This document shows positions 1 through 64,000 of a stretch of 64,000 nucleotides of DNA, piece after piece. Origin of the DNA: Eunapius fragilis (lineage: Eukaryota; Porifera; Demospongiae; Spongillida; Spongillidae); the NCBI GenBank assembly GCA_963681505.1, contig OY811971.1, positions 19,478,369 to 19,542,368 of the forward strand, given 5' to 3'. A model generated the notes under the pieces. The model had not been told where the DNA came from. It did no database searches and worked only from the letters and a program-made list of their open reading frames with translations. How positions within the stretch are numbered: the stretch's first letter is position 1; each line of letters opens with the position of its first letter. The position numbers and the translations under genes are program-made.

Positions 1-523
1 CATGCTTTCTCAGCTCTGTAGCTCTGGCGGCTGTACCAGCTGTGAGTCCTGCTTCCAACAAAACGTTTAAATTGAGCGGTGAAGTCACAGATAGGTCAAA
101 GGCCGCTGGCTTGCCCACAGACCAGTTGGGTACCAGGATGTCAGCTGGGCGGGAGTGGCTATGGTCAAGGGTGAGGTTGCATCCTGCCTTCACCTTAACA
201 CTCAAGTGGGCCTTGCGACAGGCCTCCGCTAGGGTGTCTCGGAGTTTATTGTGACGAGAGGCAACATCACCACCTCGCTTGCAGGTGAGAGCGTGATGGC
301 CTAGGGGATCGAGCACACTCCCTGGACACAGAGCACACATAGCACCACTAGAGGTGTCAAGGCCCAGCCACCACTTGATGGCTACCTGAAATTCAGACGG
401 CTCCAGATGGAGGCCAAGCCCCTCAGAAGGAATAACTGAGATCCAAGAGGCAGCATGTGGGGAGGAGACTGAAAGCAGGTGAGCTCTATCTGCGGGGGAG
501 GAGTTCCCCGGAGCAAATTATAA
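1..523 (-). mobile_element. Retroelement ORF, C-terminal domain (partial at window edge)
   Basis: The minus strand is open without a stop from about 523 to the window edge. The translation has a zinc-knuckle-like pattern (CALC, then GHHALTC), followed about 60 residues later by RPADILVPNW and AAFDLSV. This ordering (CCHC-like finger, then R-P-x-D, then D) resembles the C-terminal restriction-like endonuclease region of some non-LTR retroelements. Closely similar tails occur after reverse transcriptases in cnidarian and sponge gene sets, as I recall them. No reverse transcriptase is visible here because the ORF starts after a stop, so it is a fragment. A second, more decayed copy lies at 47,385-47,710 on the other strand. 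The assignment to a retroelement is confident; the endonuclease reading is inference. Confidence 0.6.
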
Positions 524-605
524 AGGTGGTTGTCCACTTTTGTGGATAGCATCTTTTGGTGGTAGTTAAATTAAATAAGTTATAAATAACAATACCATGT
601 CAATT

Positions 606-1069
606 ACTTGCTCAAAATGCTATACAAGGGCTGGATAGAGTTTCCATAGCTTTTGCAAAGCTGACATTGTGTGGGGAAGCCATCTGGTACCACCCTCTCC
701 TCTAGAGACCAGGAACTTGACACTGGCAGTAGTGCAAGACACCTTGAGGTTGGACCTATTCAGAGCACTATTATGGTAGAAATTTTAGATGGCTACCAAG
801 CTCACCACGAAAAATTGAGTGAAAGTAAAGGATTGTAGGAAATCCTTAAAGCTTAACTCCAGCTGGTGTGCCATACAGTGAATTGTGCACAGGCATGGTT
901 GCTTCTTTTTTAGCAGTGCTGTAACTCCACTTATCCACTCTGTCATCACTGCTGCACCATCACTCCCAGACCCAACTAGGCATTGACGTATGCCCTCTTT
1001 TGTTAGCTGAGGGTAATGCTCCAAGCTTTTGAAGATAGTCTCAGTACGGCTAACATCCATGTATACCAT
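606..1069 (-). pseudogene. hAT transposase fragment (ZNF862/KIAA1586-like)
   Basis: The first part carries GSDGAAVMT, then GVTALL and IHCMAHQLELSFKD, the second-Asp region of hAT transposases of the ZNF862/KIAA1586 type. An in-frame TAA at 785-787 interrupts the reading. The same frame then continues with FYHNSALNRSNLK and GGTRWLPH, two further hallmarks of the family (the RW motif), before another stop near 610. No N-terminal zinc finger and no C-terminal dimerisation region were found, and no TIRs could be assigned. It is a dead internal fragment of a plain DNA transposon. Confidence 0.7.
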
Positions 1070-1594
1070 AAAGATGACATATCCAAAAAGTAACTGCTAC
1101 TATGATAGAAGCGCAAAGGTCGCTGAGCGGCGCTTACATGACAAAGAGCACACACAACAATAATGCGGACGACGAAATGAACAAAACGCGCGCACTCAAG
1201 CAGCCTACAAAAGCGTGCCTGACAAAGCGTGCCTAACAAAGCGTGCCTAACAAAAGCACGCCTGACACCAAGCATGCCGACATAATGGCGCTTGACAAAG
1301 CATAACCACGCAACTCGTATGCACCCGAGCACGCCTGACGATCTGGACGAACAAAAGTACACGTACACTTCAAAGACAAAAAAGCACAACAAACGCAGAT
1401 CAGCACATGTGTAGTACATGTTTACACACCCCATTCAATTAATGATGTCTGACAATAAATTCATGTTCTTTCAAACTTATCGACATTAAGTAAATCACTT
1501 TCTAGTGGTCAGCAGTATACTTCCTGTCACTCACCAAGTAATATAATAAAATAATGGAATAAATGTTTGTTTCTAGAAAACGTGAGATACATAC
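1070..1594. other. No gene seen
   Basis: Open frames here have no recognisable motif. The stretch 1,195-1,330 holds imperfect short repeats built on 'aaagcgtgcctga'. Nothing else stands out. Confidence 0.4.
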
Positions 1595-1786
1595 GTGCTC
1601 CATGAATGTAATAGCTCTGCAATACCTCCTTCCGATAATCCTTCTAGCTTTGCAAGATGGTTTGCAATCAGGTTATTCTGGGCCTCAGAAGTAGCGATTC
1701 TTATAATTTTGGGCACAACTTCCTTCCACCTTTTTACAAGTTGAAGTCTGGTCTCCTTGATCCTATCAAGTTTACAAGAAGCATAG
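1595..1786 (-). other. Possible internal exon, unrecognised
   Basis: A 192-nt minus-strand stretch is flanked by an acceptor-like ATACAG and a donor-like GTATGT and is open across its length. Its translation is a charged, helical-looking sequence (KETRLQLVKRWKEVVPKI, then LAKLEGLSEGGIAELL). Upstream (about 1,850-2,075) another minus-strand stretch looks protein-like (DVEDESSHKDHIRYLKQL) but reaches a stop before a usable donor. I could not build a consistent gene and do not recognise the family. It may be part of a decayed element next to the hAT fragment. Confidence 0.25.
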
Positions 1787-2514
1787 CTGTATAGCCAAAA
1801 AGGAAAGGATAAATATCAATGAACTTACATCACATGGCATTTTCAGTTGAAGATAGTCTTCCTTCTATGTTTGATGCTGTATTCGATGTATTTGTAATAT
1901 CGTGTCTTCTTTTTGTATGTCCGCTTCATCAGTGTTCTAGTGGAAATTGCATTTTTTGTGTAATTGTTGCATAGCTGCTTTAGATAGCGGATGTGATCCT
2001 TGTGTGAAGACTCATCCTCTACGTCGCCAAAAGGAGTATCAGTGACTGATGCTGCTGGATACTTCAGTTCAGTTAGTAAATACCCCCCAAAAATTGGTAA
2101 CATGTGACAAAAAAATTGGTAACATGTGACAAAACAAAGACTCTCAATCCGATGTATTCTAGTCGATAGGGGGATGACTGATAAGGGGTGAGGAAGGATG
2201 TTTGTTCCTCCGTCTTCGTGCATAGGTACCCCGTGATGTCGTTTGCTTGGAGAGAGCCATATTAGACCCAAATGCACTAAAACCCTCATCCCTTTATTAG
2301 AGCATGCAAATAAAAGCTGATGGTTCAATAACATATCCAGGACAGAGTATTACAGAGTGAATACAACAGAGTGGGGAGGGGAACAGTAAATAGAACGTTT
2401 TTATAACAGAACTTGCAGCAAGGTAGAGTTTACAATTTAGAAGGGATAAGAGAGGGGGGGAAAAGAGGGATAGACTCACAAAGCCAGTTGGTATAGGCGA
2501 GGGGCAAAGCCCCA
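1787..2514. other. No firm gene; short 22-bp tandem duplication
   Basis: Positions 2,089-2,130 hold two copies of 'aaaaattggtaacatgtgac' with a 22-bp period. The rest has only unsupported open frames. Confidence 0.4.
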
Positions 2515-2555
2515 GCTGGACGCGTTTCGACTCTTTAAGAGCCTTTTTCAGCAGC
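2515..2555 (-). ncRNA. Hammerhead-ribozyme-like motif
   Basis: Read on the minus strand: GCTG, core-like CTGAAAA, an extra A, a hairpin GGCTC/GAGTC with loop TTAAA, GAA, self-complementary ACGCGT, C, then CAGC pairing back to GCTG. This is the order of a minimal hammerhead: stem I, CUGANGA, stem II, GAAA, short stem III, cleavage C. The core deviates (second G of CUGANGA is A, one extra A), so activity is doubtful. Penelope-like elements are known to carry such minimal hammerheads in their terminal repeats. No PLE coding sequence adjoins, so this may be a solo terminal remnant. Confidence 0.45.
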
Positions 2556-3648
2556 GAAAGAGAAGAGATTTGAAAAATGAAGAGAGCTCATGCATCAAGA
2601 TTCAAATTTCCACAGGTGCGCATGCTCGGATGTTCAACCCTGTGGTTAACACTTTTAGCCATGAAAGTGGTGCAGTATAATTAAACCACAAACGTCTTAG
2701 GCAGGTTAGCTTAGGTTTGGTGTATTCAGAGGAGAGAGAGATAGTCTTCTAGCTGGGCCTAGAGTTTAGCTGTGTTCATTGGAGAGGGTGGTTGAAGGTT
2801 TAGAAGATCTGATACGAGTGGTAGGGGAGGCTGTAGCACGTACAAGCTGGGCTAGTTAATTAGGTTTAGTGTCAGCAGGGTTAGGGTTAGGGTATAACTG
2901 ACAAGATATCCTTGACAGCTACTGGGAGTACTTCAAACATTCAGATGCACCAAGTACATCCATCACCACCATCCCTTGTCACCTACCTAGTACACACAGT
3001 GTACATACATGGATACTATCATTTAAGACTACCGTCCCCTGCAACTGCATACAGAAAACAATCAGGTTGTACAAACAAGAGACTAACAAATTAAGAAGAT
3101 GAACACCTACTTTTCAACAGATATCAAAACAATGGTTTGAAATCAAGTCTACACATCAATACAAAATGTGAGGGAGCGCTATAAATAGTCACATGTTTGT
3201 CAAAACACATATCTGCACTTCCAAATAAATACGCTCAATACGTACAACGTATCATTCGACAGATGGAAAAAAAATGACACGTGGCAAATGGACGATAATG
3301 CTCGAACGACTAAATGCATTTGGTATGTTGATAAAGTGATCAGTCGTCCAAATCAAAAAGGTCATCTATACAAAAGTCCTCCCAATTACGCACCACACAA
3401 CGCCAAACAGCACCTGGAATAATGAGAAGTATTAAAATTAATTCCGCAATTAGCCATACATAATCTAGTTTGAAATTTAGCATATAACCTGTTTTCATTG
3501 AAGTCTGCACATTTGAAAACTGTAATCAAATTAGTGCATCAACAATGTTCAATCGACCTCCTTGAAATGGCAAATAGTGTGCTGTTTTGACCTTCATGTT
3601 TTAGGAGAATCATTGCAGCTCTCTTGCAGGGGAAGACACTGTTCCCCA
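2556..3648. other. No gene seen; small telomere-like run
   Basis: Mostly AT-rich sequence without supported ORFs. Positions 2,878-2,892 hold two and a half TTAGGG-type units. Nothing else was recognised. Confidence 0.4.
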
Positions 3649-3649
3649 T

Positions 3650-4680
3650 CAGGCTCTCACAATCCTCATGGCCATGGCCACTTGTTGGTGAGGGAGTTGT
3701 AAACGCTGGAGGTGCTGAAAACAGTTGTCACAAATTTTGTGACAACTGTCCCTGTTGTAATGATTCTTACCTAACAAGCGTTCTGCTTCTTTTGTTTCAG
3801 TCTTGCTATGGCAGATAAAATGATTTCTACAATCCTCGAAGGCTAACTCCATATACAACCCCTTGTGCATGGACTTATACATTTCAATTTGTTCAAGAAG
3901 GTTACCAACCTTCTATGTGCATGTATCCTTCATGATGTACATTGGTGATGTTTCTTTACCAATCTCAGATGGGTATTTGTCATGTTCCTTACTGGATTTT
4001 TTAATTGTATTGTTTCCACCTTTTATAATTCAGTCGGTGATGCTCCTTTCAATCTGCATCAACTGATAGGTCTGGGGGTTTATGGAAGTGTCAGTAACAG
4101 TAGCAATATGCTACTTGAATGTCCTTGTGTCATACAATATTAGGTTGTATAGCAAGAGTCAACATTAAGCAACTTTGGGCTACCTGTCCTGTGGGGCCAG
4201 TGATTTATTGCTGGCCCCACAGGGCAAGTAATTTGCACGACCCATTGAGTGTCACTGTTTGGTAATGTATAGCTCATTACAGTGAACTACTTTCAACTAC
4301 CTCGTAACTGTGTTCTTTTGAAATTGGAATATGCATCAGAGGTAGTAAATTTGGGAAGGCAATTTTGAGAAACGTTCGATGGTAGTTGGATCAGCTATGA
4401 CCTGTAAGGTAGCACTCACGACCTCATCTCTTTTATCTGCCATACCTTCTGAATTGTCTTTGATGATGTTTTCAGCAGGTAACTGTATGCTGTCAGGGTC
4501 CTCCTTCCTTCTTCAAGCAAACTACCTCCACTATAATCTTCTCCTTTAACTGCACCCTCTGGATTAAACCCAATGATATTTGCTTTGTCCTCTTTTTTAG
4601 ATGTTAGGTCTGTTTTTACTTAGCTACTATTCCCATAGCTTATCTCCTTCCCCCTCTCCACCTCCATGAGGTACTTTCAA
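3650..4680 (-). pseudogene. Decayed coding region, unrecognised
   Basis: Several minus-strand blocks read like protein but sit in two frames with in-frame stops: FNPEGAVKGEDYSGG and LLEEGRRTLT near 4,480-4,600, then IKDNSEGMADKRDEV near 4,420-4,460, then KEHDKYPSEIGKETS near 3,960-4,000, and LAFEDCRNHFICHSK with a Cys/His-rich tail (CHKICDNC) near 3,650-3,860. At least one frame change and two stops separate them, so the gene is dead. The Cys/His spacing hints at a zinc-binding segment. I do not recognise the family. It lies just outside the piggyBac insertion and has no visible partner. Confidence 0.3.
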
Positions 4681-5394
4681 GGAAACCTCCCCCATCTTTG
4701 CCATCCTCTTTTACTGATAACTCTCCCGCTTGATTAAACCTATCGATAGTCTGAGGAAAAAACGTTGCTGTCACAGTATTGGAAAATGGTTTGGGAAACC
4801 ATTATTTTTCCACCCTAAAATTCCTAAGGTCCAGAACATCGAAGTAATCCAAGCTTAAGAGTTTTCATTCCCATATATTGGTTTCCAACCTCCGGTAGGA
4901 TTTTAATTGCCAAGGTTGGTTATCAATAAATTCCTACGCTGGTGAATACCAAATACCAAACAATTCTCCAACGTGGGTTTTAAACAATTGATAGTTTGTT
5001 CCCATTGGTTTAATTAGTAGTATGTTCCACTAATAGTATGCTGTATTGAGCTAATTAACAGTATGGTCCATACTCAGTAAATCAGGGCAGGGAATCCTTA
5101 CAAACAGGTGGTGCCAGGGGATCTTCCGGGGGATCTTCAGGTTCATCATATGTTGGATAGACCATATGAATGGAGTTCGTGCATGTGGGAGAGGGGGGGG
5201 GGGGGGGGATTGTTGCCACCATGGACATGTCACCAGGTGCTTCCTTCCATTTAAGATGTGGTGTGCACTATGACCTCACTGTCATCGTCACTCTGTCAAA
5301 TAAATTCTAAGCATCCTACAAGTAAGAAAGTGCTGAATCTTAAATACAGCTAAGGAGGTATCTTTAGTAGCGTTGATCTACACATCCTCAGATC
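4681..5394. other. AT-rich non-coding sequence with a G homopolymer
   Basis: No supported ORF. A run of about 16-18 G lies near 5,193-5,208. Imperfect short repeats of 'aattagtagtatg' type occur at 5,010-5,060. Confidence 0.4.
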
Positions 5395-5398
5395 TTAA

Positions 5399-5923
5399 TG
5401 TCTAATGTCCTGGGCGTACTCCGCGGGGTACGTTTGTACATCGTGGGGTACGCGAAAAAAAGTATTTTGCGTTTCGCCATTTCAACATTCTAGTTTAGTT
5501 TGACTTTTTTGCCGCATTGTATAAGTCCTTATCTGTTTGGGCCGAAGCTTTGAAGGCCTAAGCCCTTTCCCTGCTCATACAACAACGCACCATAGCAGAG
5601 GTACCTGGTAGCCGGTATTCGTGCGTAACACGCGTGAAAACAGAATGGAAACCAACCCAAAGCCAAACTGGCCCCAATAATAACATTATAGGCTAAGAGT
5701 AAGGACTTTGAACCCCAGCTGGCACTGCCGTGCACGTGAGAACTCAGCCATCTTTATAATGGCAGCGCCGTGAGCCTTGTTTATCGTCAGTAAATAGCTA
5801 ACTGGCTATCTGATTTAGTCGTTACACGTTTGCTGAGGAAAATGCAAGTATCTGATTACACAATGGCAATGTAAAGATTTGTAAATAACAGCCGTCTCTT
5901 CAAAAGTCACGTGCACGCGATGA
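5399..5923 (+). repeat. piggyBac left TIR (~525 bp)
   Basis: Begins TGTCTAATGTCCTGGGCG and includes two GTACG-rich blocks (GGGGTACGTTTGTAC and GGGGTACGCG). It matches 8,895-9,419 in inverted orientation. A 68-codon open frame inside it is repeated identically in the other arm only because the arms are the same sequence. Confidence 0.9.
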
Positions 5924-6047
5924 ATTAATTAACCTACCAACTAACTACCGCCCCTCTGAGTACATGAATCTGAATGCAAAAAAAATCAGAGCAAAGCAGT
6001 AACAGTTCCTCAACACATCGCTTGGGTTGGAAAGGGTTTCAGATACA

Positions 6048-8839
6048 TCACACAGAGGCAAGAGTATGTTGCCCTAGGCAATTACGCCCAGTAGTGGGAC
6101 TACAGATAGCAGATACCAAACCACCCGTACGTTCATAGCATGTAGCACAGTAGAAAGCCGCCCTTTCACCGCAGATGACACAACGTCGTCTTGCACGATA
6201 GGTATATGCTAAAGATTCTGTAGGCTGCGAATCTTTCTTTTGCCTATAAGTTGGTAGCGCTAATAGAGGCTTCAATGTGTGAAATGTTTCCTGAGGTACC
6301 TCACTTTCACTCTCAGCACCTGCACTCATCCTTCGCCTGTCACTGCTATTGATCAACTGGAATGCCAGCCTGTCAACAAATTCCAGTAACTCCATTCCTG
6401 ACATTTCATCATGATGGATGAACCTAGATGCATAAAAGCAGTCAGTGACAATCACACCAAACAGTGTCGCCAAGACTCTATTCACCCAATGTCGGGTAAG
6501 CCAGTGTTGTTCTAAGTTGAGGATGCCTTGACGCATGTGATCATGAACGTCTACATGATGAAAGTTGTCGAAGAAGGTAGCCACAATCTTGCAGCGAGGA
6601 GTAGTCCGTATGCACGGACGATTGCTGACCCCTGCTTTAGGTGACACAACCACCTCTTGGCGAATGCGTTGTGCAGGACTGTCTGGGAGTGTAGTGCCAC
6701 ATGTAGCTATTAGATCTTTTCTCTTTCCATCGAGCCATCCAACTGCATATGCTTTGTGTCCCTGCACAGTGGTACTGAGCACAACATGGTCACCACGCTT
6801 TTGGAATTTGTGCATTTCCATAAACCTTTTGGGGTACATTTTGTGCGCTGTCTTGACTATGCCTATAAAATATGTACCACGCTGCTTCAATGCAGTTGCA
6901 GTTGTAACAGAGCTGAAGGCACTGTCTGCAATCACGGTGTGCGCCTTGCCATGCCACGGGGCTGTCATCCGTAGGGTTACTGCAGTGCCAGCACCATACT
7001 CTCGTTCGTACTGCTTGCTACTCTGGCGCAGAGCACCTTCACACAGTTCAAGCCGCATCATAACAGAACTCATGCAATCTACTACTGCCTTCATCTCGAC
7101 CCCAACACCTTTTGGCTTTCGTTTAATCTTCGTCTTATGAGGAATACCATGAAGTGAGAAGTTAGCATCCAGACCTACCCATGAGCTCATGATTTCATCC
7201 AGAACTAAGTAGGAGCCTGGACTTACGATCTTACACCTATTGGCATTGAAGGCATCAATGACACACTGGACAGGTAACCATGGATTCTGAATTAGTTCCT
7301 GGTCTGAGAAACTTCCAAATCGCAAGCAGGAAAGAATGGCATCATATCTATTGCGTGACATACCAAAGCGTACCCCAAATGCCGGGGAGAGACGACAACT
7401 TCCAAATGGTACCTCTACCTGCCACAGCTCCCGGCCTTGGTCGCGATACAGTGTCCTCGCAAACGTCAACCCAAACCATTTTTCCATTTCATCAGTAGTT
7501 GTCCTTGGAAGTCGTTTCTTCTCCAAGAGAACAGAAGTGGCTTCTACGCAATCTGGCATGATCTGATATGGAAAGAATAGCTTCCAAATAGCATAGAAAT
7601 TTCCGAATTCAGGAATCACACCCATTGGAAAGTTGAACACTGTATGTTTAGGCTGCTCTTTGCATTCATCCATGGTTATTCCATCTGCCTCCAAAACCCA
7701 GTTCAGCCCATGGACTGTCAGAGGATTATCAGGAACCGGTTCAGTATTGTTGACATTTCCTAACAGCTGCAGCATGCTCTCGTTAGAAATGTCCCCCAAT
7801 GCGGGCTGGTCATCATCTTCCACATCGGACCCATCATCATCATCATCATCATCTTCTGGAATACCTTTGTCACCGTTTTCATCAGGCTGCAATTCTGACT
7901 CGGTGATGGCAGGAGTTTCCGATTGCAATGGCAGAGGAGGTTCCAATAGTAAAACAGCTCCCAGGGACATGGCTGCTTTGGCCCCATCATTTCCTCCACC
8001 TAAAAAATAAATAATGTAATAAACAATCATAACAGAGCAATTGTGTTACTGTAAGACTGCAGTTATTCTATCACACACTACACATTGTATCATCCATACA
8101 GTACTGCCCACCTGTGAGTAAGTTGAAGAACAATTGCGTATATGTAACTCATGAGTTACAGTAAATGCCTGCCGCGTCCCCTTGTGACTACCCACTCAAA
8201 GAAAATTTACCCCTCTCGTTGCGAGCGATTGCTACCTTGCTCACATGAAACTTACTCGCAAGTTAGTTAGCAAGTGTTGAAACCATAGGCAATAGACTAA
8301 CGTTACTCTATTATGCATGGTCACACGCAAGTTACTCGCGCGAAAAAACTTTCACGCACGCGTGGGTGGTACTGTACATCGAACGTGCACCTACACACAT
8401 GCCACAAAAGTACACATGTACATTCCCATACAAACAGAGTCAGTATCAAAATAAGGGTACCACCTACCTGCAGCAAGAAAAACTTGTTGCATTTCTTGTG
8501 GCGAATGGGGTATGAGAGCAGGATCACACTCAATTGCCCTGGAAGTAACTGTGTGTGGAGCTGAATCCTAAAAATAAAATATGATTCAAAAACACTCCCT
8601 CCAAACTCACTGCAACACATAAATACATCCCGCTATCTAGTGATAAGGCTGCAAATCACCAAAACTGCGCTGATTAGTGTGCTGACAACTGCGCGACTTA
8701 CCCCTTGGAACAGGACTTGGAACTTAGTGGTTTTGCCTTCAGTTACGACGCTTTGGATGACCCCCTTTCTGCCCTTGAATTTCTTCACTTTCCCGACAAC
8801 TTGGGAATTGACAAGGAGCGATCGTTTCTTTGGCGGCAT
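6048..8839 (-). CDS. piggyBac transposase, three exons
   Basis: The gene fits three exons: 8,702-8,839, 8,468-8,567 and 6,048-7,999, with GT-AG introns (donors GTAAGT and GTAGGT, acceptors TTTTTAG and TTTTTTAG). The spliced length is 2,190 nt, 729 residues. I prefer the start at 8,839 (MPPKKRSLL, basic) over the intronic ATG at 8,030. Residues 1-46 are lysine-rich, and an acidic run (EDDDDDDD) lies near 128. The DDE/D core follows: Asp 347 in LVLDEIMSSW, Asp 438 in IADSAFSS and Asp 563 in HHVDVHDHM. The C terminus has the Cys-rich finger (CVICGERAAFYCATCYE). The enzyme cuts and pastes at TTAA through hairpin intermediates. No break was seen. The start lies only about 55 bp inside the right TIR, so the promoter probably lies in the TIR, which has a CACGTG. 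Confidence 0.9.
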
Positions 8840-8894
8840 GGTCTAACGTGATCCTTTGTTACGTCACAATAAAAACACTGATTACAATTATAGC

Positions 8895-9419
8895 TCATCA
8901 TGTGCACGTGACTTTTGAAGAGACGGCTGTTTTTTACAAATCTTTACATTGCCATTGTGTAATCAGATACTTGCATTTTCCTCAGCAAACGTGTAACGAC
9001 TAAATCAGATAGCCAGTTAGCTATTTACTGACGATAAACAAGGCTCACGGCGCTGCCATTATAAAGATGGCTGAGTTCTCACGTGCACGGCAGTGCCAGC
9101 TGGGGTTCAAAGTCCTTACTCTTAGCCTATAATGTTATTATTGGGGCCAGTTTGGCTTTGGGTTGGTTTCCATTCTGTTTTCACGCGTGTTACGCACGAA
9201 TACCGGCTACCAGGTACCTCTGCTATGGTGCGTTGTTGTATGAGCAGGGAAAGGGCTTAGGCCTTCAAAGCTTCGGCCCAAACAGATAAGGACTTATACA
9301 ATGCGGCAAAAAAGTCAAACTAAACTAGAATGTTGAAATGGCGAAACGCAAAATACTTTTTTTCGCGTACCCCACGATGTACAAACGTACCCCGCGGAGT
9401 ACGCCCAGGACATTAGACA
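8895..9419 (-). repeat. piggyBac right TIR (~525 bp)
   Basis: Inverted copy of the left TIR, ending GACA next to TTAA at 9,420. It contains the CACGTG at about 8,905 close to the transposase start and so probably drives the gene. Confidence 0.9.
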
Positions 9420-9423
9420 TTAA

Positions 9424-10270
9424 GTTATCCAATTTGGCTTTGTATTTTAATTTAACAAGCTTGTGCTGGAGGATGCTTCGTGGCCTCTGCTTTAGGAAGT
9501 TGCATTAGCTTCTGACACTCCTTTTGATGATATTAAAGGCTTGAGGGCTGTTCTTATTGAACACGATGAAAATTTTCACTTGAAGTTTTATAACTTCGGC
9601 AGATGTCTACAACCACCTCCACATACCACCAGACAGATATACCCATCGTTTTGAAGGCGATAGGCCACTGATGCAGCTGTCAGTGACTATGACTTGTGCT
9701 ATGAAAGATGCCCCTGGTTTTTCAGGGGCAACCAGATAGCTTCTTGAGATCTGCACAAAACATTCCATTTTGAAAGTTTTTCGACAATAAATAACTGATT
9801 TGACTCTTCTCCATCAGAAACCATTTTTGGTGCACTTAACTTTCGTGCACACACACGTGTAATCATGTGTAGTTTCGCATAGACGTAACTAACAGCAAAG
9901 GTACATCCAGTTATATCTACACATCTACACATTCACATACACACCAGGCTTGTTTTTCTTCTAATGATACTAGGCAACTGTGTGCCCTATTTATGCCTTG
10001 CTGATCTGCACTACCAGCTTCCTGTGCAGGCGCACACTAAACACACCATGTTGTCCTTTCCATTTTGCCAGCAAACCATGACCTTGTCACCAGCAGTGGA
10101 ATCATTGGCAGATGGAGGTGTAGTGGATGTGGACAAAGACAAGCTAAGAATAAGTGGTTTGATCTTTGGCTGTCTATGATCGAAGAAGGTTTTAACAGCA
10201 TCTCCTTAATTTCAGTCCCAAAATTTTGGGCGCTTGTAGGCAGTTGTAGCAGGTCATAAAATAGGGAAGA
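9424..10270. other. Possible decayed coding shards, unrecognised
   Basis: A plus-strand stretch at about 9,460-9,600 reads EVALASDTPFDDIKG then LIEHDENFHLKFYNFG, with one TAG upstream. A second at 10,090-10,250 reads IIGRWRCSGCGQRQAKN then WFDLWLSMIEEGFNSI after an acceptor-like TTGCCAG. Both look like protein but neither matches a family I know, and they do not join in phase. Treat as weak. Confidence 0.2.
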
Positions 10271-10616
10271 ATAGATATAAGCATCCTGTAGTTAAATTGT
10301 ATTAGATAAATTAGTGATAAGCTAAGAAACAATATTTTTTTGCGATTCCACTGGAAGAGACGAGCAGTTTGGGGGTCTGACGCGATTCGGGTTTAGCGAA
10401 AATTGTGCGAACTGTGAGAAATCGCTTGAAACGCTTGTGAAAGGTTTTTAAAAAAGGATTTGGACTGAGGTTCTTTCTGAGCTGTAATGTATCTGTTTAG
10501 GAAAGATGGCAAGTTTTGGATGGCAGAAGAGATAAATTTGTTGCTGTATCCTCCCTCGATCACGGATGTTGAGTTTGAGTTGTATTAGAGACGTTTGGAA
10601 GATAATTTTGTCCGAG

Positions 10617-11233
10617 CAAGCTCTCATTAAGCAGATAGCTTAGCCTTTGATGATAGCTCGCTTGGTAGGAGTTGAATGGTGTGACTGGGCGTGACTATAA
10701 AGATGTTGATTTGTTGGTTAAAGTACGGTTTGTATGAAAGAGCTCCAGTGGTGTTGAAGGAAGAACCTTTAATGTCTAAAAAATCAATTGATTTGTCATT
10801 AGAGATGGACGTGAAAAGTTATATTAGGGTGTATCTTGTTCAAGGAAGAAATGAAGTGAGCAAGAGCTTCAGAACTACTATCCCAAAGGACAATGATGTC
10901 GTCAATATAACGTTTCCATAAGAGTGGTTTATGTTCCTGTATATCAATGAAACTGGTTTCCAGCTTGTGCTTGAATTGTAATGCTAGGGTAGGGGAAATG
11001 GGAGAACCCATGGGGACCCCTGCCCCCTGGTGATACAGCGTACTATTGAATTTGAAGACATTGTCATAGTTCTCCAGAACAAGCTTCAGGAGTCTCCTGG
11101 TGACTGTGTTGGGTAAAGGGACTAAGTCCGCATACTCCATGAGGGCCTCGAGCCCTTCATCAATAGAGATACTGGTATAGAGGGATTTTACATCGATGGT
11201 GACTATAATAAAAGCCCACTTGCCTATCACCAT
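10617..11233 (-). pseudogene. PLE reverse transcriptase core
   Basis: Carries VTIDVKSLYTSI (motif A), GVPMGSPISPTLA (motif B-like) and WKRYIDDIIVLW (catalytic Y-x-DD), followed by SIDFLDIKGSSFN and LSYKPYFNQQIN, typical of the PLE thumb boundary. PLE reverse transcriptases are telomerase-related and prime insertion on host DNA. The reading needs more than one frame, so the copy is inactive. Confidence 0.75.
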
Positions 11234-11289
11234 TGATGAACTTGTTGTTAATATGCCTACAAATACCTTTATTAAGGTTGAAACTGCTA

Positions 11290-11660
11290 TTTCACGGATG
11301 CCGACCGCTTAACTTCGGCAGCCTACTTCTTTAGTATCAATACAATTTTGACAGCCATTTTTGATGCATTGAAACACGTTCACACTGTACTTTACCATTT
11401 GCACTAAATACCCACTGAACATCTTCTGGCCACATCTGGGATGTAGTAGAGCAAATTAACGTGCAATGGCTTCTAGTTCTAGGTTACTATTTCGCTGTAC
11501 ACATAGACCAAACTGATGTATTCGTCTAGATAAAGTGCTAGGAGATAATTGAAGCATAGTAGCAATAGTCAACAATTTTGGACTCACCCTTGAGTAATTT
11601 TTATAAGCACAATAGTTTGTACAAGGGTTGACAGGTTGCACAATTATGCAACCCACTTAG
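11290..11660 (-). pseudogene. Possible integrase-core protein fragment inside the PLE
   Basis: Minus-strand reading LLTIATMLQLSPSTLSRRI followed by HQFGL looks like the helix-turn-helix that precedes integrase cores in many uncharacterised metazoan proteins. It is followed, after a stop, by FALLHPRCGQKMFSGYL and, in another frame, ANGKVQCERVSMHQKW, matching the spacing of that family's next segment. It interrupts the PLE reverse transcriptase region and is probably a separate insertion. The identification rests on pattern memory only. Confidence 0.35.
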
Positions 11661-11750
11661 CAATACCTCTGCCTTACGTCAACCTAAATCAACACAGTGA
11701 TATATTTGCATGCTCTTGGACAGACGATCTGTTAAAGGAACTGTCCACAT

Positions 11751-12110
11751 TCACAATCGTTCTAGTGTAGGATTCCCTGTTTTACCAGGGTTATATCCTG
11801 TTCGTCGGTAGAGTTCAGGGACCAATTGGTCTTTATTTCTGAACTCGTATTTTAATCGCAATTTGCGAATAAAGTCGTCGACTTCCTGTCTAAGGATGTG
11901 TTTCTTTTCCATCCTCGGCTTCGGGATAAAAGTCAGACCTTTACTTAGTAGACAAATTGTATTTTTGTCAAGAGTAAAGTCTGAGAGGTTACATATGAAT
12001 TTGCTAGAGCTTTTCGGCTCGTTAGCCCCATCTCTGCATGCTCTAATTAATCTGCCCAAATTTATTGGTGAAAGATTAATGTTTTGGCAACAATGAATGC
12101 ATTTGCACAT
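11751..12110 (-). pseudogene. PLE reverse transcriptase, N-terminal region
   Basis: Contains ICNLSDFTLDKNTICLLSKG and LTFIPKP, then a Lys/Arg-rich helix (VDDFIRKLRLKYEFRNKD). This 'NLS..LT...LLSKGL.F.P.P' signature precedes the RT core in PLE proteins; the same signature recurs at 23,210-23,370 and 33,300-33,440. It is separated from the RT core by the foreign stretch at 11,290-11,660. Confidence 0.65.
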
Positions 12111-12404
12111 AACAGTACACAAACACTCCATGGTTAATGGCGTGCTCGTTTCCTCTCTGAGGGTTTCGACCCTTTCGGGTTGGTTGAAGCCTCTGACTCT
12201 TTTCGGGGTCGTTTTGAGGATTCGGGAACCTTGTCTATACACACAAGCACACACACACACACACACCATGCCCGTTACGGTCAGACGCCAACCCCCGGTC
12301 CAACAACCCGCACAAGTTGGTTGCAGGTCTGTCGCAGGGAGATAGCTGGAGCCTACAATCTTTGGTCACAGGAATTCACTGTTGGCTCCGTATGTGCGTG
12401 CTGG

Positions 12405-13450
12405 TCAGTATTTCTCGACTCCCCTTTCGGCCTGAGAGAGAAATAGAGGGTTTTTAACTTGCTTTCGCGAGTGATATCTAATACCTTCTTTGAATCTGGC
12501 AGCCATTTCGAGCTGGCGTTGTGCCAGAGATACTGATTCCGTCTGTACGAGATCCCACTGCTCTTTAAGCTTTTTCAAGCCGAGCTCTGTGCAATTTGCC
12601 TTCTGGAGAGATGTGGTGGTCCTATTCAGATGATTTTCAACCTTTAGCCGTTGTTTTTCGGCTAACTCTGTTTCGAATCGGATGGCTAGCTCCGTTCTAG
12701 CTTTCCAGAACGACCTATCGAGAGCAATCCAACGTTCTTGCATCTCCTCGGAGGCATCACCAAAAGTGACGGCCTTGGGAGCGAAGCTGGGCGGGTACGA
12801 TCCTTTTGCAAGGTCAGTTTCAAGGCGTTTAGCCTTTAACTGTCCCCTTCCTGCCTTCACAGTAAGGGTGGTTAGCGTCTTGCCGGCCAACTTTAGTAGA
12901 CTCATACAATCTGCATATGCCTCCCCCTCGAGCGGGGCATCTCTGCCCGGCTCTCGCCTTTGGCTGGCTTGGCTCTCTTCCACACAAGTGGGGATAGGAT
13001 TAGGATTGGGGTCCCTACGAAGGGACTCAAGTAGGCCCCAAACCAAAGACGAGCGAGCTTGGGGTAAGACAACCTTTTGCTGCAGGCTGGATGGGCCGGG
13101 CGTTTTGGTAGATTGTTCGAGCTCTACTTCAATCCTCGCCGTTGCACCTATGGGTGCTGAGGGTTGAGATGTTTCCATCTCTACGACTCTTGAAATGGTT
13201 CCCGTTAGGGAGACCTCTTCCGACAAGGCGTGACCAGGATCGAGTACGACCATTACGGGGGGATTTCTCCCTCTCTGTCATTGGAGTGGCTGGGGGGAAT
13301 TTCTCCACCATTTTCGCCAGGGCTATCTCTAGTCGTTTTGGATCGAACTCTCTGTTGGAGAGTTTGTCGATAGGCTATCCCGATTATTTGACGGGCCGCT
13401 TCCGAGCTCGTACACCTTTTCTGCATTCTTAGTCCGAGGCATTTCTGCGG
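12405..13450 (-). pseudogene. PLE ORF1-like region
   Basis: The main open stretch (12,405-13,253) is rich in Lys, Glu and Leu, with likely coiled coil in its second half (RFETELAEKQRLKVENH, then LKKLKEQWDLVQTE). It lies directly 5' of the RT in the same orientation, as ORF1-type parts do in PLEs. A DPNPNPIP stretch is encoded by degenerate telomere-like repeats near 13,005. An upstream start MPRTKNAEK lies near 13,440 in another frame. No catalytic motif is present, so a nucleic-acid-binding or packaging role is inference. Confidence 0.5.
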
Positions 13451-13559
13451 GGAGACATGATTTCAAAATTACAAACAGACTTGGGTTTTCGCCCGTTTGG
13501 CTGTTCGACCCAACGCGTTTCACGGAAGGATCACTCCGACCGATCATCAGGGGGGGGGG

Positions 13560-14640
13560 TTGACCTTGGTTATAAGGTTGACCCAGTCTCCAACAACCTG
13601 TATTACCTTTTCAATTTCTTTAAGGCACAGGGGAACAGTGGCGGCAGCAGATAGAAGAATTGGAGAACAGTTTTTAGTAAAACACATTTCTCCGAAGTGA
13701 TAGCATGCCGCTAGGCAATGTATTAGCTAAACACTTTTCCAACCAGTAGACGAGGGGCGAGTACCGACAGGGATAGAGTCCATACGCGGTGCCCGGGTCC
13801 GATCGTTTTCCAATTTGAAGGGCATTTCACCCACGGATAATTAAGTGGTCTGCGTCAGCATTCGGTTTCCAGTGTATGATCTATAATAGAGTCCGTGCAA
13901 GGTGCGTATGGAGTCGCTATGCTCTGTATCGACGGGCATTTCACCCACGGGTATAAGAACCCATATCAACACGATCGTATTGGCGCCACGCCCATTGCTC
14001 GATCTATTTCCCAAGGAACGATCTTGCTCGGCATTGAGTTTTCGATAACCGGCGTATCGAAGGGTCAGTGTTTTTTGTGTGAGTAGAGTATTCTCTAAAC
14101 ACGACGCCACATGTACCCCGATACAAACAAAGAACACGAATATCGGTTTACAGATTCATAGGTTTTATGGCCTCCTCTGTTCGCCCTCAAGTTTTCAAGG
14201 TGATTTACCTTCAAAAGAGTTGAGTGATTCGAATAACCGATATATAAAACCGTTTAAGGTTTTATACCCACACGTAAGATAAAGTGCTTACGGTGTAGTT
14301 ATTAACTCCTAGCACTTTCGGGACAACACTTTTTGGTGTTGAATATCATTAAGAACGCTCATATCTTAAATGAAGCGTTCGAGACTCCAGAATGTCATTT
14401 TTCAATAACCCTTTCTGTCTTGTATAGTCTCCGATCCGGGTCTATACAGTTTGCCGCACGGGTGTCATTGTACTAACTTAGTAGGCTATATGCATGTTCT
14501 AAGTTTCCAAATGACTTGCCTCTTTAGTACCTGTCTCTAGGCTGTATGCCATTTCTAGCTGGGCCTAGGTTAGGTTCAGTTTTTTCGGAATGGTAAGTAT
14601 ATATATATATACACACGAGAGAGAATGCCGTATTTGTCGT
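13560..14640. other. PLE untranslated or degenerate region
   Basis: No supported ORF. A block with 'gggcatttcacccacgg' occurs twice (13,821 and 13,930), with 'gagtccatacgc' and 'gtatggagtcgc' nearby, a small diverged duplication. A TA dinucleotide run lies near 14,600. Confidence 0.35.
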
Positions 14641-14654
14641 TCGTTATAGGATAA

Positions 14655-15385
14655 TGACTTCCTTTTGGTCTGGGGACCTTTGTCGTATGAATAAATTATT
14701 TCTAAATGTATTCGAGGCTTTATATCTGTTGGGAGGGGCTTTCACCTAACTCCTCTATTGGATATGGCCAGACGACATGGGAAATGTTTGCAAAGATGCT
14801 AAGATGGCGATTTCCGTTGGTCTGGGGACCTTTGTCGTATGAATAAATTATTTCTAAATTTATTCAGAGCTTTATATCCGTTGGGAGGGGCTTTAGCTGG
14901 ACTCCTCCCTTGAATAGGGCCTGACGACATGGAAAATATTTGCAAAGACCGCCCACTGCTAAGATGGCAATTTCCGTTGGTCTGGGGACCTTTGTCGTAT
15001 GAATAAATTATTTCTAAATTTATTCAAGGCTTTTATATCTGTTGGGCGGGGTTTTACCCGGACTCCTCCCTTGGATACGGCCGAACGACATGGAAAGTAT
15101 TTGCAAAGACCGCCGACTGTTTAAGATGGCGATTTCCGTTGGTCTGGGGACCTTTGTCGTATAAATAATTTCTAAATTTATTCAAGGCTTTATATCTGTT
15201 GGGAGGGGCTATAGCCAGAGTCCTCCCTTGGATACTGCCTGACGACATGAAAAATATTTGCAAAGACCGCCGACTGTTAAGATGGTGATTTCCGTTGGTC
15301 TGGGGACCTTTGTCGTATGAATAAATTATTTCTAAATTTATTCCAGGCTTTATATCCGTTGGGAGGGGCTTTACCCGGACTCAGG
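14655..15385 (+). repeat. ~152-162 bp tandem array, five copies
   Basis: TCTGGGGACCTTTGTCGTAT recurs at about 14,669, 14,821, 14,981, 15,143 and 15,299, giving spacings of 152, 160, 162 and 156 bp. Each unit also has ATAAATTATTTCTAAA, GCTTTATATC and GACGACATGG. Copies differ by small indels. The array lies between the first ORF of PLE copy 1 and the rest of that element. Confidence 0.85.
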
Positions 15386-15833
15386 GCGTTAGGGCCCCCA
15401 CGGGTCCTGGTTCCAACCCCACTCCCGATCCCGTAGCTGGTGTCTCTTGTCTGTTAGGGCTCACGGTCTGTGCAAACGTTCTTTTCACTCCAGCAGTGTG
15501 TGGTAGTGTGTTTGCATGTGTGTGTGTATGTGTGTGTGCAATGTCGTTAGGCGCTTGCGCTTGCTTGGGCGCCTGCGCAACCCCAACTACTACTTCCACT
15601 CCTCTACTTTCGTCCACAATCCCCTCTATAGCCATCAACATAGTACCCCCCTCTACTTCATTACCACTGCCGTCTACATCGTTATCACTCACATTCCTAT
15701 TAGCGCCCACCTTACATGTTGCATCCAGGGCGTTCTTCAAGTTCTTTACCGGCGTTCTTTTGACGGGCATTCCGCGTGCGAATACCCTTCCCATGATGAA
15801 CAAATTGAGATGCAAACTTGATAAGATACACAA
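15381..15833 (-). pseudogene. PLE 5' ORF fragment (RTPVKN-type N terminus)
   Basis: The likely start is MGRVFARGMPVKRTPVKN, just 3' of the hammerhead-like motif. The RTPVKN signature, followed by K..G.N, also opens the PLE stretch at 24,550-24,993, supporting a shared 5' ORF. The tail is low-complexity (Thr/His repeats encoded by a GT run, then Pro/Gly) and runs into the tandem array. Function unknown. Confidence 0.4.
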
Positions 15834-15870
15834 TGTTTCGGCTGGAGGCCTTTGTCAAGTGCAAGTTTAC
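15812..15870 (-). ncRNA. Degenerate hammerhead-like motif at PLE 5' end
   Basis: Minus strand: GTAAACTTG, CAC, TTGACAAA, hairpin GGC-CTCCA-GCC, GAA, ACA-TTG-TGT, A, TCTTAT, then CAAGTTTGC. The outer strands pair over nine positions (one T-G pair), and stem II and GAA are in hammerhead order. The CUGANGA core is not kept, so it is likely a decayed relic. It sits immediately upstream of the PLE 5' ORF, where a pseudo-LTR hammerhead is expected. Confidence 0.35.
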
Positions 15871-16077
15871 AAAAATTCAAAAAATGAATGAATATGTCAT
15901 AATGTTTCCACGCATGCGTGGGAAAAAAAACAGAAACCATGGTGCGCGTTAATTAGAATAACATATTTGCAAAGTGTGAGTGACTATGTGAATAGTGTTT
16001 TAAGTATGGGAACCATATTTCTAAAATAAAAGACAGATTTTATAAAAATAAAATGATGTATGAATAAATAAATAAAT

Positions 16078-16643
16078 GGGAAAGTTTCCGAGAAAAGGGA
16101 CCTAGCGTGTATTATAATAAAGCATAATAAAAATGCATTACGTTTGAAATGCTATAACTTCCGAACGGTTAACGCTATCGTCTTCCTATTTTCAGCACTT
16201 CATACTATACCATTTCTCTATTGTAAAAAACATTTTGGGATCTTGAACATGCTCCATGCCAGTATCGCGATGTCCGATACCCCAAGGGGTTCAAACCCGC
16301 CATAACTTTCGGCAGGAGTAATCAAATCGCTCCAAATTCGGTTTGTCGGTAGAGAGGTCCTGCAGCTATTGATTTGTTCTGTTCGTTAATTTTTATGTTA
16401 TCCGTTGCGGAGATACAGCTGTGCAAAGTAAGTACAAGTTTCCCGCTCGAATCGCGCCGTTGTATCTGCGCGAACCGATTCCATTCACCGATGTATACAT
16501 GAATATTCAACTACATCCACCCACCATCACTGTGACGCAATGTAAGTTGTCTGGGGACCTGAATAATTTGCTTTAATTCGCCTGTGATTTCGAAGACGAA
16601 GATCGAAGAAGTTTGAGAGCGGTAGCGGTAACTAGCTGTGGAG
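16078..16643 (+). repeat. Foldback left arm
   Basis: Inverted match to 19,639-20,204. It encodes the same 62-codon open frame as the other arm, a by-product of the repeat. It contains TCTGGGGACCTGAATAA near 16,551, related to the motif of the 14.7-kb array. Confidence 0.85.
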
Positions 16644-17310
16644 TCTCAGTCTCAGTTAGCTCTAGTTGTTGCTAGATGACGATTCGTCTTTGATAGCACA
16701 TTCAGACACATAAGCACACAGTTGGTCACAACTGTAAAAGTGTGAGATAAAGGTATACATGTAAAGGTATGCTCTACACATACATCCAGCTACAAAACAG
16801 ATAGTTGTGCCAAAAGGCATCCACAGATACTATTGTGCCAAAAGAGACCCTGTAAGGTACATGTATACACAACACCTGCCTGGGTTATCTTATCTTGATA
16901 GGCATGGCGTAATCAATTTTGCTTATGTAAACTCATCCTTAGGGGGTATATGTACAAGTTTGACAACATTTTACAAACGCACATTGGTGACACATTAGGA
17001 AGCACCATCATATGGGAACGTGGCAGAGGACCAGTTGTAAGGAGCAACATACATGTACTTTGAGGACAAACATAATGCTCATGATATGACACTTCAGTAA
17101 ATCGAGCACTGTGTCCTTGCCATGGAACAACTACATGTACATGTAACCATAACCACTATTTCTATGCACAGAGGACCAATCACAAGACACTAATGTGTGC
17201 ACATAGAAACAGCTAAAGAAAATTCAAGGTGAACATAGGAATAGTATTTAGAGAGGAAAAATGAGAACTGTCAGCTGAATGCATGCTACTACATGTATGC
17301 ATGTACACGT
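16644..17310. other. Foldback interior, no gene
   Basis: Rich in ACATGTAC-type words; no supported ORF. Confidence 0.4.
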
Positions 17311-19077
17311 ACCAATACATGTGTAGCAAACCACTAGCAAATGACTGTGTACGTACACGTACATGAACGAAGGTGCAGTCCACTGGGTGTAGGTAGGCTT
17401 TAAGGCAGGGAAAACCTGCAATCACTCCTGTTCTAAACAGTCCTGTTGACGGAATGAAGAAACAAGTTGAGCACACATGGCAGTGCATAGGTGCAGCGAA
17501 ACTGTGTACAAGTGCTGTGTGTACAAGTGTTGTGCGCATGTATGTGTGGAGACAAGAAGCATGCACGCGTAGAGGTTCAATCCTATGGGGACATGATAAA
17601 CGTACATTGTACTGTGTGCACAGCTGCACAACTAGATGTATAACAAACTACTAGGAAATGACTGTGTAAGTACACGTACATGTACGAAGGTGCAGTCCAC
17701 TGGGGGTAGGTAGGCTTTAAGGCAGGGAAAACCTGCAATCACTCCTGTTCTAAACAGTCCTGTTGACGGAATGAAGAAACAAGTTGAGCACACATGGCAG
17801 TGCATAGGTGCAGCGAAACTGTGTACAAGTACTGTGTGTACAAGTGTTGTGCGCATGTATGTGTGGAGACAAGAAGCATGCACGCGTAGAGGTTCAATCC
17901 TATGGGGACATGATAAACGTACATTGTACTGTGTGCACACCTGCACAACTAGATGTATAACAAACTACTAGGAAATGACTGTGTACGTACACGTACATGT
18001 ACGAAGGTGCAGTCCACTGGGGGTAGGTAGGCTTTAAGGCAGGGAAAACCTGCAATCACTCATGTTCTAAACAGTCCTGTTGACGGAATGAAGAAACAAG
18101 TTGAGCACACATGGCAGTGCATAGGTGCAGCGAAACTGTGTACAAGTGCTGTGTGTACAAGTGTTGTGCGCATGTATGTGTGGAGACAAGAAGCATGCAC
18201 GTGTAGAGGTTCAATCCTATGGGGACATGATAAACGTACATTGTACTGTGTGCACAGCTGCACAACTAGATGTATAACAAACTACTAGCAAATGACTGTG
18301 TAGGTACACGTACATGTACGAAGCTGCAGTCCACTGGGTGTAGGTAGGCTTTAAGGCAGGGAAAACCTGCAATCACTCCTGTTCTAAACAATCCTGTTGA
18401 CGGAATGAAGAAACAAGTTGAGCACACATGGCAGTGCATAGGTGCAGCGAAACTGTGTACAAGTGCTGTGTGTACAAGTGTTGTGCGCATGTATGTGAGG
18501 AGACAAGAAGCATGCACGTGTAGAGGTTCAATCCTATGGGGACATGATAAACGTACATTGTACTGTGTGCACAGCTGCACAACTAGATGTATAACAAACT
18601 ACTAGGAAATGACTGTGTAAGTACACGTACATGTACGAAGGTGCAGTCCACTGGGGGTAGGTAGGCTTTAAGGCAGGGAAAACCTGCAATCACTCCTGTT
18701 CTAAACAGTCCTGTTGACGGAATGAAGAAACAAGTTGAGCACACATGGCAGTGCATAGGTGCAGCGAAACTGTGTACAAGTGCTGTGTGTACAAGTGTTG
18801 TGCGCATGTATGTGAGGAGACAAGAAGCATGCACGTGTAGAGGTTCAATCCTATGGGGACATGATAAACGTACATTGTACTGTGTGCACAGCTGCACAAC
18901 TAGATGTGTAACAAACTACTAGCAAATGACTGTGTACGTACACGTACATGTACGAAGGTGCAGTCCACTGGGTGTAGGTAGGCTTTAAGGCAGGGAAAAC
19001 CTGCAATCACTCCTGTTCTAAACAGTCCTGTTGACGGAATGAAGAAACAAGTTGAGCACACATGGCAGTGCATAGGT
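17311..19077 (+). repeat. 317-bp satellite array, about 5.5 copies
   Basis: ATGACTGTGTA(A/C/G)GTACACGTAC recurs at 17,341, 17,658, 17,975, 18,292, 18,609 and 18,926, an exact 317-bp period, with the last copy ending near 19,077. Copies differ at only a few positions. Each unit contains palindromic GTACACGTACATGTAC. Open frames of 66-104 codons repeat on both strands at the same period and are by-products. Confidence 0.92.
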
Positions 19078-19638
19078 GTTGTGTACAAGTGCATGCGTGT
19101 ACGTGTTGTGTGTGCATGTGTTTAGGGTGCAGCACAGGGGTAGGGTGGAGTCCACTCAATAGCTAACTTAAAAGAGGGCCTGCTCCATGGCTGACACTGT
19201 TCATGTAGCTGTAGGGTGGGTGGAGTCCACTCAAAAGAGAGTCCACTCCATCGCTAACACTGTTCACTGTAAGGAATGGGTGTAGGGTGCAGTGCGGGAG
19301 GTAGGGTTTGTCTACTATTTGGTCTACTCCACACTCGTTTGTAGTTGTTCCACTATCTTCTGGACACACCTATCTGCCTGCCATCTCTACAGCTGTTTAC
19401 TGCTGGAGTCCATTCCACAGCTCTGCCTGGTTTTGTTTCACAGTTATACTTATCCTCTGTCGTATTTTCTGCCATAGGGTCCATTGCATAGCTGCCTGCC
19501 TTAGGGTTACTCCATGCCGTCTGCTGCGGTGCTCATTCCACTGCTGTCTGCCGTAGGATAGTAGCTGCGTACTGCATGTAGTTACTCCACTGTCTGCCAT
19601 ACTCCACAGCTGTCCACTACGGGAACTCGTCTGCGGTG
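19078..19638. repeat. Diverged short repeats in foldback interior
   Basis: Imperfect repeats of 'ggagtccactc', 'cacagctgtc' and 'ggtgtagggtgcag' type with no constant period. No gene. Confidence 0.45.
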
Positions 19639-20204
19639 CTCCACAGCTAGTTACCGCTACCGCTCTCAAACTTCTTCGATCTTCGTCTTCGAAATCACAG
19701 GCGAATTAAAGCAAATTATTCAGGTCCCCAGACAACTTACATTGCGTCACAGTGATGGTGGGTGGATGTAGTTGAATATTCATGTATACATCGGTGAATG
19801 GAATCGGTTCGCGCAGATACAACGGCGCGATTCGAGCGGGAAACTTGTACTTACTTTGCACAGCTGTATCTCCGCAACGGATAACATAAAAATTAACGAA
19901 CAGAACAAATCAATAGCTGCAGGACCTCTCTACCGACAAACCGAATTTGGAGCGATTTGATTACTCCTGCCGAAAGTTATGGCGGGTTTGAACCCCTTGG
20001 GGTATCGGACATCGCGATACTGGCATGGAGCATGTTCAAGATCCCAAAATGTATTTTACAATAGAGAAATGGTATAGTATGAAGTGCTGAAAATAGGAAG
20101 ACGATAGCGTTAACCGTTCGGAAGTTATAGCATTTCAAACGTAATGCATTTTTATTATGCTTTATTATAATACACGCTAGGTCCCTTTTCTCGGAAACTT
20201 TCCC
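19639..20204 (-). repeat. Foldback right arm
   Basis: Inverted copy of 16,078-16,643 with very few differences (for example a 1-nt change in the run near 20,050). Confidence 0.85.
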
Positions 20205-20581
20205 AAATAATAAAATATATCTCCAAAGAAAATAAAAATATACAAAAATAAAGAACTTGAATTCATCCATTGACTTCGGTAGAGACGGTGTGTGGGTGGA
20301 TTTCCTGAATGGGGAGTGTTGCGTCCTAGTTAGGTTTAGGTTTAGTTTGGGGGGGGGTGAGTAGATGGATTTTGAATATCCGAAGTGGGTACTGTTGGGT
20401 CCTAGTTAGGTTAGGTTTAGATTTGAGGTGGTAGTAGATGGATCTGGAATACTGTTGTGTCCTAGTTAGGCTTGGTTTTGAGAAAGTAAGTAGATGGATC
20501 AGCCATAGTGTGAGATGGTGATTGTGATGGTTGTTTTGTTTTTGGACCGGGTCACAGGTAGTAATTGAGTCCTAGTGGTAG
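20205..20581 (+). repeat. Imperfect ~75-bp repeats downstream of PLE
   Basis: 'gtcctagttagg' recurs at about 20,322, 20,399 and 20,459, each followed by 'gtagatggat'. No gene. It may be the 3' untranslated part of the PLE that follows on the minus strand. Confidence 0.5.
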
Positions 20582-21013
20582 CTATGATTTCATTCTTTTT
20601 ATCCATAGGGTCTCACATCTCCTTCTTTCATGGAAGTTCGCTACATGTTGCACTATCGTGAGTGTTGCTTCACAGAAATTATGTGACTCCCTCCTATAGT
20701 GCCTATATATGGGCTTATTGTCCCCTCCCTCTAGTTTGTTACGATGTGCCCTCATTCTACGCCCTACTGTGGTGCCAGTCTCGCCAACATACTGTGTCCC
20801 GCACCTGCCACATGTGATAACGTATATCACCTCTTTACTTTTGCACGTATAAGTGCCTTCAATGGGGTACGTTTGGTGTGAAGCTGTCGAGTGTATGTGC
20901 GAAACATTTTTGATAAGCTTGCAGCACTCACATTGGGGGTGATTGCAGTTTGTGTTATTGGTGGGGAAGCAGACGTAAGATTCAGTGAGGCCTATGACTG
21001 GGGGATTGCGCAC
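20582..21013 (-). pseudogene. GIY-YIG endonuclease domain of PLE copy 2
   Basis: A CNHPQCECC cluster is followed by VIYVITCGRCGTQYVGETG (GIY-YIG core as IYV and YVG), GRRMRAHRNK, PIYRHYRRESHNF and ETLWIKRMKS. These are the catalytic Arg/His/Glu blocks of the domain. In PLEs it nicks the target for primed reverse transcription. The frame is open for 143 codons, but the upstream RT is broken. Confidence 0.85.
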
Positions 21014-22095
21014 GTTTTTTCAGTCTAGCCCTTACTACCATCTTGGAAACGGATTTCCCTACGGTATATGATGAGAGGGGGCCACCATCAAACTTGTTGG
21101 CAAGGTCAGGCACGTTGGTCACAACATCCCACGATTGGTTTAGGATCCAACCGATAGGTTTGGTTTTCCTGCCGAACTGTTGTACCATTACAGGCCTACG
21201 GACACTTTATTCTCCAAAAGGAGTTTACGGTTCTCGTACTGTCTACTTTTCATCCACCTGTCTAGGAGGTGGGGAGGATATCCCCTAAGTTTTAGAGCCT
21301 CCTTCAGTCTCTGTGTAGTTTGTAGGTACGTAACATTGTCACTAGAGTTACGGATGAATCGTGTGCACTCACCTACTACAATACCCTTGAAGACGGACGG
21401 GGGGTGGGATGAAGAATAGTGCAGATAGTTCAATGGTCATCTGGTTCGTTTGTTTAAAGAATGGCTTAATATCCAGGATCCCACTACTTCTGAACCTGTT
21501 ACCCTTGTATAATGGGATGTCAAGGAAATTGATTTCGGAATCAGATGTAGTAATAGTATATTTAATTCTTACCTTCTGCGTGTTTAACCTTTCAAAGGCT
21601 CTATTAAGATCTCCCTGGCCGTGAGGCCATGTGAAAAGATTATCGTCAATATACCTGAGATATATTTCAGGTTTAAGAGGTTCGTTTCGCCAAAACTCCG
21701 CCTCAAGGTACGCCATATATAATATGGCGAAGGGGGGGGGCCATACTTGTACCCATGGCAGTTCCATATTTCTGACGGTATGACTTTCCATTGAAGTTAA
21801 AGATGTTATGCTTTAACACGTATTTGAACATTTCCCTGATTACAACGGGTGGCAGCCAGAAGGCACCTCTTCCCTATATCTCTCCATAAACAAGAGGGCT
21901 ATTTCCACCCCCTCGTCTTGAGGGATGTTTGTGTACAAGCTGCCTATGTCCATTGTAACCAAAAGGCTATGGGGCTGAATAGTTGTTGACTCGATGATGT
22001 TAATCAGGTGTTTAGAGTCTTTGACATATGATTTAACTCTCTTAACGATGGGGTTAAGGAGAAAGCTAATGAACCTGGTTTTTTTTATGGTGAAT
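20582..22095 (-). mobile_element. Penelope-like element 3' half, broken (copy 2)
   Basis: The minus strand carries RT motif A (LVTMDIGSLYTNIPQDEG), APPFAILYMAYLE, LRYIDDNLFTW, INFLDIPLYKGNRF and the thumb (SSSHPPSVFKGIVVGE), then a Cys cluster and a GIY-YIG nuclease at the C terminus. This domain order is diagnostic of an endonuclease-positive PLE. It is 5'-truncated near 22,095 and in several frames. It is distinct in sequence from the copies at 10.3 and 31 kb. Confidence 0.85.
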
Positions 22096-22125
22096 AGTAA
22101 GAACTCAAGCTGAGAAGGGTACTCA

Positions 22126-22545
22126 CATGGTGGTGTGTGGGTTCATGCTGAGTTGAAATCCAATGACCCTTACGGAGCGATTGTGTATGATAATGGAGTC
22201 ATCTATGTTGGGAGCGCTCATAATAGCATCATCGTGTTCAACCAAGCAGGCCAAACGAAATTTACTATTATAGGCAGAGCTAGAATTGGTGATGGGGAGT
22301 TTAATAGATCCCTCATCAGGGAGACGAAATGTATGTAGTGGACTGCCACAACCACCAGATACTAACACTAACTTAATGGGACTGTTCCGTAATACATTTG
22401 GTCAGAAGGGAGTGGGTCCTGTGCAGTTTGATGGTCCTATGTATGTCATTGGTGATGCAAACAATAGATCAATTGTTTCTGACTCGGGTAGTCACACCGG
22501 ATTCAAACATTCACTAATAATGGAGATTGGTTATCTGTCATAGAG
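22126..22545 (+). pseudogene. NHL-repeat gene fragment (decayed)
   Basis: Plus strand reads NDPYGAIVYDNGVIYVGS then NSIIVFNQAGQTKFTIIG and DGEFN. In a second frame it reads FGQKGVGPVQFDGP then VIGDANNRSIVSDSGSH. The pattern (GxxGPxQFxxPxxIxVDxxNxxIYVxDxxNxRIxVF) is that of NHL beta-propeller repeats, found in TRIM-NHL and related proteins. At least one frameshift near 22,300 and stops interrupt it. It is probably a remnant of a host gene trapped between two PLE pieces. Roughly two repeats remain. Confidence 0.5.
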
Positions 22546-23208
22546 GGTAGCGGCATGGTTACCACTGCTTTAGAAATCTTTAGGAAAAATTCATGTAGCA
22601 GCATTGCAAATGTTGTAAATGTGTTTTCCAATAAATATGGTCTGAAATTCAGTTTTATGTAGAAAGTTTGTGTTTCTTTTTGGCTCTCCTTTTTTGATGC
22701 AATCAATTGTTATCTTCCCCTTAGTCTAAGGTGTGAATTCTTATAAATGTATTTTTACTGCTTTTTATATAGATATGCCATTTCATATGTTGCTACCCAG
22801 CAAAAAAATCCAACCCAGAAGGAAACGTGATGTTTTCAGCTCAATCTGAGAGGGGACAAGGGTTAATTCTGGATAGTACATGAATAAAAACGGGAACACC
22901 TTGATAGCTTCAAACTAGTTGTTGTAGAGGTGTTTCCAGCTGGCCATGTCGTTTCAATCCAAGCTCAGCCACTTTACGTTTAAGCCAAGTGAGCTTATAA
23001 TTAAAAGTATAACGCGCATTTCGCAAAATACACATTTTGAAATACACCCAGCTGAAACGTGGTGGACGAAGCGTAAATATCTGCGATGGTCTTGTTTTGT
23101 CTCCAATAGCGCAGTATGAGACCTGCCCAATTGATAATGATGATAGCCTCTACGAGCGGCCTTTCTTATGTTCCACTTTAGGGTTGTTGTGAAGCATGGT
23201 GCTAAAGT
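22546..23208. other. No gene seen
   Basis: AT-rich, no supported ORF or repeat. Confidence 0.4.
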
Positions 23209-24993
23209 TTACATCACGTGACGTTTTCTAACTCTAAAGCTATATCTCTCAAATTCCTGTCTTATCTCCTCATTTTTTGGTTCCCTTCCCCATGGTATGA
23301 ATCCCATTCCCTTCGCATTGAGTGTCTCTTTGTCCAGGTCCTTGGAGGAAATGTTTAGTACGCTCCTCTGGCAGATCTCTGCCAGCCCCTTCCTCTCCTC
23401 CAATTCACCCCCTCTCATGCCTCTTCTTATGGGATGTCTTCCACAAGGACCATTTATAGAGCCATATCCCCGTTTCCCGACTATTATCCAGCTCGGGTCT
23501 CCTGCTATTGCTTCTTCATTATTGTGGTTTTTCACATCTGGAGCCCCACAGGTACCTTTTTGAGTTGGTACTCTCACATTCTAAGCTGGATTTCATGCCT
23601 CCTGTTAGGCTCTGGATTTGAAGGGACATACCAGTCGCTGCCCCCTTCCATTAGTCCCTCTTAGGTCACGAGCTTCCCTAGGTTTGCTCATGTGTCTTTG
23701 AAGGACCTTAAGTGTTATAGGAAGGCACAGTTTCCCTTCGTGGATAACATCCTTCCACTTCTCCTCTTTCAACCTAGCTACCTTCTTTATTCTTTTATCC
23801 TTCAATTTCTGGCACAAATCGTTCCTCATTTCCTTCACATATTCTTTGTGGTTTCCCAGTGCCCCCCCCCCCCCCCCCCCCACCTCCCTGCAACACCTTG
23901 CCCCCTTTGGCTATCTTTCTTATTTGTGTCTCCAACTCAGCTGCTTCTTCCTCGTATTGGGATATTAGGGTCCCATAGTGGCTTTCTGTTTCATCTGTTC
24001 ATATTCCAACCTGAGTTTGTTCCACAGTTCACAGAAATTGGTTTTGTTGGCATCCATCACCTGTGGTGTGGTTGCATCTCTCAGACCAACAGGGCCACGC
24101 TGGCAGTTGTTTCATGTGTCTTCAAGTAGCTTCTTGTGGTGTTTCGCTCTCTCCAATTTTATCGATACGACTGCCACGTCTTTATGCAGCTTGCTAAGTG
24201 TTGAGTCTGTGAACTTCGGTGGATCTCGCCACTTGCCAGGTTTTTTGGTACTGGTAGTGGTTGGGTGGGTTGGTGGTGGTACGGTTAGAATTAGACTGGA
24301 AAGCCAAGTCACTGGCTGCTTTCTCGTTTGTAATGTCCCTGGATAGGGAAGATATTGTGGAAAAGGTATTATTAACAGAAGTAGAGGGGAAAATGGTCAT
24401 GACAGGAAATGAGTTGGTAGTGGGATATGTATTGGACAATATAAATGATGTAGTTGGTGTGTTACAGCTTGTAGTTGATGTAGTGGGTATAGACAATGGT
24501 GGAACACAGTTAACACTTGATGTGGACAAGAGTGGTTGGGTAGTCATAGTTACAGGTATTGTATCACTGGTCTGGACATTTGCTTGTGAAATAGTATTAG
24601 AAGTGACTGCAACAAAAGTTGGACTGGAACTGGAGGAAAGGACTGGAGTGGAACTGGCAGTAGAAGCTGGAGTATGTGTGGACTGTAAAAACAGACGTAC
24701 CCATTTCTATGTGGCTTGTACATCAAGCCACATATGCCAGGGCAGGTCTTTACTTGCTCTACTGTGAGAGCTCCCTCAGGAGTGAGGGGCAACCATAAAG
24801 GTTCCCTCCGAGCCCTCAGAATGCGGACATGTTCCGCCACTAGACTGGAAGAAACTGTTGACTTAAGATTGACAATGCTTGTAGAACTCATGTTAATGCC
24901 CACCTTTATGTTTTTTGGGGTGTCTTTTGGGTTCTTCACTGGTGTTCGGTTAGGGTTAGGATGCTGATCAAGATAGTGTACGACAGCTCTCAC
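23209..24993 (-). mobile_element. Penelope-like element 5' half, broken (copy 3)
   Basis: The minus-strand order is: NRTPVKNPKDTPKN (24,900s), a block EPLWLPLTPEGALTVEQVK with a conserved CPGICGLMYKPHRNGY, a Pro/Thr-rich stretch, FCELWNKLRLEYEQMKQK near 24,030, a Lys-rich helix (KDKRIKKVARLKEEKWKD), and the RT N-terminal signature (VLNISSKDLDKETLN, MGFIP) ending at 23,209. No RT core follows, so it is 3'-truncated. It lies on the same strand as copy 2 with 1.1 kb between them; they could be two parts of one old insertion or two separate ones. It is in several frames. A C run of about 19 lies near 23,865. Confidence 0.55.
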
Positions 24994-24999
24994 AATTTT

Positions 25000-25500
25000 T
25001 GTGACAGCTGCAACTGCCCCTGTTGTAATGAATGATGAAATTATTGTTATTGTCTTATGGTTTGAAATTTTACGTACTTTCAGACTTTCGATCTTGTGGC
25101 TGTTGTTGCAGAAGAGCTACAAATATACTAGCATGAATTTACCATTAACACAAACACAAACTACCTCTATCAGTGTGTGCAAATAGTTTTTCAGGCCATC
25201 CACCAGGTGGGGGGGACAAAAACATCCCCCTCCAGTCGAACAAGTTGGCATGGTCTATTGTATGTTATAAAATGGGTTAGGGCTGCTTTTGGTGCAGCCC
25301 CCGTACAGGTACTACGACGCTCACCTTTGCCTTTTGACTTTGAGTTATGTGGGATGCCCTTCTAGGAAGTTGGTCCCACGCCAATGAAATTTATCTGGTT
25401 GGAGTTCTTTCTGGGCTTAGTTTAGGTTGGGGTAGGGAAGTAGATAGTAGAGCAGATAGAGTTAGAGCAGGTTGAGCTGGTAGAGAGTCGTTTGTTGGAC
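25000..25500. other. No firm gene
   Basis: A minus-strand stretch near 25,290-25,350 (SHITQSQKAKVSVVVPVRG) is protein-like but short and unsupported. Confidence 0.3.
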
Positions 25501-25775
25501 TTAGTATGGTAGAGCAGGTTGAACTGGTGGAGGTTTTTTAGTTGATTTGGGTAGAGGAGTAGGTGGTGAAGTCTTCGGTGTAGGTATGTTTGGGGTCCCC
25601 ATGAGTTTAGGGTTAGGGTTAGGGTTAGGGTTAGGTTGAAGGGACACCCTCACCAGGAAGGCAGGCCTCTGGGTGACTGCGTTAATCTCCAGCTCGTTGT
25701 CATGCAATGGTGAATTGACTGGAGTCACTGGACTGGGCCTGTAGTGGTAGGGCCTGAACAAGGGGGCGGGCTTCT
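25501..25775 (-). other. Pro-rich open stretch containing telomere-like repeats
   Basis: The minus-strand frame reads PLFRPYHYRPSPVTPVN, ELEINAVTQRPAFLVRVS, then a run of PN pairs encoded by CCTAAC repeats (25,605-25,637), then a Pro/Lys/Thr-rich tail to a stop at 25,501. An acceptor-like GGCATTAG precedes it. It does not join in phase with the exon-like stretch at 25,834-26,176. It may be a 3' exon of an unrecognised gene or part of a repeat. Confidence 0.25.
25605..25637 (+). repeat. Interstitial telomere-like repeat (TTAGGG)4
   Basis: Four perfect TTAGGG units in a row, with partial units at each side. Shorter TTAGGG runs lie at 2,878-2,892, 24,950-24,960 and 28,486-28,496. Confidence 0.85.
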
Positions 25776-25833
25776 AATGCCCCAAAAGAGAGTAATTTCA
25801 AAGTGATTGATCAGTTCAATGGCTAGTTCTTAC

Positions 25834-26176
25834 CAGGGACTACCCCGAGTGCTGGAACTACACGGAAAGAACCACACAGAATGAAGTATAGCACTGGAAA
25901 CATTCCACTTGCCTTGGAATAGTGTACGAAATTCCTCACCAGAGTTGCAGGGAGGCAGCACAGATAAATGCCCATACTGTTGTACTGCTGGTGACCACCT
26001 CCCTGGACCTGGAAGCGAAACTTCTTTTCCCCCTCCCCGTAACAGCCCCCCAGGCTGGCTGTATGAAACTGCCTTCATGAAGGCAGTGGGAGACACCTCG
26101 AGCTCAACGTTGACCTGTGTGGTGTGAACCACAATGGCCTTCCCCCAATCCTCATCAGTCCCAACAAGGTGTTCGG
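25834..26176 (-). other. Possible internal exon, unrecognised
   Basis: A 343-nt minus-strand open stretch lies between an acceptor-like TTCATTTAG and a donor-like GTAAGAAC. It reads EHLVGTDEDWGKAIVVHTTQ, VNVELEVSPTAFMKAVSYS, then Gly/Pro-rich sequence. Two more exon-like pieces lie upstream: 26,352-26,420 (GEEGMAGGGIGIVAGIGGEA) and 26,235-26,272 (EILAKLKKHPNVL). The texture is that of a host gene, but the junction phases I could test do not agree, so the model is not secure and may be a decayed gene. Confidence 0.3.
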
Positions 26177-26664
26177 CTAAATGAATTTAATTACATGATC
26201 ATAAGAAATATAAAATGCATACTTTAACTAACCAGGACATTGGGATGTTTCTTTAGCTTGGCAAGTATTTCTAAAAAGTAATTGCCAATCTCTACTGGTA
26301 CTGTGAATGTGAATTAAGCTTGATATGAATGAAACAATGGAAATTCTTACCTGCCTCACCGCCAATGCCCGCCACAATGCCAATGCCACCACCTGCCATG
26401 CCTTCCTCACCAGTAGTGACTGGTGGGAGAATAAAATATTTTGCGCTGTTAACTTAACATTTGTCTACAGCTAGCTCTAATCATAGAATAAAGGGTTGGA
26501 AACAGAGCACGTGAGCCAATTAACACCTTAGCAACACTGGAACCTTTTTTAAGAGCAAAGATAATTGTCTAGTTTGAAGCTTTCTCTTGTGTCCCGAGAC
26601 TTGCTGAAGAGGTATGGATATTGACTGACTGTGCATGTAAATGTATTCGGACTCGCGTTTTTCA

Positions 26665-26871
26665 TTAGACCCGCTTTCCGCAGATAGAACTAATTCCATT
26701 CCGTATTACCAGAAAGACATAGCCGTTTCTCCTTGGCTTATATATTAAGCTGCAATTGATGGACTGATTTTGACCTGCTCCATTGTCAGATTTCCATCTG
26801 TAAGGGGCAACCAAATAGGTTCCCTGTTCTTTCGTAAGATTCTCACGTGTCCCTCCACCTCTTTCTGCCAT
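26665..26871 (-). pseudogene. Fragment sharing a motif with PLE copy 3
   Basis: Reads REN...GTYLVAPYRW then CSLIYKPRRNGYVF. It aligns by eye to the block in PLE copy 3 at 24,700-24,850 (RILRARREPLWLPLTPEG, CGLMYKPHRNGYVCF). It is probably a remnant of the same 5' ORF. No other domain is visible. Confidence 0.35.
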
Positions 26872-26879
26872 TCTGAAAC

Positions 26880-28100
26880 TTTTTAAAAGAATCTATAACC
26901 TGGCACAAGGATAGAATAGGTTGTCTAACAAAGTAGGTTAAATCAAAACAAGGAAGAAGTCCCGGGTGAAAAAATTGACGCTTTAACGCGTACACGCATG
27001 AAATTGGCATGAAAATGGCACCTAAATAACAGAACCAGTTAACCAGACACATTTTTTTACCAAATGGCGTCCTCCGTGGACGCGACCTTGAACAGCACTT
27101 TTCGTATGTGACCCTACAACCACAAATTCATGTAATGTAAAAAGGTACAAGTTAGATGTCTGCCAACATGTGATCTCCCAATGCCATATGCTCCGCCATG
27201 CATGCCACCAGCACTAGATTACATTCTATACACAAAGTACATTGTACACCACATACTGCCAGCACATAAGCAGGGGCCAACTATTAAATTAACCTATATT
27301 TAGAGTAAGTGGGCCCACACCTCCTCCTGGAAAAACCCTTTGAAAGGGAAAAACTGAGTTCAGGTGTGCTCAAATAATAATTTATTTATGCTTTCATAGA
27401 AGAGTTTCCCATTCACACGCCTCTTCAGTGGCGCACCTGTGAACTCACGTCGTGTAAACATACATCTCCCTGTGCACAATACGCCTAGAGTGATTCTAAC
27501 ACGCATTCCCGAACCTTATATCTAAGCCCAAATGCGCACGCATGCACAGCTGTTTTGTACAGAACATGTGCTCTCCCTCACCTGACATCTACAGCTGCAC
27601 ATTCACATACACCCCTTACCATCTTTATCGATCTACATGCTTACATGTCTGCGTGCACAACACATGCGTGTAGGCTACGCTTCCATATTCTGCTGGGAGC
27701 ATATTTTCTTTCTAATTCATCCCTCAAACGACAGAAAATTGTATATTCTCACTAATTTATTGTCAATCGTGAATGTGCTATTTTCTCACTTTCAACAAGA
27801 AACTTCTCAAATCACATAAATTGCACCTCTTCTTGCTTGGTCATACCAGAGTTGTCCGATATGTGATTATTTTTAGCAGAAACAATATGATTAGATCGGT
27901 ATGGGATCGTACAAATTCGTACAAATTCAGCTATCATAAACGGTTCGCGATTTCAATCATTCACAATGATTCATGATTAATTAACAAAGAACTGTTTGGA
28001 CTTTATATATGTTAGTCAACATTCTTGTCTGATCCACACATGATGTAGCTGTGCTACTATGATCATGATTGTTCTGCATCACTAAAAAAAGAGCTGCTCC
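26880..28100. other. AT-rich non-coding sequence
   Basis: No supported ORF. ACATGTAC-type words are frequent at 27,120-27,260. Confidence 0.4.
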
Positions 28101-28104
28101 TGTG

Positions 28105-28290
28105 GATTCGTCATCTGTAGTAAGTTACTGTCACGTTCTAGTTTGATCTTAAATAGTCTTGATTATCAGCTGTCACGTTTTAGTATGATCTGAAATAGTC
28201 TTGATGTAGTAAATTGCTGTCACGTTCTACTATGATTTTAAATAATCTATCACGTTCTAATATCGTGAATAATTGTGATTATATCAGTAC
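28105..28290 (+). repeat. Imperfect ~65-bp repeats
   Basis: 'gtcacgtt(c/t)tagt(t/a)tgat(c/t)t(t/g)aaatag' recurs at about 28,131, 28,172, 28,218 and 28,246, with unequal spacing. Confidence 0.5.
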
Positions 28291-28689
28291 ATGCGCTACC
28301 ATGTATTTGCCTGCGAAGAATTTATCAGATCATGATAGAGTTGGGTCCACTTTGAGCTAAATAGAGAACTAGCTGGTCAAAGGGTTAAAGTAACAGCTAC
28401 CTGCTTCATCGCCTTTCAGTGGTTGTACAATGGGCCTCTGTTCTAGAACACTTGTTTGTCTTACACTTCTGATTCTTGGGAGCGAGAGGGTTAGGGTATA
28501 TTATTGGTATGTCAAATCGAAATCAATGTTAAACATGAAAAAAAATTCTTATGTTTCTATCTTATAATAAAGTACTCCACCTACATACAAATATTGCTTC
28601 TTTTTTACACTTTGGTGCAAATGTCTGAGCATTTCTAGTTTGACACAAGTAAACCTAAAAACTATGTCTCACAACGTATTGTAAGCTAA

Positions 28690-29100
28690 TAGCTATATAT
28701 AGTATAGGATGGAGTTAAAAGCTTCTTCACTAGTCCTGCCATACCTCTCCCACCACATAAACTCATCCAGATAACTGGCAAGTTGATGGCTGTGCACACC
28801 CTTCATTGACTTGACCTTCTTCTTGACCCTATTCAAATAGTTCTCTATATTCTGGGTGTGCACACCATTGGTTTGATTTACAAACTCAATAGTGTGGTTG
28901 ACTGTGGCATGTTGCATATATCCTGGTGTAAATTGCCCATTCATCCGAGTGGATGATCATTCCCGATGCAGTGTGTGCTCTGATTATGGGAAGGATTGTT
29001 GCGGCATCCTTGGTGTTAACCATCTGCGTGTACCCCAAGGAAGGGGTGTGAGAGGCGTCCACCATCCAAATACCCACAGTTCATATTCAGCTGCGTCTTA
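28690..29100 (-). pseudogene. Merlin-type DNA transposon fragment (copy a)
   Basis: Minus strand reads MVNTKDAATILPIIRAHT then GMIIHSDEWAIY in one frame. After one frameshift near 28,930 it reads ATVNHTIEFVNQTNGVHTQN and KSMKGVHSHQLASYLDEFMW. This is the C-terminal half of the IS1595/Merlin DDE transposase (SDEW; VHTQNIE; YLDEFMWR). The N-terminal part is missing. A second copy lies at 29,555. Confidence 0.75.
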
Positions 29101-29554
29101 ATCTTTATGGAACATATACACCGGGCGTTACTCCTAGAAGATCAATAAATGAACATCTCTCATCAGTCAAAATCTGTATGCATGCATACCTAGAGGTAAT
29201 GGGATCAGTCACTTGGCAGCTGTTCAAGTGTTTGATGATAAGACCAACCGCATAACATGCTACATGTAAGTGAAAACCAGCTGAATGATTTGGAATTTCT
29301 GTTTTATGATAGATCGAACAAACGCCTACATGTAGGCGAAAAGTGCTGTTTTAGTCTACGTGTAGGCGTTCTGTTGCAACATATGGTCCTCACCATACAC
29401 ATGCCTCATGTAGTAGTGCTCAAAGTCTCACCATACACATCCCTCACGTAGCAGTGTTCAATGCCCTCACGTAGTAGTGTTCAAAGCCTCACCATAACCT
29501 CAGTGGTACTGCAGCAATATTTTTATTGGCCATTTTATTATATTTGCATTGGAC
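29101..29554. repeat. Short imperfect repeats between Merlin copies
   Basis: 'ctcaccatacaca(t)' and 'ctca(c/t)gtag(c/t)agtg(t/c)tca' units recur at 29,389-29,500. 'ctacatgtaggcg' occurs twice at 29,325-29,370. No gene. Confidence 0.5.
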
Positions 29555-29865
29555 ATCTAGTCCTGCCATACCTCTCCCACCACATAAACTCATCTAGATA
29601 ACTGGTTAGTTGATGGCTGTGCACACCCTTCATTGTCTTGAACTTTTTCTTAACCCTGTTCGAATAGCTCTCTATATTCTGGGTGTGCACACCATTGGTT
29701 TGATTTACGAACTCCATAGTGTGGTAGACTGTGGCATGTTACACATGGTGTATATCCCGAGAAAATTGCCCATTCATCCAAGTGGATGATCATTCCCTGT
29801 GCAGTGTGTGCTCTGATTATGGGAAGGAGTGTTGCCAGCACCCCTGGTGTTAACCATCTGCATTA
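29555..29865 (-). pseudogene. Merlin-type DNA transposon fragment (copy b)
   Basis: A diverged second copy of the 28,725-29,030 sequence in the same orientation: LLPIIRAHTAQGMIIHLDEW, then in another frame the VHTQNIE block and the YLDEFMW block. It may have arisen by local duplication. A C-rich minisatellite follows directly. Confidence 0.7.
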
Positions 29866-29889
29866 CCACCATTGTCTGCTGCTTGGTCA

Positions 29890-30070
29890 CGATGGGCTAA
29901 TGAGGATTGTTAAGGGGTTTAGAAAAGGCTCCCCCTCCTTGTACCCCCCACTCCCTCTCCTTGTAACCCTCTCCCCTTCCTTGTATCCCCTCTCCTCTTG
30001 TACCCCTCTCCCTCTCCTTTTATCCTTCTCCTCTTTGTACCCTCTTCCTGAACACCCTAGTGTACACCCA
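29890..30070 (+). repeat. CT-rich minisatellite, copy A of a four-fold block
   Basis: Units of 'ccctctcc(c/t)cttcctTGTA' type, 12-25 bp. The same block recurs at 34,770-34,905, 36,785-36,925 and 38,590-38,750, each preceded by 'aagattgttaaggggtttag' or a close variant and followed by 'ctgaacaccct'. Confidence 0.75.
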
Positions 30071-30184
30071 TGGCTATCTATAGTTACGTTACTAACTCTC
30101 CCTGCTTCTAACAATAAAGGATTTGCACTAGTATCTTTTTAATTCTTTTTTGCACCTGGGATGTCTGAAAGTTCCAACAGAGTT

Positions 30185-30725
30185 GGCCTGTTGAACTAAC
30201 ACAGACACTGCTTAAGTGTTTTGAAAAACTTTGTGCACTCATCATTCCACTTTAGCACATTTGGTGACGTCCTTCTAGTTAAGTCCGTCAGAGTGCATGG
30301 ATTGAAACATGTGTGGTCCTTGCTGGGGGGGGGGGGGGCAATAGCCCAACCCATTGGGGTGTGGTGGGTGATTCACCCCCCAACGGTGGGCATGGCATAC
30401 TGGGCCCCATGTAACTGGTACTGGTAAGCCAGCTGGCTGCCAAAGGACTCAGCTAGCTGGAGGCCAGGTATCGTAGCATAGTCCAGGATTAATCGCGACG
30501 GTAATATCCAGTAAGACCCAAAAATCCTCTGACCTCCCACTTAGTCTCAGGACGAGGGAAGAATTCGACAGCTTCAATCTTATTTGTCTCCTGTCATGCT
30601 GTACCATTCCCTACATGTCCCAGATAAACATAAAGTGATACCACCTCAAAACGTTTATTGGTCCATATTAACTTATCAATTTGCCAGCAAGTCCACAAAT
30701 GTTTCAAATTATAACGCTCTTTCAG
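30185..30725 (-). mobile_element. Gypsy-type LTR retrotransposon pol fossil (copy A)
   Basis: Degenerate minus-strand pol fragment spanning the RT end to the start of RNase H. It is an old, broken relic without LTRs. The same segment recurs at 35,060-35,430, 37,080-37,628 and 38,890-39,190, each time after the CT-rich minisatellite, so it spread by duplication of the whole block rather than by its own movement. Confidence 0.6.
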
Positions 30726-31002
30726 GTCCACGTATGCATATAGTATAGCTACTGAACAGACAGATTCTACTCACTTGTTGCAGAACAGACAACTTGATGA
30801 GTACAGTCACTCTGGACTGAGGTAGCTATCATACTAAAAGTTTAGCTTTTTATGTGTGGTGTAATGTTTATCTTTGTAATGAGAACAATGGATAACATGT
30901 TACCACTAACACTAAGAACTTACAAATAAATATTTGTAAGGTAGTGCGCGTCTATGGAGACAAAGAGAGGAATGTTAATACATTGTTTTCTCGCTAAACA
31001 TA

Positions 31003-31052
31003 CAACTGGACCGGTTTCTCATACCTTCGTTAAGGTATATCTTCAGCAGTTG
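31003..31052 (-). ncRNA. Hammerhead-ribozyme-like motif at PLE 3' side
   Basis: Minus strand, in order: CAACTG (stem I), CTGAAGA (fits CUGANGA), T, hairpin ATACCTT-AACG-AAGGTAT, GA, GAA, self-complementary ACCGGT (short stem III), C (expected cleavage site), CAGTTG closing stem I over six pairs. This is the best of the three hammerhead-like motifs here. The only oddities are the extra T and GA at the base of stem II. It lies about 180 bp downstream of the GIY-YIG end of PLE copy 4, where PLEs are known to carry minimal hammerheads. Confidence 0.6.
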
Positions 31053-31231
31053 AATGATATTCAAAAGTCTCTCAGGAGCGATCACAAATGTTTAAAGCCG
31101 AAGCTAAAATAAACAGAGTGACGCTACGCTACGTACCGTTGCTAAGGAGGGGCTATTCCATTGCACGGATTGGTTGGATATTGATACCGGAAGGATTTGA
31201 AATTTAAACAGAATTGACGTTACGGGGCACT

Positions 31232-31690
31232 TATTGTCTCACGCGACTCTGTTTATCCTCAAGAGTATAGTTTAGACCAAGAGGTTGCATCGTAGCAAGC
31301 CTCTTAATCCAGACTGTTTCAAGTTCTTGAAGTTTTTTTTCCGCTTCAAGAACAGGCATATGGATACTAAGAGCGGTGAAAACTAATGTCTTCTACCGGA
31401 CCGTCTCCATTAAAGTGTAGCTGCAATTTATCCCTACCCTTCTGGCGGATATGGAGCAAGTGTTTAGCTACTCTGTGAGCAAAAGTAAGTCTTGTTTGAC
31501 CTACGAATTGCTTGCCACATTTAGTACATTGTAAAAGATATATTAATCTTGATGTATGGCATCTAAAGTCACCATAAATAAAGTGTTTCCTTTTGCTGAC
31601 TTTACTAACCAATGTGTTACTGGTTACATAAAACACAGCTTCTTTTATTACACTTCGTACTAGTGCAGCTTGTGTTATCCGTAAAAACGG
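31232..31690 (-). pseudogene. GIY-YIG endonuclease domain of PLE copy 4
   Basis: A Cys cluster (CTSTKCNKRSCVLC) leads into LIYLLQCTKCGKQFVGQTR and FAHRVAKHLLHIR, then HFNGDGPVEDISF, and in a further frame ETVWIKRLATMQPLGLNY. These are the successive blocks of a PLE-type GIY-YIG nuclease, including the Glu block and the terminal 'PLGLN'. Confidence 0.85.
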
Positions 31691-32040
31691 GTGGTCCTAG
31701 GTCTAGGTGAGTGCCATTAGTAATGGCTTGAGGTGGTTCACATGCTTTGGGTTTCGATTTAACCAGTAGGTTAGTGATGGCTTTATTTTTCTTAAAAGCC
31801 ATAATGGGGGGTGCTGGAAACAATTCTTTTAGAATTGGGTCTACATGTAACAATTTCCAATTGTCATGCAGGATACTTCTAATGGCAGGTGTTCTGTCAT
31901 TGAAGGTATTTACAAAAGGAAGGACTGGATTTAGATCCTTAGGTTTTTTAACCAGAGCATTAGCTCTCATGTCGTGGGAGATGGGGGTGAGTAGTTGGTT
32001 GATCTGAGAAGGTTTATATCCTCTAGATCTGAGATTCATT

Positions 32041-33569
32041 TTATGATGTGATATCCAAGATCGGAACGATTCTTTTTGTGAATTTGTTCTTAGATATACC
32101 TTTTTTAGGGTGGTAAGAGGATGAATGGACATATGGTTGTTTGTTAGTTGGTTTGACATGGGTCTTAATATCTAAGATTCCCTTGTCTTTAAATCTGTAT
32201 CCTTTATAGATTGTAGTGTCCAGGAAATTCAATTGTTCAAAATCACATTCATATGTGAATTTAAGGTCTCATAAATGAGATTTATCTGATGCAAAATTAG
32301 CGAAGTCCTCTTTAGAGTCATCATAGGCTACAAAGATATCATCAAAATACCTCTTCCAAAGAAGTACTTTGACACCTCCAATAAATTGTAGTGTTTTTTA
32401 ACTAGTTCCATGTAAATACAGGCATAGGATGGGGAGCATTTACTACCCATAGTACACCCTTGCAGTTGAAGAAAGAATTTTTCTAAACACATTATGTGTA
32501 AGAATCAATCTCAGCATGTCCCCTATTACTTCAGGAGGAGGCTGGTCCTCGTCTGAAGCATATGTATTGTGTAGGGCCTCAATTGTAGATACAATGCCAT
32601 CATTGTGTACTATGGTAGTATACAATGAGGTTAGATCAATGGAAGCTAAGAGAATATTATGTGGCAACTGCGTTTCCTCAATCATTTTTATAAAATGACT
32701 AGTATCTTGTATAAAAGATGGCAGTTTTTGCATGATAGGCTGAAGCCAAATATCCACAAATTGGGATAGATTCTCTGTGGCATAGTTGACACTAGAGACT
32801 ATCGGTCTGATCCCCATTGGGTTCTTATGGACCTTCAGTGAAAAATAAATTCTAGCAGCTCTCACTTCTTTAGGTGGGCTGCAGAATTCTAACATATCCT
32901 TATTAATCAACCCTTCTTTAAAGAGTTTAAGGAAGGTATGTAGTTTAATACATATACATCCTTAGTGAGGTCAAAGTCTAGTTTCTTATAGACTTTGTCA
33001 TCATTTAGATGTGTAAATATGGCAAGGGCATAATCTTCATGATTTTGTACTACAATGGTACTGCCCTTATCTGCTTTATTTATTATTAAAGCATTGTTCT
33101 CCATAAGCTCACGTAATGCTTTACGTTCAGCTATGGTGAGGTTTGTGCCGGGCTGCTGTTCATATGTGAGATTTATAATTAAATCTCTCATCGTGTCCAA
33201 CGCTGCTTCCAGCGTTTTGTTCGAGGTTCTCTTCGCTGGAGCAGAAGATTTTCTCTTATATCTGCTCATCTTCCTTTTGGAAGAGCGAAAAAAATACCTA
33301 AATCTCATTTTTCTGACTAGTTGGTCAAAATCTGAGATAATATTCTCCAAATATATTTTGGAGGGTTTAAGTACAAAAGAAAGACCTCTATTTAGTAGTT
33401 GAATTTCACTACTAGTGAGTATATGATTTGATGTGTTCACAATGCTAGTGGGGACCACATTTGGGTCTTTGCACATCTTCTCTCTGTACTTAGCAGAAAC
33501 ATGTTTATTAACATGATATACAGCACTTGTATGGTTATATCTATGTGCTCTGTGTTTGCGTATATTCAA
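32041..33569 (-). pseudogene. Reverse transcriptase of PLE copy 4
   Basis: The N-terminal signature (IVNTSNHILTSSEIQLLNRG, LSFVLKP) is followed by a basic linker (RSSKRKMSRYKRKS), then IINKADKGSTIVV, ARIYFSLKVHKNPMGIRPI, LLASIDLTSLYTTI (motif A), GCTMGSKCSPSYACIYME and FLDTTIYKGYRF. All are PLE RT blocks in the right order. The region is split across frames. Confidence 0.85.
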
Positions 33570-33589
33570 AGTTAGGGCTTTTCCCTGAA

Positions 33590-34681
33590 GGAGCCTCTCC
33601 TTCCTCCCCGTCCTCCTCTGCCTCCTCTCCCGCGACCTCTGTAGGGGTGGTGTCGTGGTGAGGGGTTGTCTGAGTGCCTTTGCCCCTTGTCCCGGTTCGA
33701 GGTACCAATAAGGTCCCTCATGACATCGAGGAGATTTTCTCGAGTCAAGGGGGGCAGTGCGTTTTTGGGGGCACTACCATAGGCTCCTCAGCAGAGATTT
33801 CAGCCTGTCTGGCCTCATCTCGTGCTTTAAGGGCCTCTTTGAGTTTGGTTAACTTAGCCTCAAGGATGTTTTGTTGGGCTAAGATGCAAGGGGCAATGTC
33901 CTTGCTTATCTGTGAATCAGCATCCTCTAGCAGCTTGATCAGATTCTTCTGATCAGGTTGGGGGATATCCTTATTTTTAAGGATAAAGTCCCCGGCTTGT
34001 ACAAACAGCCTTTGTACTGTGTCCCTTTTGGCCTTAGCCAAACCTTCATGGTTTTAATTCACCAATGAGGGTTAACTGGCATTTTTTCTGGATAATAAAC
34101 CAAGTATTCTTAAGGCCTTCGTTCTCTGGAAGGTCTTTAACTTTAAGTTGTTGCTCTTTCTTGAGCAACAGCCAGTTTGAAATAAACTCAGCGTCAGCGT
34201 ATGCTGCGAACATCTTTGCAATGGAAGCATGTTCGGTGCTCTTCTTAAGCAGTACTAATGCTTCTTTAGCATAGGCAGTGATCTTCAAATTTGCTGCTAG
34301 AATGGGTGCGGGTACGGGGTCACTCACCTCCCGAGGAGAAATTATAGTGACGCCATGGTGTCCCTTGGTAAAATGGGTTATTGTGGTAAAAGTCTAGTAC
34401 AAGGGTCAATCTCACGACCACGCGTAAAAAGGTATGCTAACCTGTTGTGCAAAGTTGGCCAAAAGGCCAAACGCACCCGATGTTCGGTTGAACATAGGTT
34501 GGCTACTACTTGTAGCCGTTGTATCCACTATAAGAAGTGCAATTTGGGAGTTTGAGGGTGGGAGTGTGTTTCCATCTCTTTGTTCATTGGGGGTATTACC
34601 ACCAACAACTCTCCTTTGAGTACCCTTTTTAGAGGTATTTTTATCCTGTTCACTCATTGTTCTGCAGGTTAACAGAGACAT
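33590..34681 (-). pseudogene. PLE copy 4 ORF1-like and RGG-rich part
   Basis: From the 5' side: a start MSEQDKNTSKKGTQRR with Ser/Thr-rich sequence, then MSDPVPAPILAANLKITAY with a helical segment ending in KKCQLTLIGELKP, then a Lys/Asp-rich coiled-coil-like part (DAGSQ.. to EALKARDEARQAE), then Arg/Gly repeats near 33,600 (RGRGRGGRGGRGGRRG). The coiled coil plus RGG tail suggests RNA binding, which is inference. No catalytic motif is visible. Confidence 0.55.
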
Positions 34682-34770
34682 GGTGAATGGCAGGTGCTAA
34701 GACAGCAGCATTTTGCTCCTTCCACATTAAAGGGCTAATTAGGATATAGGAAAGATTGTTAAGGGGTTTA
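34682..34770. other. Start of duplicated block spacer
   Basis: Contains 'tccttccacattaa' and 'ggctaattaggatata', which also begin the blocks at 36,722 and 38,528. Confidence 0.5.
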
Positions 34771-34910
34771 GAACCCCCTCTCCCTCTCCTTGTAACCCTC
34801 TCCCCTTCCTTGTATCCCCCTCTCCTCCGCTTGACCCCTCTCCCTCTCCTTATCCTTCTCCTCCTTGTACCCCCTCTCCCTCCTTGTACCCTCTCCCTGA
34901 ACACCCTAAG
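34770..34910 (+). repeat. CT-rich minisatellite, copy B
   Basis: See copy A at 29,890; the same unit type with 'ttgta' spacers. Confidence 0.75.
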
Positions 34911-35059
34911 TGTATACCCATGGCTATTGAGAGTTACATTAACTCTCATGTAGGATTAGACCCCAATTATGAATGTCATTAAAAAATACGACCTGCTTCT
35001 AACAATAAAGGATCTGCACTACTCTCTTTTTTCTTTTTTTTGTGGGATGTCTGAAAGTT

Positions 35060-35430
35060 CGTTCCAACAGATTTGCCTGTTGAATTAACACAGACACTGC
35101 TTTAGTGTTTTGAAAGTCTTTGTGCACTCATCATTCCACTGTACCACGTTTGTTGACGTCCATCTAGTTAAGTCTGTCAAAGTGCATGGATTGAAACATG
35201 TGTGTTCCTTGCTGGGGGGCCATAGCCCAACCCATTGGGGTATGGTGGGTGATCCACCCCCCAATGGTGGGCGTGGCATACTGGGCCCCATGCAACTGGT
35301 ACTGGTAAGCCAGCTGGCTGCCTAAGGACCCAGCGCTAGTTGGTGGCCAGGTATCGTAGCAGAGTCCAGGACAATATCGACGGAAATATCCCATAAGACC
35401 CAAAAATCCTCTGACCATGATCAAAAATCC
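35060..35430 (-). mobile_element. Gypsy-type pol fossil (copy B)
   Basis: Same segment as 30,185-30,725, shorter at its distal end. Readable landmarks include GLMGYFRRYCPG and VVQWNDECTKTF. Broken and old. Confidence 0.6.
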
Positions 35431-35529
35431 TCTTAATCATGGTGTTTCATTGTTCTTTTGAGATCGGATAAATAAAGTTAGCAACAACGTCAAGCCGAAT
35501 TACTAATGATACATTATTACATCATTGTA

Positions 35530-36680
35530 ATGTTTTAGAATAGTATCTATACAGTGACATGATCCATTATCTGCTTTATTTATTATTAAAGCATTGTTCT
35601 CCATAAGCTCACGTAATGCTTTACGTACAGCTATGGTCAGGTTTGTGCTGGGGTGCTGCTCATATGTGAGATTTATAATTAAATCTCTCATTATGTCCAA
35701 CGCTGCTTCCAGCATTTTGTTCCAGGTTCTATTCGCTGGAGCAGAAGATTTTCTCTTATATCTGCTCATCTTCCTTTTGGAAGAGCGAATAAAATACCTA
35801 AATCTCATTTTTCTGACTAGTTGGTCAAAATCTGAGATAATATTCTCCTAATATATTTTGGAGGGTTTTGGTACAAAAGAAAGACCTCTATTTAGTAGTT
35901 TAATTTCACTACTAGTGAGTATATGATTTGATGTGTTCACAATGTTAGTGGGGGGACCACATTTGGGTCTTTGCACATCTTCTCTCTGTACTTAGCAGAA
36001 ACATGTTTATTAACATGATATACAGCACTTGTATGGCTATATCTATGTGCTCTGTGTTTGCGTATATTCAAAGTTAGGGCTTTTCCCTGAAGAAGCCTCT
36101 CCTTCCTCCCCGTCCTCCTCTGCCTCCTCTCCCGCGACCTCTGTAGGGGTGGTGTCGTGGTGAGGGGTTGTCCGAGTGCCTTCGCCCCTTGTCCCGGTTC
36201 GAGGTACCAATAAGGTTCCTAATGACATCGAGGAGATTTTCTCGAGCGCTCTTCTGAAGCAGTTCTAATGCTTCTTTAGCATAGGCAGTGATCTTCGAAT
36301 TTGCTGCTTGAATGGGTGCGGGTACGGGGTCACTCAACTCCAGAGGAGGAATTATAGTGACGCCATGGTGTCCCTTGGTAAAATGGGTTATTGTGGTGCA
36401 AGGGTCAACCTCGCGACCACACGTACCAAACAAGCAAAGGTATACTAACCTGTTGCGCAAAGTTGGCCAAAAGGCCAAACACACCCGATGTTCGGTTGAA
36501 CATAGGTTGGCTACTACTTGTAGCCGTTGTATCCACTATAAGAAGTGGAATTTGGGAGTTGGAGGGTGGGAGTGTTTCCATCTCTTTGTTCATTGGGGGT
36601 ATTACCACCAACAACTCTCCTTTGAGTACCTTTTTTAGAGGTATTTTTATCCTGCTCACTCATTGTTCTGCAGGTTAACA
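35530..36680 (-). mobile_element. PLE copy 4 duplicate, partial and broken (copy 5)
   Basis: High similarity to the RT N-terminal region, RGG stretch and 5' start of copy 4 (33,070-34,681), but with internal material absent between the RGG stretch and the MSDPVPAP block. It is part of the tandemly duplicated PLE-minisatellite-gypsy block, so it arose by segmental duplication rather than a fresh insertion. Confidence 0.75.
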
Positions 36681-36779
36681 GAGACATGGTGAATGGCAGG
36701 TGCTAAGACACCAGCATTTTGCTCCTTCCACATTAAAGGGCTAACTAGGATATAGGGAAGATTGTTAAGGGGTTTAGAA

Positions 36780-36930
36780 AAGGCTCCCCTCTTGGACCCC
36801 GTCTCCCTCTCCTTGTACCCCTCTCCCGTTCCTTGTATCCCCTCTCCTCCACTTGTACCCCTCTCCCTCTCCTTATCCTTCTCCTCCTTGTACCCCCTCT
36901 CCCCCTCCTTGTACCCTCTCCCTGAACACC
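36780..36930 (+). repeat. CT-rich minisatellite, copy C
   Basis: Same unit type as copy A, preceded by 'gattgttaaggggtttag'. Confidence 0.75.
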
Positions 36931-37079
36931 CTAAGTGTACACCCATGGCTATCTCGAGTTACGTTAACTCTCATATAGGATTTGACCCCAATTATGAATG
37001 TCATTTAAAAATATGACCTGCTTCTAACAATAAAGTATCTGCACTAGTGTCTTTTTTTTTTTTTTGGTGGGATGTCTGA

Positions 37080-37628
37080 AAGTTCCGACAGAGTTGCCTG
37101 TTGAATTAACACAGACACTGCTTTAGTGTTTTGAAAGTCTTTGTGCACTCATCATTCCACTGTACCACGTTTGGTGACGTCCTTCTAGTTAAGTCTGTCA
37201 AAGTGCATGGATTGAAACATGTGTGTTCCTTGCTGGGGGGCCATAGCCCAACCCATTGGGGTATGGTGGGTGATCCACCCCCCAATGGTGGGCGTGGCAT
37301 ACTGGGCCCCATGTAACTGGTACTGGTAAGCCAGCTGGCTGCCAAAGGACCCAGCGCTAGTTGGTGGCCAGGTATCATAGCAGAGTCCAGGACAATATCG
37401 ACGGTAATATCCCGTAAGACCCAAAAATCCTCTGACCTCCCACTTAGTCTCAGGGCAAGGGAAGAATTTGACAGCTTCATTCTTATTCGTCTCCTGTCAT
37501 GCTGTACCTTTCCTTACATGTCCCAGATAAACATATAGTGATACCACCTCAAAACGTATATTGGTCCATATTAACTGATCAATTTGCCAGCAAGTCCACA
37601 AATTTTTCAAATTTTAACGCTCTATCAG
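37080..37628 (-). mobile_element. Gypsy-type pol fossil (copy C)
   Basis: The longest of the four copies with 30,185-30,725. Readable landmarks are GLTGYYRRYCPG and VVQWNDECTKTF. Broken and old. Confidence 0.65.
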
Positions 37629-37629
37629 G

Positions 37630-38320
37630 ATGAGTGCTACGTTTATTACTGTAGTAGTACCATTGTTATATTCACAACATGACATTTGCTTGATAAATAA
37701 TGATGTTTTTGAAGGGAGGGGCAGGAGGGAGGTTTGTCCTTCTACTTCGGCTCCCTCTAGGTCTCTTAGGAGGTTGCACATTGTCATCAGCTACTGCATT
37801 TTTTTTTTCTATGGACACGATCTGCCGGGGGAGGGGGGGGGGGTCATGTTCTCCTTCACGACCTTCTCTGGCCACTCCTTGGCCCCCCTTCCTCTTTTAT
37901 GGCCCCTTCCTGCTGGCGGGGGTTTAGGTTCTCCTACGCCACGAGCTGCTGGGGGTAGTCTGCACAGGTCACCGTTTGTGAAGTCAGCCGTCGCTAGAAA
38001 TTCCAATGATCAGGAGCAGTATATACATGCACGAGAAGTCGTGTTTACAGTGCGTGTCGTTTCGCTTATCAATGGCACCATGGACTATATTAACGATGAT
38101 GAAGGTTATTGCGCGTAATAGATGGCATATTTGTTATTTGCCCTAAGTGAGCGGCAAGCAGAACATTACCTGAAGGATCGACAAAGTCAGGTACATTTTT
38201 AATAATGGTGTATTCGGCTATGATTTAGTAGGTCTGTTTCGCTGAAGTATGGCCCTTGTGGCTTTCTTGTCTAAAGTTTAATAATTTGCATTATATCTCA
38301 GCAGGAGACACTGAAGAGCC
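37630..38320. other. No firm gene; G-rich tract
   Basis: Minus-strand stretches rich in Pro, Arg and Lys (EWPEKVVKEN, KRPRGSRSRRTNLPPAPP) look like decayed coding sequence but match nothing I know. Confidence 0.25.
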
Positions 38321-38324
38321 CCTC

Positions 38325-38535
38325 ACATCTACTGATTTGTTGATTGGCTGTAGAGTATTTAATCTTCCTCATTACCTTGTCACCTGTGTGACCCAATGAT
38401 AGTGGGAAAGAATTGACGATGGATTCAATTTCTGTGACTGCAGTTAAGAGGTGAAACTTGCTTGACCAACCATCTTCTTTAGACACCGCTTGGTAGATTA
38501 CACCATTCGCTCCACCCCAACATGGAGCTCCTTCC
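38325..38535 (-). mobile_element. LTR-retrotransposon integrase fossil (BEL/Pao-like)
   Basis: Reads APCWGG then LLTAVTEIESIVNSFPLSL, matching the 'APWWGG ... L.T...E.E.I.NSRPL' pattern at the end of integrases, most familiar from BEL/Pao elements. Only a short old fragment remains. Confidence 0.4.
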
Positions 38536-38589
38536 ACATTAATCAGGCTAATTAGGATATAGGGAACATTGTTAAGGGGTTTAGAAAAG

Positions 38590-38755
38590 GCTCCCCCTCC
38601 TTGTACCCCCTCTCACTTTCCTTGTAACCCTCTCCCTTTCCTTGTATCCCCTCTCCCCTTCCTTGTATCCCCTCTCCTCCACTTGTACCCCTCTCCTTAT
38701 CCTTCTCCTCCTTGTACCCCCTCTCCCCCTCCTTGTACCTTCTCCCTGAACACCC
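38590..38755 (+). repeat. CT-rich minisatellite, copy D
   Basis: Same unit type as copy A; slightly expanded. Confidence 0.75.
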
Positions 38756-38889
38756 TAAGTGTACACCCATGGCTATCGAGTTACGTTAACTCTCATATAG
38801 GATTTGACCCCAATTATGAATGTCATTAAAAAATGCGACCTGCTTCTAACAATAAAGGATCTGCACTAGTGTCTTTTTTCTTCTTTTTT

Positions 38890-39190
38890 GTGGGATGTCT
38901 GAAACTTCCAACAAAGTTGCCTGTTGAACTAACACAGACACTGCTTTAGTGTTTCGAAAGTCTTTGTGCACTCATCATTCCACTGTACCACGTTTGGTGA
39001 CGTCCTTCTAGTTAAGTCCGTCAAAGTGCATGGATTGAAACGTGTGGTCCTTGCTAAGGGGCCATAACCCAACACATTGGGGTGTGGTGGGTGATCCACC
39101 CCCCAACGGTGGGAGTGGCATACTGGGCCCCATGTAACTGGTACTGGTAAGCTAGCTGGCTACCAAAGGACTCAGCTAGCTGGAGGCCAG
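38890..39190 (-). mobile_element. Gypsy-type pol fossil (copy D)
   Basis: Shortest of the four copies. It is cut off where the next gypsy sequence begins at about 39,193. Confidence 0.55.
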
Positions 39191-39192
39191 GT

Positions 39193-39716
39193 TGTAGTGT
39201 AGTATGTTAGTGGGGACTAATTAGAGTTGATGCGCATGCGCAGTGTGTTCTTGTACCTAGCTAGCCAGTGATATAGTTGGGGTATCGACTCTGTTATCCG
39301 TTGCGCTGCTACTATACTACATTTGGCGACGAGGGTGGGATGGCACTCCTTGGGAAAATACAGGAGTTTGAACCCGGAAATGAATCAATGTCAGCCTACC
39401 TCGAACGGGTTGAGCTATTGATGGCCGCCAACGCAATAGCAGAGGAGCAAAAGGTTACAGTGTTCCTAAGCACGGTTGGACCGAAAACGTATGGTCTTGA
39501 GGAATTTGGTAGCACCAAGCAAACCACAAGATAAGTCCATGTTGGAGCTGACCACAGTTCTAAAGAAGCATTTCGAACCAAAGCCTATCGTTATCGCTGA
39601 GCGATTCTATTTCCATCGCAGGAATTTGGCAGTAGGAGAAAGCATTGCGGAATATGTGGCAGAGCTGAGACGTTTGGCTATGAACACAAATTCAGGAATT
39701 TTTAAAATTTTGTAAT
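39193..39716 (+). mobile_element. Gypsy-type LTR retrotransposon 5' end with gag, fossil
   Basis: A short LTR-like start 'tgtagtgtagtatgttag' leads to 'tggcgacgagggtggga', the position of a primer-binding site, then a gag-like reading (MALLGKIQEFEPGNESMS, LLMAANAIAEEQK, RFYFHRRNLAVGESIAEYV). This matches the retrotransposon gag of gypsy elements. It is broken and lacks pol, so it is an old remnant. Confidence 0.6.
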
Positions 39717-39847
39717 AATAATTTATCGCTGTTTAAAGCTATGTGAAAGAAGTACATGAAAAATGTAAAATTGGTGCAAATAAATGCAAGCAACATCACT
39801 TTTACTCAAATGGGAATTATGCTATGTAATGCATGCTACAGTATTAT

Positions 39848-41400
39848 TTAATATGTGCCAAAAAAGTTTATTCTATGGTTGTTTGCGCTTGTGAAGTCTT
39901 TATGTATTTCGATTAGGTCAATACAGTCTGACCTTTCCTTATGGCAATGGAGTAGCATGACATTGTTTAATCGTTCTTGAGTCATTGTAGACCTCAGGTA
40001 CGTTTTTAGTCGTCTTAACGCAGAAATGACCTCTTTGCAGTAGCAGTTGTTACAGTTTAAAATATCTTGAGGAGTTTCACTACCTCTGAAAACATCCCCA
40101 TTGCCAGAGATAATATATAGAGGGATTGGAAACGGGGCCAATCAACACTAATTAGCGCGCACAATCCTCGAACGAATCCTTACAAGCGGTTCGAATACAT
40201 GTATAACACTTAGAATTTTTATACAACAGACACGTTTAGAAGGTTGTACAGATATAACCTCTGGAACAGGCACGGACAAGGTTAGGCCTTCTGTAACAGG
40301 TACATATACTTGAGCGCGAGGAATTGCCACGACCAAACCCCCCTTTTCCTCACGTTCTTAATGTACCGAAACCTCCACCCATCACCTTTGAAGAAATATA
40401 CAGAACGATTGGAACGTGATTTAACTTTAAAAACATGTGCTAGGCACACAACCAACATAGCTCTACCAAAATAATATATCAAAACCAGCCACCATCGTTA
40501 CAAAAAGCCGTGGCTCCCCGCAAGAGTAAGGGTACCCAAAACATCACAGCAAGGTTTCTGAAGATGCTATACGCAAACAACATAGCGGTAGGCACATACT
40601 AGACTATGAGCAGTAAATACACAAATAATGACGAGAACAGTTTTTCTAGATCGCCGGATTCTCCCCGCAAAGTTAAAAAATGGCCTTTTTTTTTCCTTTT
40701 TCGGTTAAAAAATGGCTCAAAATGGAATCTATAAGTATTCAATGAATCTTTAATGGATCGTCTATCGAATCCTTTTTTTAAACTTGAGAAGGCATGTTTC
40801 TTTACCTTGTGACATTCTAGACTTCAATTCAAGCCTACAATTCCGCCCCCTTTTTTGGTCAACGAAGGTGTGATTCACGCGTGCAAGGATAGGGCGCGCT
40901 AAAATTGCTAAAGTCTATGGTGCACGTGATTCGTTTCCTATATATTATCTCTGCCATTGCTAATGTTGAGGATTTCAATATTTGACCTGACAGTTGTAAT
41001 GGCTTTAAGCTGGGTATTTTATTTTCATTTCCTGGACAAAGTCTGGGAGCATTTTTATCTGCCTCAGCAACTTCCCTTCATCCAAATAATGTTTGTAAAA
41101 GGAAAAGGTAAGAATCGTTTCATCAACTGTGATCATTTCTGACCCTTTATTATTTGCTGCCATTAACAGTGTACTTTCAATCTGCATAACTAATCTAAGA
41201 GAAACTTGATCAAAACGTCTTGATAACTCTTGAACGATGATATCAATAACTTCATAGTATGTCTTTCGATCATATATTCCTTTGGTGTTTCAAATACATG
41301 ATGAGAGGAACCATCGTCTATTTTTCTTGGTGGACGTCTGGCACGGGCATGATGTCCACCAAGGTTCTGTAAGATCTCTTGAATCAACTACTACTTTTTG
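39848..41400 (-). pseudogene. hAT transposase C-terminal part (ZMYM1-like), interrupted
   Basis: From the 5' side: ARARRPPRKIDDGSSHH, YYEVIDIIVQELSRRFDQVS, LTFSFYKHYLDEGKLLRQI, ITTVRSNIEILNISNGD, then across the inserted element EVISALRRLKTYLRSTMTQE and RLNNVMLLHCHKE. These are the last third and the dimerisation region of a hAT transposase of the same broad type as the gene at 58,082. An 849-bp insertion splits it at 40,105-40,953. There is no N-terminal half, so it is dead. Confidence 0.75.
40105..40953. mobile_element. Small hAT-like non-autonomous element inside a hAT ORF
   Basis: Perfect 16-bp ends CAGAGATAATATATAG at 40,105 and its complement ending at 40,953, starting CAG as hAT elements do. 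CCATTGC lies directly on both sides (40,098-40,104 and 40,954-40,960), a 7-8 bp target duplication. There is no ORF inside. Removing it restores the continuous hAT reading ILNISNGD across the site. Confidence 0.85.
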
Positions 41401-41655
41401 GTAAAATGCATGAAATGAGTCATCTGTTCGCTGCCTTTATTATTTGGCAACTGCAACGTAGTTTGTGTGCTTGACTCTTTGTTCGTGTGTGTTGCCGTGG
41501 TCATTATTGGCAGTAAATATGGTTACTGAACTGTTACACAACTCTTAGTGTGTCTATCATATATAATTCGTATTGACCTGGAAGAATTTTCATCAGGTTA
41601 TGGCCTAGGTTTGTGAAAAGGCTTCTGTCCTTTGAATTTGGTGTTACTATTGTTG
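41401..41655. other. No gene seen
   Basis: Nothing supported. Confidence 0.4.
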
Positions 41656-41870
41656 AAGTAGATGGAGAAGTAGCACTGGTCGGATGAGCTGGTTATGTGA
41701 TTGGACAAACTGAAGCTCGTATTAGGATGGAAGTAGATGGAGAAGTAACACTGGTCGGGTGAGTTGTGTGGTTGGACAAACTGAAGCTGGTATTAGGATA
41801 GAAGTAGAAGGAGAAGTAGCACTGGTCAGAGGAGATGGGTGTGTGGTTGGACAATCTTGTTCACTGATAT
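41656..41870 (+). repeat. ~73-bp minisatellite, three copies
   Basis: 'gaagtagatggagaagtag' recurs at about 41,656, 41,729 and 41,801, each followed by 'cactggtc' and 'ttggacaa'. On the minus strand it reads as a Ser/Thr/Pro-rich repeat and adjoins the end of the decayed paralogue at 41,900-42,960. Confidence 0.7.
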
Positions 41871-41899
41871 CCATTGCTGTTGCTTCACCCATACCATTG

Positions 41900-42960
41900 T
41901 ATGATTTTATGTATTTTGAGGGCATTTTAACTTTTCAAGTAGACATTGCTCCCAATTTCAAAGATATGGCAGCCATGTTTGTGGAGTGAAAAGTGATCAC
42001 TGCAAATTGTTGAGTGAGAACCTTGATCTTGAAATTCCACTCCATATTCCTTCTTAATCCACCACTTACCAGGTCCATTTACCAAATAGTCCACTATTCT
42101 CTCCAAATGGGATTGGAACTGTTGTTGGTGACACTGAATCCAGTCCTTTGAATACGACTTGGGTGCTTTTTGTAACACAGTTGCAATCTTTCCTATTACA
42201 CTTTCTTCTGGCATGTGTGAGTCAGTCCTTTTACCCTCTTCTCCTCTTGCATCCTCATTAGAATGTTTTTTATTATGTGGTCAGGGTGCATGTTTGAGGT
42301 CCTTGAAGTTATTGCGTTGGCTTGTTTAAGCAACCATTCCTTGTGTTCTGTGTTATTTGAGCGTAGTGATATTAGCCGGTGATGGAGTGGCAGATGATGG
42401 AGTGGAAATAGTTTCCATGGATGTTCTTTTGGTAATTTGATTTAGGAAATAGCTTGTTGCGCAACATGTAATTCATAAATGTGATGTTATGCAGTCGCAG
42501 TATTGATATGTCGTTCCTGTGGCTCTCTTTTGCGTACAATATTTCCTGTATTTCGCATGCTGTTGAGAACAGTAGAGTTAAATCTTCTGATTTGCTGCCT
42601 TTCTGCATTGCTTTTAAAATTAGAAGTGAAGCCTTACGATATTCTGAACATCTTTTTGTTTCATTTCCAAGTACAGTTTCTATGATTTGTTTAACATTCT
42701 CTTCTAGTTTCCCTGATAGCATTGGTCAATAATATTGGCAATATGGCTTCTTGCATCATGTAGGGGTTGAGTTGAACATATCTCATACTGCCGATGTTGA
42801 CCAGCATGAAGGGATTGCTCTGGGTTACTTTGGATCAGTGCTGGTAAGCTGTTTATTCCCATGCGCTTTTCCCTAAAATCTTTTATCATGTCCTTCTTCA
42901 TCCCGTCTGCTTTTAATGAATAAGTACCTAGCGATGTTTGTGGGTAGATTAATCCACAGC
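41900..42960 (-). pseudogene. Decayed paralogue of the 968-codon ORF
   Basis: Three minus-strand blocks align by eye to 44,413-47,319 in the same order: GINSLPALIQSNPEQSLHAG and EICSTQPLHDARSHI (cf. GINNFPALLYCCPNASLESL, EPLHDLKGHI), then IIETVLGNETKRCSEYRKA and FSTACEIQEILYAKE, then HLERIVDYLVNGPGKWW. The first half is missing and the pieces are in different frames. It is a dead, diverged copy about 1.5 kb from the intact ORF, which suggests a repetitive, mobile-type family. Confidence 0.75.
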
Positions 42961-43300
42961 CCTTGCTATTTTTTTGTCTGTGGCGTCTTCTTGTGTGTGT
43001 GGAAGCAGGCTTTCAGCGCCTCCAAGCGTGGGTCTGAATAGTATCGCTTTACCAGAACTAGGTGCAAAGGTAGTGGTGAAAGGTCAGAGATTGCGATTGA
43101 AAGATGCATTGATGCGCTCATATGGCATGGGATGGAAGGATGTAGAAATACAAGAGGAGGTAATTGCAAAACCTAAAAAAAAATACTAGAAGAGTGAAGT
43201 GGCATATTGGAGAACAGTACTTTGAAACTGAACACGCTGCTGCTTTCTGGAAAAAAATGGCAGCTCAGGGTAGTTAAGGCTGCCAAAAGTCATTCGCGCG
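42961..43300 (+). pseudogene. Possible decayed coding stretch, unrecognised
   Basis: Plus strand reads GAKVVVKGQRLRLKDALM then GWKDVEIQEEVIAKPKK, and in another frame RRVKWHIGEQYFETEHAAAF. It is protein-like across a frame change at an A run near 43,180. Family unknown. Confidence 0.25.
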
Positions 43301-44035
43301 CGCCGTACTACTGACAAATATGCGACATATGTTCATACTTATGTTAACAACGTTACCATAGCGATTTTTATATAAATCTATACGGTATTCTTCATGGAAT
43401 TAAAAATTACTCGTAACGTAAAATTTTTCGATCGGTTTCATGCATGTGCTTCGCGCGTGATTTCTAGTAACTTTAGAACGGTGCACAGTTTCAATTGGGA
43501 ACTGTTTAAAGATCGATAGTTGACCTTCATGGTAGTTGTTCACGATCGCTATTACGACAACGGGAGGACGCTCAGCGAGTTGATGCGGTGTTTGGGAAAG
43601 GCGCTACCGTTGTGATGGACGCCACCGAGAGTGTAAGTCTATGAAAAGTATTTGTTTCTTAAAATGTGTGCTTTTCTTACGCTAGAGTTTGAAATATGAT
43701 GAATAGCAGTTGGCCTAAATTTTAAGTGAGTTCTAATTATTGCGCGCATACTTGTATTTTGTTTGAATTGGTGATGTTAGGTGGGTGGAGGTACGGTGGT
43801 GATCCTAATCAAATCGAAAGCTTTATCTGCGTAGTTAGACAACTTTCTACACTTGTGTTAGTTTTGGACTACATCTGAACGTGTAGAAGTAAGCGCCATT
43901 TATTTAACGCGGGGTTTGTTTCCTATACATTTAGAGGAATAATCAACGCTGTAATACTAATAGGAGGCTTTGTGTGTAGGAATCATGCGTGTGTATGGAG
44001 TATAGTAGTGTGGGGTGTAGGATTGTGTGGAGGTG
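43301..44035. other. Non-coding
   Basis: AT-rich. An ATG with five further codons before a GTAAGT at 43,616-43,640 could be a first exon, but nothing confirms it. Confidence 0.3.
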
Positions 44036-44200
44036 TTGAAATCAGTTGTATGTGAGGGTAGGAATCAGTTGTGTGTGTGAGGGTGTAGGAGGCAGTTGTG
44101 TGTGTGTGTGAGGGTAGGTGGCAGTTGTGTGTGTGTGTGAGGGTAGGTGGCAGTTGTGTGTATGTGGAGGGTAGGTGGCAGTTGTGTGTGACGGTGTATC
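44036..44200 (+). repeat. GT-rich minisatellite (~33-bp units)
   Basis: 'gggtaggtggcagttgtgtg' and variants recur four to five times. Confidence 0.7.
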
Positions 44201-44412
44201 GTTTTGTTGATTGGATTATGCCTTACATGCAATGTACATGCTAGCTCATGCTAAGTTGACCTTTATGTGTACTGGTCTGTGTCAGCTATTTTGCACTTAG
44301 AGAACAACCCCTCACATATACACATACACCTTCATTTATTGCTTTAGTTTAATATTTAGACATTGATGTTAGAAAGTGTTATGATCGTGGTCACATTAAA
44401 AGGCAAGAATGT

Positions 44413-47319
44413 TTACAGAGTGCTGAATTCATTACTGAGTAAGAAAGTTGCTATTTTTTTTGACCTACTATGAATTGTAGGTTGCATTACTAACTTCTGA
44501 ATTATCGTTTTCACTTTACAACAAAGAGTTTTGTGACGCTTGAGATAGTGCTGAGGGACGATTTTGGATTGGTTCTGCAATGTTTTAATGTAGTATCTCT
44601 GCTCGTCCAAATCACTAATTATTTTTTGTTCATTGGGAAGAATTTCCATCAGACTCTGTGCTAATTTTGTCTGCAAGATTGTGTTGGCTGATATTGAAGT
44701 ACATGCAGTGCTGTAGGTTGGTGCTTGTAAAGTTTCTGGCAATGTTGTACTACTTCCTGGGGCAACTGGTGTACTGGAAGTATTGTATTCTTGTATTATT
44801 CCATCTGTCTCATCCATCGATGAGGATTGTAGTACATTTTGCTGAATATCAGGGGAATCAGATTGTTGTGTTGCATTTTGAATAGGAATTCCATCGCCTG
44901 TATATTGTGTGATTGTATTTAATGGCAGTTCAATCTTTTTATGTAAGCACTGTTCCCAACAGTTATGCAGATGCATGGTAACTTGTGTTGTATCATTGGA
45001 GCGGAAGTGACTGCCTAATTCCAAGTCTGTGTTTGGCATTTTATCTAAGAATTCAATTCCATCTGTGGTTTTTTTCCACCATTTGCCAGGTCCAGCTAAT
45101 AGATAGTCAGATATTCGTTCCAGGTGTGCCTGAAAGCTTGTCTTGTGGTCATTGATCCAATTGTGAGAGAAGAAAGAGTTAGGAAGTGTCTCCAGGTCAG
45201 TGGCTAATTTACCAATAGCATTTTCTTCTGTAATAAATGTATCTTGCCTAAAGCCAATTCTGTTTTCTTCTTGAATTCGTACAAGAGCATTTTTGATAAC
45301 ATTAGCTGGGTGCATATTTGAAGTGCCTTTTGTTATTGCATTGCTTTGTTTAAAGATGCGTTCTTGGTATTCTGTGTTCAAAGATCGTAATGAAATCAGT
45401 CGATAGTATGTTGGAGCATGACAGATTATGCTATGAAAGTAGCATCCGTACACTTTATGCTTTGCTTGTGTTTGTGCTGGGAACAATTTGTTGCATATTG
45501 TTGCATGCATATAAGTTAAATTATAAAGTCTCAAAATGTTTGCATCAGTTCGTTCGTTTTCTTTGCTGTATAGAATATGTTGAATCTCAACACATGTTGA
45601 AAATAATTTCAGTACATCATCATTTATTCCTTGTTTCTGTTTCTGCATTGTTATATCAATAAGCACAAGTGCTTTGCGATAATCTGAGCACCTTTTTGTT
45701 TCTTTACCCAGTACAGAGTCAATGATTGTGTGAACTTTGATTTGTATTTCAGCTTCTAACAGAGGCATTGCTGCCTCTAGCAAGTGAGAAATATGGCCTT
45801 TAAGGTCATGCAGAGGTTCTAAAGGGGATATCTCATATTTATCGATGTGCAGCGACTCCAGTGATGCATTTGGGCAACAATACAATAGTGCTGGAAAGTT
45901 GTTTATGCCCATGCGGAGTTCTTGAAATGTTTTATCAAGTTCTGCCCTCTTCATGTCTTTTGTGCTAACACCATGTTTCTGTAGTTCCTTCCTTAGTGGC
46001 CCAATAAGCAGATCATCCAAAGGTTTTGGTGGCACAAGTTTCCATGCTTCTCCTTTCAGAATAAAGGATTGTCTTTCTTCAATTGTAAGTAGTTTTGTTC
46101 TGTAACTGTAAGCTATATCATCAAACATTGTACTTAATGCCCCACATCCTGAGCACGGGTAATAGCCTCCAATGTTATTTCCGCATTCAAATTGCCTTGC
46201 TGGTCCATCTGCATGAAAATATCTTAATATATCTGTGACTTCAACACCTTTCAATGTACTGATTGGAGTTGAAATATTGGGTAAATCATCGAATCTTGCT
46301 TGGTTAAATTTTGTTTCATCTTCAATTGATGACGATGATCTAGCTAATATGTATATTTCTGGTGCCTCCACTATTTGCTCAACATCGATAGTTATTCCCT
46401 TCTGCTTCATTTCAGCACTTGTGTAGAAAAATCCAGGGTCATATATACATGTAACTGTGCACAGTAAATGTCCATGTCCTGCTATTTCAGAATGGTCATG
46501 CCATAGTTTAAGGTACCGCTTTGTAGTAGCAGAATGAATGATGCATTTCATTTCTTCAATGCTACAACATGTAGGCAGAGTAATTTTCATATTTTTAATG
46601 ATCTGTTGGGTTTGTTCCATTGTCATGTCATGAATCTCACTTTCTGTGTAGGCACGTACAATATTTAACGATTCATGTTTCTTTAACAATTTGTGGCGTA
46701 GTTCAATGATAGGAACCAGTTGACCATAAACACACTCTGTACTTTCAATGACACTATTTGTCTGTTTGTCAACACTGAATTTGGTGTATTTATTCTCAAC
46801 TATTGGAATTCCAACAAGGAGTTCACCCATATCAATCTTGTCTTGTATTTTTTTTTTGTGTATGACGGAAGGTGTGAACATCGGGTGTGATATTCGTCCT
46901 CCAGCCAATTTTGCTTTTGCACGTCTGGGTTGCCTTTGTGTTCTTTGTGATAACAGTGCTGCAGGTATGTTTTTCGATGCTAAGTATTCTTTGACTATCT
47001 GTCCTTTGTTAGCATTTAGCAGTCCATACCTTCTTCCCACATTAGTCCAGTTGATTTTTTCAGTAGGTCCCCAAGTCTTAGCTTCATCCAGCAATTCAGT
47101 AGCATTCAATATTGTCTCAAGATGTTGTTCCTTGTATCCATGCACTCTCTCATCTTCTTTTTTTGATTTTTTTCTTTCTATGACTTTTTCTTTTGTCTCC
47201 ACCAGTCCTAGCATTTTTCTCATATTGTCAAATGTTTTCCAGCTTGTTCTAGAACCCATAACCATATCATATGCTTTCAGATTGAGCTGTGTTTCTATTT
47301 CTTGTTTGACTGAATTCAT
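44413..47319 (-). CDS. 968-residue intronless protein, family of unknown function
   Basis: A single open frame without introns. Residues 80-145 hold a helix-turn-helix-like stretch (INWTNVGRRYGLLNANKGQ, VKEYLASKNIP) and a basic block ending KLAGGRISHP. At 272-278 is LWHDHSE. At 372-392 is GPARQFECGNN then CSGCG, a likely zinc pair. At 436-468 is a SAP-like helix pair (LIGPLRKELQKHGVSTKDM). At 501-508 is EPLHDLKG. The later part has KETKRCSDYRKA, HSIICHAPTYYRLISLRS and HLERISDYLLAGPGKWW. The tail is Ser/Thr/Gln-rich, then basic. I recall this arrangement (WHDHS, CxxC, EPLHD) from large multicopy families in cnidarian and sponge gene sets. No function is known to me. The scattered conserved Asp, Glu and His blocks could be a divergent nuclease or transposase core, which is inference. 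A dead paralogue lies next door, favouring a mobile origin. Confidence 0.6.
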   Translation of the reverse strand: MNSVKQEIETQLNLKAYDMVMGSRTSWKTFDNMRKMLGLVETKEKVIERKKSKKEDERVHGYKEQHLETILNATELLDEAKTWGPTEKINWTNVGRRYGLLNANKGQIVKEYLASKNIPAALLSQRTQRQPRRAKAKLAGGRISHPMFTPSVIHKKKIQDKIDMGELLVGIPIVENKYTKFSVDKQTNSVIESTECVYGQLVPIIELRHKLLKKHESLNIVRAYTESEIHDMTMEQTQQIIKNMKITLPTCCSIEEMKCIIHSATTKRYLKLWHDHSEIAGHGHLLCTVTCIYDPGFFYTSAEMKQKGITIDVEQIVEAPEIYILARSSSSIEDETKFNQARFDDLPNISTPISTLKGVEVTDILRYFHADGPARQFECGNNIGGYYPCSGCGALSTMFDDIAYSYRTKLLTIEERQSFILKGEAWKLVPPKPLDDLLIGPLRKELQKHGVSTKDMKRAELDKTFQELRMGINNFPALLYCCPNASLESLHIDKYEISPLEPLHDLKGHISHLLEAAMPLLEAEIQIKVHTIIDSVLGKETKRCSDYRKALVLIDITMQKQKQGINDDVLKLFSTCVEIQHILYSKENERTDANILRLYNLTYMHATICNKLFPAQTQAKHKVYGCYFHSIICHAPTYYRLISLRSLNTEYQERIFKQSNAITKGTSNMHPANVIKNALVRIQEENRIGFRQDTFITEENAIGKLATDLETLPNSFFSHNWINDHKTSFQAHLERISDYLLAGPGKWWKKTTDGIEFLDKMPNTDLELGSHFRSNDTTQVTMHLHNCWEQCLHKKIELPLNTITQYTGDGIPIQNATQQSDSPDIQQNVLQSSSMDETDGIIQEYNTSSTPVAPGSSTTLPETLQAPTYSTACTSISANTILQTKLAQSLMEILPNEQKIISDLDEQRYYIKTLQNQSKIVPQHYLKRHKTLCCKVKTIIQKLVMQPTIHSRSKKIATFLLSNEFSTL

Positions 47320-47384
47320 TATATTTCTTCTTGTCGCCAGATGTTTGGTGGTTGGTGTGGGTGCAGTATGTTTTGGTGTGTGTC

Positions 47385-47710
47385 ACACCTCCTAGTCTTG
47401 ACCTGAACTTTGAACCCAATGAACTGTAATTCTCCATCCAATGGTGGCTAGGGATGGAGATGGCTAGAGGCTCCTCATGTTCTTTGTGCCCTGGCGTTAC
47501 TACCTGTAAACAGGGTGGTGATGTTGTCACTGCATGGTCACAACCATCTGCGTAACGTGTATGTTGAGTTCTGCCATCATGCCCATCTTCCAGGAGTGAG
47601 AGTAGAGTCAGGCAGTACCATTACACCAGACCTAAGCCGTACCCAGCTAGCAGATGTACTTGTCCTCGATTGGGAGAGAGGGAATACATCCACTGGCCGG
47701 GCGGCTTAAG
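47385..47710 (+). pseudogene. Retroelement C-terminal domain fragment (second copy)
   Basis: Plus strand reads IQWWLGMEMARGSSCSLCPG and TCKQGGDVVT, then after a frame change HNHLRNVYVEFCHHAHL, PGVRVESGSTITPDLSRT and ADVLVLDWERGN. This matches the fragment at 1-523 (IKWWLGLD, CALCPG, TCKRGGDVAS, RPADILVPNW) block by block. It abuts the start of the 968-codon ORF on the opposite strand. Confidence 0.6.
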
Positions 47711-48900
47711 TCTGGTGTACTGCCAAGATGGACATGGTTGGCAGAACGCAGATGGTTGTACAACAATGGTTGTACAATTTTACAACGGTAGCAGAAGAAA
47801 GGAGGGTGAGTGTTAACTATGTAATTGCTGGTGTTAACAGCAAAGACAGTGTACAAATGAGCTGCAAACTCTTGGCAGGTATATGAGCTCCTTGTTTTCT
47901 TTTCCTAGCCTCCACCAAGAAGCGGCCACACACTCTGCAACGCTCTTTGACTTTCGTTATGTGGTGCTCCATCCAAAGCCACACCTATTATTCATATAAA
48001 ACAAATGTCCTAGTTCTGAACATTGTATATATGCTCTCCCACGTGTGTTGTTGAGTGTTTATAATCACGGATCCTGTTCTGTGGGTTAGTTCAATCGTAC
48101 ACCAAGCTTGAAGTAGACCCACCGAAGTTACATGGGCGTATATACTGGCTGCGTGTAACTATTAATCAAATCAACTGCTCTTGCGCGTTGATACTTTTTT
48201 TTTGACTAGACTGGTAGGGTGTGTGCGCGAGCTATTTATTTGAGTGGAATTACTTAGAACATGTGGCTCGCCAAACAGACATGTATAATGCAAGGTACGA
48301 ACATTACAGCTTTTGGCTTACACAGTATCGTCATATCAGACAAGAGTGTAACCTACCAGGCCACCCATACCTACACACCATCACATGTACACAGACCATC
48401 ACCTACACACTATGATGACATACCAGTACACCTCACACATGTGGATACTCAGCAGCAAAAATATGACCAAATGGCTGGATGTTATATTATTACATGTACA
48501 GGCATCTGTATTGCTACACACTCAACAGGTCAGTTTTTATAAAGTGGGAAGGAAAAGTTTACATAATCACCCCACAACTACCTATATACATAGTTCTTAT
48601 CTAAAAGACCAAGCCTCCTGTCTGCTTTCAGCAAGTCCATCAATACCTGCAACTATCCACATTCACACATACAGTTCTTACACCACCAAATACAAATGCC
48701 AAGCACACCACAAATCTACATGCATGCATCACATGAAGTCTGCAGAGCCTTGTAGCTACTTGATGACCACACAAAGGCTGCAATGTCCCTTCTATTTGAG
48801 TTGTTGCTGAAGCTTTTTGTCATGCTGGCTGTATCACATTAACCATACAGCCATCTAGGGAGCATTTCATGTGGAGTAGGAAAAATAAATAAAAAGAACT
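47711..48900. other. Non-coding; includes a dispersed ~300-bp repeat
   Basis: Positions 47,890-48,180 resemble 61,815-62,145 (shared 'caagctctgcaacg'-type start, 'atgtggtg(c/t)tcca', 'gtatata', 'tggctgcg(t/c)gt'). The rest is CA-rich with ACATGTAC words. No gene. Confidence 0.4.
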
Positions 48901-48902
48901 GT

Positions 48903-48982
48903 TAGTGTTCTTAGCCTATCCTGTTGATCACTACCCCTTTATGTTGGGCAGATGACCTCTGATAGGGGTAGGCTAAGAACAC
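48903..48982 (+). repeat. Short inverted repeat
   Basis: 'gtgttcttagcctatcc' is followed about 45 bp later by 'gggtaggctaagaacac', pairing over about 16 bp with one mismatch. Confidence 0.6.
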
Positions 48983-49416
48983 ATGTAAGGCAGAATTATG
49001 GGTACATGTATGAAGGGAACTGCATATGTTATCTTGTTGTTACATGTAGTACATATGAGTTGGTGTATGGGGTGCATGCCATATTGTTGCCCCTTGGCAA
49101 TAAGTGATGTAACCTCAGAGTTGCCTTAGCAACGAATTTTTAAAAATCCCCCTCTAAGGTCAAAGAAACCCCATGTGTGGGACTGGTAGTGTTCACTGTT
49201 ATGCTCACTGTTCTAGTGTGTGATGTGTAGTGTGTGTGTGTGTGTGTATGTGTGTGTGTGTGTGTGAATTTAGACTCATGTTGGTCTAATGATCTGTAGG
49301 CTAGGTGGTTGGCCAGCTATACGCTAGGGTGCTGGTGTGCCTGTGGGTAACCTGGTGTGTACATGCTGTTATTAAGGGATAACAAGTGACACAATCCATC
49401 GTCGAGAAAAAACATA

Positions 49417-49449
<33 letters not shown>

Positions 49450-50119
49450 GACAAATGTTAAGTTGAAACTTTTAGGAGGACTTTATACCAAGCGAGCCAA
49501 TTCTGTGCATGGGTTGTGTAACTTGTTATCCCTTCATTGCCAAGAGGGGGCAAAAATATGGGAGGTGTGGGGCACTCCCGCCCCATCAATGAAACTATGC
49601 TGGTGTGTATGGTCATTGGGAATGTGCACACTGTTGCTAGTGTGTACTGGTATGTGGTTGGTGGAGAATATGAGTTGGGTGTGTATGCTGATGGGGTCAT
49701 ATAGTTGTGTATGCTGGGAGTGTACGCTCATGTTGGGGGTGAAAAATGTTATTTGATGTGTTGGGTGAGTAATATAGAATTCTGAGTGTGACTGTGTTTT
49801 GAGTCATGGGCACCCCCCCCCCCCCTTTTGAGACTCAATGGCGCCCCACCCCCAACCCCTTGTAATAAATGCTTGTTAAATAATTTAACCCCTGTCCCAG
49901 TATTGATTTCTACTTACATGCGCCTCCCCCCTGCCCACCTCCCTACATAGGCGGCGCTGATGCTACGGCAAGTACGGCGAACGCTGTAGCACTTTTTATG
50001 TTACACCCCTGCTCATATATTGAAGACCCTCTTTCCAACCCCCCCCCCCCCCCCAGTCCGCCGTATCACTTTTTTATTGCTCCGCTGCCACTGCCCTATA
50101 ATTGGTGCCCCCCTCACCT

Positions 50120-50154
<35 letters not shown>

Positions 50155-51410
50155 TTCTAGAAAAGCTGGGGGCACCCATGGGAGTGCACACTTGTTAGTA
50201 TCTGTGGGTTATGTGTGTGATGGTGAGTATAATACTGTGCAGGACAACATTAACTCACCTGTATGCTTGATCACATGGTGGCCATGTTGCCTGAAGTCAT
50301 ACTAGCTGATGTTTCCCAGGAGATGAAGCCAGTATGCTAAAACCCAAGCACCATACAATGGTAGATGTAAAGAGCACAGCATACTTGTATATACAAATTT
50401 ATGCACCCCAAGAAGCCACAAGACACATAAGCAAAAAGGATACTCAAGCATTAAATAATTTGAGACTCACCGTTTCTTTCATATACATGTAGCACGGACC
50501 ACCCCTATTAGGCCCATACGAATATGCGCTCCTAACTTTTAATACGGCTACCAGACAGTACAATACGAACAGGTTGATATCAAAGGATGAGGTCATGATT
50601 GTGGCAGTTCCTGAATTATGGGGGGAGCAAATTGATTGGCTGGAAGAAGTACAGTATGCGATCGCAGTCCCCGGCCCCCATAGGTGCCAGCGCGTTAAGT
50701 TACAACTAGCGAACGTGGCGTGTACTATATGTAAGCATAGTACTGATGCATATCCGTAACAGTAACAATGTGCCATTCTGCACTTAGTAACAATCCGCAA
50801 TTGTACATAACCCACCTTTGCAAAAATGTGGTTGGCCGTCTATGTGCTAATTGATGCGCATCCACCCCTCGTCGGATGGGGTGGGGCTGGCCTGGATACA
50901 TGCACGAGTTTATTAACGAAATGCTGCTTATTGTAGTTATTGAAGCTAACGGGAGTGTTGAATATTTTAATTACCTGCGATAGTAATTAAAATATTCTCT
51001 CCGCTTTATAGTAATATGCATTGTGTATAATGCCAAAAGTTGCTAAAGTCAATTTGGTAATGTATTACATGCGGTTGATGGTTTATCCGATAATAGCGTG
51101 AGATCAGTTTACTTAGAGTACATTTGTTCTTATTCACCTTGCTAGGCGTCACGAGACTTAGTGTCTTGAAATGCCTCTCACTGACGTAAAAACGTGCGCA
51201 TTAAATACATAGTTTCCTCGACTAGACTAGAACTAGGATCGATGACGTCACAAGGTGGGCTTGAGTGCGCGTTGCTTTAGAGATTTACCCGTCAACGTCA
51301 AAAGCAGGTCGCTACAATGACATGCGAATACTAGTCTAGTACAACGCGGTGCATTTAAGAGCGCCATATATTAATATTAAGGTATTAATAAATTACTACC
51401 GTCTAAGTAT
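48983..51410. other. Low-complexity, no firm gene
   Basis: Contains a GT run (49,228-49,266), a G run of about 29 (49,420-49,448), C runs at about 49,811, 50,040 and a very long one at 50,126-50,150. Small open frames at 50,444-50,815 on both strands match nothing I know. Confidence 0.4.
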
Positions 51411-52789
51411 ACCTTACGTTTTGAATGACATGTAATAATAGGGCCAGGTGGGTGCGTAGTATAAACAGAGATTATCTTTTGTATAATATAAGTGATGATT
51501 GTTTCACCCACTTATGTGTGTGTGTGTGTGCAAGGGTCCAATTCAAATCATGCGTTTTGGCTGTAGATCTATCTTTAAATATACCCCTTCCTATATGAAA
51601 AATTCCACCGGTGGCGGCTATAAATGCATTTATGCTCTAGCGGTGGAATAAAACAATTGAGCCACGCTATTGTACACCGGCCGCTATTAGAATACGGCAT
51701 TAAATTTTTCACTTATTTACGAGTGCTAGCATTGGGCTATTCCATTATTTAACCGTACACCCCTACAGATGACAATAATTGCAAACGTACCCCCCACTGC
51801 CCCCAGTGCTTTTAACCTGTATCACCCTTTGGTCCGCAATGGAGGTAGGCTGGGGACTAGTATAATGGTACACAACAAAATTGCAGATTCAAAAATAAAT
51901 CTGTCATGACTCGACTTTTTTGCTACCTGGGTCTATATGTTTCAAGAAATAAATACATTACCAAATCAGACAATGTTTCAGCCCTGTGTATGGAAGTAGC
52001 TAGTACCTGTAGCTGCGGAGTTGCAGCCAGTAGAAGTTTCGATTGTTTGATATCGAAGCCGGCGCTGGTACGGAAAATGACGACGGTATCGGCAATAATA
52101 GCGCAATAGAACAATAGTATAGCCTGACTAGCCTCTATTCCTAATGGGCTATTTCATTATTTAATGACAATAAATGGTGTCCAGGGGGGTAGAGGGAATA
52201 TGTCTCGGGGGTTGGACATTTAAATGCCTGTCCCGGGGGGTTAGAAGGCATAATAGAAGCTTGTCCAGGGGGGAGGGGAACAACATAGAAGCTTGTCCAG
52301 GGGAGTGGAACAAACAGAAGCTTGTCCAGGGGGCATTTACAAGATTGTCCCGGGGAGGTGGAGATATAATATAAGCTTGTCCAGGGGTGCTTTTATATAT
52401 TGTCCCGGGGGGTACATTTGCAATTATTGTCATCTGTAGGGGTGTACGGTTAAATAATGGAATAGCCCAATGCTGGCGCTTGTAAATAAGTGAAAAATTT
52501 AATGCCGTATTCTAATAGCGGCCGGTGTACAATAGCGTGGCTCAATTGTTTTATTCCACCGCTAGAGCATAAATACATTTATAGCCGCCACCGGTGGAAT
52601 TTTTCATATAGGAAGGGGTATACTTAAAGATAGATCTACAGCCAAAATTCATGATTTGAATTGGACCCTTGTACACACACACACACACATAAGTGGGTGA
52701 AACAATCAACACTTTATACAAAAGATAATCTCTGTTTATACTACGCACCCACCTGGCCCTATTATTACATGTCATTCAAAACGTAAGGT
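51411..52789. mobile_element. Second foldback element, ~375-bp arms
   Basis: Starts ACCTTACGTTTTGAATG at 51,411 and ends with its complement at 52,789. The left arm (51,411 to about 51,790) and right arm (about 52,408 to 52,789) match in inverted orientation with scattered differences, including a GT/CA run in each. The 620-bp interior has no transposase. No target duplication was clear. Non-autonomous, superfamily unknown; somewhat older than the foldback at 16 kb judging by arm divergence. Confidence 0.8.
52170..52425 (+). repeat. Interspersed TTGTCC-GGGG repeats in foldback interior
   Basis: 'ttgtcc(a/c)gggg(g)' or a close form recurs about nine times at 20-40 bp spacing, often preceded by 'agaagc'. 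Spacers vary in sequence and length. Confidence 0.7.
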
Positions 52790-53068
52790 CACAGCCCTAT
52801 GCGGCCATACAATTTGAGGACAAAAGGCATACCTCTTGAAATATTAAAAAAGTGGCGTAATGCCCTAGCAACCACCCTTGACAACCGACAACCTTAGAAA
52901 CCTTGCACTACATGTTAACATGTTTGAACTTGTCACCATTTTAAAGCCATACAATGAATGACGTATCTTTGTTCTATTTGTAGCCAAAGTCACATTGCCT
53001 AGTTTTCTCTCCACCGCTTCCTACAAGCGGCCATTTTTCGACGAACGCATCGACTTCAACGTACTTTT

Positions 53069-53330
53069 CCCTAGAAGAAATTCTTGCCACGGTTTGTCAA
53101 GAATTACCAAGTCTTACCAAGATTTATCAGGCACGACCTGCCAAGACTTAGCAAGAATCAACCAAGTTTTAGCAAGTCTTATCAAGACTTGACCAGAATT
53201 TGGAACAGAAATTTTAAGACTTAACAAGACCTAGCATGGTTTGCCAAGAATAAAGCAGGTGTGACTTGTCAAGTCTTATCAAGGCCGTCCAAGAATAAAT
53301 AACATTATACTTGTCAATTCTTATTATAGC
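53069..53330 (+). repeat. Left TIR and AAGTCTT subterminal repeats
   Basis: About 15-20 imperfect 10-12 bp units built on CAAGTCTTA/TAAGACTTG, in both orientations, many self-complementary (AAGTCTT next to AAGACTT). Confidence 0.75.
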
Positions 53331-53365
53331 ATGATAATAAAGTACAACTACACACATGTAGAAAG

Positions 53366-55403
53366 TTAACTGTCACATTCTGAGTCACGGCACTTCTGAT
53401 TGGCTTTTGAAACAAATGTTGCCATGTTCCATTCGGTTTGGTTGTACCTCTTGTTCATGATATCTGAAAACCAAAAGATTGTTTTACACAATACATTTTA
53501 TGTGTATTAATTAACTTACCAATTATTCTTGAAACTTTAGTTGGATCAAGCACACCTCTTTCACTCTTCGTACTTTTAAACAGCAGGGAAGAAGACAATT
53601 CTGCTCTAGTAAAAAGCATGTCCAACAATTGCAATCCAAACAAGTATGGAGTTTTAGCTGGCAGATGAAGAATGTTAACTCCATTTACCTATAAGAGTGC
53701 AAGTTTATACCCTTTTTGTATGAAATATAATTATCAACTAACCATGTACATGCTTGTATCTTCTTGTTTTATTGCAGAGCTGCATGGTATGCTATCGTCT
53801 GCTCTTCCTGAATTGGAAAATGCTGATTGTGTTGGGGGCGCTGGACTCAAGGCATGCCCATCCAATAGCTCTTTGAATCTGCTCATCATCTCTATCTGGG
53901 ACTGGCAAATCTCATTCTGTGTGTCACGAATCTGCTGCATGTCAGTCTAAGGCATCATTATGTAACTAGACTTTGCAAACAATTAGTAATGCACTGCACC
54001 TTCATCTCTCTCAACAAAGTTGCTATTTCTTCTTGATTCTGAGTATATATAAGAAAGTTTTGGTCAAATATTACTAACATTGATGCATGCAACACACATG
54101 CAAGACTGCTACTTGTACCCACACATTCCAGCTCTTTACCTTAAGGAATAAAACAAAATAATATAACCATGCGCAGTATGAAATGAACCTGCCTGATTTC
54201 ACAGCTTTAGATAAAATATCCTTTCTGGATGTGTGAGGATCAACTACCGAATCCTTCAAATTGTAAAGACTTATAATAATAGATAGCTATACAAAATAGC
54301 ATGTAGCAGACCTTGGATTCCTCTCTGCTTGATGTTGATTGATGAAGCTTTTGTTCGCATATCATTAAAAAAATACTCAAAAACATTTGCTGCATACCAG
54401 TTTTGCTGATTCGGACTGAGTTTTCTTGAATTTCTATGTCATTTATTGAAATTCTGTTTAGCAGACATACAATACATTGTCACAGTTACCTTGTTTTTTG
54501 TGGAATTTGAGGATTCATCTGTTAAAGCAAGAGAGTGAGCATTTAAGTTATGCAAAAAAATTGTAACCTTTAAAGGATACAAATTGCGCTGGGTACACTT
54601 TTCCATGTGACTCATAAAGAAGTTCTGCCCCTTTTGAGAGATCCATAACAGATTCCGTATCCTCTCTGTACAGGTCTCTGATTTTGGCAACCACTATCTC
54701 ACCAGTTTGAGAACATTTCAGCACAACTGATCCTATTGTACGGATGCTTAATTATAAGTGATTGATCTATATTTATTCTTGCATCAGTGTTACTGATATT
54801 ATAAATCCTAAAACTGTCAAAGTAATACGCTTTTATAGTCTGATTGGCCTTATTGCTAACTTACGCATATGAATGTATCGATCAGCCATGCACATATAAC
54901 CGCGCGTTTCTTTCTCTGCAAGATCAGCCAATTTTATCGGCTTGTGGTTAACACGCTACGTAACACCTCACGACCTAGCTGCATTTTGGCGCCAAAATGC
55001 AAACTTGATGTTTCAAGGTTCTTCCCTAGCACTATACATGTATATACATGCGCTAAAAGGATTCATGCTCGTAGCAGTGACTCAAAACATTCAAGCATCC
55101 CGCGTAGCGATTACAATATTAATTGTTTTATTCCTCGCGGTCACACTAGCTAAAAACCACATACAGGTACCACATAATTAAGCCTAGGTTCGTACGCGCC
55201 GCAGCTCAACTGATCTGCATTACCGTACGTGCTAGAATTGAGTAATTAGCGACATGCTTCTGTGCTAATTGTGTAGACAATGTGCACCTGCGCTTAACTT
55301 ACTGTTCTGGTCCAGTGTAGCTTCTTCCAGTTCTCCTTCGCCGGGATGCTTTCATCGTGGGCTTCCTTTTTCTTTTCCCATTCGCTTCTTGATCAGTAGA
55401 CAT
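53366..55403 (-). CDS. BEN-domain protein, 11 exons
   Basis: Exons that fit one frame: 55,303-55,403; 54,568-54,746; 54,490-54,518; 54,398-54,433; 54,312-54,347; 54,193-54,253; 54,075-54,139; 54,000-54,038; 53,743-53,946; 53,520-53,688; 53,366-53,463. The spliced length is 1,017 nt, 338 residues. Introns are GT-AG except one GC-AG after exon 6, the least certain junction. Residues 1-33 are basic (GKRKRKP, SRRRRTGR), a nuclear signal. Residues 40-93 look like a small Tudor/chromo-type barrel (GEIVVAKIRDLY, YESHGKVYPAQFVSFK). Residues 170-215 are helical (EEIATLLREMK, IRDTQNEICQSQIEMM). Residues 251-338 form a BEN domain (LLDMLFTRAELSSS, RGVLDPTKVSRIIGDI, FVSKANQKCRD). BEN domains bind DNA or partners in chromatin and also occur in viruses and mobile DNA. 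No break was seen. Confidence 0.75.
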
Positions 55404-55500
55404 TGTACTATACAGCTTAATATTGAACACGTGCAGATGATATGGGATATGTTTTCATAAAAAATTATAATCTCTACTATTTGGCACGTGCGGCTGAAAA
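55404..55500. promoter_or_regulatory. Short divergent promoter with two CACGTG boxes
   Basis: Only 97 bp separate the two start codons. CACGTG boxes at 55,428-55,433 and 55,485-55,490 lie 24 and 10 bp from the two starts. The middle is AT-rich (ATAAAAAATTATAAT). A shared bidirectional promoter is inferred from the layout. Confidence 0.5.
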
Positions 55501-55807
55501 ATGGAGAGACCAGAACAATTGCGTAGAGGCTATCGACAGTACTTAAGAGACCCTTTAGTACCAGTGCCTAGAACTACAATGTGGAATCATCAGAAAACAA
55601 AAAGGTATTGGATGGCTCATTGACCTTGTAGCTATAATTAATTTAATAAATTCGATTCATTAATTGTTATCAATTGTCCAACATTCTGCCATTTCCAGAC
55701 TTAATTGTATTTTTCTTGATAAAATAGTTTCAAAAGCAGTCTTAGTTGAAGGCCATGATAATAATTTGTATGCAATCAGACAGCCCAATAAATATGATCA
55801 TAACTAA
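55501..55807 (+). CDS. Small two-exon protein, divergent to the BEN gene
   Basis: Exons 55,501-55,604 and 55,699-55,807 with a 94-nt GT-AG intron (donor AAAAG|GTATTG, acceptor CATTTCCAG) give 70 residues. The start is MERPEQLRRGYRQYLRDP and the end QPNKYDHN. It is Arg-rich at the N terminus with no recognised domain. The first exon is strongly protein-like; the second is plausible and in phase. It could also be the first exons of a longer gene decayed beyond 55,807. Together with the BEN gene it makes up the whole gene content of the element. Function unknown. Confidence 0.45.
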
Positions 55808-55999
55808 AATGTGACTACTTTCTTGTTCATGTATTATACTGCTTTCGTTTCTTATAGTTTGCTTTATATTCTATGGTGTATGTCTGTTGTAAGTGTATGT
55901 GTATATAATCGATTAACAAGTATAAATCTGAGAGGACCAGTGACTCGTAATTAATTACGCTATGACGCGTCAAGGATACTAATGAGATTCATACATGGC

Positions 56000-56132
56000 C
56001 ACAATTGTCTTAGCAAGTCTTGATAAGACTTGATAAGACTTTATAAGTCTTGTCAAGACCTTACAAAATCTTGACACGACTTGCTAAGACTTGGTAAGTC
56101 TTGGCAAACCGTTGCAAGATTTTTTTCTAGGG
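56000..56132 (-). repeat. Right TIR and AAGTCTT subterminal repeats
   Basis: Complementary counterpart of 53,069-53,330; ends CTAGGG at 56,132. Units such as TTGATAAGACTTGATAAGAC repeat in tandem. Confidence 0.75.
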
Positions 56133-56330
56133 TTTGGACCACGTAGACTAATTCTAAATCCCAGGTGGAAGCACAGAACAAAAGGAGACAGAAGGAACTT
56201 ACAACATATAGTATGGAACTGTAGCCATACTTTTTCTTCGCGATGGTATACGCGTGTGAAGTGTACTGTGGCTTGAGCCGTGTAAACTAGCCCAGTACAT
56301 ATACGTGTTGATGTGTAAATCAGCTGGACC
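56133..56330. other. No gene seen
   Basis: Short unique spacer before the minisatellite. Confidence 0.4.
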
Positions 56331-57700
56331 CCCCTGCCCTTATGCACCCACTGTCAGCTGGACACCCAGCCCGTGTACCCACTGTACGTAGCTGCACCCC
56401 TGCCCCATGTACATGTATTGGACCCCCTGCCTTCATGTACCCACTGTAAGCAGCTGGACCCCCGACTGTCCCGCCCCCATGCACCGACTGTTACACTCTG
56501 CCCCCATGCACCCACATTGTAACCCCCTCTCCCCATGTGCCCACTATAAACAGCTGGACCTCCTGCCCCATGTACACACTGTAAGCAGCTGGACGTACCC
56601 CCTACCCCCATGTACCCACTGTAAGCAGCTGGACCCCCTCCCCCACATGTCTACTGTACGCAGTTGGACCCACAGCCTTCATGTAAGCAGCTGGACCCTG
56701 TGCCCCCATACATCCACTGCTACCCCCTGCTCTCATGTAACCACTGTGAGCAGCTGGATCCCCTGCCCACATGTACCCACTATAAGCAGCTGGACCCCCC
56801 TCCCCCATGTACCCGCTGTAAGCAATTGCCCTATTGCCCCCATGTACCCACTGTAAGCAACTGGCCCCCCTGCCCCCATGCACCCACTGTAAGCAACTGC
56901 CCCCTTGCCCCCATGTACCCACTGTAAGCAGCTAGACCCCCTTGCCCCATGTACCCACTGTAAGCAACTGCCCCAGCCCCTTGCCCCCATGTACCCCTGT
57001 AAGCAACTGGCCCCCTTGCCCCCATGTACCCAATGTAAGCAACTGACCCCCTTACCCCCATGTACTCACTGTACGCAACTGGCCCCCTTGCCCCCATGTA
57101 CCCACCGTAAGCAGCTAGACCCCCTTGCCCCCATGCACCCCTGTAAACAACTGGCTCCCTTGCCCCTATGTACCAAATGTAAGCAACTGCCCCCTTGCCC
57201 CCATGTACCCAATGTAAGCAACTGCCCCCATGTACACACTGTAAGCAACTGGCCCCTTTGCCCCCATGTACCCACTGTAAGAAACTGGCCCCCCTGCCCC
57301 CATGCACCCACTGTAAGAAACTGGCCCCCTTGCCCCCATGTACCCACTGTAAGCAGCTAGACCCCCTTGCCCCCATGTACCCACTGTAAGCAGCTAGACC
57401 CCTGCCCCCAAGTATCCACTATAAGCAAATGGCCCCCTTGCCCCCATATACCCACAGTAAGCAGCTAGACCCCCTGCCCTTAAGTATCCACTATAAGCAA
57501 ATGGCCCCCTTGCCCCCATGTACCCACTGTAAGCAGCTAGACCCCTGTCCTTGTGTACTCACTGTACTCTCTTACTCTATGTACTCACTGTAAGTAGCAG
57601 GACCTCCTGCACATGCCCCAAAGTGCCTACTATAAGCAGCTGGACCCCCTGCCCTATGTTCCCACAGTAAGCAGCTGGACCCCCTGCCCTCATGTATCCG
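56331..57700 (+). repeat. ~36-bp minisatellite, about 35-38 copies
   Basis: Unit approximately CCCCCATGTACCCACTG then TAAGCA(A/G)CTGGACCCCCTTG, varying from about 21 to 50 bp. Best conserved at 56,820-57,560. Because the core period is often a multiple of three and lacks stops, open frames of 70-180 codons appear on both strands (Cys/Pro/His-rich on plus, Gly/Tyr/Trp-rich on minus). There is no sign that these are genes. Confidence 0.9.
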
Positions 57701-57709
57701 TTATAGACC

Positions 57710-60700
57710 AGGGGCGGATACAGGAATTTGGAAGGGGGGGGTCTAATAATTATATTCACAAGGGGGCAGAGCCCCAGAAACCAACGCCTTTTTATTATAT
57801 CAAGCTCAAAATTCTTCACAAACATGTGCAACAAATATAGTTCCTTACTACATGCACACAACACTCATTATGAGACCATACATGCATGATCCCACAATAC
57901 AATCATATCACAACCAGTTACATGTAATTTTCATCACAATGCACATTATTTACATTTACTTAGAAGACAGAAATACATGTTACAGTTTAATGCATACAAA
58001 TTCCAATATGAATTGTTAACAGAAAACTAACATTCAGCAAAGACAAGTTCACAGTCAGGTATACTGTTATACATGTATGCACTAATCAGCAAAAGGATTC
58101 GTCAATAGCATTCTTCGAGGGTGGCGATGTGAAAACTCTTCCACTACCTCTTCGGGGTCGATATTGATTTCCCTGTGGCACTTGAGGAGAGCTAGACTAT
58201 TTAATCTGTCTTCCTTCATAGTGCTTCGTAATGCAGTTTTAAGCTGTCTTAGAAGGCTGATGGATCTCTCACACTCACAACTTGTCACAGGTAGTGTAGT
58301 TATGATGAAAAGGAGAGCATGAATGTTGGGAAAGAAATCCTTATCAGTATGCTTTAGAACCTTCTCTGGAGTGTCCAACTCATGTGCTTTTTCAGCTGAT
58401 GGCATGGTGGTCCATTTAATCTTCCACATATCTATTTCAGTGGCAAAGCCTCTGGAGAATGGAAGATCATCACCGTAAAGCTTCAGAAGGTTTGAAAAAT
58501 CTGGTTGCCATTCAGAGACGAAATTTAACATTTCAGATGGCATAAGCTGAATGCATTCAACAATAATACTGGTTGTTTCTTTATCAAATCTCATATCGAG
58601 TTCTGTGATGAGGTGGTCCAACATAGGGATGGTTATGATTCGTTTGTAGTGTTCACTTATATTATCTGCTGGGGGATTGGCACGATGCAGTTGAATACAT
58701 GATTTTCGAGGGCATGACTCTGTTACCCCAACACTTTCAGCCAATGCAATGGCCTCACTGTATATTCTTGCATGCCATATGTCAACTTTACATCGAGCTT
58801 CTTTAATAGTTGACTTGACACCCTCTACATCATTGTGTGCACGAACTACATCAACATATCGTCCTTGAAGCTTTACACTAAGACCTTTTGTGTAAGATAA
58901 GACATTGTGACTTAAAACTAAAGCAACAACAAAAGGAAACTGAGAAATGGCATGCAAGAAAGAATTTGCATCCGACTTTGACTCTCTGTTCCATTCTGAA
59001 GCATGACTTGATGCTATATCTTCCATGCAACATACAATTGGCATGAATAGTTCTCGAAAGACCTCAAATGCCTCATGCCGTTCGACCCAACGTGTTTTGC
59101 ACAGCTGCTTCATCTTCGACCTTTTTTCTTCAGGAAGCAATTCTTCTATCCATTTTTCTAATGCAAGCTGCCTTTTAGGTGAATTACAGAAGAACCGTGA
59201 AATGGAATCTGCAGTCTGCATCATACTGTTGATCTCTTGAACACTACAACATTTCACTACACAGAGGTTCAAACGATGAGATGCACAATGTGTGTATAAA
59301 GCTTTTGGGTATTTTGAAACGATCCGAGCTGCTACTCCCTTAGATATTCCAGACATTGCTCCAGCACCATCATAGGCCTGTCCACGAAGTAAGTGTGGCT
59401 GTAGTTGCCAGACAGCCAAGTTAGAGATGATGTTATCTGAAAGTGCTTCACCTGTAACACCTGACACGCACTCATGAAAAGCAATGAACTTTTCCTGTGG
59501 CACACCTTCTTCAACATACCGTATGCAGATTGACAGCTGCTCATCATTAGCTATATCAGTAGCTTCATCTGCAATAATGGAAAAGTATTTAGCCTGCCGG
59601 ACTTTAACAAGGATTTTGTTTCTAATTATGTCCCCACAAATCACAATAAGTTCATTTTGAACAGTTTTGCTGGTGTAGAGTGCATTAGAAGCACTATTTT
59701 TCATGTGTCCCTCTAACACTTTATCTCCAGCCTGAATACGAAAATTAAGAAGTGCCAGAAAATTACCATGGTTACCATTTGGATCATCCTGAACATCAGA
59801 GCAATCATCTCGATGACCTCTAAATGCAATACCCTGACGCCCACAGAAAATGACGGTTTCAACAATTGATCTGATTTTTAAACGATTTTCTTTAACACGT
59901 TGTGCCCTTTCTGCATTTATTCGGTTGTCAATTCTTAGGGCTTCACATTCCATTACCGAAATGAATGAAGCAGCTTCTGTTGCAGCACATTGGTGATATC
60001 TTTTTCCTTTCAGGTTTTGATTAATAAAGTGTTCACTGAGCTTCTCACTTGCCTTTTTAAAATTTGTGAATGGGCTCACAACAAGGACCCCTAACTCGTT
60101 CACTGAACACTCACACTTCCCAAACAGCACACAGAACTTGCAATAACCCCCATCATCAGATTCTGAGTACACTAAACCATTATATTTACTAAGCCATGAG
60201 TGCTGAAAGCTTCTCGTCTGCCCATTTATACTACGGCATGGAAATTTGTAGGTTGCAGCTGGTATGAAGTGCTTCTTTAGAAGGACATACATTTCATTAT
60301 CAGTCAGGCTACGTTCTGACTTCAATTTAACCACCTTTCCAAAATCTCCTGTCAAAATAACAGGGTCTACATCATTGTTTCCACGTATAGTTGGCGTTTT
60401 AATGAGTGCAATACCCGCGCTGTTTTCAGGTAAAGAAATTTGCTCGGTTTCTTGAATCTCTATAACAGCGTGTGGCTCGATTGCCTGCGTATGCTCGACC
60501 ATATGGTTGACCACAGCTGCTGGCAATGCGGTAGCGCTAACTGTTACAGCCATCGTTAGTGGTGTATCTGAGGTTTCGCTTGAAGAGCCACTAGCCTGAT
60601 CTACATCGGCACCCGGGGCCGGGCCCTCTGTGGGGGTCGTGGCCGTGCCCGTAGAGACTCTACGTACACGACACAAGTATAGCGTAAATAGTTACATGCA

Positions 60701-60993
60701 TGTATGATTAACAGGTTATAGAAGCAAGCATGGTGCAGAGAGATACTTACCGATCCAAACTAAAATAATCAGTTAAATTGCCTTCTTTTTTCCTCGCTTT
60801 ACGCTTTTCGCCACCTTGCAACGGAATCGTGCTCTTCGAACGCTTCATAATATTGGAACGTGTGTCAATTAATTGCTTTTAAAATTAATTTACATTGCTT
60901 TAATTATTCATACTTTGTTAATTATTCATAGTTCAATCGGAGCGAGGGGGGGGGTCTTTAGACCCCCTAGACCCCCCCCTGGATCCGCCACTG
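57710..60993 (-). mobile_element. Complete hAT transposon
   Basis: The ends are CAGGGGCGGATACAGG at 57,710 and, in complement, CAGTGGCGGATCCAGG at 60,993, hAT-type termini starting CAG. Beyond them come G-rich subterminal runs ending GGTCT on both sides. TAGAC lies next to both ends (57,705-57,709 and 60,994-60,998), but a perfect 8-bp duplication is not present. The left flank is the minisatellite. The interior is a two-exon minus-strand transposase with no break seen. Confidence 0.85.
58082..60848 (-). CDS. hAT transposase (ZMYM1/TTF-type), two exons
   Basis: Exons 60,751-60,848 and 58,082-60,659 (donor GTAAGT, acceptor GTACGTAG) join in frame to 2,676 nt, 891 residues. I choose the start at 60,848 (MKRSKSTIPLQ, then KRKARKK and NLTDYF), typical of this family, over the ATG at 60,676. 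A TTF-type zinc finger spans about 165-215 (PCRSI, FQHSWLSKYNGL, YCKFCVLFG). The RNase H-like core has Asp 397 in SIIADEATD and Asp 463 in GQAYDGAGAMSG, then ASHRLNLCV and KTRWVERH. The C terminus has the dimerisation region (TLPVTSCECERSISLLRQLK, RSTMKEDRLNSLALL), with the catalytic Glu in CERS. It makes hairpins on flanking DNA during excision. The frame is fully open, so the copy may be active. Confidence 0.92.
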
Positions 60994-61168
60994 TAGACCC
61001 CCTCTCGTGAACAGTGGCGTAGCGAGGGGGGGGCAGGGGGGGACATATGTCCCCGGGCGCAGGGGTTTAGGGGACGCCAAAATAGACAATTTGCACAAAT
61101 AATTATTGCGTTACGCGAACAGGCCCGCGGGGCGCGGGCACATTTTGAATCTTGTTAACAAACGATCT

Positions 61169-61217
61169 GTAGTCTGGGGACCCGATAGTACAGCCATCAG
61201 TCGGGTCCCCAGACTAC
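61169..61217 (+). repeat. Perfect hairpin 1
   Basis: GTAGTCTGGGGACCCGA and its exact complement TCGGGTCCCCAGACTAC, about 17 pairs with a 14-15 nt loop. Confidence 0.9.
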
Positions 61218-61331
61218 TCGATCTGCAACGCAAACTTTTAAATTAATTTCTTATCACCGACATTGAAGATACGGTATCCAATCGTCACCTCCATAATCTG
61301 TTGGAATAAACAGTTCCAACTTCAGGGTTAT

Positions 61332-61384
61332 CGCTCGCTGCCATTGTGAGCCTGTTATGCACAGGCTCACAATGGCAGCGAGCG
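61332..61384 (+). repeat. Perfect hairpin 2
   Basis: 24-bp arms starting CGCTCGCTGCCATTGTGAG around a 5-nt loop TATGC, with no mismatch. Confidence 0.92.
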
Positions 61385-61798
61385 GTTAGCCATTATCGTA
61401 CAGACAGGTACACATAGCGCGAGGGTAGTTTTGCGGGGGCGGATACTTCCCCAAACTAAATTTCCTAATGTAATAGATTGAAGGTACGTGCGAAGGCATA
61501 GGTTGCTTGCGGAAGCAAATGCAGTGTATATGTGAAAGTATCATGTTTTTGTGGCTTAATAAGTGCTAAAGTTGCAAAGCGGCTGGGGCTCCGCCCCAGA
61601 CCCCTTGGGTGAGCTTTGCATACTCCCTTGCTGGTATGATCGAGGCCCGGCATACCCCTCTCCGCCCTTGCAGCTACCTACCAAACCTCGCTGCAAGGTC
61701 CTAGATCCACCCCTTTATTTGTAGGGGGGGGGGGGGGGGGGGGGGGCGCCATTATTGCATTATGTCCCCGGGCGCTCAACCACCACACTACGCCACTG

Positions 61799-62146
61799 CT
61801 CGTTCAGAATGCTCTCCTTTTGATCTCTCTAGCCACCAAATGGTTTCCGCAAGCTCTGCAACGTTTCTGGAGCTGGTATATGTGGTGTTCCACCTAGGCT
61901 ATGTGACCGAATAAAGCTACTAATACCGCATTATTCATAGAAAAGCAAAACCGTTTATAGTGTAGTGAAAAAAACGTATGGCTTGACCTAAATGGTGTTT
62001 ATGTATACCTAAATGTGAATAGTTGACAATGCGGCATGCTGACGTTCCTGAGAATTTGTCTGTGCTTGGTATTTTCAGCGTGAAGTACCCCCTCTACCAT
62101 ACGATATCCGTATATAAATTGGCTGCGCGTTATTAAGGATTGCCAT
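61799..62146. other. Dispersed ~300-bp repeat, no gene
   Basis: Diverged match to 47,890-48,180 in the same orientation. No ORF. It ends where the CCCTAG end of the next element begins. Confidence 0.4.
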
Positions 62147-62149
62147 CCC

Positions 62150-63020
62150 TAGCAAAAAATCCTGTAAGATTTTATAAGAATTATAATGAGTTAAGAATAT
62201 GCAAGAAATTGGGACCAAGATCTTATTAGGAATCCCATAAGATCTGATAAGAATCTTATAAGTTTCTTACAAGAACCTTGAAAGTATCTTAAAGGAACTT
62301 GTAAAATTCTTACAGGATTCTTACAAGATCCTATTACTAATTCCTACAGGATTCTTATAAGATTCAAGAAATTGGGACCAAGATCTTATTAGGAATCCCA
62401 TAAGATCTGATAAGAATCTTATAAGTTTCTTACAAGAATCTTGAAAGTATCTTAAAGGAACGTGTAAAATTCTTACAGGATTATTACAAGATCCTATTAC
62501 TAATTCCTACAGGATTCTTATAAGATTCATAAAATAGGGACCAAGATCTTATTAGGAATCCTGTAGGATCTGATAAGAATCTTATACGTTTCCTACAAGA
62601 ATCTTGAAGGTATTTTAAAGGAACTTGTATGATTCTTATACAGGATTCTTACAAGATCCTATTACTTATTCCTACCGGAATCTTATAAGATTTAAGAAAT
62701 TGGGACCAAGATCTTATTAGGAATCCTGTAGGATCTAATAAGAATCTTATAAGTTTCTTACAAGAATCTTGAAGGTATCTTAAAGGAACTTGTATGATTC
62801 TTACAGGATTCTTTCAAGATCCTATTACTAAATACTATAGGAATCTTACAAGATGCAAGAAATTGGGATCAAGATCTCATTAGGAATCCTGTAGGATCCG
62901 ACAGGAACTTATATAAAGAATCTAACACGGTCCTTGAACAATTCTTATAGGCTCATCCATGAAATAAGTTCCTAGTTCGTTAATTGTATTTCATTTCCTG
63001 GAATGCAAGAAAATTGGGGA
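62150..63020 (+). repeat. ~165-bp subterminal tandem array, five to six units
   Basis: 'aagaaattgggaccaagatc' or a variant recurs at about 62,204, 62,367, 62,531, 62,695, 62,855 and 63,009, spacings of 154-164 bp. Each unit is dense in short AAGAATCTTATAAGATTC-like inverted words, so it is a repeat of repeats. Confidence 0.85.
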
Positions 63021-63472
63021 CTAGGATACGTAAAGGAATCCCTTATGATCTATAAGATTCATTGAACATATTCTTAAAAGATACATTAAAGCTCTCTTGT
63101 ACGAGATTCATATATATAAATGTACTAACCAAAAATCACAAATACAAAAATACATTCCTTTCAATGTTACATATAGTTCACTTTGAGTTTCCTCTCACTT
63201 TTTTAAAATGTCCAGGCATTTTTGGTTGCAGCTAGTTATTATGTCATTTCCTTTGCAAATCATATTCCCACTCTAAAAATGACAAAAATTAAAAAGCTTT
63301 ATTACACCACAAAGATGATGCACAAAATATATATTTAATTATATACACATTCTTTTTGTTAACCCCTTCTTGTGCTTATCCCTCAAGCTATCCTTCATTT
63401 CCCATTGTATCTTAAATCCTTTTACTGTCCCAATGTATCCCTTAAATTGTAGTGCACTCGTTACATACTTAC
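63021..63472. other. 3' region of BEN-type gene and AT-rich spacer
   Basis: Holds a possible last exon on the minus strand (IQWEMKDSLRDKHKKG) that does not join in phase; otherwise AT-rich. Confidence 0.3.
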
Positions 63473-63965
63473 CTTCAATAAGAGCTACTCGTTTAGGAGA
63501 AAGGTTTAGCTTTTCACATTTTTTTAATACAACGATTTTGACATCTCCTCATCCGTAAACAATGACTGCATAAGTCGCCTAGCATATTTGCTAGGCTCAG
63601 TGGCTGGAATGGCCAGCAGATTCACACCATTCTTCTGTAAGATGTTAAAAATAAATCAACCCATGTGTATAACTTATGTACACTTACAGTTGTGAAATGC
63701 TTGACATCCTCAACATTAGTGATTACCCGAGGAGCATGTGCAGGGATGGTAGACTAAACATACAAAGTAGAAAATGTAACCACTAATTAATTTTTTATTT
63801 CCATTACCTTTGTATCACTAGCTGATAGCCACATCTGCTTCAGCTCCAGAAGAGTGGTATTGATGGATTTCTGAAAATGACTGTTTCAAATACATCCTCT
63901 AATCTTGTACATAAATTTACCAAGTAGAACAAACAATCTCCGGCCGGCTCAAGAGAACATGTATC
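63473..63965 (-). pseudogene. BEN-type gene, partial, with apparent frameshift
   Basis: Phase-0 exons with GT-AG borders: 63,921-63,965 (LEPAGDCLFYL), 63,808-63,870 (NTTLLELKQMWLSASD), 63,688-63,753 (PRVITNVEDVKHFTT) and 63,473-63,634. The last begins NGVNLLAIPATEPSK and LMQSLFTDEEM, matching NGVNILHLPAKTPY and LLDMLFTRAEL of the first BEN gene. It then needs a 1-nt shift before an A run near 63,520 to continue as KLNLSPKRVALIEG (cf. RGVLDPTKVSRIIG). The final exon could not be placed: the best candidate (63,318-63,440) is out of phase. The 5' part lies beyond the window. It is either decayed or the A run is miscounted. Confidence 0.5.
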
Positions 63966-64000
63966 CTTATTATTTCATTTATGGGGAGAAGAGGAAAGAG

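What the first reader, a model, noticed from the sequence alone, without database searches (positions are those of the whole stretch)
53069..56132. Inverted-repeat element carrying a BEN-domain gene and a divergent small gene, with no transposase
Seen: CCCTAG ends in inverted orientation, AAGTCTT-type subterminal repeats on both sides, TTT at both junctions, an 11-exon BEN gene fitting 338 codons exactly, and a divergent two-exon 70-codon frame starting 97 bp away. Known: BEN domains bind DNA or chromatin partners and occur in some viral and mobile contexts; CACTA-type elements have short TIRs with subterminal repeats and 3-bp duplications. Inference: the BEN protein could bind the subterminal repeats and act in mobilisation or silencing, either with a transposase supplied elsewhere or as a novel two-gene unit.
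Basis: partly seen in the sequence, partly recalled or inferred. Interest (0 to 1): 0.8.

Follow-up and report, generated by a model that had tools for sequence, protein, structure and literature searches.

The report
Sponge jumping gene with BEN protein
This is a shortened copy of a jumping gene in a freshwater-sponge genome whose longer relatives carry two back-to-back genes, a DNA-cutting transposase and a BEN DNA-binding protein that probably grips the element's repeated ends, a pairing I could not find described for this class of elements.

Summary
The inverted-repeat element is real and mobile: a non-autonomous, internally deleted copy of an EnSpm/CMC-type DNA transposon in a freshwater-sponge genome. 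Of eleven two-ended copies retrieved, nine have an exact 2-bp target duplication; empty sites were found for both insertions searched. Near-identical 5.7-kb relatives carry a transposase (Pfam Transposase_21) in a 2.66-kb segment that the window copy lost. The 'divergent 70-codon gene' is exactly the first exon plus the last 35 codons of that transposase. The BEN gene is genuine (BEN exons over the Pfam cut-off in four lineages; a relative's model matches BEN-DNA structures), but in the window copy its first exon carries a +4-nt shift, so the proposed 338-codon product is doubtful. Of 64 other transposase loci at 38% identity or more, 47 have a BEN gene within 12 kb, 45 divergent; the 28-34% clade has 0 of 12. 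Three lineages carry three different palindromic subterminal repeats, two of them spaced about one helical turn. Best mechanism: BEN is an animal counterpart of En/Spm TNPA, binding those repeats beside the transposase. Pairing and ends are shown; binding is inferred. My literature searches listed no BEN protein in a CACTA/EnSpm element. A new variant of a known kind.

The parts
53067..53068 (.). 2-bp target site duplication, left (TT)
   Evidence: 9 of 11 copies have an exact 2-bp duplication
53069..56132 (.). non-autonomous (internally deleted) EnSpm/CMC-type transposon, 3064 bp
53069..53108 (+). left terminal inverted repeat, CCCTAG...
   Evidence: 37 of 40 terminal bases match the other end in the long copy L014
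53079..53322 (.). left subterminal repeats AAG(A/T)CTT, many 10 bp apart
53366..53463 (-). BEN gene last exon (E11), second part of BEN domain, with stop
   Evidence: spliced the same way in E. muelleri models P0124/P0125
53520..53688 (-). BEN gene exon E10, first part of BEN domain
   Evidence: L014 counterpart
53743..53946 (-). BEN gene exon E9 (coiled-coil-like and linker; by eye)
54000..54038 (-). BEN gene exon E8 (NQEEIATLLREMK)
   Evidence: the E6-to-E8 junction is not resolved
54191..54253 (-). BEN gene exon E6 (3' limit uncertain)
54312..54347 (-). BEN gene exon E5
54398..54433 (-). BEN gene exon E4
54490..54518 (-). BEN gene exon E3
54568..54732 (-). BEN gene exon E2, ~55-aa conserved stretch (VVLKCSQTGEIVV...)
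   Evidence: also in L021, L032 and P0122
55303..55403 (-). BEN gene exon E1 (KRKRKP basic motif) with +4-nt frame shift relative to longer copies
55404..55500 (.). 97-bp divergent intergenic (candidate bidirectional promoter)
   Evidence: promoter function inferred
55501..55604 (+). transposase exon 1 (MERPEQLRR...)
   Evidence: same N-terminus in E. muelleri transposase models P0099 and P0104
55667..55669 (.). junction of the 2.66-kb internal deletion (TTA shared by both sides)
55699..55807 (+). last 35 codons of the transposase, with stop
56015..56122 (.). right subterminal repeats at 10-11-bp steps (one of 20), period 10.15 bp
   Evidence: 0 of 2000 random placements as coherent
56093..56132 (-). 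right terminal inverted repeat, ...CTAGGG
56133..56134 (.). 2-bp target site duplication, right (TT)

Best explanation
The window holds an internally deleted copy of an EnSpm/CMC-superfamily DNA transposon. Longer two-ended relatives (5.7-8.0 kb) begin and end in CCC...GGG, make 2- or 3-bp target duplications, and carry two divergent genes: a Tnp2-type transposase and a BEN-domain protein (basic N-terminus, ~55-aa conserved stretch, coiled-coil-like region, C-terminal BEN). SHOWN: mobility, the deletion origin of the window copy, the transposase relic, the clade-wide divergent BEN-transposase pairing, and lineage-specific palindromic subterminal repeats. INFERRED: the BEN protein works as TNPA does in maize En/Spm. 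It would bind the palindromic subterminal repeats on both ends, side by side on one face of the helix in two of the three lineages examined, bring the ends together for the transposase, and perhaps also regulate the shared promoter. The window copy, lacking transposase and with BEN exon 1 shifted, would move only with both proteins supplied by longer copies, as deletion derivatives of Spm do.
Against: No binding, expression or transposition was measured. The third lineage's repeats are not helically spaced (413 of 1000 random placements as coherent), and outside the window's family the terminal 40 bases match only 20 (L032) and 16 (L033) of 40 ungapped. The L032 repeat counts exceed shuffles of the same ends only moderately (16 against mean 3.4, maximum 8). 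Repeat divergence tracks the transposase as well as BEN, so it does not by itself name the binder. In whole concatenations BEN scored just under the Pfam cut-off (22.1 and 21.8 against 23.2), as did P0125 (23.0); Foldseek's best E was 0.0076 and the model's mean pLDDT 64. One copy with transposase, L018, has lost placed BEN exons E2-E9. One exon junction of the BEN gene is unresolved. L032-L034 exon E2 shows no synonymous and one replacement change.
Confidence: 0.65

Rival explanations
1. BEN is a regulator or anti-silencing factor of the element: it binds the repeats and shared promoter to control chromatin or expression but takes no part in the cut-and-paste complex.
For: Divergent genes with only 97 bp between the start codons; Drosophila BEN-solo factors act in repression and insulation (PMC6911014, abstract start and passages).
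Against: The repeats sit at both ends, not in the middle near the shared promoter, and helical spacing close up to the terminal repeats suits an end complex.
Confidence: 0.2
2. BEN is a captured host gene riding as a passenger, without a role in the element's life cycle.
For: BEN proteins are host chromatin factors, and 74 of 120 BEN loci lie away from any listed transposase.
Against: The same divergent arrangement at 45 of 64 transposase loci down to 38% transposase identity; dN below dS in 5 of 6 usable BEN exon comparisons; no BEN found at 12 of 12 loci of the 28-34% clade, which would fit one old acquisition kept since.
Confidence: 0.1
3. Chance: short inverted repeats around an unrelated host BEN gene.
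For: None after the genome search.
Against: Eleven two-ended copies with precise ends, and empty sites.
Confidence: 0.01

Closest known systems
En/Spm (CACTA) of maize with TNPA and TNPD, and its deletion derivatives (PMC2613891, passages read)
   Same: Tnp2-type transposase plus a second, element-encoded protein; terminal and subterminal repeats; internal-deletion derivatives that keep both ends
   Different: The second protein is a BEN protein from a separate divergent gene (in En/Spm both come from one transcription unit by alternative splicing: recalled); termini CCC not CAC; repeats are palindromic and, in two lineages, helically spaced
CMC/CMCT superfamily as described in PMC12730594 (passages read)
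   Same: D...D...E with C(2)C and H(3)H between second D and E; 2-5-bp target duplications
   Different: Termini are CCC..GGG, not the usual CA..TG; no TET/JBP gene but a BEN gene
BEN chromatin factors Insv, Bsg25A (Elba), BANP, NACC1, BEND3, BEND6
   Different: Encoded inside a transposon; extra N-terminal ~55-aa stretch; sequence only marginally at the Pfam cut-off
BEN genes of bracoviruses and their transfer to Lepidoptera (PMC4574769, PMC5704228: search listings and abstract starts only; that the transferred genes include BEN genes is recalled)
   Same: BEN-domain genes linked with mobile or viral DNA
   Different: Bracovirus DNA circles, not a transposon with a transposase partner

Membership tests
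EnSpm/CMC DNA transposon | Tnp2-type transposase (PF02992) | tested here: met
   63.6 bits against cut-off 28.6 in long copy L013; absent from the window copy by deletion
EnSpm/CMC DNA transposon | DDE with C(2)C and H(3-4)H between second D and E | tested here: met
   D55, D142, C161, C164, H368, E392 invariant in 14 of 14 relatives; H372 nearly invariant; motif definition from passages of PMC12730594
EnSpm/CMC DNA transposon | 2-5-bp target site duplication | tested here: met
   2 bp in 9 of 11 copies; TA and TT in L032 and L034; 3 bp (AAC, GAG) in L033 and L035; empty sites
CACTA element in the narrow sense | termini 5'-CAC(TA) | tested here: not met
   CCCTAG, CCCAAGG, CCCAGTG; so I do not file it as a CACTA element by its termini
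CACTA/En-Spm organisation | subterminal repeats at both ends | tested here: met
TNPA-like factor | element-encoded protein that binds the subterminal repeats | not testable with these tools
   BEN protein present, and BEN domains are known to bind palindromes; binding not measured
BEN-domain protein | PF10523 over curated cut-off | tested here: met
   24.5 (L014), 24.3 (L031), 23.5 (L032), 26.3 (L033) bits against 23.2 for the BEN exons alone; whole concatenations 22.1 and 21.8 and P0125 23.0 fall just short
BEN-domain protein | BEN fold | tested here: met
Non-autonomous deletion derivative | ends kept, transposase lost by internal deletion, longer relative present | tested here: met

The most novel reading that the evidence does not exclude
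An animal lineage of EnSpm/CMC transposons has used a BEN protein as an obligate end-binding partner through deep divergence, forming a helically phased nucleoprotein array on palindromic repeats that change from lineage to lineage together with the BEN protein. Such transposon BEN proteins could have been a source of some animal BEN chromatin factors; a row of six same-strand BEN loci at C20:4.70-4.83 Mb without a listed transposase within 12 kb is a candidate domestication, not examined further.
Probability: 0.25. Interest if true: 0.8.

Novelty: new variant of a known kind. Interest (0 to 1): 0.62.

Why it matters
The partner protein of CACTA elements is described in plants as diverse, with little similarity between elements (PMC2613891, passages). 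Here the partner would be a fold with many solved DNA complexes, in an animal, with several lineages in one genome that each pair a different BEN with a different palindrome. That makes the co-evolution of end repeats and their binder directly testable by simple binding assays, and it raises the question whether host BEN factors and transposon BEN proteins exchange.

Tried and rejected
Considered and rejected: chance inverted repeat (refuted by empty sites); 3-bp TTT duplication; an independent 70-residue gene; the 338-codon BEN model as evidence (free splice choice yields another open chain). In one search I first took D228 as the second catalytic D; the C(2)C and H(3)H positions, with the definition, place it at D142.

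Led nowhere: scans of genome contigs and viral contigs with the transposase alignment gave 29 pattern matches each and no confirmed relative, so spread to other species rests only on protein hits: E. muelleri names, and short metagenome BEN proteins P0126-P0130 without context. PDB sequence search gave nothing meaningful for the BEN exons alone, weak BANP hits with an alignment (E 0.16-0.23), and none at E<=1 for the transposase. One member of the 28-34% clade (L043) was looked at for BEN and is inconclusive, because part of the stretch is withheld. A second element at the window's end showed no transposase or right end (the offset check printed False there because I compared 20 letters with 19; the place was checked by eye). 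L029 and L030 BEN loci were listed but not placed in any element. The exon frames used for E2 and E3 were wrong and were set right.

Limits of the counts: one search scored 40 of 47 candidates, 90 of 531, 127 of 191, 150 of 195, 150 of 168. Diverged or partial copies listed (C10, C15, C20, C1:14.2, C1:14.5 Mb and others) are not among the eleven. In one search I used BEN rows with E<=0.001 plus two, left out the window's own family and weaker rows (among them C4:6911319, E 0.0019, beside the C4:6.91-Mb transposase), merged rows of one locus, and random placement used 8 Mb for contigs of unknown length. Coordinates were typed over by hand from the outputs. A 187-residue reading frame compared between L032 and L034 has a 1-bp gap and is left out of the dN/dS count; three further pairs had no finite dS.

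Full report
WHERE IT IS. The window is G000:C1:19478369-19542368 of a 218.9-Mb, 24-contig genome. Transposase proteins with NCBI names from Ephydatia muelleri match at 94-98% over 41-43% of the query (P0085, P0099, P0104), so the host is a freshwater sponge of, or near, that species (inference; taxonomy).

THE ELEMENT. The 53069-56132 stretch occurs many times. I retrieved eleven copies with both ends (window, L009-L018); diverged and partial copies were not counted. The eleven start CCCTAGAA and end CTAGGG. Flanks show an exact 2-bp duplication in 9 of 11 (TT, GC, GC, TG, TA, CG, GG, AC, TA); L015 and L018 have none. Seven are deleted copies (2.7-3.06 kb); four still contain transposase sequence (L013 and L014, 5.72 kb; L015 and L018, 4.7 kb). 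Pairwise identity is 97-99.8% over shared columns, so spread was recent (inference). Joined flanks of L011 match 13 uninterrupted places elsewhere, twelve of them at 93-100%.

WHAT WAS LOST. The long copies contain 2.66 kb that the window copy lacks. It encodes a 616-aa open frame of a Tnp2-type transposase (L014 4548-6398; Pfam 63.6 bits for the L013 frame). Exon 1 of this gene, MERPEQLRRGYRQYLRDP..., begins E. muelleri gene models P0099 and P0104 and is present in the window at 55501-55604. The last 35 codons are at 55699-55807. TTA is shared by both sides of the junction.

A CLADE-WIDE PAIR. Outside the window's family, 14 of 37 BEN loci found with the window's BEN lie within 10 kb of a transposase locus, all 14 divergent, against 0.27 expected. 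A locus of a 40% lineage where that search had shown no BEN (L038) was then fetched and has one, divergent from the transposase. With BEN queries from two more lineages, 47 of 64 transposase loci of 38-81% identity have BEN within 12 kb, 45 divergent, mostly 2.4-6.2 kb away; the single 35% locus has none, and the 28-34% clade has 0 of 12. Random placement averages 1.0. That clade serves as an internal control, with the caveat that its BEN could be too diverged for these queries and that the one member examined was inconclusive. 74 of 120 BEN loci have no listed transposase nearby; they may be decayed copies, neighbours of unscored transposases, or host genes.

ENDS AND REPEATS. Comparing two copies each fixed the ends of two more lineages: L032/L034 (CCCAAGG..., TA and TT duplications, 6.2-6.9 kb) and L033/L035 (CCCAGTG..., AAC and GAG, 7.95 kb). 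Each has its own terminal repeats: CAAG(A/T)CTTG (7 left, 5 right, 1 inner in L014), TCATGCATGA (9 and 7, 9 inner in L032; shuffles of the ends average 3.4, maximum 8) and TCTTGGCCAAGA (2 and 5, 0 inner in L033) (up to 1, 2 and 2 mismatches). All three are palindromes, the first around a central base. Spacing: right end of the window copy 10.15 bp (0 of 2000 random as coherent), left end 10.75 (12 of 2000); L032 10.95 and 10.6 (9 and 0 of 1000); L033 right end not periodic (413 of 1000), left end with too few sites. Terminal matching outside the window's family is short: 20 and 16 of 40 bases ungapped.

MECHANISM. Shown: a mobile element, a two-gene organisation in the longer copies, deletion derivatives amplified after losing transposase, and lineage-specific palindromes at both ends. 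Inferred: BEN binds those palindromes, as dimer or array, and assembles the ends for the transposase, like TNPA. Solved and biochemical BEN work shows binding to palindromes (passages). NACC1's CATG preference resembles the CATGCATG repeats of the L032 lineage, but that is a resemblance, not a test. The deleted copies would need proteins from longer copies in trans, as PMC2613891 describes for Spm (passages).

FAMILY. The transposase meets the CMC motif definition, and the duplications fit. The termini are CCC rather than CAC, so I file it as EnSpm/CMC by transposase and not as CACTA by ends. Literature searches: 'BEN domain' with EnSpm gave 0 papers; with transposon and CACTA 1, on lateral transfers in Lepidoptera; with 'DNA transposon' 2; with transposable element and domesticated 4; a wider search listed 20 of 514 papers, one of the 20 with the words 'BEN domain'. 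No title or abstract start in these listings reports a BEN gene in such an element; of the papers listed there I opened only PMC12730594, for passages on EnSpm; the library omits most subscription journals, and Repbase was not searched.

Noticed in passing
window 62147-64000 (continues beyond the window; L044): A second element of another lineage: end CCCTAGCAAAAAATCC, roughly 900 bp of AAGATCTTATAAGAATC-type repeats, and a BEN exon relic with a stop at 63509-63631 (-). No transposase or right end found in the 9.9-kb stretch fetched, which reaches beyond the window.
   Followed up: partly
G000:C20:4700104-4832934: Six BEN loci on the same strand within 133 kb and no listed transposase within 12 kb: a possible host gene cluster or domestication.
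   Followed up: no
L036 (C21) and L037 (C17); right-end matches also at C16:2905359, C5:497704, C3:5874642, C1:13638341: Another short, repeated group sharing the right-end repeats and, in the two loci read, a decayed BEN with stops and no transposase match.
   Followed up: partly
L018 (C1:17.36 Mb): Copy with transposase but lacking placed BEN exons E2-E9 and any target duplication.
   Followed up: partly
P0122 (eukprot Em0011g523a): Protein joining transposon-type BEN-gene exons (E1, E2 and what looks like part of E9) to a DEAD-box helicase: a gene-model chimera or an exonised insertion.
   Followed up: no
window 56320-57500 and beyond: Long C-rich minisatellite with units like CCCCCATGTACCCACTGTAAGCA close to the element's right end.
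   Followed up: no
window 52180-52430: Imperfect G-rich repeats (TGTCCAGGGGGG) left of the element.
   Followed up: no
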